From: Candidatus Scalindua arabica | GTDB taxonomy: Bacteria; Planctomycetota; Brocadiia; Brocadiales; Scalinduaceae | NCBI GenBank assembly: GCA_018263435.1 | Contig: JAANXD010000088.1 | Coordinates: 1-41,497 of the forward strand | Direction of reading: 5' to 3' | Length of the DNA stretch: 41,497 nt | Shown here: one piece after another, positions 1 to 41,497 of the stretch | Position numbering within the stretch: position 1 is the first letter of the stretch | Layout: each line of letters opens with the position of its first letter | The notes under the pieces: model-generated | Seen by the model: only the letters and a program-made list of their open reading frames with translations | Database searches by the model: none | What the model was told of the DNA's origin: nothing | Made by a program: the position numbers and the translations under genes

Positions 1-49
1 CAGCCAATCAAAATTTCGCAAACTAACTATCATATAATGTTACCCTGAA

Positions 50-107
50 AAAAAGTGCCTACCTGCCCGCCGGTCTGGGCGGGAAGTTTAAAGTGACTAA
101 ATCATCT
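50..107. repeat. Dispersed intergenic repeat, family A, copy 1
   Basis: A short stretch begins AAGTGCCTACC, has a C/G-rich hairpin (CCCGCC ... GGCGGG) and ends AAAGTGACTAAA. The same words recur at 6589-6720, 27809-27916 and 32113-32150, always between genes. The first 365 bases hold only this repeat and the A/T-rich family B repeat that follows; no gene is seen there. Confidence 0.6.
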
Positions 108-135
108 GGCTTCTTGCCTCTGTAGGAGTAAAAAC

Positions 136-269
136 TACAAATCTCAAATAGCAAATTACAAATAAATTACAAAACACAATGTCCGAATGACCAGAATCAG
201 TTTGTTTGATATTTTGGATTTCTTCATTGGAATTTGTTTGTTATTTGCCTGCCTGCCGGCAAGGCAGGG
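136..269. repeat. Dispersed A/T-rich imperfect inverted repeat, family B, copy 1
   Basis: The left half is rich in CAAATTACAAA-type words and the right half in the complementary TTTGGATTT / GGAATTTGTTTG words, so the strand can fold on itself imperfectly. It ends in a small hairpin around CCTGCCGGCAAGGCAGG at about 252-268. Similar long imperfect palindromes lie at 10207-10342 and 29392-29565. It lies downstream of mrdA and may help end that transcript, but this is not shown. Confidence 0.55.
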
Positions 270-365
270 ATTTTATTATTTGGTGCTTATTCTGCCTTGT
301 CCTCGCTTGTCCTCGGCGCTTTCCAGTCCGGGGAGCGTCTTTGCGGTGTAAAAAATTAAAAATGC

Positions 366-2276
366 CTAAAGACCAAGCTGTGTCAAAAGGTTTTCAACTA
401 CCGGACCCGCCACTTCAGCACCATGACCTGCTGTATGCTCTATTGCAACGGTAAAACAATACTTTGGATTTTTAAAAGGTGCATACCCTACAAACCATGC
501 ATGGTTTATATCGTCACGCGCTGTCTGTGTGGTCCCTGTTTTACCGGCTACACGCAGCTCCCCCAAACCGGTTTTCTTTGCCGTACCGCTGGTCACTACT
601 CTTCGTAACGATCGCTTAATAACATCCATATTTTCCTCCGACACATCTATTCTCTCTGCAGACGTATGTTCATTATCCATAATCATTTTACCATTATAAG
701 TTGTTAACTTTTGAAGAATGTACGGATTGATACACCAGCCGCCGTTTGCAACCATGGCTATCATCTTCGTAGCCTGTATCGGTGTAACCAGCATCGCACC
801 CTGACCAATTGACAAATTCACAGTCTGGGACATAGACTTCGATGCCGGCATATTTCCTTTTTTTTCATAGGCAAGATCAATGTTTGTGGTATTTCCCAGG
901 CCAAATTTGTCCGCCCATTTCTTTAATAAAGAACCTCCCAACACTTTTGCCACTTCAAAGAAAAAGACATTACATGAATATTGAATGGCCTCCTCAACAT
1001 TCAACAAACCATGACCATACTCTGAAAAACATCGGAAGCGGCTTCCTCCAACCTTCAATGACCCGTAACATGCAAACTGTGTATTTTCATCTATTTTATT
1101 CTCTTCCAGTGCTGCAATTGCCGTAACGATTTTAAATACTGACCCCGGAGGCAAAACGCTTTGAATAGGCCTGTTTAGGAATGGTTTCTGTGGGTTCTTA
1201 CTAAGGGTGGAATAATCTTCATTCAGGGTATTCAAGTTATATCTGGGGAATGCCGCCATTGCCAGCACTTCACCACTCCACGGGTCCATTACTACAACGG
1301 AACCCTTCCTCTCCCCCAGCGCATTTTCTGCAACGCCCTGTATCCTGTCATCTATTGTTAAAATAATGTTATTTCCGGGTATTGACGGCCTTTCAAGGAT
1401 TAGCTTATCGACTCTCATCGTATCAAGGGTTATCTCTTCAAATTTCTCTCCCGGCACACCCATCAACCTTGAATTATATGTCTTTTCAATTCCGCTTTTT
1501 CCAACCAGAGAGTTCATTGAAATTGCCTTTTGAACAAAATATTCTGACTCCGGCTCTTCGCTTTCCTCCAGGTTTTCAAACCATCTTTTCTTGAAATTGT
1601 AAGCGCGTATTTCCTTCTCATCCAACTTGCCAACATAGCCTATTATATGGGATGCCGAATCGCCACCTGGATACCATCTCACAGGCTTTCCGCCTATCTG
1701 TATACCGGGTAGATCCATCAGTCTTACCTGAAACTTTGCAGTGTCTTCCCATGACAAGTCTGATAATAATGAATGTGGTACAGTCTCCTCCTTGATGCGT
1801 ATCTCCCTTTCGCTTTTCATCTCTACGACACGCTTAATTTTTTCTACTCTTTCTACAATATTTGTAGTTTTCTCCAGGATATCTGCATATGAAATTTCAA
1901 GAGTTTCTGCCACTCTCTCTATCCAGGACACATTATCTGAATGGCACTTCCTGCACAGATTATGAGTTATTTTTTTATCCTTACCCACGGATACTTCAGG
2001 CAGAATGTTTTGTTTAATACATAGGAAGGCATTAAATAACTTTGCATAAGGTACCGTAAGCTCGAAGGAGTGTTTATCTATAGCCAGGACCGAACCGTTT
2101 CTATCATATATAGTCCCTCTCAGTGTGTCGATACTGACAGTCCTTATTCTTCTGCTATCAGACATACCGCTGAACTTTCCACCTTCGATTATCTGAACGT
2201 AAAACAGTTTGCAGAGAATCACAAAGAACGAAACTATTATTATTCCAAAAAATATCTTAAAACGGCTCTTATACAT
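366..2276 (-). CDS. mrdA: Penicillin-binding protein 2, peptidoglycan transpeptidase
   Basis: Cross-links peptidoglycan during side-wall growth, anchored in the inner membrane with its catalytic part in the periplasm. The 636-aa product has one N-terminal membrane helix (about residues 8-28), a PBP dimerisation domain, and a C-terminal transpeptidase with the three class B motifs: SVFK (S379-K382), SCN (S434-N436) and KTG (K579-G581). It is the last gene of an mreB-mreC-mreD-mrdA run and starts 3 bases after mreD ends, which supports the rod-complex assignment. Unusually, the dimerisation domain carries C108-R-K-C111-H112, a textbook c-type haem attachment motif, inside an insert after residue 85. 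Active PBP2 is near certain from the motifs; any haem binding is inference. Confidence 0.95.
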   Translation of the reverse strand: MYKSRFKIFFGIIIVSFFVILCKLFYVQIIEGGKFSGMSDSRRIRTVSIDTLRGTIYDRNGSVLAIDKHSFELTVPYAKLFNAFLCIKQNILPEVSVGKDKKITHNLCRKCHSDNVSWIERVAETLEISYADILEKTTNIVERVEKIKRVVEMKSEREIRIKEETVPHSLLSDLSWEDTAKFQVRLMDLPGIQIGGKPVRWYPGGDSASHIIGYVGKLDEKEIRAYNFKKRWFENLEESEEPESEYFVQKAISMNSLVGKSGIEKTYNSRLMGVPGEKFEEITLDTMRVDKLILERPSIPGNNIILTIDDRIQGVAENALGERKGSVVVMDPWSGEVLAMAAFPRYNLNTLNEDYSTLSKNPQKPFLNRPIQSVLPPGSVFKIVTAIAALEENKIDENTQFACYGSLKVGGSRFRCFSEYGHGLLNVEEAIQYSCNVFFFEVAKVLGGSLLKKWADKFGLGNTTNIDLAYEKKGNMPASKSMSQTVNLSIGQGAMLVTPIQATKMIAMVANGGWCINPYILQKLTTYNGKMIMDNEHTSAERIDVSEENMDVIKRSLRRVVTSGTAKKTGLGELRVAGKTGTTQTARDDINHAWFVGYAPFKNPKYCFTVAIEHTAGHGAEVAGPVVENLLTQLGL

Positions 2277-2279
2277 TAT

Positions 2280-2783
2280 CTAAAACCTTCTTTTTGAAGA
2301 TGGAAATCCAAACGAGAAGTAAAATCTGCTGAACAGCCAGAATACCGGAGGAACAATTATAGAATTATAGATTGCAATCAGGGGGCATTTCCACGTAACG
2401 GATAACAAGCCTGTAGAGGTTATTAACATTGACAACAAACAAAGGTAGAGAAGATTATAAATTATTGAAATTATAAACGTAACTGAAATTTGCGTTGCCA
2501 AATGCCTGCCATAAATATTACCTCTGATTATTGAAACAATGTATCCTGCAATAATGAACAAAACAGTATTCAGGCCAAAAGGCCCTTCAGAAAAAATATC
2601 TTTAGTAAGGCCAACTACCCAACTTGCATGAAACGATCGTTCGCGGTTAGCGTTCAATGAGTGAAAAACCAGGAAGATTATAAAGAGGTCAGGTTGAATA
2701 CCCAGAAAACTTATATGGTGCAATAAGGTTGTCTGGATTAATGATATGCATACAGTAACACTTATTATTGTAATCCACGGCAT
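2280..2783 (-). CDS. mreD: Rod shape-determining protein MreD
   Basis: Small integral membrane partner of MreC and PBP2 in the elongation machinery. The product is almost entirely hydrophobic, with about five predicted membrane segments, as expected for MreD. The start chosen is the ATG at 2783, preceded by AAAAGG seven bases upstream, giving 167 aa, the usual family length. The frame stays open to a TTG at 2840, but that start has no ribosome site and would fall inside the outer arm of the repeat at 2826-2934. The family diverges strongly in sequence, so the call leans on position between mreC and mrdA. Confidence 0.85.
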   Translation of the reverse strand: MPWITIISVTVCISLIQTTLLHHISFLGIQPDLFIIFLVFHSLNANRERSFHASWVVGLTKDIFSEGPFGLNTVLFIIAGYIVSIIRGNIYGRHLATQISVTFIISIIYNLLYLCLLSMLITSTGLLSVTWKCPLIAIYNSIIVPPVFWLFSRFYFSFGFPSSKRRF

Positions 2784-2825
2784 AGGAATGCCTTTTATAT
2801 TTCCTAAAATATTGTCTTTATATCG

Positions 2826-2934
2826 TAAGTTCTCAATCAATATGAGAAAACTTATAAATTTTTGACCTCCCCTTTTCCCCTCCTTATGAAGGAGGGGATT
2901 AAGGGGAGGTTTTCCTCTGCTTATTGAGAACTTA
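2826..2934. repeat. Nested palindromic repeat, family C, copy 1 (between mreC and mreD)
   Basis: Two nested inverted repeats are visible: an outer pair TAAGTTCTCAAT (2826-2837) / ATTGAGAACTTA (2923-2934) and an inner near-perfect palindrome of about 21 bp per arm at 2865-2910 built on CCCCTCCTT / AAGGAGGGG. The word GAAAACTTATAAATTT (2846-2861) precedes the inner palindrome, exactly as in the second copy at 11104-11171. Here it interrupts the mre operon, so a strong hairpin would form in the mRNA. Confidence 0.8.
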
Positions 2935-2952
2935 CTTTAAACCCAAGTATAT

Positions 2953-3810
2953 TTACTCAGGAGTATTTTCTTCTTTTTTCCTCTTGATTACCAATACATT
3001 TTCAATCTTTGAGATGTCAACCCTTGGTATAATCTTAATATCCTTAAAAAGGCTTGCGCTTTTCTGTTTAACCTCAATAACATTACCTATATATAGAGAT
3101 TTTGGAAATATCCCACCCATACCGGAAGATATAATCTTCTCAGGCTTATCCACTTTTACCTGCCGAGGCACATACTTCATCACACATTTGCCATCGGCGG
3201 TTCCCTGAACCATTCCCTGTGTTCTTGAATTGAGAAATCGTGAGGGAACATTTGAAGCGGGATCGGTAATCAACATAACCCTGCCGGATGAACTTCCTAT
3301 AGCTGAGATTCGGCCTACAAGCGCATTTCCAAAAACTACAACATCTCCAACTGAAACACCCTGTTTCTTCCCAACATCAACAATAATACTTTTTCTAAAG
3401 TTAGAAACGTCGAAGCCAATTATATCTGCAACTACCGGTTCTTCTTTATCATCAATGTCCTTTTTATATTCTGATACAATTTCCAGCTTTTTCTTAAATA
3501 TATTTATAATATCTTGTTGTTTAACTATCTTATTCTTAAGAAGGAACACCTCTTTTTCAAGTTCACTTTTTTCATCAGCTGCAGTAGATAATGAGGCCAG
3601 CTTCTTAAAACCATTCTTGAAGAAATTCGATGTATGAGAGATTAGCTTTTGTACTGGAGCAAGGGGTGAAGCAACGGTTACTTTGATGTTATTTGTAATG
3701 CTTTCCGGTATGAATAAAAGAGAAATGGATGCTACGACAAAAACAAATACTATAAATCTTTTTGTAGATCTGTCACGATTACGCCTCAAGTTCCTTATCC
3801 CACAAAACAT
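2953..3810 (-). CDS. mreC: Rod shape-determining protein MreC
   Basis: Periplasmic scaffold that links the MreB cytoskeleton to PBP2 and RodA. The 285-aa product has a basic N-terminus, one membrane helix (about residues 19-36), a coiled coil (about 65-110) and a C-terminal beta-barrel region containing the conserved stretch VDVGKKQGVSVGDVVV and a second half with PRVDISKIENVLV. It starts 32 bases inside the end of mreB, indicating translational coupling. Length and domain order are standard for the family. The C-terminus is lysine/glutamate rich and probably flexible. Confidence 0.92.
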   Translation of the reverse strand: MFCGIRNLRRNRDRSTKRFIVFVFVVASISLLFIPESITNNIKVTVASPLAPVQKLISHTSNFFKNGFKKLASLSTAADEKSELEKEVFLLKNKIVKQQDIINIFKKKLEIVSEYKKDIDDKEEPVVADIIGFDVSNFRKSIIVDVGKKQGVSVGDVVVFGNALVGRISAIGSSSGRVMLITDPASNVPSRFLNSRTQGMVQGTADGKCVMKYVPRQVKVDKPEKIISSGMGGIFPKSLYIGNVIEVKQKSASLFKDIKIIPRVDISKIENVLVIKRKKEENTPE

Positions 3811-4834
3811 CCTTATATAAATCCAGATCTTCCAGAAGTATGCCTGTTCCTCTTGCTACTGCCGTAATTGGATCCTCTGCCATCCTTACAGGAAGTCCAG
3901 TCTCCTCTGCAGCCAATTTATCTAAACCCCTCAGCATTACACCACCGCCAATCAGAACCATACCTGTAGTCAAAAGATCAGAAGACAATTCCGGCGATGA
4001 CTTTTCCAACGTCTTCCTTATAGCGTCTATAATAGTATCTGTTGTTGGAAGAAGAGCTTCTCTTATCTCTTCCGAAGTAATCTTTATTGCCCTCGGTAAT
4101 CCGGCTATGGCATCACGGCCTCTAACTTCCGCAGTAATTTCTTCTTCTAATTTGAAAGCCGATCCAATTTCGACCTTAATGCTTTCCGCAGTCCTATAAC
4201 CGATATCCAGGCTATAATTACGACGAACAAATTGAACTATCGCTTCATCCATCGCATCACCGGCAACCCTAAAACTCTCATGCGCAAATATATCTCCTAA
4301 CGAAATAACAGCTACCTCTGTGGTACCACCTCCGATGTCAACTATCATACTTGCCACCGGCTCTCCAACAGGAAGCCCTGCTCCAATCGCAGCAGCTTTG
4401 GGCTCAGATATTAAATAGACCTCTCTGGCTCCCGCTCTCTCTGCAGAATTCACAACAGCACGTTTTTCCACAGCAGTGATTCCAGATGGAATGGCAACTA
4501 CTACCCTTGGCCGTACTCCCCACTTTCTTTTATGCACCTTTAGAATAAAGTACTTAAGCATCGCCTCTGTAATGTCAAAATCGGCAATAACTCCATTCTT
4601 CATCGGCCTGATAACAGAAATACTATTCGGGGCTTTCTCCAGCATAGCTTTCGCAGATTGCCCGACTGCGTTTCCGTTCAGCAAAACCTTATTTGTGCCA
4701 GGTTTCACTGCTACCACAGATGGTTCAAACAACACTATTCCTTCACCGGGAATACATACCAGAGTATTCGCAGTTCCCAGGTCGATGCCCATATCTGTAG
4801 AAGCCAACCCTAGAAAATAATCTAAAGGATGCAT
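3779..4834 (-). CDS. mreB: Cell shape-determining actin-like ATPase MreB
   Basis: Forms membrane-associated filaments that organise side-wall synthesis. The 351-aa protein begins with an amphipathic stretch (HPLDYFLGL) that could bind the membrane, then MGIDLGTANTLV (phosphate 1 of the actin fold), VVVAIPSGIT, EPKAAAIGAGLPV and IVDIGGGTTEVAVIS (phosphate 2), ending with LIGGGVMLRGLD (adenosine loop). All actin-superfamily motifs are intact. It leads mreB-mreC-mreD-mrdA; an 89-base gap separates it from lnt upstream, a likely place for its promoter. Confidence 0.97.
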   Translation of the reverse strand: MHPLDYFLGLASTDMGIDLGTANTLVCIPGEGIVLFEPSVVAVKPGTNKVLLNGNAVGQSAKAMLEKAPNSISVIRPMKNGVIADFDITEAMLKYFILKVHKRKWGVRPRVVVAIPSGITAVEKRAVVNSAERAGAREVYLISEPKAAAIGAGLPVGEPVASMIVDIGGGTTEVAVISLGDIFAHESFRVAGDAMDEAIVQFVRRNYSLDIGYRTAESIKVEIGSAFKLEEEITAEVRGRDAIAGLPRAIKITSEEIREALLPTTDTIIDAIRKTLEKSSPELSSDLLTTGMVLIGGGVMLRGLDKLAAEETGLPVRMAEDPITAVARGTGILLEDLDLYKDVLWDKELEA

Positions 4835-4923
4835 ATTTTTGTCGCCCTCTTTCTCTGCTTTGGATATAAGCTAAATTTTTACATAGGCTTACGTGGGTGA
4901 TTATACGTTCGCCCATATAAATG

Positions 4924-6531
4924 TCAAGCGAAAACTCTCCTTCTTAACGCAACCAGACACAGTATAGCGGTTGCCAACACACATAAAACCGCAAACACAT
5001 CACCATAGTTTGTATACCATGAAGCCGCCGAATCCTCAAACCTGATTTTGTTACACAATACACCTTCTATCTCTTTATATCTTCCATGTTCAGACAGGTA
5101 ATCATATATCTCACCGTCCGGCGCAACAAAGGAAGAGATTCCGCTGTTAGCAGCACGTGTAATAGTGATACGATTCTCAACAGCCCTGAAAACCATCACT
5201 GCCAGATGCTGATCCAGTTCAGAACTATTGTGAAACCAGGCATCATTGGTAATATTTAACAGAAAGCCGGCTCCATCCTTCCGAAACTTCCTCACAAAAG
5301 GTGCAATTGTATCTTCGTAACATATTATGACGCCAAACTTATAGTTTTTACCGTTCTTCTTTGAATCAAGCCCAAATATAGTTCTCCTGTCTCCTCCACT
5401 CAAACTTACACTGTAAGGCACTAACCTGGCAAAGAATGGGATCCAGCCTTCGAATGGAATGAATTCTCCAAAAGGCACTAGATGTATCTTGTCATAACGG
5501 TCTACAAAACTCCCTTCCCTGTCATAAAAGAAAGCCGTATTAAAATACAAGGCGGAGGACTCCTTTACATCAATTGCCGTACCTCCCAACATCAAATTAG
5601 CAGAGGTTGCCTCCGTCAACATACGAACCGACTCTTTAGACAGTTTGTCAATTTTCCTGTTAAGAATTTCAGGATCAATATTAAGGATACCTGGCACCAT
5701 AGTCTCCGGCCAGACAATCATGTCAGCCTCTTCCCCAACAGCCTCTAATGATAAGTTTATGTATTTCGTCAATATCTCTTCCTTCTGTTCATCATCGGCT
5801 TCAATCTTGACACCCTGTGGAACATTTCCCTGTACAACACAAACATCAGGACCGTCCTGCAAAACTCTGCGGCCTCTTAAATCAAGATAACCATAGGCCA
5901 GGACTAGAAACAGTAGAAGAGATGGGATAATTATGGTGAGCCAGAATGTTTTCCACTTCTTATCAGAAGGAACAACCGGATCTATTCCTGATGTAGGACT
6001 ACGTTTAAGCAATAACCGTTCTATCAAATCTGCAATAGCCGCATTAAATACAACGACCAGAAACGATATACCATAAACGCCGGTGATATCCGCAATCTGT
6101 ATCAACGGCAGATTTAAATATTGACTGTGACCTGTAAAAAACCATGGGAAGCCGAAATATGGACATGATCTCAGATATTCGAAAGTCACCCAGACAAACG
6201 GAGCGATAAAGACGTATGGAAGTCTTAGTCTCCCGCGTAAAAAATGTAAGACAATACCAGAGGCAAAGAAGTAAAGAGCTAAAAAAAGACTTAACAATAT
6301 CCAGCCAATACCTGTAACAAACCAGAGCCATGACAAGTTGAAGACAAAAAACAGAGAACCAATTAAATACGAAAACAGCCCTACCCTGTATCCGGACGAA
6401 ATTATTATGAACCATGGAACCAGGGCAATCCAGGCTAAGTAACTTATGCCAGGTGAAGGAAAAGAGAATGAGAGAAGAGTGATTGTAAGAAAAGAGAGGA
6501 GGAGGTTTAAATAAAAAGGTTTTTTATACAA
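4924..6531 (-). CDS. lnt: Apolipoprotein N-acyltransferase
   Basis: Adds the third acyl chain to bacterial lipoproteins at the inner membrane, which implies a Gram-negative envelope. The N-terminal half has about six membrane helices; the C-terminal half is a nitrilase domain with the catalytic Glu in IVWPETMVPG, Lys in YDKIHLVPFGEF and Cys in GVIICYED, followed by one last membrane helix. The start chosen is the TTG at 6531, with AGGA eight bases upstream. The frame is open back to another TTG at 6588, but that lies in a dispersed repeat and lacks a ribosome site. Length with the chosen start is 535 aa, typical for Lnt. Confidence 0.92.
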   Translation of the reverse strand: MYKKPFYLNLLLSFLTITLLSFSFPSPGISYLAWIALVPWFIIISSGYRVGLFSYLIGSLFFVFNLSWLWFVTGIGWILLSLFLALYFFASGIVLHFLRGRLRLPYVFIAPFVWVTFEYLRSCPYFGFPWFFTGHSQYLNLPLIQIADITGVYGISFLVVVFNAAIADLIERLLLKRSPTSGIDPVVPSDKKWKTFWLTIIIPSLLLFLVLAYGYLDLRGRRVLQDGPDVCVVQGNVPQGVKIEADDEQKEEILTKYINLSLEAVGEEADMIVWPETMVPGILNIDPEILNRKIDKLSKESVRMLTEATSANLMLGGTAIDVKESSALYFNTAFFYDREGSFVDRYDKIHLVPFGEFIPFEGWIPFFARLVPYSVSLSGGDRRTIFGLDSKKNGKNYKFGVIICYEDTIAPFVRKFRKDGAGFLLNITNDAWFHNSSELDQHLAVMVFRAVENRITITRAANSGISSFVAPDGEIYDYLSEHGRYKEIEGVLCNKIRFEDSAASWYTNYGDVFAVLCVLATAILCLVALRRRVFA

Positions 6532-6588
6532 TATAATTTTCCTGCTAAATAGCCTGTGGTTAATACAGTACGGCAAAGCCGTAAACAA

Positions 6589-6720
6589 GTTTAAAGTGTC
6601 TTAAGTGAACTAAAGTGCCTACCCGCCTGCCAATCAGTTCGGGCAGGAAGTTAAAAAATTGTTTCTTACCACAACTTTAGCTCACTTCAAACTTTAGTCA
6701 CTTTAAACTTTTTATGAACT
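6589..6720. repeat. Dispersed inverted repeat, family A, copy 2
   Basis: The left part reads AAAGTG..TTAAGTGAACTAAAGTGCCTACC and the right part ACTTTAGCTCACTTCAAACTTTAGTCACTTTAAAC, so the ends are complementary with a C/G-rich hairpin (CCCGCCTGCC / GGGCAGG) between. It fills the gap between moeA and lnt. The words match copies at 50-107, 27809-27916 and 32113-32150. Confidence 0.75.
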
Positions 6721-6730
6721 TAATAAATTA

Positions 6731-7942
6731 TTAAAACACGTTTAAGCCATCTATCAACATTACTTCTACCATATCACCGGCGTTCAGCTTCTCAACCGAT
6801 TCTCTGACAATAAGCAGACAATTAGCCTTTGTGGTTGAAAACAGATCTCCAGAACCGTGCCAGTCTACGAGAGAGACCTTCCACCCGGAACCTGCCTGGC
6901 TCAACAATGCAGGCCGATATTCTCGGCGCTTTTTCTTGATTTTAATCTCCCTTTCCAGTTCCGCATGCATTATTGGATGTCCATAAGAGGTGAACCCCAT
7001 CATCTTTTTGATACATGGTTTTACAAACAATTCAAAGGTAACAAAGGTTGACACGGGATTACCGGGGAGTGCAAAAACCAGCTTATCACCCTTCTTGCCA
7101 AACACCGTGGGTTTGCCCGGCCTGAGGGCTACTTTATCAAAGAATATCTTAACACCAACATCCTGTAACACACCACCTACAAGATCAAATTCCCCCATTG
7201 ATACTCCTCCGGACAGTATCAATATATCTTTCCTCAAACCCCTTTTAATCAATTTCATTATCTCTTTCTCATTATCATTGACCCTGCCGAGAATCTCAAC
7301 GTCCGGAACGATCTGCCGAGCCTGTGCCGCCAGAGAATAGCTGTTACTATTACGTATCTGCCATGGCTTTGGCTTGCGCGTAATCTCTACCAGCTCATCA
7401 CCTGTAGATATAATGCCTATACTCGGAGTTGAATACGCTTTAACGTTACTCTTGCCAACTGCGGCAAGGATACCGGCCTCCTGTGCCCTTATCTTCGTTC
7501 CCTTGCGAAGGACCACGTTGCCAACACGGACATCCTCTCCCTTCCTGGCAATATTTGCACCCTTTTTTGTTCCTTTAAGAATACTCACCTTTCTGTCATT
7601 GTCTAATGGTTTTGTTTCCTCCACCTTTATAACCGCATCAGCGCCTTTGGGAACTACAGAACCCGTCATGATCTTAGCCGCCTGTCCCCTGCCAACTCTT
7701 TTCTTCGGGTTGTATCCGGCACGTATATTTTCTATGACTTCAAGATCCACCGGTGGATTTATATCATTTGCAATCACAGCATAACCATCCATTGCAGACC
7801 TGTTAAACGGCGGCATATTTAAATCTGACTTGATATCCTCCGCCAGACAAAGCCCGGCTGTATTCTCCAGCTTCACCTTTTTGGGTAACAGTCTTTTCCC
7901 ATTCTTTAGAACGATCTGCAACGCTTTATCAACACTTATCAT
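6731..7942 (-). CDS. moeA: Molybdopterin molybdenumtransferase
   Basis: Inserts molybdate into adenylylated molybdopterin, the last step of molybdenum cofactor synthesis in the cytoplasm. The 403-aa protein shows the N-terminal signature PPFNRSAMDGYAV, the MoCF-fold stretch IGIISTGDELVE with ILSGGVSMGEFD, and FALPGNPVSTFVTFELFV before the C-terminal beta-barrel domain. It has a good ribosome site (GGAGAG four bases before the ATG). No other cofactor gene is adjacent; a MOSC-domain gene lies at 27920-28438. Molybdoenzymes such as nitrate/nitrite oxidoreductase would be the natural clients, but none is in the window. Confidence 0.95.
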   Translation of the reverse strand: MISVDKALQIVLKNGKRLLPKKVKLENTAGLCLAEDIKSDLNMPPFNRSAMDGYAVIANDINPPVDLEVIENIRAGYNPKKRVGRGQAAKIMTGSVVPKGADAVIKVEETKPLDNDRKVSILKGTKKGANIARKGEDVRVGNVVLRKGTKIRAQEAGILAAVGKSNVKAYSTPSIGIISTGDELVEITRKPKPWQIRNSNSYSLAAQARQIVPDVEILGRVNDNEKEIMKLIKRGLRKDILILSGGVSMGEFDLVGGVLQDVGVKIFFDKVALRPGKPTVFGKKGDKLVFALPGNPVSTFVTFELFVKPCIKKMMGFTSYGHPIMHAELEREIKIKKKRREYRPALLSQAGSGWKVSLVDWHGSGDLFSTTKANCLLIVRESVEKLNAGDMVEVMLIDGLNVF

Positions 7943-8057
7943 AATCTCTCCTTTGATCTTTATTAATTAATGATGTACCGGGAGTTTTTCTAAAAAGAAA
8001 TGCACTCGTACCAATAGTAATTCTTTAACGAAATGTTGTCAATGTAGATTTTGATGT

Positions 8058-8720
8058 TTAAGCTAACGACTTGCTTTTTACAACCTTGGAGTTATAGAGG
8101 AGAAATATATAGAAGACATCAAAAATAAATATCAATATATACAGTGTTATAAGAAAATTATTTTCCGGGTATTTGAGGAAAAATGTTACACCTGCCCCGG
8201 AAGTACCGAGAAATTTTCCCCAGGCAACATGTCTGGATAAGAGTTGAATATCATGATTCAGTGCCATCAATACAAACAAGATAGACATTTCAACATTTAG
8301 AATAAAGCCTGTTAAAGGCGCTCCGGGCAGATCATATTGCCTTATAAAGAAGAACATTGAAATAAAGCCGCCTGTTAAACCAAACACCATTATCAGATAA
8401 AAATTATCTTTCATTATTTTATGGTTTAACTGTGACCTCCCGTACATAAAAGCTAATATCACTATAACAGCGTCAACTACTGCCCAACCGATATAACCGA
8501 TATACACAATATCTCCCATATCAGGCTGAGCCCAGAATGTTGTTGTGATTTCCCATCCAAAATTCAGGAATATTGCAAAAAGAGGTATCTGGACAAATTT
8601 ATATTTTATTGTGTCTTTAACAACAAAAACATAGGTGTATAACCAGAAGGATAAACAGAGGAAGAAAAACACCAATTGCGTTATTGTGTAATCCTGTAAA
8701 TTAATCAGTTGTCCCGTCAA
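8058..8720 (-). CDS. Seven-helix membrane protein, resembles Pyr4-type membrane terpene cyclases
   Basis: The 220-aa product has about seven membrane helices and almost no soluble part. Helix 2 ends in LNFGWEIT (E57) and the last helix contains IFDVFYIFLL (D201); a further acid, D83, sits in WAVVDAVIV. In fungal Pyr4-family cyclases of similar size and helix number, an Asn-x-x-Trp-Glu at about residue 60 and an Asp in the final helix are the catalytic acids, so the match in spacing is suggestive. The loop SRHVAWGKFLGTSG also resembles that family. The start is a TTG with AAGG eight bases upstream. It is a stand-alone gene upstream of moeA, 115 bases away. It could instead be an uncharacterised membrane protein with a chance resemblance; substrate unknown. 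Confidence 0.5.
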   Translation of the reverse strand: MTGQLINLQDYTITQLVFFFLCLSFWLYTYVFVVKDTIKYKFVQIPLFAIFLNFGWEITTTFWAQPDMGDIVYIGYIGWAVVDAVIVILAFMYGRSQLNHKIMKDNFYLIMVFGLTGGFISMFFFIRQYDLPGAPLTGFILNVEMSILFVLMALNHDIQLLSRHVAWGKFLGTSGAGVTFFLKYPENNFLITLYILIFIFDVFYIFLLYNSKVVKSKSLA

Positions 8721-8813
8721 AATAGTACCTTTTTCCTCCCTGCCCGCCCAACAATCATTCTGGTGGGTTGCTTCTTATCTACTTTATCTGTGTAAACCCC
8801 TGTCCAACGGTTT

Positions 8814-8945
8814 ACAGACTGTGTCGCAACAACAAAAATACATGTTTTGTCTTCTGAATTTATTTCAGAATCTAATAATTTCAATAACCTCGCAACATTT
8901 GAGATCCCGAAACAAGTTCGAGATGACAATTATGACACAGTCTGT
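8814..8945. repeat. Short element bounded by a perfect 12-bp inverted repeat
   Basis: ACAGACTGTGTC at 8814-8825 is exactly complementary to GACACAGTCTGT at 8934-8945. Between them lie a small hairpin (TCTGAATTTATTTCAGA) and the phrase GAGATCCCGAAACAAGTTCGAGATGACA-like sequence, which resembles a widespread bacterial intergenic repeat. No protein is encoded. It sits next to the transposase element and may be a non-autonomous relative or an independent repeat. Confidence 0.6.
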
Positions 8946-9011
8946 TGTTTGGCGAGTGCGTCCTATTTATTTTCTAGTATATCAACCACCTGCATAGAAG
9001 AAGGAAGCATA

Positions 9012-9803
9012 GGGTCAGGTCTTTCATTATAACATTTCGTCTTTTACTTCTCTACTCTCTTGATAATCCGGCCTATGTGCATATCTTTGAACTCTTGGTA
9101 TTTCCTTTATACTCTCTTTTTTCTTTATCAGCTTACTGTATTTCTCTATTAACTTTCCGCTCCAAGAAATACCTGACCTTTTATTTCCCTCCATGGAAAC
9201 TCTTCATCTTTACCGGCTACGATAAATTCCTTATAGCCGGATAATGCCTCTGACTTGTCATCTCCAAATTGAGATAGTATCCAATCTGTTGTGAGAAATG
9301 GAGGTTTATTAACTTTGCCAATTATTGCTTTATAACTACTCCATTTCCATGCATAGGGGCCTTTCACCAATTTGGCTCTTACAGGATTGAGCACAATATA
9401 TCGACATAAAGCCAGGAGATATTTATCTTTATCCACCAGTATCGATTTATATCTACCTTGAAATAAATGCCCTACCCCTTTGTGCCTTTTATTAAACAAT
9501 TGAGTATAAACACCATTGAGTTGTCTCATTCCTCTGGAAAGATTGCCTTCTGGTGTTTCAATCATCAAATGATAATGATTGTCCATCAGGCAATAGGCAT
9601 GGCAAAGCCAGTTAAATCTTTCTACTACTGAATTGAGAACTTCAAGAAATCGTTGTTTGTCGCTGTCATCGAGAAATATAAGTTGTCTCGCATTTCCACG
9701 TGAAGTTACGTGATAAACTCCGCCCTCAATTTCTAAACGTAAAGGCCTTGTCATAATGGTAGAAATAATATCAAATTATTTATGATATTGCAAGACCTGA
9801 CCC
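9012..9803. mobile_element. REP-associated transposase element with 12-bp terminal inverted repeats
   Basis: GGGTCAGGTCTT (9012-9023) and AAGACCTGACCC (9792-9803) are perfectly complementary and bracket the Y1 transposase reading frame with 3 and 37 bases to spare. Similarity continues a little inside the ends (CATTATAACAT versus CAATATCATAA). Elements of this sort (RAYT, IS200/IS605-related) move through single-stranded DNA using end hairpins, so the ends are plausible boundaries. The transposase is frameshifted, so this copy probably cannot move itself. Confidence 0.75.
9027..9754 (-). pseudogene. REP-associated tyrosine (Y1, HUH) transposase, frameshifted near the C-terminus
   Basis: The open part (9149-9754, 201 aa) has the family start MTRPLRLEIEGGVYHVTSRG, the HUH metal motif NHYHLMIETP, the GHLFQGRYKSILV stretch and LNPVRAKLV. 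It stops right after GQVFLGAES. One base out of frame the sequence continues KLIEKYSKLIKKK and EIPRVQRYAHRPDY up to a TAA at 9027-9029, which matches the usual C-terminal tail of this family (IPR.QR.A.RP). Adding one A in the run GGAAAG near 9152 would restore a roughly 242-aa protein. Sequencing error is the alternative explanation. Confidence 0.85.
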
Positions 9804-9804
9804 C

Positions 9805-10392
9805 TCCCCCAACTGGATATATATACATATATGCAATGTTGCGTTGTTGTAAACAATGGAATATTTGCTTAAATTAAAACTTTCATTCTTTGGTCTAGAT
9901 TTACTGCCTGATTACGCTTGGTATGTGAGATTTGAATTTTTGAAATAAAAGCATTCTGCCTTTTCGCTCATAATTGAAAGTTTTTTCGGTTTCAGAAGAT
10001 TTTCCATTTCCGAAAAAAAGTTATCCACACCATGAGGGCCTGGATGTAGCCAACTCCATCGTAATCAGCAAGACTCCGCAGGAATCACCAGAATCAAATT
10101 AAAATTACAACTTATTGCCTATTGCGCTTGTACCAAGCTTGTTATTTTTTTATTTTGATAATTACTTGTTAATAGATTAGGATACAAGCCTGACCCAGAC
10201 AAGCTGGAAAATCCGAAATCCTAAGCACGAAATTCGAAACAAATACAAATTTTCAAATGTTCAAAACTTTTTATTTTGGCCATTTGAATTTCGGTCATTC
10301 GATATTGTTTCGGATTTCGACATTCGAATTTCGAATTCATTTTCTGTCAAAGAAAGCAAGAAATTGTCACCTTATAGAATATGGGTTTATAA
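9805..10392. other. Non-coding stretch between transposase element and siroheme gene
   Basis: No supported gene is seen in this stretch of nearly 590 bases. It contains an alternating TATATATACATATATG tract near 9820, a lone TTATCCACA (matches a DnaA box) at 10021-10029, and the family B repeat at 10207-10342. Confidence 0.6.
10207..10342. repeat. Dispersed A/T-rich imperfect inverted repeat, family B, copy 2
   Basis: The left half (AAATCCGAAATCC, CGAAATTCGAAAC, TTTTCAAATGTTC) is the rough complement of the right half (CATTTGAATTTCGG, GTTTCGGATTTCG, CGAATTTCGAATTC). Arms are about 60 bases with many mismatches. The same pattern of CAAAT/TTCCAAAC-type words is seen at 136-269 and 29392-29565. 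Confidence 0.7.
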
Positions 10393-11016
10393 ATGTCTAA
10401 GTTTTATCCAATCTATTTAGATGTTAAAGATAAGAAATGCGTTATTGTTGGAGGGGGGAAAGTGGCATACCGGAAGGTATGCAGCTTGAAAGAGGCAGGT
10501 GCTGAAGTAGTTGTGGTCAGCCCTGAAACCTGCCCTGAAATTACGGACAAGAAAGGCATTGTTTTAATAAAAAAGAATTATGATGAGAGTGTTTTAGATG
10601 GTGCCTTACTTGTTATTGCCGCAACGGATAACGAGGCAGTTAACAAAAAGGCGGCGTTGGATGCAAGGAAAAGGAACATAATTGTAAACGTGGTTGATCA
10701 CCAGGAACTTTGTTCCTTTATTGTTCCTTCAACAATAAACAGAGGAGACCTTTGTATAAGTATTTCAACCGGAGGTGCAAGTCCTGCTGTTTCTAAAAGT
10801 GTTAGAGAGGAATTGGAGGTTGTCTTTGGTTCAGAGTATGAAGAGTACCTGAATTTGCTGACTAAAATGCGCAGTATTGCAATGTCGGATATCAAAGACA
10901 GTGATAAACGCAGAAGGGCGCTCCAGCGTCTGGCGGATAAAGATATTCTGGATATTGTGAAGAATAAAGGCGTCACGGAGGCAGAGGCAAGAATAAGGGA
11001 GACAATGTTTAAGTGA
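10393..11016 (+). CDS. Precorrin-2 dehydrogenase / sirohydrochlorin ferrochelatase (siroheme synthase, Met8p/CysG-N type)
   Basis: Oxidises precorrin-2 to sirohydrochlorin with NAD+ and probably inserts iron to make siroheme. The 207-aa protein starts FYPIYLDVKDKKCVIVGGGKVA, a Rossmann site typical of the family, followed by IAATDNEAVN and NVVDHQELCSFIVPS, which holds the conserved Asp and the PS(x)xxRGDL..SISTGGASPA region. The uroporphyrinogen methyltransferase half found in full CysG is absent. Its product, siroheme, is the cofactor needed by the sulfite-reductase-like protein encoded 330 bases downstream, which strongly suggests a shared pathway even though repeats separate the two. Confidence 0.93.
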   Translation: MSKFYPIYLDVKDKKCVIVGGGKVAYRKVCSLKEAGAEVVVVSPETCPEITDKKGIVLIKKNYDESVLDGALLVIAATDNEAVNKKAALDARKRNIIVNVVDHQELCSFIVPSTINRGDLCISISTGGASPAVSKSVREELEVVFGSEYEEYLNLLTKMRSIAMSDIKDSDKRRRALQRLADKDILDIVKNKGVTEAEARIRETMFK

Positions 11017-11103
11017 GGTTGAATTACCCCTCCAGGGCTTTTTCTGCTTGAAACATGTCTACTTCAGTGATAACATGAAATTGCGATTTCCCAATAAGTT
11101 GAA

Positions 11104-11171
11104 GAAAACTTATAAATTTAAGACAACCCCCTTAATCCCCTCCTTGCGAAGGAGGGGATTAAGGGGGTTGT
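11104..11171. repeat. Perfect 23-bp palindrome, family C, copy 2
   Basis: GAAAACTTATAAATTT (11104-11119) is followed by an exact inverted repeat: arms 11123-11145 and 11149-11171, loop GCG. Apart from the outermost bases it is the same unit as at 2846-2910. The hairpin would be very stable and could also stop transcription from the siroheme gene, but no T-run follows. Confidence 0.85.
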
Positions 11172-11183
11172 AACCTGAAAAGA

Positions 11184-11320
11184 TGTAGGGTGGATTCCCG
11201 CCTGCCGGACGGGCAGGAAGGCCGTCAGGCCGAATCCACCAATACATAGATCACGATTAAAGGTGGATTTGCTACCCGCCTGAAAGACATAGTCGGGCAG
11301 GTCGCTTAATCCACACTACA
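11184..11320. repeat. GGTGGATT/AATCCACC hairpin repeat pair, family D
   Basis: The outer ends TGTAGGGTGGATT (11184-11196) and AATCCACACTACA (11308-11320) are nearly complementary. Inside, GAATCCACC (11231-11239) and GGTGGATT (11271-11278) make each half a hairpin of its own, and each half carries a CCCGCCTG..GGGCAGG type core. It looks like two related hairpin units in opposite orientation. It lies just upstream of the sulfite-reductase-like gene, so its promoter must be in or after this repeat. Confidence 0.7.
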
Positions 11321-11346
11321 CTAATATCAAAGAATAGGAGTATATA

Positions 11347-12240
11347 ATGTCGTCTGAAAATACGGATGCCGGAAAAGTTGACTTAAATGAATTGAAATCC
11401 GGCGGGTTTATAAAACAGAACCAGAAAGACCTTTTTACGGTTCGTTTAAGGGTGCCGGGAGGCAGGCTTGATATCGATAGGATGATCAAGATTGGCGAAG
11501 TGGCAAAGAAATACAGCAGGATGGGCTACTGCCATCTTAGTGTCAGGCAATCAGTTGAAATTATCGGTGTACATATTGACGACTTTGATACCCTTGTAAA
11601 GGAATTGGCAGAATTTGGCCAGCCAGTTGCATCCTGTGGTCCCAGGGTTCGCGTTCCTACAGCCTGTGGTGGTTGCGAGTACAACCCCAATGGAATTATG
11701 GATGCCCAGAAGAAGGCATTGGAGGTGGATAAGGAACATTTTGGCACACCATGCCATCACAAGTTTAAGATTTCGTTTTCCGGCTGCCCGATAGATTGTG
11801 CCAGGACACAGGGAATGGATCTGGGATTTCAGGGTATGGTGGATCCGCATTGGGAGGACGACCCATGTACCGGATGTACTCTTTGTGAGAAGGCGTGTCT
11901 GGAAGGAGCTATAGTCTCTGATGAAGATGGAAAGCCTATATTTTACAGGGAAAAATGTGTATATTGTGGAGACTGTATAAAGGCATGCCCTACAGATGCG
12001 TGGACTGCAAAACGAAAGGGTTGGGCTGTCCGTGCAGGTGGAAAGCATGGAAGGCATCCCAGGGAGTCAGATGAGATTATGCTGTTCCTGCCGGATGACA
12101 AGGTATCAGACTTTATTGGGAAAACCCTTGCCTGGTATAATAAAAACGGAAAGAGGGGAGAAAGGATAGGAGCAACTTTTGATCGTGTAGGATTGGAGAA
12201 TTACAAAGAAGAGGTTGCGCGTCCTTTTATTACAGATTAG
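11347..12240 (+). CDS. Small siroheme [4Fe-4S] sulfite/nitrite-reductase-like protein with fused 2x[4Fe-4S] ferredoxin domain
   Basis: Probably reduces sulfite or a related oxyanion with electrons passed through its own ferredoxin domain. The 297-aa protein has an N-terminal ferredoxin-like half domain (TVRLRVPGGRLD, LSVRQSVEI), a siroheme-cluster region with C107-x2-C110 (TACGGCEYNPNG) and C147-x3-C151 (SGCPIDC), and two ferredoxin motifs: C174-x2-C177-x2-C180-x3-C184 and C204-x2-C207-x2-C210-x3-C214. The layout matches small, single-subunit AsrC/Dsr-like proteins rather than full assimilatory enzymes. The first siroheme cysteine pair is C-x2-C, not the usual C-x5-C. The DsrE-like gene starts at the next base. 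Substrate is inferred. Confidence 0.82.
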   Translation: MSSENTDAGKVDLNELKSGGFIKQNQKDLFTVRLRVPGGRLDIDRMIKIGEVAKKYSRMGYCHLSVRQSVEIIGVHIDDFDTLVKELAEFGQPVASCGPRVRVPTACGGCEYNPNGIMDAQKKALEVDKEHFGTPCHHKFKISFSGCPIDCARTQGMDLGFQGMVDPHWEDDPCTGCTLCEKACLEGAIVSDEDGKPIFYREKCVYCGDCIKACPTDAWTAKRKGWAVRAGGKHGRHPRESDEIMLFLPDDKVSDFIGKTLAWYNKNGKRGERIGATFDRVGLENYKEEVARPFITD

Positions 12241-12657
12241 ATGGAAGAGAAGAAATTTATACTTTTTCTGCATAGTGGTAATTACGAAAAATTATATCAG
12301 GCAGTAATGCTGGCTATTACATCAGCCTCTATGGGGAACAAGGTCTACATTTTTTTATTCTTTTGGGCTTTAAAGAAATTTGTAACTGACAAGCTGGACG
12401 TTATTGAGTTTCCTGCCGGAATGAATGAGGAAGATAAACGCCTGTTAGAAGCCGTACCACAGGGACAGCCAAATATGCTGAAGGAATTACTGAGTGAAGT
12501 AAGCAAGATGGGCAACTTAGAGATCTATGCATGCAGCGGTGCTGTAAAGTTAATGGAGCTGGATGAAGAGCTGGTAAAAAGCAAGGTCAAAGAGATTATA
12601 GGGCTGCCCTCAATGTTGAAGATGGCAGAAGGTGCGGAAACTCAGCTCTTTATTTAA
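12241..12657 (+). CDS. DsrE-family sulfur-transfer-like protein
   Basis: Likely a cytoplasmic sulfur relay protein. The 138-aa product has the DsrE/DsrE2-type start FILFLHSGNYEKLYQAVMLA, the SMGNKVYIFLFFWAL helix region and one conserved Cys, C98, in IYACSGAVKLMEL, the position used for persulfide carriage in this family. Its ATG follows directly after the stop codon of the sulfite-reductase-like gene, so the two are surely co-expressed. DsrE proteins next to TusA-like proteins (here 13362-13604) commonly pass sulfur between each other. Confidence 0.85.
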   Translation: MEEKKFILFLHSGNYEKLYQAVMLAITSASMGNKVYIFLFFWALKKFVTDKLDVIEFPAGMNEEDKRLLEAVPQGQPNMLKELLSEVSKMGNLEIYACSGAVKLMELDEELVKSKVKEIIGLPSMLKMAEGAETQLFI

Positions 12658-12693
12658 ATAGTAATCGTAGACAAGAATTAGTTTAAAAAAATA

Positions 12694-13365
12694 GTGATTC
12701 ACATTAATCAGCATTTAGTTAACAGGATGTTAAAAGAGGCGAAGACTGCCTACCCTCATGAATGCTGTGGTTTGCTTGTAGGCGATAGTAATGATTCCGG
12801 GAAAGTAGTACGTGAGGTTTATCCGGTTGAAAATAAGAATAAAGTAAGGGCAGAGGATAGATATGAAATAGACTCTAAGGTATTTGATGAGATAGATCGA
12901 GAAGCAACAAAAAAAGGGTGGAATATAACAGGTATTTATCATTCGCACCCTGACCATCCCGCGGAACCTTCAGCATTTGATAAAGAGTGTGCAAATGTAT
13001 GGACGGAGTATTCGTACATAATAATATCAGTTAAGAACGGAGTAGAAGAAGAGCTGAAATCCTGGCGCTTCGATTCTGAGAAGTGTGAGGTTGTGGAGGA
13101 AAAATTAAAGATAAGAAGGCGCGACTTTATAATAGGTGTGTCGTTTATAGCGCTTAGCTTTAGTGCATGGTTTATCACCCCTCTAATATTTACCCTTCCT
13201 TTGTCCATAAAAGCAAAAACCAGTTCTGCCTTTATAAGCTATTTCTTAATTAGTTGGGGTTTGACTGGCATAGGTATTTATTTTGCCGGCAGGGAAGGTT
13301 ATGAGTTCATAAAGCAGGAGATATTAAAAGGTGTTTTTAGAAGAATGGTAGGTAAAATAAAATGA
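12694..13365 (+). CDS. Membrane-anchored JAMM (Mov34/MPN, M67-type) metalloprotease
   Basis: The N-terminal 130 residues form a JAMM domain with all zinc and catalytic residues: E23 (HECCGLLVG) and H83-x-H85-x7-S93-x2-D96 (YHSHPDHPAEPSAFD). Bacterial relatives release amino acids or sulfur from C-terminal Gly-Gly sulfur carriers, as Mec+ does in CysO-dependent cysteine synthesis. Here the domain is followed by a basic stretch and two membrane helices (about residues 145-170 and 180-198), ending in a basic tail; that extension is unusual. The start is a GTG without a clear ribosome site. It overlaps the TusA-like gene by 4 bases. A role in processing a thiocarboxylated carrier is inference; no such carrier is visible in the window. 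Confidence 0.85.
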   Translation: MIHINQHLVNRMLKEAKTAYPHECCGLLVGDSNDSGKVVREVYPVENKNKVRAEDRYEIDSKVFDEIDREATKKGWNITGIYHSHPDHPAEPSAFDKECANVWTEYSYIIISVKNGVEEELKSWRFDSEKCEVVEEKLKIRRRDFIIGVSFIALSFSAWFITPLIFTLPLSIKAKTSSAFISYFLISWGLTGIGIYFAGREGYEFIKQEILKGVFRRMVGKIK

Positions 13366-13604
13366 GTGAAAATACAGCAGATGAAAAAATTGATTTAAGG
13401 GGTGTTCTTTGTCCTATTAATTTTGTAAAGACAAAATTAAAACTGGAAATGATGGAGGATGGACAGATTCTGGAAGTGACCCTCGATGATGGAGAACCGA
13501 TGAGAAGTGTTCCCAGGAGTATCAAAGAAGAAGGGCATAAAGTTACAAAAGTTGAACAGTTTGATGATGGGTACAAAATATTTATAAAAAAGGGTGACAG
13601 TTAA
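13362..13604 (+). CDS. TusA/SirA-family sulfur carrier
   Basis: An 80-aa protein with the family pattern DLRGVLCPINFVKTKLKLE. C17 is the persulfide-carrying cysteine; the motif reads CPIN where TusA itself has CPxP, a variant often seen in carriers tied to sulfur oxidation or reduction rather than tRNA thiolation. The beta-strands VTLDDGEP and the end GYKIFIKKGDS fit the fold. Its ATG overlaps the end of the JAMM gene (ATGA), so it closes the block siroheme reductase, DsrE, JAMM, TusA. Confidence 0.92.
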   Translation: MSENTADEKIDLRGVLCPINFVKTKLKLEMMEDGQILEVTLDDGEPMRSVPRSIKEEGHKVTKVEQFDDGYKIFIKKGDS

Positions 13605-14127
13605 CTTGAGGAACCTCTGAAAAACATGTAGCTGTTAAGCCATTAAACGCTTATGAAGGAAAAACTGGCGTTGTATAAAGAAGGCAAGTAATGAGATTAT
13701 AGAGGATATGGTTTCAGCGTAAGTCTTCCTTTATTGGTAATATTTCAATAGCCTTTTCTACTAACTTTCCTGTCAATTTGTCACCGTTTTTTTTCTAAAT
13801 ACCGCTTTCTTACGCACAAAACAATCGATAAGACATTACTCCCTGATACATTAATAACCACGTAGCTTCATCAATTTTATTTTTTTTATCTAAATTCAAC
13901 TATCGACTCGCACCAGACTTACATATACTATGTCAAATTATATACATCATTGGCCTTAGAATAACTTGCATAAATAATGTATATAAGTTAAGGTGTATCA
14001 ATTGCCCATACCGACAGTAATGTAAAACTAAAATATTACGTAGCTTTACTGGACTGTTTTGGAAAATAAACCAAACTACATTAATTTTGTATGAATTTTT
14101 ACATAATGGTATACAAAACAACAAAAT
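13605..14127. other. A/T-rich leader region ahead of the betaine synthesis gene
   Basis: No gene is seen in about 520 bases. The two similar words ACGTAGCTTCAT (near 13861) and ACGTAGCTTTAC (near 14039) recur 180 bases apart. The last 150 bases are very A/T rich and contain the promoter-like pair at 14087-14115. An osmotic control region could lie here, but the sequence does not show one plainly. Confidence 0.4.
14087..14115 (+). promoter_or_regulatory. Possible sigma70-type promoter for the betaine synthesis gene
   Basis: TTGTAT (14087-14092) and TATACA (14110-14115) are separated by 17 bases. The -35 match is weak. Transcription would begin near 14122, only a few bases before the ATG at 14128, which has no ribosome site, so the message could be leaderless. 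Confidence 0.3.
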
Positions 14128-15783
14128 ATGATTGCAAATAGTAAACAATCTTTTGGGAAAAACCCTGTTAAGGTTCGAGAGACAGGCCATTATAAAAAGG
14201 AGTACATAGAGGGCTTCGTAGAGAAATGGGACGAGCTTATTGACTGGGAAATGCGCGCCAAGAGTGAAGGAGATTTTTTAATAAGTAGGCTAAAAGAGCG
14301 CGGGGCGCAAAGGATACTTGATGTTGCTACCGGTACAGGCTTCCATTCCGTTTGCCTGATAGAAGCAGGGTTTGATGTCGTAAGCGCGGATGGCAGCGCT
14401 GATATGCTTGCCAAGGCTTTTGAAAATGGACGGAACAAAGGCCACATTCTGCGTACTGCCCAGGCAGACTGGAGATGGCTTAACAGGGATATTCACGGGA
14501 CATTTGACGCCGTTATCTGCCTTGGCAACTCCTTTACCCATCTGTTCTCTGAACGAGACCGGCGCAAGGCGTTGGCCGAATTCTATGCAGCATTAAATCA
14601 CGATGGCGTATTAATCCTGGATCAACGTAATTATGATTCCATATTAGACCATGGGTATTCGAGTAAACATACCTATTACTATTGCGGTGACAATATCACT
14701 GTCGAACCGGAATATATTGACGACGGCCTTGCCCGCTTCAAGTATCGATTCCCTGATAACTCTCAATACCACCTCAACATGTTCCCTCTGAGAAAGGATT
14801 ATGTCCGCAAGCTTTTGCACGAGGTCGGCTTTCAGAGGGTGGAGTCCTATGGTGATTTCCAGGAAACATATCGTATGAACGAACCGGACTTCTTCTTTCA
14901 CGTAGCTGAAAAATGTTATGACGTAGGTAATAAAAAGACGGTTACCGGTGTAATCCCATATTCTGAAGCAGAGAGGACTGCAAAAAGTTATTACGATAGT
15001 GAGGATGCTGATAATTTTTATTTTACTATATGGGGCGGCGAGGATATTCACATAGGTATTTATAAATCAGATGAGGACTCCGTAGCGGAAGCAAGCAGTA
15101 ATACCGTAAAGGTTATGGCATCGCACCTCAGTTGTCTGCATGAGGACGCTACAGTATTAGACCTTGGCGCCGGTTATGGTGGTGCAGCGAGGTTTTTAGC
15201 CAGGAATTACGGCTGCCATGTAAGCGCTCTCAACCTGAGCACAATGGAGAACGAAAGAAATATTAAATTGAACAGTGAACAGGGACTGGAGGATAAAATA
15301 GATGTTGTGGAGGGCAGTTTTGAGAATATTCTCTACCCCGACGACCACTTTGATGTTGTATGGTCGAATGACGCAATTTTACACAGTAATAATCGCAGCA
15401 ATGTGCTGGAAGAAGCTGTCCGCGTGCTTAAAAGTGGAGGAGTGTTCATTTTCACTGATCCAATGCAATCAGATGATTGCCATGATGATGTTTTGCAGCC
15501 GATTTTAGACAGAATCCACCTCTCCTCGCTTGGCTCTCCGAAAGTCTACCGTGAAATGCTAAGCGATCTTGGCATGGAAGAAGTAGCTTTCTATGATCAC
15601 ACAGAACAACTCGTCAACCACTACACCAGGGTACTTGGAGAGATCGAGAAAAAAGAAAAAACGCTTTCAGAGAAAACCAGTGAAGCGTATATTACACAAA
15701 TGAAAGCAGGCCTGAAACACTGGATAGACGGGGGTAAGGACGGTTCTCTGGTGTGGGGTATTTTTATCTTTCGCAAACAATAA
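14128..15783 (+). CDS. Fused glycine/sarcosine N-methyltransferase and sarcosine/dimethylglycine N-methyltransferase
   Basis: Makes the osmolyte glycine betaine from glycine in three S-adenosylmethionine-dependent steps. The 551-aa protein is two class I methyltransferases in one chain. The first (about residues 20-275) has the SAM loop ILDVATGTGFHS at 63-74 and ends FFFHVAEKCY, as in glycine-sarcosine methyltransferases. The second (about 280-551) has VLDLGAGYGG near 342-351, DVVWSNDAILHS and FTDPMQSDD, as in dimethylglycine methyltransferases. Halophiles such as Ectothiorhodospira use two proteins, while a fused form is known in Actinopolyspora. The betaine-type transporter that follows supports the assignment. 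Which methyl step each half does here is inferred. Confidence 0.92.
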   Translation: MIANSKQSFGKNPVKVRETGHYKKEYIEGFVEKWDELIDWEMRAKSEGDFLISRLKERGAQRILDVATGTGFHSVCLIEAGFDVVSADGSADMLAKAFENGRNKGHILRTAQADWRWLNRDIHGTFDAVICLGNSFTHLFSERDRRKALAEFYAALNHDGVLILDQRNYDSILDHGYSSKHTYYYCGDNITVEPEYIDDGLARFKYRFPDNSQYHLNMFPLRKDYVRKLLHEVGFQRVESYGDFQETYRMNEPDFFFHVAEKCYDVGNKKTVTGVIPYSEAERTAKSYYDSEDADNFYFTIWGGEDIHIGIYKSDEDSVAEASSNTVKVMASHLSCLHEDATVLDLGAGYGGAARFLARNYGCHVSALNLSTMENERNIKLNSEQGLEDKIDVVEGSFENILYPDDHFDVVWSNDAILHSNNRSNVLEEAVRVLKSGGVFIFTDPMQSDDCHDDVLQPILDRIHLSSLGSPKVYREMLSDLGMEEVAFYDHTEQLVNHYTRVLGEIEKKEKTLSEKTSEAYITQMKAGLKHWIDGGKDGSLVWGIFIFRKQ

Positions 15784-15905
15784 TTTTTCAGATCTGGCCA
15801 AGATGTCTGGAAATGTAAGGATTGTAACCGTTCATGGGATAACCGGCAAGGCCTTATTCGTCAGGTTTTTACCTCATTCATTCTAACGAAGGAAAATAGA
15901 GGATT

Positions 15906-17453
15906 TTGGGCAAGAGAAAACAGTGGATACAACTGGAAATTCACCATACCGTATTTTGGGTATCGGCAGGGCTGATTATTTTCTTTGTGGCCTTTACGCT
16001 TATCAACCCGGAATATATGCAGCACGTATTTGATACAGCACAGGGTGTTATTACCCAAAAAGCAGGTTGGTTTTATATTTTATCAGTAAATGTCTTCCTT
16101 GTGATTGTAGTATACCTGTTGCTCAGCCGTTACGGACGCATCCGTCTGGGTGGAGAAGGCGCACTCCCTGAATTTTCGTATTTAGGTTGGCTTTCGATGC
16201 TCTTCAGCGCCGGTATGGGTATTGGTATTCTTTTTTACAGTGTAGCAGAGCCGGTCATCCACTATAACAATCCTCCATGGGGAGAGGGCGGAAGTGTTGA
16301 ATCCGCTAACCTTGCCATGGGCGTTACGTTTTTTCATTGGGGTATTCATGCATGGGGGCTGTATGCGTTAATGGCGCTTGGGTTGGCTTATTACTCATTC
16401 AACCACAAAATGCCGTTGACTATCCGTTCCGCATTTTATCCGCTACTCGGCAAACATATTCATGGGTGGATGGGGAACGTTATAGATATCCTTGCCTCTG
16501 TCTCCACACTCTTTGGCCTGGCAACTTCGCTCGGCCTGGGGGCGAAACAGGTAAATGCCGGCCTGAACTACCTGACAGGGTTGCCGCAGACAAACAATAT
16601 ACAGGTAATACTGATTGCCGGCATTACATCCATGGCGCTTGCATCAGTGGTACTGGGTTTAGATAAAGGCATACGCCGTCTGAGCCAGGCAAATATGATC
16701 TTCGCACTTATCCTGCTTATCTTCATTCTTTTTGTGGGTCCCACCGTATATATCTTCGACTCAATGGTCCAGAATATTGGTACATATATCGACCTGCTGC
16801 CGAAGTTGAGTATGTGGACTGATGCGTACCATCGTGATAACAGTTGGCAGGACGGTTGGACAATCTTTTATTGGGCATGGTGGATTGCATGGTCGCCCTT
16901 TGTCGGTATCTTTATAGCACGAATCTCATACGGCAGAACTATTCGTGAATTCGTGCTTAATGTGCTGCTTGTGCCTACGTTGTTAACATTAATCTGGATG
17001 ACGGTTTTTGGAAATGCGGCTCTGTTTGAAGAAATGTTCGGTGCGAGTGGAATTGCCAGTGCGGTTAACGATAATATTGCTACGGCCCTGTTTGTTCTAC
17101 TGGACCGCTTCCCACTAGCTGTTATAACCAGCGCTCTGGGAGTTATAGTACTGACGCTGTTCTTTGTGTCATCCTCCGATTCCGCGTCGCTGGTCATAGA
17201 CATTATAACTGCCGGCGGGTTTCATAATCCGCCAGTAATCCAGCGTGTTTTCTGGGCATCTACGGAAGGAATTGTTGCCGCAGTGCTTCTGCTTGGAGGA
17301 GGACTCCAGGCGCTGCAGGCAGCCGTGATCATTACCGGTTTGCCTTTCACCGTAGTAATTCTCCTGCTTGGTTATAGCCTGATCAAAGGATTGAGGCAGG
17401 ACTTTCCAGATTCCCGTAACAAGAACAGAAACCCTTACAGCAAAACAACATAA
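15906..17453 (+). CDS. BCCT-family betaine/choline/carnitine transporter
   Basis: A 515-aa inner-membrane carrier with twelve predicted helices. Family marks are GMGIGILFYSVAEP (the glycine stretch that lines the substrate and sodium path), FHWGIHAWGLYALMAL, and the helix-8 tryptophan-rich segment FYWAWWIAWSPFVG followed by FIARISYGRTIREFV. Betaine is the likely substrate because the gene follows betaine synthesis. The start is a TTG at 15906 with GAGG four bases upstream. The tail after the last helix is short and basic (about 20 residues), without the long osmosensing C-terminal domain of BetP. Confidence 0.93.
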   Translation: MGKRKQWIQLEIHHTVFWVSAGLIIFFVAFTLINPEYMQHVFDTAQGVITQKAGWFYILSVNVFLVIVVYLLLSRYGRIRLGGEGALPEFSYLGWLSMLFSAGMGIGILFYSVAEPVIHYNNPPWGEGGSVESANLAMGVTFFHWGIHAWGLYALMALGLAYYSFNHKMPLTIRSAFYPLLGKHIHGWMGNVIDILASVSTLFGLATSLGLGAKQVNAGLNYLTGLPQTNNIQVILIAGITSMALASVVLGLDKGIRRLSQANMIFALILLIFILFVGPTVYIFDSMVQNIGTYIDLLPKLSMWTDAYHRDNSWQDGWTIFYWAWWIAWSPFVGIFIARISYGRTIREFVLNVLLVPTLLTLIWMTVFGNAALFEEMFGASGIASAVNDNIATALFVLLDRFPLAVITSALGVIVLTLFFVSSSDSASLVIDIITAGGFHNPPVIQRVFWASTEGIVAAVLLLGGGLQALQAAVIITGLPFTVVILLLGYSLIKGLRQDFPDSRNKNRNPYSKTT

Positions 17454-17500
17454 TCAAGGATTTTTGTACAATTTCTACATATTTAAGGTAACATACTATT

Positions 17501-18877
17501 ATGCAGAAACAAGCGTATGACGAGATATCCAAAGAGCAGGTGAAAAACTGGGACAAGAAATACCTGTGGCATCCCTTTACACAGATGAAAGATTTTGCCA
17601 GGGAAGAGCCACTAATTATAGTTGATGGTGAAGGGGTTATTTTAAGGGATATTAATGGCAAAAAGTATATAGATGGTATCTCTTCCATGTGGTGTAATAT
17701 ACACGGCCATAGGCGGAAAGAGATTGACGATGCCATAAAGGGCCAACTTGATAAAGTTGCTCATACAACCCTGCTGGGCATGTCAAATATACCTTCAGCC
17801 AAACTGGCAAAACGCCTGGTTGAGATAACTCCGGACGGCCTGAACAAAATATTTTATTCTGATAATGGCTCCAACGCAATTGAGATTGCTATAAAAATGG
17901 CATTTCAATATTGGCAGTATAAAGGCCACAAAAAGAAGATCAACTATGTATCTTTACAATACGGATATCACGGTGATTCATTAGGTGCTGTTGGTGTGAG
18001 CGGGATAGATATCTTTCATGCGGTTTTTAAACCACTTTTGCTTAAAACGTTTATCTCACCATCACCGTATTGTTACCGGTGTCCGGAGGATAAGGACAAA
18101 GCAACTTGCTCACTTGAATGTCTGGGAAAGCTGGAAGAGATATTATCAAAGAATTCCGACACTATAGCAGCTATGGTTATTGAGCCGCTTGTACAGGGTG
18201 CGGGAGGAATGATCGTCCACCCTCAGGGTTTCCTGTCCGGTGTAAAAGATTTATGTGAAAAGTATAATATTCTCCTGATTGCAGACGAGGTAATGGTCGG
18301 GTTTGGCCGTACAGGAAAAATGTTTGCATGTTCACACGAGGATGTAGCCCCTGATATTTTAGCCATTTCCAAAGGTTTAAACGGAGGCTATATGCCTTTG
18401 GCAGCGACTCTGGCTACAGATGAAATCTATAATGCCTTTCTTGGTAAACATAGTGAGCAGAAGACCTTCTTCCATGGCCATACATATACCGGCAACCCCT
18501 TAGCATGTGCAGCAGCCCTGGCGAATATTGATATATTTGAAAATAAAAAGGTCATAGAAGGTCTTGATCCAAAAATCGAGGCTCTACAGGAGAGACTCGA
18601 ACAGTTCAGGGATCTAAAGTCTGTAGGGAATGCACGGCAATGTGGTCTCATTGCCGGCATAGAACTGGTCAGAAACAAGGAGACTAAAGAACCTTATTCG
18701 TGGGAAGAAAAAATTGGGATTAAGGTTAGTTACGAAGCCAGACAACGAGGTTTGATTATCAGGCCGTTAGGCAATGTCATGGTTGTTATGCCACCCTTGA
18801 GTATAGAAATCTCAGAGTTGAATAATATGATGGATATTTTATATGAATCGATAGAAAGCGTTACCGAAACAAGCTGA
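17501..18877 (+). CDS. bioA: Adenosylmethionine-8-amino-7-oxononanoate aminotransferase
   Basis: Makes 7,8-diaminononanoate in biotin synthesis, with S-adenosylmethionine as amino donor and pyridoxal phosphate as cofactor. The 458-aa protein opens with the BioA mark WHPFTQMKD, has GSNAIEIAIKMAFQYW (phosphate binding), YGYHGDSLGAVGVSG, LIADEVMVGFGRTG (Asp to the ring nitrogen) and the Schiff-base lysine in ISKGLNGGYMPL, then FFHGHTYTGNPLACA. No other bio gene is in the window, so it stands apart from the pathway. It lies 47 bases after the transporter and may share its transcript. Confidence 0.95.
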   Translation: MQKQAYDEISKEQVKNWDKKYLWHPFTQMKDFAREEPLIIVDGEGVILRDINGKKYIDGISSMWCNIHGHRRKEIDDAIKGQLDKVAHTTLLGMSNIPSAKLAKRLVEITPDGLNKIFYSDNGSNAIEIAIKMAFQYWQYKGHKKKINYVSLQYGYHGDSLGAVGVSGIDIFHAVFKPLLLKTFISPSPYCYRCPEDKDKATCSLECLGKLEEILSKNSDTIAAMVIEPLVQGAGGMIVHPQGFLSGVKDLCEKYNILLIADEVMVGFGRTGKMFACSHEDVAPDILAISKGLNGGYMPLAATLATDEIYNAFLGKHSEQKTFFHGHTYTGNPLACAAALANIDIFENKKVIEGLDPKIEALQERLEQFRDLKSVGNARQCGLIAGIELVRNKETKEPYSWEEKIGIKVSYEARQRGLIIRPLGNVMVVMPPLSIEISELNNMMDILYESIESVTETS

Positions 18878-18912
18878 CTTGTGGGTTAGCCTAAGTTTTT
18901 GCCGCTGATATT

Positions 18913-18934
18913 ACAGGCACTATACCTGTTTTTT
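18913..18934 (+). terminator. Likely intrinsic terminator after bioA
   Basis: ACAGG (18913-18917) and CCTGT (18925-18929) form a short stem with a 7-base loop, followed by six T. The stem is only five pairs, so it is a weak candidate, but its place 36 bases after bioA fits. Confidence 0.45.
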
Positions 18935-19037
18935 ATCTAAAACCAACACCAAATATACTTCTCTCATCTGAAGCATTTTATTTTAAAAATTCCTTTCCAG
19001 AAGTGCAAGTTGGCGATCCGGCCACCAAATACCTACT

Positions 19038-19071
19038 CCCCCCCCCCCCTCCCATTTTTTAACCCCCCCCC
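19038..19071. repeat. Poly-C tracts (C12 and C9)
   Basis: Twelve consecutive C (19038-19049), then TCCC, a T-run, and nine C (19063-19071). The opposite strand is G-rich and could form a quadruplex. The stretch 18935-19203 around it holds no gene. Homopolymers like this are also prone to assembly error. Confidence 0.8.
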
Positions 19072-19203
19072 TTCTTTATCCTAATCACAACATTGGATGT
19101 AAGAAAGCTTGCGCCAGGAGCCTTAAAGAGATGTATATAAAAGTGCCCTGATGCCTCCCAACTACGACGCCAGCTCCGCTTTCGAGAACACCTCTTTTAT
19201 GCC

Positions 19204-19232
19204 TTGATTTATATAATAATTAAGAATAGAAT
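19204..19232 (+). promoter_or_regulatory. Possible promoter of the flavoprotein genes
   Basis: TTGATT (19204-19209) and TAGAAT (19227-19232) are 17 bases apart, a fair sigma70-type pair. It is bracketed by TTTTATGCC (19195-19203) and GGCATAAAA (19250-19258), a 9-bp inverted repeat that could be a regulator site. The ATG of the first flavoprotein gene follows at 19276. Confidence 0.4.
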
Positions 19233-19275
19233 CCAAAATAGACTCTATAGGCATAAAATGCTTAATTAAGAGGTA

Positions 19276-20676
19276 ATGAGCAAAATAAACAATAACAATT
19301 TGGTTCTTAGAAATGGTTCTAAAATTGCTATAATTGGAGGCGGGCCAGCAGGCAGTTTTTTTGCACATTTTGCATCGCGTTATGCAGCAGAAATGGGCAT
19401 TGATGTGACTATAAAAATCTTTGATATAAAGAGTTTCTGCCAGAAAGGCCCGCGTGGTTGTAATATGTGTGCCGGGGTCATTTCAGAAAACCTGTTTACC
19501 AAATTAGAAGAAGAAGGAATAAACATTGCGCAACATTGCGTACAGAAAAAAATAGAATGTTACTACTTTCAGATGCAGGATGACGGTGTGCTTCTCCACC
19601 ACCCTGCTTCAGGACACACACCAAGGATTGTTACCGTATTTCGTGGAAATGGCCCTTTAAGATCTATTCATGAAGGTAATGTCAGCTTTGATGATTTTCT
19701 CTTAAATCATGTAAAAGAACGAGGGGTAGAATTAGTCTCTGAGGTTGTAAAAGAGTTCAGGCTGCCTGACACAAAAGGAGATCCAGTAAAAGTAATTTAT
19801 GGCAATGGGGATTCAAAGAATGAATTTGATGCGGACCTTGTGGTTGGCGCCTTTGGTGTGAATACCGGCATGATGGAGAAGGCCGGCAAAATGAACTTTG
19901 GTTATAAACCGCCAAAGACCGTTCGAACGTGCCAGTGTGAAATAATGTTAAGTCCTGAATATATCGAGAAAACATTCGGCAACAATGTCTTTGTTTTTGC
20001 ATTAGCTAAAGAGAAACTTAAATTTGCTTCCATTACACCAAAAGCAGACTATGTGACTGTCAGCTTAGTGGGCAAAACAGATTTAACCCGAAAAAATCTG
20101 ATAGACTTTCTTAATCATCCGGCAGTGAGAAAATTGATGCCAAAAGATTGGGAAATCCCTAAGAGCTTTTGTATGTGTATCTCCAGGATTCCGGTAACAT
20201 ATGGAAAGCATTCTTATACAGACAGAATAGTTATATTAGGAGATGCAAGCATTTCAAGGTCTTATAAAAGCGGCATAGAATCGGCCTTTAATATGGCAAA
20301 GTTATCGGCTTATACAGCTTTTAAGCAAGGAGTATCTGAGGGAGCGTTTAAGGAAGGCTACTTTAAACCGGCGAAAAGGCTTCTGGCTCGTGATAATTTA
20401 TACGGTATTATAATGCTCAAAATAAACGACTATTTATCATCCCAAAAGCAAATAGCAAACGTTAACATAAAGATTATTAAATCCGGCAAGGACAGGGAAA
20501 CTGCTAATAAAATTAACGAGATATTATGGAACATGTTAACGGGAAACAGGCCTTACAAAGAAATATTTCATCTGGCAACGAATCCTCGTCTTGTTTTAAA
20601 GATGTTACCGATTAATTCGTTTGCCTGGGCAAGACAGAAGAGGGATGATATCAGCGCCTGGTTAAGAAGGAATTGA
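19276..20676 (+). CDS. FAD-dependent oxidoreductase, geranylgeranyl reductase-like (single module)
   Basis: A 466-aa flavoprotein. It has the N-terminal FAD site KIAIIGGGPAGSFFAHFAS, then CQKGPRGCNMCAGVIS with a C-x2-C pair where geranylgeranyl reductases have a conserved cysteine, DLVVGAFGVNTG, and VILGDASISRSYKSGIESA, the second FAD contact. The fold suggests reduction of C=C bonds in an isoprenoid or other hydrophobic chain, but the substrate is unknown. It is closely similar along its length to the first half of the next gene, which starts 8 bases downstream, so the pair arose by duplication. AGG sits two bases before the ATG, an unusually tight ribosome site. Confidence 0.8.
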   Translation: MSKINNNNLVLRNGSKIAIIGGGPAGSFFAHFASRYAAEMGIDVTIKIFDIKSFCQKGPRGCNMCAGVISENLFTKLEEEGINIAQHCVQKKIECYYFQMQDDGVLLHHPASGHTPRIVTVFRGNGPLRSIHEGNVSFDDFLLNHVKERGVELVSEVVKEFRLPDTKGDPVKVIYGNGDSKNEFDADLVVGAFGVNTGMMEKAGKMNFGYKPPKTVRTCQCEIMLSPEYIEKTFGNNVFVFALAKEKLKFASITPKADYVTVSLVGKTDLTRKNLIDFLNHPAVRKLMPKDWEIPKSFCMCISRIPVTYGKHSYTDRIVILGDASISRSYKSGIESAFNMAKLSAYTAFKQGVSEGAFKEGYFKPAKRLLARDNLYGIIMLKINDYLSSQKQIANVNIKIIKSGKDRETANKINEILWNMLTGNRPYKEIFHLATNPRLVLKMLPINSFAWARQKRDDISAWLRRN

Positions 20677-20683
20677 ATGTCCA

Positions 20684-23416
20684 ATGAAAGATAAAGATCT
20701 TTTTCTAAAAGATGGTTCGAAGATTGCCATAATAGGCGGTGGGCCTGCAGGGTGTTTCTTTGCTCATTTTGCTTCAAAAATTGCCAGGGAAAGAGGCATT
20801 AAAGTTGACATAACCATATTTGAAGGAAAAGACTTTTGTCAAAAAGGTCCTCGAGGCTGCAATATGTGTGCCGGTGTTATCTCTGAGAAGCTTTATCTGG
20901 AATTAAAAGAAAATGACATGCTTCCTCCAGAGAGGTGTATTCAAAAAGAGATTGAAGGCTATTATTTCCAAACGCAGGATGGTTGTATAGAAGTTAACAA
21001 TCCAAATCCATCTACAGAGAAAAAGATAGTAACGGTTTACAGGGGTGATGGGCCAATGTTTTCACAACAGTCTGAAAGTATAAGTTTTGACAACTTTCTT
21101 TTGAGGCATGTAGAGGGCATGGGGGTTAACATTAGCCCTGACATTGTGAATGATGTAGTTTTGCCATCAAAAAAGAAGGAACTAGCAAAAGTGGTTTTTG
21201 GAAAGAGAGGTTCAAGAGAAGAAATTAATGCAGATTTGGTAGTAGGCGCATTTGGGTTGAATAGCGGTATGCTGGAAAAAATAAAGAGACTGGAATTTGG
21301 TTATGTTCCACCTCGTACCGTCAGGGCTTGCCAGGCAGAGATTTATATAGGTAATAATAATGGTAATAATTACCTTGGTAATAAGATTCGCGTTTTTTCA
21401 TTAGGCATAAAAGCTATTACGTATGCCTCTTTTACACCAAGGGGAGACTATATTACCGTAACACTGGTTGGCAAGACTGATATGAATAAGGCCCATTTAG
21501 TTGAATTTCTTAATCATCCTGTTGTGCGCCGCACGTTCCCGGAAGAAGGCTGGAAGATGCCAAAGAATTATTGTATCTGTTTTCCTAAAGTACAAATCAC
21601 ACAGGCAAAGAAACCATTTACTGATAGATTTGTTGTTTTAGGAAGTGCGGGAATATCACGATATTATAAACACGGTATTGAATCAGCCTTTATCACCTCC
21701 AGGATGGCAGTAAACAGTGTATTTAGATCCGGCGTATCAGAAAGTGCTTTTTGGCGCAGTTATTATAAACCCGTAAAGAAGCTTTTGGGGTCTGACAACT
21801 CATATGGAAGAAAGGTTTTTGGACTTAATGATTATATAACTTCTCGAAGGCGTATCTCGTCCGGCTATTTATCAGTACTCGAATCAGGTGAGAAATTACC
21901 CGTTGCCAGGATGCAGTTAGAAGTTTTATGGAATATGTTTACAGGAAACATACCATTTAAGAAATTATTCCTAAAGGTATTCGACCCGATTCTACAGTTC
22001 AGATTATTACCTGTTACTTTAACTGCCTGGACAAAACAAGCTGTAGAGTCTACGGTTGGAGGCAAGAAGTTAAGACATACGAAGAGATTAAGACATTTAG
22101 CGAATAAAGGGCTCGGCCCTCTTGAGGACGGCCAGACGGTAGTTATTATAGGTGGAGGTCCCGGTGGGACAAGCTGTGCAATCACGCTTAGCAGATTGGC
22201 AAGAAGGCGTAATATGGATTTGGACATAGTACTGTATGAAGGCAAGGATTTTGAAAAAAATGAACAGTTTAATCCATGTGTAGGAGTACTGTCTCCACCT
22301 ATAGAAGAAATACTGGAAGAGGATTTGGGGATTCCATTTCCACATGATCTTGTACTGGAAGAGATACCAGGATATTATCTGCATTCTGATGACGAAGATA
22401 TAAAACTGGAAGGTGATGGAGAAGTATCATGTGCTGTTCATAGAATGTTATTTGATAATTACCTGATACATAAAGCAAAAGATGCAGGAGTAAAAGTGAT
22501 ACATAGCCGGGTAACAAATATTGATGTTGAACAGAGCGGAGTAATGGTTTATAGTGAGAAAGACAACAGGAGAGCAGACGTTGTAGTTGGTGCATTCGGC
22601 CTGGATGAAGGAGCTTGTAAGGTTTTTGAAACTGCAACACATTATAAGACTGCCCGTTATATGAGTACTATTTTGACCAAATTTTATCCGGAAAAAGAGG
22701 AAATGGAAAAATTTGGAAATTGTATACATGCATTTCTTCCTTCACTTAAGGGAATAGAGTTTGGCGCTATAACCCCAAAAGTCGACCATCTTGATATAAA
22801 TATTGCCGGCTCAAAGATTAGTTGGAGCTGGATGGATCACTTTCTTTTAATGCCTCAGGTTACCAAGGTCTTACCCTCAAATTTTGCCATGCAGAGACAT
22901 GAGTTATTTTATAGTCGTTGGCAATTCCCCACTGCCCCGGCAAAGAATCTCTTTGGAGACAGATATGTTACCGTAGGTGATACCGCTGGTATAATTCGTG
23001 CCTTTAAGGGTAAAGGTGTGAATACTGCATGTATTACCGGGATAAAGGCTGCAGAGGTTATGATGTACGCAGGCATATCAAAAGAAGCTTTTAAGGATTA
23101 CTATAATAGTTTTTCTTATATCACGGGTGATCTTCCTTACGGAAGAGTGGTTAGACTTCTTGCAACTTTTAGCTCACATTTTGGACTGTTTTCTCCCATG
23201 ATTAAACTGGCAATGGAAGACAAGAAATTTAGAATGGCATTTTTCAATTCTGTTGCAGGCAGCAAAATGTTTAAAAAAATAATATTTGAGACCATTAGTT
23301 TACAATTATCCTGGAAAATAATAAAAATTCTTATTTCATGGTTCTTAAAACAATTCTCCTTTATGTCATGGGCGACAAAATACGTAAGTAAAATTATTCC
23401 TGATAAGCGAACTTAA
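20684..23416 (+). CDS. Two-module FAD-dependent oxidoreductase, geranylgeranyl reductase-like fusion
   Basis: A 910-aa protein made of two complete flavoprotein modules. Module 1 (about residues 1-455) parallels the upstream gene: KIAIIGGGPAGCFFAHFAS, CQKGPRGCNMCAGVIS, VVLGSAGISRYYKHGIESA (here the usual Gly-Asp is Gly-Ser). Module 2 (about 480-890) starts VVIIGGGPGGTSCAITLSR, has FNPCVGVLSPP in place of CNMCAG, and VTVGDTAGIIRAFKGKGVNTA. The C-terminus has hydrophobic stretches that may touch the membrane. Module 2 is more distant from the other two. Anammox lipids and quinones are possible substrates, which is speculation. A sensor kinase gene starts 11 bases later. Confidence 0.8.
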   Translation: MKDKDLFLKDGSKIAIIGGGPAGCFFAHFASKIARERGIKVDITIFEGKDFCQKGPRGCNMCAGVISEKLYLELKENDMLPPERCIQKEIEGYYFQTQDGCIEVNNPNPSTEKKIVTVYRGDGPMFSQQSESISFDNFLLRHVEGMGVNISPDIVNDVVLPSKKKELAKVVFGKRGSREEINADLVVGAFGLNSGMLEKIKRLEFGYVPPRTVRACQAEIYIGNNNGNNYLGNKIRVFSLGIKAITYASFTPRGDYITVTLVGKTDMNKAHLVEFLNHPVVRRTFPEEGWKMPKNYCICFPKVQITQAKKPFTDRFVVLGSAGISRYYKHGIESAFITSRMAVNSVFRSGVSESAFWRSYYKPVKKLLGSDNSYGRKVFGLNDYITSRRRISSGYLSVLESGEKLPVARMQLEVLWNMFTGNIPFKKLFLKVFDPILQFRLLPVTLTAWTKQAVESTVGGKKLRHTKRLRHLANKGLGPLEDGQTVVIIGGGPGGTSCAITLSRLARRRNMDLDIVLYEGKDFEKNEQFNPCVGVLSPPIEEILEEDLGIPFPHDLVLEEIPGYYLHSDDEDIKLEGDGEVSCAVHRMLFDNYLIHKAKDAGVKVIHSRVTNIDVEQSGVMVYSEKDNRRADVVVGAFGLDEGACKVFETATHYKTARYMSTILTKFYPEKEEMEKFGNCIHAFLPSLKGIEFGAITPKVDHLDINIAGSKISWSWMDHFLLMPQVTKVLPSNFAMQRHELFYSRWQFPTAPAKNLFGDRYVTVGDTAGIIRAFKGKGVNTACITGIKAAEVMMYAGISKEAFKDYYNSFSYITGDLPYGRVVRLLATFSSHFGLFSPMIKLAMEDKKFRMAFFNSVAGSKMFKKIIFETISLQLSWKIIKILISWFLKQFSFMSWATKYVSKIIPDKRT

Positions 23417-23427
23417 GGTTATATAAG

Positions 23428-25881
23428 ATGAAAGAAAAAGGACTTCTTATTTTAGAACACTTTATGAAGAATATGTTTCCGGCCATTATTGAAAACGGGA
23501 AGTCCTTTTTCTGGGCTTTCGAGATCAAATCAATAAAAAAGAAAACAATTCTTTTGTTCTTGATACTGGCCCTTATCCCATTATTAGTAATGAGGTTGGT
23601 GATATATCCTAAAGCACAGAGTGCATTACAGGAATCTTTGATACAGAATCTGCAGAGTGTTGGACACAAGCAAGCGGAACTTATAAAAGGTTGGACGGAA
23701 GAAAGAAAGGGTGATGTAAGGGTTTTTGCAGAAAATCCTTTTACGCTCCTTGCTACAAGAATAACAATGGAAGATAAGCGGTTTTGGCGCGTTTCGAGAT
23801 ACACTCACTATATAAGATACGAATATGGCTATAAGGACATTCTTATAAGTGATGCAGAAGGTATTGTTCATGTTTCTACAACAAAGGGTAGAGAAGGCAC
23901 AGATATCTCTGAACACGAATATTTTAAAAAGTCGATGAGCGGGGAAACATTCATATCACAGATAATGCCTTCAAATATCCCAATTGAAAATGAATTTGGA
24001 AAATTGGAATTAGGTCTTCCAACCATGGTAGTCTCAGCACCAATTACTGACCAGAATAGAATTATGGGTGTTGCATGTTTCAGGGTAGATGTAAGTAAGA
24101 TTAGTGAATTTTTGAGAAGCATAAAGTTGGGTACAAGTGGAGAGACGTATCTAATTGATAAGCAGGGGTATATGATAACAGAATCCAGGTTTGTTCCATA
24201 CTTAAAGAAGACCGGACTGATAAAAAGAGGGACTACTCTTGAATTGAAGCTGATCAATCCTGAGACAGGAAAATTAACCAAGTCAGTCTCGGAATGTTTG
24301 AAAGGGAACGAAGGTTATGACGGAAATGGTTACCTGGATTATCGTGGGATAAAAGTAATAGGTTTCTGGCAATGGATTGCTGCACTTGACTGGGGAATTA
24401 TTGCAGAAATTGATTACAAAGAAGGTTATCAAGAGGTTATTAAACTACATAGAAATGTAACTACCATTATGATGATAGTTACAACAGGCATAATCGTGTT
24501 TGCCTTTATTATGGGGCAGAGAATGACGGCTCCGATTCTCTATTTGACAGATGCCACAAGAAGAATGTCGTCAGGAGACCTCACCCAAAATGTAAACATT
24601 AATTCCAAAGACGAACTTGGCGAACTTGCAAATTCCTTTAACATGATGGCCAGGACCATAGAAAAGAGAAATGAGGAACTTCAATCGTCTAACATTTTTA
24701 TGGAATCGATGTTCGACGCCATAATGGACCCCATGACAGTCCTGGACAAAGAGGGAAACATTCTACAGGTTAATAAGGTTGCAATGGATACTTACGGTGA
24801 GAATATTGTCGGGGAAAAATGCTACTGTGTTTATAAGGGTAGAGAATCTATTTGTGATAATTGTCCTACAATGAAGTCAATTGAAACTTTACAGCCTGCT
24901 AACGCTGAACACTATGTAAAGAGGGATAATAAATATGTCTTCATTGCCTCTTACCCAATTCTGAATAAAGAGGGAGAGCTGGAATCCATAATAAAAATTG
25001 TCAGAGACATTACTGAACAAAAAAAGCTTGAAAAGGAACTCCAGGAATATACTGCAAACCTGGAAAAGACTGTTGAGGAAAGAACAAGAGACCTGAAGTC
25101 AACAAATGAAGAGCTAAAGCAGAGAAGTATCGAGATAGAAAAGGCAAATGAGGAATTACGCGGCCTTGACAAGATGAAAGATTCAATGATTCGAGATGTA
25201 ACTCATGAACTGAAATCACCGGTTGCACAGGTCCAAATGGCCATAGGCCTTTGGACTAGTGAAGCAAATAAAGAACAAATGGATAAAGAGAAGGGAAAGA
25301 AATTAAACAAAATAATTGATGATAACATACAAAGACTAAAGAAAACCATACAAAGCATATTGGATTTATCAGTATTGGAATCTGGTCGAGTGGCATACCA
25401 AAAGGAGAATTTAGATCTGGAAGAATTAATAAATCAAGTAACAGCAGGATTAAAATTACTAGCTGAGAAGAAAAACCTTTCATTAACAACAAGAATTCCA
25501 GACGAGTTGCCGGAAGTGTTAGGAGACAGGCAAGAGATTACAAGGCTCATCTCCAACCTGATAGATAACGCTATCAAATACTCTGAATCCGGTGAAATCG
25601 TTGTCTCTGCACTGAGAAGGCCCAGGCAAATAGAAATATCTGTTAAAGATCAGGGAATTGGTTTAAGTACACCAAAGGGAAGTTACGACAAAGTTTTTGA
25701 CAGGTTCTTCCAGGAAAGGCCAAGTAGTGACGGCTCCGGCGTAGGCCTTGCCATCTGTAAGAAAATTGTAGAAGCGCATGGCGGTAAGATTTGGGTGGAA
25801 AGCGAAGGTAAAGGAAAAGGCACAACATTTAAGTTTACATTATCTTCGGAAGGTAAAGAACAAGAAGAAAAAGTATCTTAA
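23428..25881 (+). CDS. Membrane sensor histidine kinase (Cache-like sensor, HAMP, PAS, HisKA, HATPase)
   Basis: An 817-aa kinase. Membrane helix 1 is at about residues 38-56, followed by a periplasmic sensor of dCache type (YEYGYKDILISDAEGIVH, GETYLIDKQGYMITES), helix 2 at about 346-366, HAMP, a PAS domain (about 415-535) with the cysteine-rich KCYCVYKGRESICDNCPT, a long coiled coil, HisKA with the phospho-acceptor His in RDVTHELKSPVAQV (about 593), and HATPase with N box NLIDNAIKYS and GSGVGLAICKKIVEAHGG. It follows the flavoprotein genes closely and heads a two-component cluster. The PAS cysteines could bind a metal or cluster. An inverted repeat sits inside the first codons. Confidence 0.92.
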   Translation: MKEKGLLILEHFMKNMFPAIIENGKSFFWAFEIKSIKKKTILLFLILALIPLLVMRLVIYPKAQSALQESLIQNLQSVGHKQAELIKGWTEERKGDVRVFAENPFTLLATRITMEDKRFWRVSRYTHYIRYEYGYKDILISDAEGIVHVSTTKGREGTDISEHEYFKKSMSGETFISQIMPSNIPIENEFGKLELGLPTMVVSAPITDQNRIMGVACFRVDVSKISEFLRSIKLGTSGETYLIDKQGYMITESRFVPYLKKTGLIKRGTTLELKLINPETGKLTKSVSECLKGNEGYDGNGYLDYRGIKVIGFWQWIAALDWGIIAEIDYKEGYQEVIKLHRNVTTIMMIVTTGIIVFAFIMGQRMTAPILYLTDATRRMSSGDLTQNVNINSKDELGELANSFNMMARTIEKRNEELQSSNIFMESMFDAIMDPMTVLDKEGNILQVNKVAMDTYGENIVGEKCYCVYKGRESICDNCPTMKSIETLQPANAEHYVKRDNKYVFIASYPILNKEGELESIIKIVRDITEQKKLEKELQEYTANLEKTVEERTRDLKSTNEELKQRSIEIEKANEELRGLDKMKDSMIRDVTHELKSPVAQVQMAIGLWTSEANKEQMDKEKGKKLNKIIDDNIQRLKKTIQSILDLSVLESGRVAYQKENLDLEELINQVTAGLKLLAEKKNLSLTTRIPDELPEVLGDRQEITRLISNLIDNAIKYSESGEIVVSALRRPRQIEISVKDQGIGLSTPKGSYDKVFDRFFQERPSSDGSGVGLAICKKIVEAHGGKIWVESEGKGKGTTFKFTLSSEGKEQEEKVS

Positions 25882-25978
25882 TTTTAAGTTTGTTAAAGGC
25901 GGAGTAAATCTAGACCATCAAATTATCTTGAGAAATGAATGGAACAGTGTTCTAATTGACATATTAGGGGATATGACA

Positions 25979-26131
25979 ATGAATAAAAAGATAATGATTG
26001 TAGAAGATGAAAAAACCTATCACGATTTATATAGAATAATGTTTGAAGGCAAGGATTATGATATAAATTATGCGTACGATGGTGATGAAACAAACAAGTT
26101 TAGAGTACAGAAATCCAGAAAATGCCCCTGA
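25979..26131 (+). pseudogene. Truncated response regulator receiver domain (N-terminal stub)
   Basis: Starting at ATG 25979 (AGGGG eight bases upstream), it encodes MNKKIMIVEDEKTYHDLY and continues to YAYDGDE, matching the first 37 residues of the intact regulator at 27437-27802. After the codon at 26087-26089 the similarity ends, and the frame runs on for 13 unrelated residues to a TGA at 26131. The phosphorylated Asp and everything after it are missing. The next gene's sensor-domain sequence begins at the same point in another frame, so a deletion joined two genes here. Confidence 0.85.
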
Positions 26132-27413
26132 TGAATTTGAGGCGAAAATGTTAACTCAATTCAAAACTACAAGTGGCATAGAACCCACATGGGGAGAGGA
26201 CGTTGACAAAGAAGGTAACAAAACAATTCGTTACATTCTTCCTTTATATATAAAGGAAGATTGTCTGCCATGCCATGGAAAACCTGCATACGAAGGTGAG
26301 TTAGACATCACTGGGTACGAAAAAGAAGGTTACGAAATAGGAGAATTAAGAGGAGCTATAAGTATTGCTGCACCAGCATCACATCTTGATGCAATAATTA
26401 AGACCAATTCACTAATCTTGCTTATCATAGGAGTAGTTACGACTATTTCGGTAATATTTCTAACATATCTATTAATCAGGAAATTTATAAGAATTCCACT
26501 TTCCCACACTGTTGCAGCTACAAAAGTAATTGCCAAAGGTGATTTGACAAAAAGGGTTGATATAAAGTCAGGTGATGAATTTGGAGAATTGGCAGAGTCT
26601 TTTAATACTATGGCACAATCAATAGAAGAAAAAACCAGGGAACTTGAAAAAACTACTCATAATCTTGAAATAGCCAATGAGGAGCTTCGTGGTCTGGACA
26701 AAGTGAAAGATAATATAATAAGAGATGTTTCACATGAGTTAAAATCTCCGCTTGCCCAATTAAGACTGGCCCTGGAATTATGGGGTGAGGGCATAAAAGA
26801 TGGTAAAAAAGATAAGGACAAAGAGGAACTTTTTGACGGAATCATAAAAGATAATATAAATAGACTTAACAAAACCATAGAAAGCATTCTTGAATTAACT
26901 TCTCTGGAGTTTGGCAGGGAAGATTATGATAAAGAGTCTCTTCAACTGAGAGATTTAGTTATCCAGGTAATCAAAAGTTCAACTCTGCTGGCAAGAGAGA
27001 AAGGCTTAACTATAAAGAGTGTATTACCTGAGAAACTACCAAATGTTACTGTAGACAAACAGGGAATTAATCGAGTAGTTACAAACTTAGTAGATAATGC
27101 CATTAAGTATACTGACAAAGGCGAGATACTGGTTTCACTTCAGCAAAAAAATTCCGGATTAGAATTCTTAGTAAAAGATTCTGGTATCGGTATTAATATT
27201 CCTCAAGAACATCATTATAAACTCTTTGATAGATTCTATCAGGAGAATGTGGCGACCCCTGGCACCGGTATCGGCCTTTCTATATGCAAGACTATTTTAG
27301 AAGCTCACGGTGGAAAAATATGGGTGGAAAGTGATGGCAAAGATAAGGGGACTACCTTTAGGTTTACATTACCAATAATAAATGAGAAAGAATCTTCGGT
27401 CGCAGATTCATAA
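26070..27413 (+). pseudogene. Sensor histidine kinase with Tll0287-like (DUF3365) haem domain, N-terminally truncated
   Basis: The readable frame gives 447 aa. From about residue 8 it shows the middle of a DUF3365/Tll0287-like domain (YRNPENAPDEFE, then C65-L-P-C68-H69, a c-type haem site), one membrane helix (about 112-135), HAMP, HisKA with RDVSHELKSPLAQL and HATPase with NLVDNAIKYT and GTGIGLSICKTILEAHGG. The first membrane helix and the start of the sensor are missing, so the haem domain can no longer be exported normally. The kinase core is intact and resembles the upstream kinase, so a soluble-start variant translated from the ATG at 26070 is possible but no ribosome site is seen. Confidence 0.8.
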
Positions 27414-27436
27414 ATTAATGAAAGGAGACTTAGAAA

Positions 27437-27802
27437 ATGGGCAAGACTATAATGATAGTAGAAGATGAACAGGCGTTTCATGACCTTTATACTATGATGC
27501 TGGAAGATACAGATTATGAAATAATCCGTGCGTATGATGGAGATGAAGCTTTAGCAAAATTAGAGGAAAAGAAACCGGATTTGATTATTCTCGATATACT
27601 GTTAGATCTGGTAACCGGAGATACATTTTTTCTATACATAAAAGGAATGCCCGAATATGCTGATATTCCGGTTATTGTATGCAGCAGCTTCTCAGAAAAG
27701 GCATATAAGAATCTTAAGGAAATGGATCCTAAGCTTGTATTTCTTGAGAAACCTTTTACAAAAGAACAAATGATTGAGCAAATTCAGGCTAAGATAGGGT
27801 AG
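27437..27802 (+). CDS. Single-domain response regulator
   Basis: A 121-aa receiver domain without an output domain: IMIVEDEQAFHDLY (acidic pair), PDLIILDILLDLV (phospho-accepting Asp near residue 54), VIVCSSF (conserved Ser) and FLEKPF (Lys). A GGAG ribosome site precedes the ATG. It is probably phosphorylated by one or both kinases just upstream and acts by protein contact. The stub at 25979-26131 is a relic of a near-identical gene. Confidence 0.93.
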   Translation: MGKTIMIVEDEQAFHDLYTMMLEDTDYEIIRAYDGDEALAKLEEKKPDLIILDILLDLVTGDTFFLYIKGMPEYADIPVIVCSSFSEKAYKNLKEMDPKLVFLEKPFTKEQMIEQIQAKIG

Positions 27803-27808
27803 GGGGAA

Positions 27809-27916
27809 GTGCCTAAAGTGTGAAGTAAACTAAAGTGCCTAAAGTTGGGAAAAATCAATAATTCCCACCTTTTTCCTGACTTTAGGCACTTTACACTTTA
27901 GTTCACTTTAGTCACT
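27809..27916. repeat. Dispersed inverted repeat, family A, copy 3
   Basis: GTGCCTAAAGTGTGAAGTAA and ACTAAAGTGCCTAAAGT on the left are complementary to GACTTTAGGCACTTTACAC and TTTAGTTCACTTTAGTCAC on the right, around a GGGAA..TTCCC core. It separates two converging genes and may end both transcripts. Confidence 0.8.
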
Positions 27917-27919
27917 TCT

Positions 27920-28438
27920 TCACGCCTTGTTAGAAAGTTTTATGAGATAACTGATAACTTTGAAGCAAAAACTGGATAGCTTTGCAGAATATGTGCAACC
28001 CGAATCTTCTACCGTTATTTTGTCACCAACGCGAAGTTCCCCACCTCTTATGATCCTGCAGCGGATACCACCCCTGTTATTCATTGCATCCTTTGCTCCG
28101 CGACCAATCCTCTTTTCCATATTATTGCATGGGTTACATTTATCTTCTACTCGAACAAGGACATTTCCCATACGTAAATTTTGGCCAATCAAATCATTCA
28201 GTGTAATACCGCCTACCATGATCTGCCGCCTGCTTGCACCTGCAGGTATATCATAGCCGAGTTCACGAGATACTGTGTCCATAATTTCGGATTCTACCAG
28301 AGTGATTTGTCCAATTTGATATTTTCCTGAACGGTAATCACCTTCAATCCCAAAATTTGTTCGCACCACAACCTGGTTACAAGATTCGGTAGGACCATTT
28401 TGCTTCCGTACAATATGAATAGAAATAATTTCAGCCAT
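27920..28438 (-). CDS. MOSC-domain protein
   Basis: A 172-aa stand-alone MOSC domain, the sulfur-carrying domain of molybdenum cofactor sulfurases. Visible marks are GIEGDYRSGK, QITLVESEIMD, LRMGNVLVRVEDKCNPCNNME with the conserved cysteine region, and the end GGIRCRIIRGGELRVGD. Stand-alone MOSC proteins are thought to move sulfur or bind cofactor, and some detoxify N-hydroxylated bases; the exact role here is unknown. Its only neighbours are a repeat and a divergent-function hydratase, so context adds little. Confidence 0.88.
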   Translation of the reverse strand: MAEIISIHIVRKQNGPTESCNQVVVRTNFGIEGDYRSGKYQIGQITLVESEIMDTVSRELGYDIPAGASRRQIMVGGITLNDLIGQNLRMGNVLVRVEDKCNPCNNMEKRIGRGAKDAMNNRGGIRCRIIRGGELRVGDKITVEDSGCTYSAKLSSFCFKVISYLIKLSNKA

Positions 28439-28560
28439 TTTTACTTTATTCCAGTTTCTTATTCTTTAACGATTGTTTTTATCATGAGACAAAACTATGC
28501 AAACGGAGAGTACTCGAAAACACGAATATCCTGAAAAATTATTAACTGGCTTCTTCAGGC

Positions 28561-29325
28561 CTAGGTCTTTCTCTTTTCAAGAAACTCAGAAACCCTTTCT
28601 CTCCAATCTTCAGTTTCATATATTTTATCAAAAACAGTGCTTTCTGCTTTTGGTTCCTTTTCAAAACCTTTTATACAATCATGCATAGTCATTCTCAAGG
28701 CAGATGAGGCGGCTATAAACCCTTTTTCAGCAATAGCTTCTGCTATCGCTTTCGTTTCTGGAATAAGCTTATTACCTGAAACAACATGATTTACCAGGCC
28801 GAACTCCTTGATATCTTTTGCAAGCACTTTTTCACCTGTCAGTATCATCTCAATTGCCTTTCCTCTGCCAACTAATCCTTTAAGTAACCTTATTCCTCCA
28901 AATCCGGGTAATATTCCAAAGGTAATTTCCGGAAGGCCCAATCTGGCGTTAACTGTTGCAACTCTAATATGACAAGCCATTGCCAGTTCCAACCCACCAC
29001 CAAGGCAGACATTATTAATTGCGGCTATCAAAGGCTTCTGTGAATTCAGCATCTTATTTACAAGCCTTCTACCGCGCAGGCGGAATTCCTGTGAGTCCTC
29101 GGTAGACTTAATCTCTGCAATCTCATTTATATCAACTCCAGTACAAAAAAACCTCCCCTTCCCTGTTATTATTATTACTTTCACATCCTTTCTTTCTGCC
29201 AACAGGTCAAGTGTATTGCTTAGTTCGTTAATTACTTTAGATGAAAGTTCATTTGCAGGTGGATTATCGATTTGCAGGATTGCAATATAGTTTTCTATGT
29301 CACAGGTAATATGCTTTTTCACCAT
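28561..29325 (-). CDS. Enoyl-CoA hydratase/isomerase family protein
   Basis: A 254-aa crotonase-fold enzyme. The oxyanion hole and first catalytic Glu are in LGGGLELAMACHIR, the second Glu in LGLPEITFGILPGFGG. Both glutamates of true hydratases are present, so hydration of trans-2-enoyl-CoA is likely; chain length and pathway cannot be told. It stands alone on the minus strand with no other fatty-acid gene nearby. The C-terminus FLEKRKT is typical of the family. Confidence 0.9.
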   Translation of the reverse strand: MVKKHITCDIENYIAILQIDNPPANELSSKVINELSNTLDLLAERKDVKVIIITGKGRFFCTGVDINEIAEIKSTEDSQEFRLRGRRLVNKMLNSQKPLIAAINNVCLGGGLELAMACHIRVATVNARLGLPEITFGILPGFGGIRLLKGLVGRGKAIEMILTGEKVLAKDIKEFGLVNHVVSGNKLIPETKAIAEAIAEKGFIAASSALRMTMHDCIKGFEKEPKAESTVFDKIYETEDWRERVSEFLEKRKT

Positions 29326-29391
29326 CTTTTACTTTTTTAGCAAAGTTTTTTAAGTTGCAATCTTGCTAAGTCATATGAAAATATGCGGTTA

Positions 29392-29565
29392 AATCACAAA
29401 TTCCAAGTAACAAATCACAAACAATATTCAATGATCAAAAACCGAAATTCTTTTTCTGATAGGCGTTGCTAGAGTTCAAAAATAACAAAACAAATGTTTT
29501 GGTCATTTGGTATTAGATTTTGGAATTTGTTTGTATTTTGTAATTTGTTTATTGTAATTTTTCTC
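29392..29565. repeat. Dispersed A/T-rich imperfect inverted repeat, family B, copy 3
   Basis: AAATCACAAATTCCAAGTAACAA on the left is matched by TTTTGGAATTTGTTTG and TTGTAATTTG on the right, with GGTCATTTGGTATTAG between, the same pattern as at 10207-10342. It fills most of the 309-base gap between the hydratase and dodecin genes; the rest shows only a small GCAGCTTTGCTGC hairpin near 29594. Confidence 0.7.
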
Positions 29566-29634
29566 CGAACTTGACGAGAGTAATTTTGGTTGCAGCTTTG
29601 CTGCGTCATGAACTCTATGGTTAACCGAAGTCTA

Positions 29635-29838
29635 CTAACCCTCTAAAACAAAAGTCACATCTATTGTTACTCGATACTCGGCAATTTCTCCGTCAATAAT
29701 CTTTGCCTTTTGACTTACCACTTCCAACCCTGTTAAGCCCCTGAGAGTTTTGTTCGCCCTGCCAATTGCCTCTTGAACTGCATCCTGCCAGCTTGTCGGT
29801 GATGCAGCCGTTAGCCTGGTTACCCTTGCTACTGCCAT
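29635..29838 (-). CDS. Dodecin, flavin-storage protein
   Basis: A 67-aa protein that assembles into a hollow dodecamer binding flavin pairs. It has the family start MAVARVTRLTAASPTSWQDA, then AIGRANKTLRGLTGLEV, and the strand end YRVTIDVTFVLEG. The ATG at 29838 is chosen because AGGAGGTGA lies just ahead of it; a GTG nine bases further up would fall inside that ribosome site. It may buffer flavin for the flavoproteins in this organism. Stand-alone gene. Confidence 0.93.
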   Translation of the reverse strand: MAVARVTRLTAASPTSWQDAVQEAIGRANKTLRGLTGLEVVSQKAKIIDGEIAEYRVTIDVTFVLEG

Positions 29839-30009
29839 TAGAATCACCTCCTTTCAAATGATTTAGAATAGAATTTCAAAATGGTATTATATCGTGCAAT
29901 GCATAATTTTGAAGAATTATCTTTTTTTATATTTACAGTTGATTCATAGGCAAGGATTTTCTAAAATTGTATAAAGTTAAATTTAAATAAAATACTTCAA
30001 TATATATAG

Positions 30010-30213
30010 ATGGGAAAGATCACAATTAACGAAGATAGATGTAAAGGCTGTGAACTTTGTATTGACGCATGCCCTTACGGTCTTTTAATAATGTCCACAG
30101 AGGTGAATCATTTTGGCTATCATACCGCAAAATTTATAAATGGTGATAAATGTACTGCATGCAAATTCTGCGGTATGATGTGTCCAGACTTTGCTATTGA
30201 CGTCTACAAATAA
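30010..30213 (+). CDS. Small 2x[4Fe-4S] ferredoxin (KorD/PorD-type)
   Basis: A 67-aa protein with C-x2-C-x2-C-x3-C-P twice: CKGCELCIDACP and CTACKFCGMMCP. The length and the spacer with NHFGYHTAKF are like the delta subunit of 2-oxoacid:ferredoxin oxidoreductases. The other subunits are absent, so it may serve as a free ferredoxin. It ends 5 bases before hslV and may share its transcript by position only. Confidence 0.85.
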   Translation: MGKITINEDRCKGCELCIDACPYGLLIMSTEVNHFGYHTAKFINGDKCTACKFCGMMCPDFAIDVYK

Positions 30214-30218
30214 TCTAA

Positions 30219-30749
30219 ATGTTCAAATCCACGACTATATTATCGGTAAGGCATAAAGGAGTTGTTGCCATAGGTGGTGATGGGCAGGTTACTATGAGTT
30301 CTTTTGTAGTTAAGAAAGAAGCTTGCAAGATACGCAAATTATATCATGAAAAAGTTATTGTAGGTTTTGCAGGGTCGGCTGCCGATGCCTTTGCCCTTCT
30401 GGAAAGATTTGAATCTAAACTGGAAAAATTTCAGGGCAATGTGCTCAGGAGTGCACATGAACTTGCCAAAGACTGGCGTACAGATAAAGTCTTGAGACGG
30501 TTAGAGTCACTATTAATAGCTGTAGATAAAGATTGTTCTCTCCTTGTTTCCGGTAATGGTGAGTTAATTGAACCTGATGATGGAATATTAGGTATAGGTT
30601 CCGGTGGCCAGTTTGCTACCGCCGCGGCAAGAGCCCTTGTTGCACATTCCGAACTCAGTGCAAGAGAAATAGTGGAAGAGGCATTAAAGATAACGGCTGA
30701 AATATGTGTGTATACGAATGCAAATATTCGTGTGGAGGAAATTAAGTGA
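30219..30749 (+). CDS. hslV: ATP-dependent protease peptidase subunit HslV
   Basis: Proteolytic half of the cytoplasmic HslUV machine. The 176-aa protein reads [14 protein letters not shown]; removal of the first few residues would expose the catalytic N-terminal Thr. [41 protein letters not shown] and [15 protein letters not shown] match the family throughout. Its stop overlaps the start of hslU. Confidence 0.96.
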
Positions 30750-32107
30750 AGGAACTGACGCCAAAGAAGATAGTTGAAGAACTGGACAAATACATAGTCG
30801 GGCAGAAGGATGCGAAAAGAGCGGTTGCGATAGCAATCAGGAACAGATGGAGAAGATTACAGCTTTCTGATGAATTGCGTGAAGAGGTGATGCCCAAAAA
30901 CATTATAATGATAGGCCCAACCGGTGTGGGGAAGACTGAGATTGCACGCAGGATTGCAAATTTAGCCAGGGCCCCTTTCTTGAAGGTGGAGGCATCTAAA
31001 TATACAGAGGTAGGCTATCATGGGCGTGACGTAGAGTCGATGATAAGAGATATCGTAGAGATAGCCGTCAATATGGTTAGAACAGAGCAGATGGAAAAAG
31101 TTGGCGAAAAGGCAGAGGCGAATACCGAGGAAAGATTGCTGGACCTGCTCCTTCCGTTACCTGAGAAAAAAGAGGAGGCAAAAGAAGATAAAGAAGAAGG
31201 CGCTGAGGACGAGACGGCTATAATTGAGAGGCACGAAACAACTCGCGAAAAATTTAGAAACAAGTTGAGACAAGGCAAACTCGAAGACCGGATGGTGGAG
31301 ATAAAAACCCAGGAAAAACCTGTTGTAATGCAGGGTGTTATTGCCGGAATAGAGGAAATAGGCGTGGATTTTCAGAATGTAATCGAGAAGATGATCCCGC
31401 CAAAGACACAGGTAAAAAAGACTCCAATAAGCGAGGCAAGGAAACTTCTCAAGCAGGAAGAAGCTGAGAAGTTGATAGATAAGGACAAGGTGCTTAAGGA
31501 TGCGTTGTATCGAGCAGAGAATACGGGAATAATATTTATAGATGAGCTGGATAAGGTCGCAAGCCGCGAATCTGGCCATGGACCCGATATATCACGTGAA
31601 GGAGTGCAAAGGGATATATTGCCAATTGTAGAGGGTTCTACGGTTGTTACCAGATACGGTATGGTCAAAACTGATAGAATTCTTTTCATAGCTGCCGGAG
31701 CATTTCATGTTTCAAAGCCTTCCGATTTAATACCTGAACTTCAAGGCAGATTCCCCATCAGGGTTGAACTGAAAGATTTAGGCAAGGAAGAGTTTATAAG
31801 GATTCTCACAGAGCCTAAAAATGCACTTATAAAACAATATACCGAACTGCTAAAGACCGAGAAAATCAAACTCCAGTTTAAGAAAGACGCAATCGATGAA
31901 ATAACCGATATGGCTGTTAAGATAAACAAAAGAAGTCAAAGTATCGGAGCAAGAAGACTACATACGGTTATGGAGAAATTGTTGGAAGATGCCTCCTTTG
32001 ACGCTCCTGACCTAAAAGATAAGGATATAGTGGTTGATGCCGAATACGTACAGGATAAGATGAAAGACATTGTAAAAGACGAAGATTTAACTAAATATAT
32101 TCTATAG
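30746..32107 (+). CDS. hslU: ATP-dependent protease ATPase subunit HslU
   Basis: Unfolds substrates and feeds them to HslV. The 453-aa AAA+ protein begins with a GTG overlapping the hslV stop. It has [20 protein letters not shown], Walker [13 protein letters not shown], the GYHGRDVES pore loop, a charged I domain rich in Lys/Glu (about residues 120-230), Walker [12 protein letters not shown], and [17 protein letters not shown] (sensor 2). The C-terminus EDLTKYIL is the HslV-docking tail. All parts are intact. Confidence 0.97.
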
Positions 32108-32112
32108 TATTA

Positions 32113-32150
32113 TCAAAGTGTCTAAAGTTTGAAGTGAACTAAAGTTGTAT
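32113..32150. repeat. Family A repeat, partial copy 4
   Basis: AAAGTGTCTAAAGTTTGAAG and GTGAACTAAAGT match one arm of the copies at 6589-6720 and 27809-27916. The other arm is missing. It is followed by a TTGCCAAAGGCAA hairpin (32221-32233) and the phrase GTAGCCGCATGGCTTTAGCC, where the truncated PIG-L gene begins. Confidence 0.65.
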
Positions 32151-32249
32151 CAAAAAAAACTCGCTTCAAATAACGGGTTCTTACCCGGCGATTTTGAATC
32201 CTCTATACATTATAATTAGGTTGCCAAAGGCAACAACTTATGTAGCCGC

Positions 32250-32840
32250 ATGGCTTTAGCCTGCTCAGACGGTGTAATCATGGCAGGCGGCTATGCTGTA
32301 CAAACTATAAAAAACGGCGGAAGCGTGAATGTTATTTATATATTTGATGGTGAAGCTGGAAATGGAAGGAAAAGAAATATAGAAAGGACGAATGAATCCA
32401 TTAAGGCGTGGGAATTAGCAGGAGTTAAGAAAGAAAACATCTCTTTTCTGGACTATGATGATTTTTATGGTCTTATTGATGAAGAAGAAATAAAGTCCTG
32501 CATAGATGATGTTACAGATTTATTGAGAAAAAACAATTTTGATATAATATTTATACCGTTATATGAGGGTGGCCACTACCAGCACGACATAACCAATTAT
32601 GTTGTATCGCGTGCGTACGTAAGAAGTGGAATGAAATGTAAACTTTACGAATGTCCTGAATATAATGCCTATTATTCATTGAAACACACTCCAGGAAAAA
32701 TCCTTTCACTGATCTCCAAACTGATACCCCTCTACGAATTCAAGACATCACCCTCGTTTATAGGAAGCGGAAACAGACTGTATCTGGACATGAGTAACGA
32801 GGAACTAATCCTAAAGAGAAAAATAGGCAGAGAACATTGA
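32250..32840 (+). pseudogene. PIG-L family (LmbE-like) deacetylase, N-terminal zinc motif missing
   Basis: The 196-aa frame matches PIG-L deacetylases (sugar N-deacetylases such as in glycolipid or thiol synthesis) from GVIMAGGYAVQTIKNGG onward, with VNVIYIFDGEA, IDDVTDLLRKNNFDIIFIPL and the second zinc motif GGHYQHDITN. The first motif, normally A-H-P-D-D-E just before this point, is replaced by LACSDG, and the frame is closed by a stop a few codons upstream. The replaced stretch coincides with repeat-like sequence. Without the first motif it is probably inactive. No ribosome site is seen before the ATG. Confidence 0.75.
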
Positions 32841-32842
32841 AA

Positions 32843-33283
32843 TTAGAGTGTCCCGACTGCCGCCAACATTTCTTCTATTCTGTGTACCCATGTGTGTTTT
32901 GCCAATACCTCGTTACGACCACTATTCGCAATTTCCTTACGCTTCTGCTGATTGCCCAGATACTCTTTAACCAGTCCTTTTACCTCGAGGACTTTCTTAA
33001 AACAAACCAGATGTTCACCTGAATTGAAAAGTGTAACTACGTCTTTCTTTGCATCAACTATTTGAAAACTACCACAGGCCAAAGTCTCAAAAACCCTTGG
33101 GCTTGCCTGGGTAACCTTATCTTCATCAATATCTGTACCATAATGGCCCATGTAATTAATCACGATTTTTGATGCGTTGTATATCTTTACCCATATATGA
33201 CCCTGTTGATAAAGTCCGAAATTTGCCAATTTTCTGAAAAGTTGTTGTCGTAAGTTATTGCTATCATTAGGCTGGGAAATTGG
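32843..33283 (-). pseudogene. C-terminal remnant of a CgeB-like glycosyltransferase
   Basis: The frame is open from 33283 and shows NLRQQLFRKLANFGLY, SKIVINYMGHYG, QASPRVFETLACGSFQIVD, HLVCFKKV and HTWVHRIEEML, the typical nucleotide-sugar end of this GT-B family. About 200 or more N-terminal residues are absent, cut off by a stop at 33284-33286. The only starts are internal, such as a TTG at 33229. Its stop lies 2 bases from the PIG-L stop, tail to tail. Both are probably leftovers of a surface-sugar locus. Confidence 0.7.
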
Positions 33284-33593
33284 CTATTTAGCGAAAACTG
33301 ATTAAATCAACAGAGTCATATATGGTTAAGATGAACAGTTGTTTGTTTTCCTGAAAATACTACCACCATGTGTACATCCATTCCCAGGTAAGGAAGACAG
33401 TGTCACTCTTACTTCCTTTCAAAAGAGAATTCCATTTTTCTTTTAGTTCTGAAAATTCGTTCTGTGTATTGACTTCTTTAATAGATAACATTAAGGGTTT
33501 AGTTATTATGTAAATTTAATAGTTAGAAGAATACAGGAGATGGATGACTGGACATTGACTTGTAATCGTTTTATGATATCTATTCTCATCATC
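33284..33593. other. Non-coding stretch before the CooT promoter
   Basis: No gene or clear repeat is seen. Short stops occur in all frames. It probably continues the decayed region to the left. Confidence 0.4.
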
Positions 33594-33621
33594 TTGACAT
33601 GAATCACAATTAGACTATTAT
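33594..33621 (+). promoter_or_regulatory. Strong sigma70-type promoter upstream of cooT-like gene
   Basis: TTGACA (33594-33599), a 16-base spacer and TATTAT (33616-33621): the best promoter match seen in the window. It would give a leader of about 165 bases before the CooT-like gene, containing the small reading frame at 33670-33807. Confidence 0.6.
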
Positions 33622-33669
33622 AGCTTCCCAACTCTTTTAATCAATCCAGAATCAAAAGGTTGTGGAACT

Positions 33670-33807
33670 ATGCGTTTCTTTATTAAGTACAAACCTGAGA
33701 AAACAGTTGAAATTATAAGGCGTTCTGTTTTAATTAGATTATATAGCAGAAAGCAGTTTTTAAAGAAAATTAACATTTTTTTCAGGAAAACACTATGTGT
33801 CAAATGA
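33670..33807 (+). CDS. Possible 45-aa basic leader peptide
   Basis: An ATG at 33670 opens 45 codons that begin MRFFIKYKPEKTVEIIRRS and are rich in Lys and Arg. It ends 13 bases inside the CooT-like gene, so it could couple translation. There is no good ribosome site and no recognised family. It may be chance reading of the leader. Confidence 0.2.
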   Translation: MRFFIKYKPEKTVEIIRRSVLIRLYSRKQFLKKINIFFRKTLCVK

Positions 33808-33992
33808 AAGTAATGCTGGACAAGGAAGGCCAACAGGAATTAGTAATGGAAGACGTTACAAAGCTTGAAGTGGCTGAAGATGGGATCACAGTTAGTACGT
33901 TTTTTGAAGAACCTAAAACCGTTTCAGGTGTAGCTGTGAAAACGATTGATTTTACTTCCGGCACACTTATACTCCAGTCAAAACCTGTTTAG
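33795..33992 (+). CDS. CooT-family small nickel-binding protein
   Basis: A 65-aa protein beginning MCQMKVML, with Cys2 at the very N-terminus as in CooT, the dimeric nickel protein of the carbon monoxide dehydrogenase system. The rest (VMEDVTKLEVAEDGITVSTFFEE, IDFTSGTLILQ) fits the family's small beta fold. AGGA lies eight bases before the ATG. Anammox bacteria fix carbon through CO dehydrogenase/acetyl-CoA synthase, so nickel handling would make sense, but that enzyme is not in the window. The His-tailed protein follows 40 bases later. Confidence 0.85.
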   Translation: MCQMKVMLDKEGQQELVMEDVTKLEVAEDGITVSTFFEEPKTVSGVAVKTIDFTSGTLILQSKPV

Positions 33993-34032
33993 TAAAAAAG
34001 GCAGGTTGTAAAAACAAGTAACGGAAGGGTAC

Positions 34033-34281
34033 ATGTCAGAACAAAACACAATAAAAAAACTTCGGGTATTGCTGCCGCACTGGATTGAGCACAACAACAA
34101 CCATATAGCTGAGTTCAGAAAGTGGGAAAATGAGGCAAGGGCAGAATCAGGGAAGGAAATCTCCCTGTTACTGGAGAAGGCCATCAGTGATATGGAGGAA
34201 GCTGGCAAGTCGCTTTCCGAAGCGCTGGAAAAAGTCGGTGGGCCATTAGAGAGTAGTGAAGGACATCACCATCACCATTAA
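34033..34281 (+). CDS. Small helical protein with a natural C-terminal penta-His tail
   Basis: An 82-aa protein, mostly helical by composition, with LLPHWIEHNNNHIAEFRKW near residues 13-31 and a long acidic helix, ending EGHHHHH. Proteins of this kind commonly sit beside CooT-like genes (recalled, not checked), and the His-rich ends and LPHWIEHN stretch could bind nickel. GGAAGGG provides a good ribosome site. Function not known; a metal buffer or delivery role is inference from the tail and the neighbour. Confidence 0.7.
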   Translation: MSEQNTIKKLRVLLPHWIEHNNNHIAEFRKWENEARAESGKEISLLLEKAISDMEEAGKSLSEALEKVGGPLESSEGHHHHH

Positions 34282-34487
34282 CTGACAAGTGATTATCCCC
34301 ACATTTTGCATGTTCTCCCCGACAGTGTTAAAGACTATTCTCACTACAATTCCAAATCCTATTACAGTCCACACCGACCACTATACTAATAACTGCTATA
34401 TTATAAGTCAAATCGTTAAGAACTTGACTTTACTCCATGGTTGGATTAGATTTGAACAGATAACTATCAGTTCGTGAGTATTGCTTT

Positions 34488-35381
34488 ATGACAGATGAAA
34501 AATACAAGTCAGGATTTGTGACGATATGGGGAAGACCTAATGTAGGCAAGTCAACGCTGCTCAATATGCTTGTTGGTGAGAAGGTAGCGATTGTCACACC
34601 AAGGCCGCAAACGACACGCAACAGGATCTCTGGCATCTGCGAGACGGAAGAGGGTCAGATTGTTTTTCTTGATACACCGGGAATATTAGAGCCTAAGCAG
34701 AAACTTGATGAGTATCTGGTAAAGTCGGCACGCTCCTGCCTCAGGGATGCCGATGTGGTCTTGTTTGTTGTAGACGGCACGACTCCCCCGCACCGCGATG
34801 ATAAACGCGCCGCCAAACTGATACGCAACATTAGCAAGGATATCCTGCTGGTAATCAATAAACTGGATATTGCCGATGTACCAAATCTCGATCCTATTAT
34901 TGAAGAATATAAAAAACTGGGCAATTTCAAAGGTGGTGCTGCCGTTTCTGCCATAACAAAAATAAATATTCCGATACTGATTAATAAAATATTTGAACTG
35001 TTGCCGGAGAGCCCGGCCTACTATCCGGAAGGCACTGTTACAGACCAGCAGGAAAAACTGGCAATTGCAGAACTGATAAGGGAACAGGTACTGCTTTCTG
35101 TAAGACAGGAAATACCACATGGCGTTGCCGTGGTGATAAAGGAGTTTGTATCAAGAAGTAACGAACTTTATTATATCTCTGCAACGGTATATGTAGAGAA
35201 AGAGAGTCATAAATTGATTGTTGTCGGCGGGGAAGGCCGCATGTTGAAAGAAATAGGAAAGAAGTCACGTGAAGGCATTGAAGAACTATTGGGAAAAAAA
35301 GTTTATCTGGACCTCTGGGTAAAGGTCAGCAAAAACTGGAGAAAAGATGAAGCAGCACTAAGCCGCTTTGGATATAAGTAG
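34488..35381 (+). CDS. era: GTPase Era, ribosome small-subunit maturation
   Basis: Binds the 3' end of 16S rRNA and checks 30S assembly. The 297-aa protein has G1 GRPNVGKST, the switch region RPQTTRNRISGI, G3 DTPGI, G4 NKLD and a C-terminal KH domain with IVVGGEGRMLKEIGKKSREGIEE and LDLWVKVSKNWRKDE, all typical of Era. Length is standard. It stands alone, 206 bases after the His-tailed gene; that gap holds nothing recognisable. Confidence 0.97.
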   Translation: MTDEKYKSGFVTIWGRPNVGKSTLLNMLVGEKVAIVTPRPQTTRNRISGICETEEGQIVFLDTPGILEPKQKLDEYLVKSARSCLRDADVVLFVVDGTTPPHRDDKRAAKLIRNISKDILLVINKLDIADVPNLDPIIEEYKKLGNFKGGAAVSAITKINIPILINKIFELLPESPAYYPEGTVTDQQEKLAIAELIREQVLLSVRQEIPHGVAVVIKEFVSRSNELYYISATVYVEKESHKLIVVGGEGRMLKEIGKKSREGIEELLGKKVYLDLWVKVSKNWRKDEAALSRFGYK

Positions 35382-35479
35382 AAGAACGGAATTACTTTTT
35401 TCTGAACATCAGTGTTCATTGTACCATGCTCCACACCTATTTGTTTGACATATGAGACTATAAAAACTAATATTGTGAT

Positions 35480-36613
35480 ATGCATACATTTCAAATCAGA
35501 TATTTCAGGCAAGCCGTAATAAGCAGTATCTTTTCCGTGGCATTAATAATGGCTGTGCACACCGCTGTTATGCCGGTAGTGTCTGCACAGGAAAAGGAAC
35601 TACCGTCGGAGATACAAGTTGACATATTAATCAGTGCGGCGAAAAAGGATATCCTGGCGGGGAGATGGAAAGATGCGGTACAGGTTCTTGAGCAAGCGTT
35701 GAAACTGGGAGTAAAACTTCCCGGGGAATATCATTTCCATTACGGCAAGGCACTTTTTAAGACTGGAAATTACGATGACTCGTTATCAAGTCTTACCAGT
35801 TATCTCACACTGGTAGGAAAGGTTGGAGAATATTACGATGAGGCAGTTACATTGGTGGTGGATGCAAAGAACGAACTAGAGGAAGCAAAACTGCGGTCGT
35901 CAGTATCAAAACATCAGAGGACAGAAGCCGCTGATGAAACTGAAGACGATATGGTATATATAAAAGGCGGATGTTTCGATATGGGCGATATTTTTGGTGA
36001 TGGGAGTAGTGATGAGAATCCGGTGCATACAGTGTGCGTGAGTGATTTTTATCTGGGAAAAACAGAGGTAACCCAGAAGCAATGGACAGACATAATGGGC
36101 CATAATCCATCTAAATTCAAATGTGGTGACTGTCCGGTTGAAAGAGTGAGTTGGAACAATGTTCAGGATTTTATAAAAAAACTGAACAAGGCAACTGGCC
36201 TGAATTACCGTCTTCCCACAGAAGCTGAGTGGGAATATGCGGCAAGGAGTGGAGGCGAAAAGGAAAAATGGGCCGGGGCAGATAAAGAATCTGAACTTGA
36301 TGAATATGCCTGGTACAGAGGTAATTCAAAGTCAATCACTCATACTGTGGCAGGAAAGTCACCAAGTAAACTTGGCCTCTACGATATGATGGGAAATGTC
36401 TGGGAGTGGTGCTCGGACTGGTATGACAGAAAATATTATAAAAACAGTCCGGCTAAAAACCCGGAAGGGCCGTCTGACGGCACAACTCGTGTTTTACGCG
36501 GCGGCGGCTGGAAGAGCAAACCGGAACACCTTCGCACGGTCGATCGTAATGATTTTGTACCCACCAGCAAGAAATTCGCCAACATAGGCTTCCGTCTAGC
36601 GAGAGACCCGTAA
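35480..36613 (+). CDS. Secreted SUMF1/FGE-fold protein with N-terminal repeat-like helical part, no catalytic Cys
   Basis: The 377-aa protein has a signal peptide (about residues 1-36, cut after VVSA), a helical TPR-like part (about 40-140) and a formylglycine-generating-enzyme fold: YIKGGCFDMGDIFGD, LGKTEVTQKQWTDIMG, YRLPTEAEWEYAARSGG, GLYDMMGNVWEWCSDWY, RVLRGGGWKSK and NIGFRLARD. True FGE has a redox cysteine pair after the RGGSW block; here no Cys follows, so it should not make formylglycine. It may serve as a binding or protein-contact domain outside the cytoplasm. Confidence 0.88.
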   Translation: MHTFQIRYFRQAVISSIFSVALIMAVHTAVMPVVSAQEKELPSEIQVDILISAAKKDILAGRWKDAVQVLEQALKLGVKLPGEYHFHYGKALFKTGNYDDSLSSLTSYLTLVGKVGEYYDEAVTLVVDAKNELEEAKLRSSVSKHQRTEAADETEDDMVYIKGGCFDMGDIFGDGSSDENPVHTVCVSDFYLGKTEVTQKQWTDIMGHNPSKFKCGDCPVERVSWNNVQDFIKKLNKATGLNYRLPTEAEWEYAARSGGEKEKWAGADKESELDEYAWYRGNSKSITHTVAGKSPSKLGLYDMMGNVWEWCSDWYDRKYYKNSPAKNPEGPSDGTTRVLRGGGWKSKPEHLRTVDRNDFVPTSKKFANIGFRLARDP

Positions 36614-36636
36614 CCCGCAACTTGTAACTCGCAACT

Positions 36637-38322
36637 CTATTCCCTCGTCAACTGTCTGTATTTGATCCGATGCGGTTGATCGGCGGCCTTGCCGAGTCTC
36701 TTCTTCCTGTCTGCTTCGTATTCTGAAAAGTTACCTTCAAACCACCTGACAGAACTGTCACCCTCAAAGGCGAGTATATGTGTGGCGATGCGGTCTAGAA
36801 ACCAGCGATCGTGTGAAATGATCACCGCACAGCCGCCAAAATTATCCAGGGCCTCTTCCAGGGCGCGCATGGTATTTACGTCCAGATCGTTTGTAGGCTC
36901 GTCCAGAAGTAATACATTAGCACCCCCCTTCAACATGCACGCAAGGTGGACGCGGTTACGCTCTCCACCTGAAAGCACATTTACCTGCTTCTGCTGATCT
37001 GACCCCGAGAAATTAAAGCGTGCTACATATGCACGGGAATTAACCTCGTGTTTGCCAAGTTCAATCGTATCCCTGCCGCCGGAAATAATCTCCCATATTG
37101 TCTTCCCCATATCAAGGGTATCGCGTTCCTGATCAACGTAGGCAAGTTTGGCAGTGTCACCAACCTTAAGTGTGCCGGTATCAGGTTTTTCCATATCGGT
37201 GATCATTTTAAAGAGTGTTGTCTTGCCTGCTCCGTTCGGGCCTATTATGCCGACAATACCGCCCGCCGGCAGGGAGAATGACATGCCCTCAAAGAGAATA
37301 CGGTCCCCATACCCCTTGCTGACATTTTCCGCTTCTATGACTACTGTTCCAAGACGCGGCCCGGGTGGGATATACAACTCAAGATCTTTTTCCTGTTTTG
37401 CAGAATCCTGGTTTAAGAGTGATTCGTAAGCATTAATGCGCGCCTTTGCCTTTGCATGTCGCCCCTTGGTTGACATGTGAATCCACTCAAGTTCCCTCTG
37501 CAGGGTTTTCTGCCGTTCTGTTTCACTCTTCTCTTCCTTTTTAAGTCGGTTCTGTTTCTGTTCAAGCCAGGAAGAGTAGTTGCCCTTCCAGGGAACACCC
37601 GTTCCCCGATCAAGCTCTAAAATCCAGCCAGCTACATTATCCAGGAAATACCGATCATGCGTTATTGCAATCACAGTACCCGCATACTCTTGAAGATGAT
37701 GTTCAAGCCATGCCACGGTTTCGGCATCCAGATGGTTGGTAGGTTCATCCAGAAGCAAAATGTCCGGTTTCTGTAATAAAAGCCTGCACAATGCCACGCG
37801 TCTTTTTTCTCCACCTGAGATAACCTTAATAGATGTATCTCCGGGAGGACAGCGCAATGCATCCATGGCCATTTCCAGACGTGACTCGATGTCCCAGGCG
37901 TTCTGTTTCTCGATCTCTTCCTGCAGCTCACCCTGGCGTTCCAGAAGTTTATTCATCTCATCATCAGACATGGGTTCAGAAAATTTCTCGCTGATTTCAT
38001 TGTATTCCTTGACAATATCAACGATCTCCTGCAGGCCTTCTTCCACAACAGCCTTGACAGTCTTCTCTGAATCAACCAGAGGCTCCTGCTCCAGATACCC
38101 CACGGTGTATCCGTCAGAAAGTGAAGCCTCTCCATTATATTCCTTATCAACACCCGCCATAATACGTAGAAGCGAACTCTTCCCTGATCCGTTTAATCCC
38201 AGGACTCCTATCTTGGCGCCATAAAAATATGATAGAGATATATCCTTAATCACGGTTTTCTTATCGTAGGATTTACTGACCTTCATCATTGAATATATAA
38301 TCTTTTCAGACGTATTACTCAT
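36637..38322 (-). CDS. ettA: ABC-F ATPase, energy-dependent translational throttle
   Basis: Binds the ribosomal E site and gates the first elongation steps according to ATP level. The 561-aa protein holds two ABC domains: Walker A GLNGSGKSS and GPNGAGKTT, signatures ISGGEKRRVALCRL and LSGGERNRVHLACM, Walker B LLDEPTNHLD and LLDEPTNDLD, joined by a charged linker near ELEWIHMSTKGRHAKAKAR, which is characteristic of EttA. Its end faces the SUMF1 gene; the 23-base gap includes tandem GCAACT words. Confidence 0.95.
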   Translation of the reverse strand: MSNTSEKIIYSMMKVSKSYDKKTVIKDISLSYFYGAKIGVLGLNGSGKSSLLRIMAGVDKEYNGEASLSDGYTVGYLEQEPLVDSEKTVKAVVEEGLQEIVDIVKEYNEISEKFSEPMSDDEMNKLLERQGELQEEIEKQNAWDIESRLEMAMDALRCPPGDTSIKVISGGEKRRVALCRLLLQKPDILLLDEPTNHLDAETVAWLEHHLQEYAGTVIAITHDRYFLDNVAGWILELDRGTGVPWKGNYSSWLEQKQNRLKKEEKSETERQKTLQRELEWIHMSTKGRHAKAKARINAYESLLNQDSAKQEKDLELYIPPGPRLGTVVIEAENVSKGYGDRILFEGMSFSLPAGGIVGIIGPNGAGKTTLFKMITDMEKPDTGTLKVGDTAKLAYVDQERDTLDMGKTIWEIISGGRDTIELGKHEVNSRAYVARFNFSGSDQQKQVNVLSGGERNRVHLACMLKGGANVLLLDEPTNDLDVNTMRALEEALDNFGGCAVIISHDRWFLDRIATHILAFEGDSSVRWFEGNFSEYEADRKKRLGKAADQPHRIKYRQLTRE

Positions 38323-38356
38323 AGAAATAATCCTTTATATTTTTAAACTAAATTGT

Positions 38357-38659
38357 TTAATTATAAGCATCCTTCCGAAAATCAATAGTAAGAAGATTGA
38401 CAATTTTCTGCTTTGGGTCTATTGAGTAAAAAATTCTAAGTTTTCCGATTCTATAACGCCATGTATCAGGGTTATAACCTTTCAGCTTTTTGATATTATT
38501 GCCGTAATGAGGTTCTTTTTTTAATTGAGGACATACATAATTTGTGAGCTTTTTTTGAATGAATGATTGGTTATCAGGTGGGAGTTTGTCGACTTTCTTC
38601 TGGAATTCATTAGTTTCAAAGATACGATAACTATTCAATAAAACGCCCTCTTTTTGCAC
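38357..38659 (-). CDS. RelE/ParE-superfamily toxin
   Basis: A 100-aa protein ending with KKLKGYNPDTWRYRIGKLRIFYSIDPKQKIVNLLTIDFRKDAY, in which the RYRIGKLRIFY block is the mark of RelE-type mRNA endonucleases or gyrase poisons. (Quoted in parts: KKLKGYNPDTWRYRIGKLR.) The frame starts 29 bases inside the antitoxin gene; a TTG seven codons later, right at the antitoxin stop, is an alternative start giving 93 aa. It forms a type II pair with the gene upstream. Confidence 0.85.
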   Translation of the reverse strand: MQKEGVLLNSYRIFETNEFQKKVDKLPPDNQSFIQKKLTNYVCPQLKKEPHYGNNIKKLKGYNPDTWRYRIGKLRIFYSIDPKQKIVNLLTIDFRKDAYN

Positions 38660-38873
38660 TCACATCTTTATATGCACGTTTCAAACTTTTGTTCAACTCC
38701 TCATTATTAATAATTTCTTCCATTTCATATTCATCAACAAATTGATGTTGTTCAATAGAGCGAAGCACAGAGGTTTCAATAAAATTAGACATAGTTCTAT
38801 TTTCTGCTTGAGCAAGAGCCGAGAACATTTTATATGACTTGTCATTTAATCGCAATGTTACTGTTTTTGACAT
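38631..38873 (-). CDS. Ribbon-helix-helix antitoxin
   Basis: An 80-aa protein starting MSKTVTLRLNDKSYKMFSAL, a ribbon-helix-helix DNA-binding N-terminus, followed by MSNFIETSVLRSIEQH and a charged C-terminal toxin-binding part. The ATG at 38873 is chosen because GGAG lies seven bases upstream; the frame is open further to 38936 but without a ribosome site. It likely neutralises the downstream RelE/ParE toxin and represses the pair. Confidence 0.82.
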   Translation of the reverse strand: MSKTVTLRLNDKSYKMFSALAQAENRTMSNFIETSVLRSIEQHQFVDEYEMEEIINNEELNKSLKRAYKDVSAKRGRFIE

Positions 38874-38936
38874 TGGTTTTCTCCAAAAAATCCAGAATGT
38901 TTCTTTTGTATATAAAGAGAATACAACAGAATACAA

Positions 38937-39217
38937 ATATAGTCAAGTGTTTCTTATGGATAATTTCAGAAAAGGGAGTACAGATCTCGATAGCGACAAG
39001 AGCAAGCGTCTTTTAGCTGAAACAATCTTGCCCACCTCCTATTGAACTCTCTTATCTCTTTCTTAGTTAAATTTCTTGGTGATAGTAATCTAATTGTAAG
39101 GATTGTTCAAAATGAGTCAATAATAAAGGCCGATGGGGCATCAGTTCTTACAGTTTTGACCAATCTCGCAGGTATAGACAATCGTTATTGACAGAGGACG
39201 GTATACAAGCCCGGTAA
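38937..39217. other. Intergenic region with possible gene remnants
   Basis: Two short frames look more protein-like than chance: MDNFRKGSTDLDSDKSKRLL (ATG at 38957, ends 39045) and, in another frame, KFLGDSNLIVRIVQ with KADGASVLTVLTNLAG ending at about 39197. Neither has a ribosome site or a recognised family. They may be pieces of a lost gene. Confidence 0.25.
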
Positions 39218-40693
39218 TTATCTAATCAATTCCTTCAATTTATCCACAATCCATATCATGCCTTCTGTGTCTAAGGCGCAGTATTTTTCTAAATCTTTTC
39301 TGATTTTGATTCTTTCCTCTTCTGGGGCATTATTAGTGATAATATCTAAGAAGGCAAGACTTGCATCCATACCATCTGATATGTCCAGATGATCATAACT
39401 TGTTCCGGTTAAAACCGGCAGAACACTCTTAATAGAAGCACTTCCTTTCTGCCTGGGATGATAGTAGTGAAAAGACCTGAAAGGTGCCAGCAAATCAATT
39501 ATCCTATCATTCAAACCCTCTACCCATTCGTCATATTCTGGGAAAACAGTTGCAAGTTTATTTAAAACACCTTTTTCAAAACCTTGATTATAGACAACTA
39601 TACTACCATTATCACCCATCACTTTTTTTAATGAAGACAGAAACTCAGTCCTTGGATCACAGGTACCGTCTGCCAGGAAAGAATAGTGTTTGGCTGTAGC
39701 ATTTTCTTTTTCAACAACATGCAGTGAATACTGAAAAGGGATTTGTTGATACGGCCTTGTACCATCAAATAATGGTATAGCACCGCTGAATGTCTCAAAG
39801 TCCAGGTAATATTGCGGATATTCCAGTGTATTCAGAAATTGTCTGATGACTTTCTTTTCAATATGTGGCTTTCCGGTAGTTTCACAATCTTTCTGAATCT
39901 CCTGTTTGCCGCTCAGAGTGAAATCATCCGGGATATCCTTGATAGCATGAATACCTTGGCCAAATAATGTAAGCGATTTCTTGTTTCTATCACCATGCAG
40001 ATCGAAGACACTGTTTTCAGGCAAGAAATTCCAACACTCATCCTTCAAAGGGCATTCGTATGGGCTTTTGCATTGTTCACCTATAGTAACGTCAAGACAC
40101 TTGTCAGCAATAATAGTACTGAACATGTTATCTATTCTTTGCTGTATTCCGTTAGTTGCTCTATCTACCTCAGCCGTAATCTCTGTAATAGTAAATAAAC
40201 CTTCAGGGTCAATCTCAGATTGCCTGATGTACTCGTTATTGATATGCATAAGAAAACATTCTCTTATCTTCAGGCCGTACTTCTCGCAACAATATCTCTG
40301 GAAGGAAACGTCTTGAATATTTACTGGCTTAACTCCGGTAGAACTCTTGACCTCGATAATATCCCACTCATCACTATTTACAGGTTTCAGGATATCAATC
40401 CTGGAAAAAGTATTGTCAACCATGAACCCTGCTTCAAACAGTGGTTTGCGTTTTTTGAGAAGTTCTTCAGTCTGTCGGAGGTTGTTCGTAAAATTATCAG
40501 CAGGGATGTCGATGCCATCAGGAAACAGTTTCTTTGCCCACTCACCTATTAAATGCCCTTCATCAAATCTATGTTGCGTAGATGTGTCAGGCTTGGGAAT
40601 CCTATCAGGTTCATTAAGCATAACCCACAAATACCTGGAGCATTGCAATCCAACAAGGTACTTTGATTTTGTCAGTAATCTTTTTCTAGCCAT
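39218..40693 (-). CDS. DUF2779 protein: Cas4-like Fe-S nuclease part joined to DEDD-exonuclease-like part
   Basis: A 491-aa protein with the family start LLTKSKYLVGLQCSRYLW. The first half looks like a PD-(D/E)XK nuclease: F43-D-E-G, D100 (SRIDILKP) and E114-x-K116 (DIIEVKSST), with four cysteines placed as in Cas4/AddB Fe-S nucleases: C18 and C208-x5-C214-x5-C220. The second half resembles DEDD exonucleases: D298-x-E300 (YLDFETFSG), VVYNQGFEKGVL and YCALDTEGM (D475). The start is ATG 40693, nine bases after GGGA; another ATG lies at 40708. It stands between two toxin-antitoxin pairs, a defence-like setting, but its role is not established. Confidence 0.82.
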   Translation of the reverse strand: MARKRLLTKSKYLVGLQCSRYLWVMLNEPDRIPKPDTSTQHRFDEGHLIGEWAKKLFPDGIDIPADNFTNNLRQTEELLKKRKPLFEAGFMVDNTFSRIDILKPVNSDEWDIIEVKSSTGVKPVNIQDVSFQRYCCEKYGLKIRECFLMHINNEYIRQSEIDPEGLFTITEITAEVDRATNGIQQRIDNMFSTIIADKCLDVTIGEQCKSPYECPLKDECWNFLPENSVFDLHGDRNKKSLTLFGQGIHAIKDIPDDFTLSGKQEIQKDCETTGKPHIEKKVIRQFLNTLEYPQYYLDFETFSGAIPLFDGTRPYQQIPFQYSLHVVEKENATAKHYSFLADGTCDPRTEFLSSLKKVMGDNGSIVVYNQGFEKGVLNKLATVFPEYDEWVEGLNDRIIDLLAPFRSFHYYHPRQKGSASIKSVLPVLTGTSYDHLDISDGMDASLAFLDIITNNAPEEERIKIRKDLEKYCALDTEGMIWIVDKLKELIR

Positions 40694-40795
40694 AAACAAG
40701 TTTCCCATTGCAGAAGATTAAGAAAGAAAACAGTGATGGGTCTTTAAGGATAGAAACAAAGATTTGCCACAATGAAGAAATCCTTCCATTCTCCA

Positions 40796-41104
40796 CTACG
40801 AGTGAAAATCGGTGTGATGAAAAGAGAGGGCTTTTAAGACTACCTTAGGTTCTTTTGCTACCACATTAAGTAAAACTAATGCAGGACCATGCGGCTTTCT
40901 ATCACCCCTTTCCCAATGTCGCAAGGTTCCTAAACTTATTCCGAATGATGATGCAAATTCCGTTTGAGTCATTCCAATATCAGCCCTGATTCTTTTTACA
41001 TCAACAGCATCAAATGCATGAACTACTGCTTTAACAGGTTTACCTTTCGCATAATCAATAGCTTCTGTAAGTCCTTTTTTAATGCTTCCAAACGCTTTAC
41101 TCAT
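40796..41104 (-). CDS. HigA-type helix-turn-helix antitoxin
   Basis: A 102-aa protein with a helix-turn-helix at RIRADIGMTQTEFASSFGIS and LGTLRHWERGDRKPHGPAL, typical of antitoxins paired with RelE-like toxins of the HigB2 type. The start at 41104 is set by GGAGG five bases upstream; an upstream in-frame start at 41155 has no support. It overlaps the toxin's end by 8 bases (toxin first, antitoxin second, the HigBA order). It probably binds the palindrome at 41444-41472. Confidence 0.9.
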   Translation of the reverse strand: MSKAFGSIKKGLTEAIDYAKGKPVKAVVHAFDAVDVKRIRADIGMTQTEFASSFGISLGTLRHWERGDRKPHGPALVLLNVVAKEPKVVLKALSFHHTDFHS

Positions 41105-41438
41105 TTGCTCCTCCATATGATTTGACAAGAATACGAACAAATTTTGCCAATTCATTTCTTTCTGTCTTTGTCAGGTTGGTTTTTTCATTTTTACCAAATA
41201 CGGTAAGTAGAAACAAAGGCATATTCTCATTATGAAAATAATAGACAATTCGCAAACCTCCTCGTTTTCCAGTTCCATGTCCTCCCCACCTGAACTTCCT
41301 TACACCGCCTGTTCCAGGCATAATGGTTCCTGCTTTGGGGTGGCAAGCCAGGTAATCGACTATACCTTTACTATCTGATTTGGTTAATAGTCTCTTAACC
41401 CTCCGCAGGTATTCGGGCAACTCCACGACCGTTTGCAT
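41097..41438 (-). CDS. HigB/RelE-like toxin
   Basis: A 113-aa protein starting MQTVVELPEYLRRVKRLL, with the conserved GTGGVRKFRWGG, GKRGGLRIVYYF and LLTVFGKNEKTNLTKTERN blocks of the RelE-like family paired with HTH antitoxins (PF06296-type). Such toxins cleave mRNA on the ribosome. It is the first gene of the pair, directly after the palindromic operator. Confidence 0.9.
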   Translation of the reverse strand: MQTVVELPEYLRRVKRLLTKSDSKGIVDYLACHPKAGTIMPGTGGVRKFRWGGHGTGKRGGLRIVYYFHNENMPLFLLTVFGKNEKTNLTKTERNELAKFVRILVKSYGGANE

Positions 41439-41443
41439 ATACT

Positions 41444-41475
41444 ACAAGTGTAATCCAGTGGATTACACTTGTCAA
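41444..41475 (-). promoter_or_regulatory. Perfect 14-bp palindromic operator overlapping a promoter, for the HigBA-type pair
   Basis: ACAAGTGTAATCCA (41444-41457) and TGGATTACACTTGT (41459-41472) are exactly complementary with one base between. On the minus strand TTGACA (41475-41470) and TACACT (41452-41447) are 17 bases apart, so the palindrome covers the promoter spacer and the -10 box. A bound antitoxin would block RNA polymerase. The expected RNA start is only a few bases before the toxin ATG. Confidence 0.75.
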
Positions 41476-41497
41476 TTAAATTTTTCAATTCTTTCTA

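Follow-up and report, generated by a model that had tools for sequence, protein, structure and literature searches.

The trimming of carriers past a Gly-Gly is a known activity of JAMM peptidases, and in the HcyS/HcyD/HcyF methionine pathway of Wolinella a JAMM-type peptidase acts on a carrier with residues behind the Gly-Gly. The desampylases HvJAMM1 of Haloferax and JAMM1 of Pyrococcus are soluble proteins that regulate or deconjugate SAMPs, and we know of no cysteine synthase or sulfite reductase linked to either of them. In M. tuberculosis the chemistry of CysO, CysM and Mec+ has been established (PMC3227635). For operon types 4c and 4e, the consulted sections of Iyer 2006 (PMC1779556) describe ThiS/MoaD proteins together with JAB, E1, SirA/TusA, sulfite reductase and sulfate-assimilation enzymes, and in these operons TusA/SirA was proposed to substitute for the rhodanese domain of the E1. 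In another system, DRJAMM of Deinococcus was reported to cleave MoaD-MoaE (PMC8832034). Nothing specific on CysO/JAMM in anammox bacteria was found in the literature, and a limited look at the anammox literature brought up no mention of sulfur assimilation by these organisms.

Here we describe a block of four genes from a Scalindua-type anammox bacterium which we consider likely to belong to a cysteine biosynthesis of the CysO type (by protein thiocarboxylate), as its sulfite-reducing and sulfur-handing half plus the peptidase. What is new here is the membrane-anchored JAMM protein, the dispersed arrangement of the genes and the predicted trimming of the carrier.

Results

The window, the whole 41,497-nucleotide stretch analysed, belongs to a 2.69 Mb draft genome of the Brocadiales (G000) that, within the named-genome collection, is closest to Candidatus Scalindua and other members of the order. 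Comparisons were made with 62 Brocadiales genomes in families f1-f4, f1 being the Scalindua family (17 genomes), and with 80 named-genome loci. The features are the following.

10393-11016, plus strand: precorrin-2 dehydrogenase of the CysG N-terminal domain type, siroheme synthesis (TIGR01470, E 1.8e-47; PF13241)
11347-12240, plus strand: small siroheme-[4Fe-4S] sulfite reductase (SIR), 297 residues, with an inserted 2x[4Fe-4S] ferredoxin domain (PF01077, PF03460 and Fer4; Pfam NIR_SIR and Fer4)
12241-12657, plus strand: DsrE-family protein with invariant Cys98 (YACSG) (PF13686/PF02635, alignment)
12694-13365, plus strand: JAMM gene with GTG start (ORF; Pfam Prok-JAB)
12694-13107, plus strand: JAMM/Prok-JAB metalloprotease domain, residues 1-138, catalytic E23, H83, H85, S93 and D96 (PF14464, E 1.1e-25)
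13120-13362, plus strand: C-terminal two-helix membrane tail of JAMM, residues 143-223, helices 143-165 and 172-222 (NF033684 similarity, AlphaFold)
13362-13604, plus strand: TusA-family sulfur-transfer protein, CPIN replacing CPxP (PF01206, E 3.9e-22)

The ORF coordinates (11347-13604) give spacings of 0, 36 and -4 bp between SIR, DsrE, JAMM and TusA and, with the Pfam and TIGR01470 matches, bear out the four-gene layout with a siroheme-making gene upstream that had been read from the letters in the original prediction. The precorrin-2 dehydrogenase gene lies 330 bp 5' of the block and adjoins SIR in most of the Brocadiales loci fetched. The TusA motif, described earlier as CPxN, is CPIN or CPMN in all 23 aligned sequences. 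DsrE is probably a persulfide relay; its gene is not universal, being missing from the loci of two relatives (L048, L050).

The closest solved relative of SIR is the C-terminal half of the F420-dependent sulfite reductase Fsr (7np8, E 5.6e-35). Like Fsr and the small sulfite reductases of the AsrC type, SIR has a siroheme half with an inserted ferredoxin domain; it differs from them in having no F420 domain, in an invariant C97 and in the absence of the usual second Cys of the C-x5-C motif. Of the 23 aligned sequences, 22 share C97, C107, C147 and C151 without change and the other one is a fragment; the position of C110 is occupied by Cys or Asn. It is possible that the [4Fe-4S] ligand set is altered, perhaps through C97. 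SIR matches were found in 61 of the 62 Brocadiales genomes, and nearly all are near-full-length orthologues. In one Scalindua-family genome (G060, locus L041) an in-frame TAA splits the SIR gene into pieces of 215 and 79 residues, and the JAMM frame of the same locus also carries a TAG close to its end.

No residue is missing from the JAMM motif (E23, H83-S84-H85-x7-S93-x2-D96), and none of them varies among 40 relatives, in agreement with the earlier statement that every catalytic residue is kept. The AlphaFold model (mean pLDDT 91.6) has a JAMM fold followed by a helical hairpin of the helices 143-165 and 172-222, so that the two C-terminal helices noticed before are seen in the model as well. 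The predicted fold matches that of Pyrococcus PfuJAMM1, free and SAMP2-bound (5ld9/5lda), and motif and fold together are those of a Mec+-like JAMM peptidase.

The tail remotely resembles the transporter suffix domain NF033684; a scan of 10 tailed orthologues matched it every time, with a best E of 2.7e-8 and a best score of 36.4 bits, always under the curated cut-off of 40 bits. Purifying selection acts on it: across 12 genomes its median dN/dS is 0.25, and that of the JAMM domain 0.10. Within the 62 Brocadiales genomes the tail is present only in genera g1, g3 and g4 of family f1; it is conserved in 14 of the 17 Scalindua-family genomes, and it is absent from genus g2 of this family and from all other anammox families tested, in which JAMM is a soluble protein of about 140 residues. 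Among the 80 named-genome loci, the 11 with a tail are all Scalindua-type, and the tail was found in none of the 69 non-Scalindua-type or g2 relatives. The helices are therefore conserved in most Scalindua and not in JAMM orthologues at large, and membrane tethering can be regarded as a lineage-specific add-on that lies outside the core pathway. That the tail is an assembly artefact is ruled out by its conservation in the Scalindua family and by the purifying selection. A paralogous donor was not found within Scalindua; the JAMM tail is the sole NF033684 match per genome, indicating that no donor copy is left. The second helix is followed by 7 K/R and 3 D/E residues, charges that would fit a hairpin with both ends in the cytoplasm. 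Such a hairpin probably anchors JAMM to a membrane with the catalytic domain on the cytoplasmic side, where both the identity of the membrane and the orientation are what we infer. As a guess, anchoring might keep carrier maturation close to a membrane, for example by a sulfur-compound transporter.

JAMM occurs in 59 of the 62 Brocadiales genomes, and in 54 of these 59 it lies on the same contig as SIR within about 4 kb. As the SIR orthologue is itself nearly order-wide, this linkage places the block far beyond chance. The order in the other anammox families is (argH-lysA-)cysG-SIR-DsrE-cysteine synthase-JAMM-TusA, with DsrE missing from two of the loci read. In families f2-f4 the cysteine synthase gene thus sits directly 5' of the JAMM gene, between it and DsrE (or SIR), and its best NCBIfam model is TIGR01138 cysM (387 of 394 bits, just under the equivalog cut-off). 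The order without the synthase is found in Scalindua only; hence the expectation that the gene order recurs in other genomes holds for relatives in general, and the exact order of the block is peculiar to this group.

In Scalindua the synthase has been relocated, and a 52%-identical homologue is encoded at C72:19498 of G000. A second cysteine synthase lies on contig C45 beside a CysE-like gene, an arrangement shared by most Scalindua g1 genomes, and family f3 has only weak CysE matches. The latter hints that the acceptor in f3 is something other than acetylserine, such as O-phosphoserine, a hint that is not decisive because most g1 genomes do have a CysE-like gene. ATP-sulfurylase (PF01747) is present in most Brocadiaceae and f3 genomes; of the 13 Scalindua genomes of genus g1 a single one has it, and G000 does not.

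The original prediction held that the block encodes no ubiquitin-like carrier and that one ending in Gly-Gly should be sought elsewhere. The block indeed lacks such a gene, and the carrier is encoded at a distance from it (C78:80222-80482 of G000). Anammox genomes usually have two ThiS/MoaD-family proteins, a ThiS beside thiG and a carrier of 91-95 residues, the only MoaD-like protein besides ThiS. This MoaD/CysO-like beta-grasp protein has M. tuberculosis CysO as its best PDB match (3dwg_C, E 2.8e-24). In the carriers of 52 Brocadiales genomes PAIAGG is found in 52 of 52, and the Gly-Gly is terminal in only 8; the other 44 run on for 1-24 residues without family-wide conservation, with tails that include FI, VS, KALSM, SAL, TEDY, NYRI and KLMLKEF. 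A tail of this sort is present on all 15 Scalindua-family carriers read. A sequence held constant as far as the Gly-Gly and drifting freely beyond it is the pattern expected of a carrier that would be cleaved after the Gly-Gly. In other phyla, carriers beside JAMM genes either form a fusion with the E1 or end in tails of the same kind (IS, RC, SI, F, K, AFGR, GRA). A MoeB-type E1 of 269 residues without a rhodanese domain is encoded on contig C79 of G000, and its counterparts in outgroups are linked to JAMM. The carrier gene (L099:7714-9354 and relatives) adjoins that of threonine synthase in most anammox loci read and also in Deltaproteobacteria.

In Deltaproteobacteria, Acidobacteria and others, CysM-JAMM-(CysO)-MoeB clusters are the common arrangement. 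In several deltaproteobacterial loci (L163, L168, L171) the order (ThrC-)SIR-TusA-CysO-NIL-CysM-JAMM-MoeB lies on one stretch, and these clusters use the same SIR and CPxN TusA families as the anammox block. Next to the L171 cluster are a sodium:sulfate symporter and a PAPS-reductase-type protein, and L161 has an APS kinase. Given these sulfate-assimilation genes, an assimilatory role from sulfur to cysteine is the best supported. A stand-alone 78-residue NIL-domain protein (PF09383) follows the carrier in L163, L165, L168, L169 and L171.

Discussion

In the CysO-type pathway that we propose, SIR would reduce sulfite, and the sulfur would move through DsrE and TusA, or as sulfide, to the rhodanese-less E1, which would attach it to the CysO-like carrier in the form of a C-terminal thiocarboxylate. 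The CysM-like synthase would then couple the carrier sulfur with activated serine to give a carrier-cysteine adduct, and JAMM would cut after the Gly-Gly and so trim the carrier extension, free the cysteine, or both. As in M. tuberculosis, where CysO, CysM and Mec+ operate with MoeZ, there is a CysO-like carrier, a cysteine synthase, a JAMM peptidase and a MoeB/Z-type E1. The anammox set departs from that system in its rhodanese-less E1, in the TusA/DsrE and sulfite reductase found with JAMM, in the tails that most carriers have past the Gly-Gly, in the dispersal of its genes and, in Scalindua, in the membrane anchor of JAMM.

The protein families and their logic, with TusA in the place of the rhodanese, agree with types 4c and 4e in the consulted sections of Iyer 2006 (PMC1779556), and an E1 without rhodanese in the presence of TusA fits the type 4e operons in particular. 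Compared with those operons DsrE has been added, and in G000 the genes for carrier and E1 lie away from the block, whereas the deltaproteobacterial loci have the type 4e genes in one neighbourhood. The same sections make no mention of a fusion of JAMM to a membrane tail.

Several observations do not sit easily with the CysO-type reading. The eight carriers that end at the Gly-Gly belong to genomes that keep JAMM, which cysteine release alone would explain; ATP-sulfurylase of the PF01747 type is missing from G000 and most of its genus; DsrE is dispensable; and the model gives no reason for a carrier gene beside threonine synthase. Since in Scalindua the genes for CysM, CysO and MoeB lie elsewhere in the genome, their connection to the block rests on orthology with families f2-f4 and the outgroups, in which a CysM-type synthase is partnered with JAMM. 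The CysE-like gene and second cysteine synthase of most g1 genomes also suggest that the carrier route may be a secondary one. With the CysO-type pathway, a concrete and order-wide route of sulfur assimilation is assigned to anammox bacteria, and an orphan JAMM gains a testable substrate, a carrier with its Gly-Gly hidden behind a variable tail. An anchored sulfur-carrier peptidase confined to marine-type anammox bacteria would also be a clear-cut example of a housekeeping pathway in which an enzyme has gained a domain.

A different function, which we regard as unlikely, is protein modification of the SAMP or TtuB kind, with the carrier conjugated to lysines, JAMM acting as a (membrane-bound) deconjugase and sulfur transfer as a second role. 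JAMM shares fold and motif with the archaeal desampylases, including PfuJAMM1 bound to SAMP2, and its best model match is the desampylase NF041370 (79.6 bits, curated cut-off 130 bits); the carrier scores 59.2 of 60 with the SAMP1 model and the E1 366 of 450 with that of the SAMP-activating UbaA. However, all these scores are under the curated cut-offs, no E2-like gene was seen, and JAMM is recurrently coupled to cysteine synthase, sulfite reductase and sulfate-assimilation genes. A SAMP-like conjugation role alongside sulfur transfer is possible.

The transfer of carrier sulfur to activated homoserine instead of serine, as in the HcyS/HcyD system of Wolinella, would account for the proximity of the carrier gene to thrC, which also opens several deltaproteobacterial clusters. 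We find this version quite improbable, as the PLP enzyme adjacent to JAMM is of the CysM/CysK type and no O-acetylhomoserine sulfhydrylase was seen within the clusters; the predicted amino-acid product is cysteine and not homocysteine.

It was also considered that the carrier is a MoaD and that JAMM serves molybdenum cofactor synthesis by freeing MoaD or MoaD-MoaE conjugates in the manner of Deinococcus DRJAMM. The carrier is the sole MoaD-like protein besides ThiS, and MoaA, MoaC and MoeA are present, but the operon context is that of sulfur assimilation and MoaE (PF02391) was detected in 0 of 17 Scalindua-family and 1 of 62 Brocadiales genomes with positive controls, the 61 without it including single-contig ones. 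MoaD-MoaE is thus not the substrate, and such a role for JAMM is largely rejected as very improbable. Anammox bacteria use molybdoenzymes but appear either to be without molybdopterin synthase or to have a replacement for it, and this MoaE gap in molybdoenzyme-dependent bacteria is directly testable. It is conceivable, if rather unlikely, that a single carrier of the CysO kind, which in nearly all anammox bacteria is the sole MoaD-like protein and in Scalindua is matured at a membrane by the anchored JAMM, feeds both cysteine synthesis and, via an enzyme replacing MoaE, molybdopterin synthesis for nitrite oxidoreductase. MoaC was found in 56 of 62 Brocadiales genomes, a MoaA-like gene adjoins MoaC on contig C39 of G000, and MoeA lies in the window (6731-7942). 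In G018, the sole genome with MoaE, an extra ThiS-family gene adjoins it.

The original prediction of a sulfite-to-carrier route remains valid as far as JAMM acts on a sulfur carrier, whereas its proposal that JAMM itself releases or recycles the sulfur of carrier conjugates without the participation of an amino acid, compatible as it is with the gene set in the window, is extremely improbable, since JAMM chemistry is peptide or isopeptide hydrolysis and the cysteine synthase in the same operon in other anammox families and Deltaproteobacteria supplies an amino-acid acceptor and points to peptide-bond cleavage.

The surroundings of the block have features of their own. A long, near-perfect inverted repeat (ACAACCCCCTTAATCCCCTCC...GGAGGGGATTAAGGGGGTTGT), read by eye, lies at 11121-11172 between the precorrin-2 dehydrogenase and SIR genes, and a REP-associated (Y1-type) transposase-like gene is found upstream of the block at 9149-9754. 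Downstream, FAD-dependent reductase-like genes occupy 19276-23416, separated from TusA by a betaine-type methyltransferase, a BCCT-like transporter and an aminotransferase. Genes of this reductase-like kind lie directly 3' of TusA in the relatives L031 and L032, and they also flank the JAMM region in the f3 loci L049 and L050.
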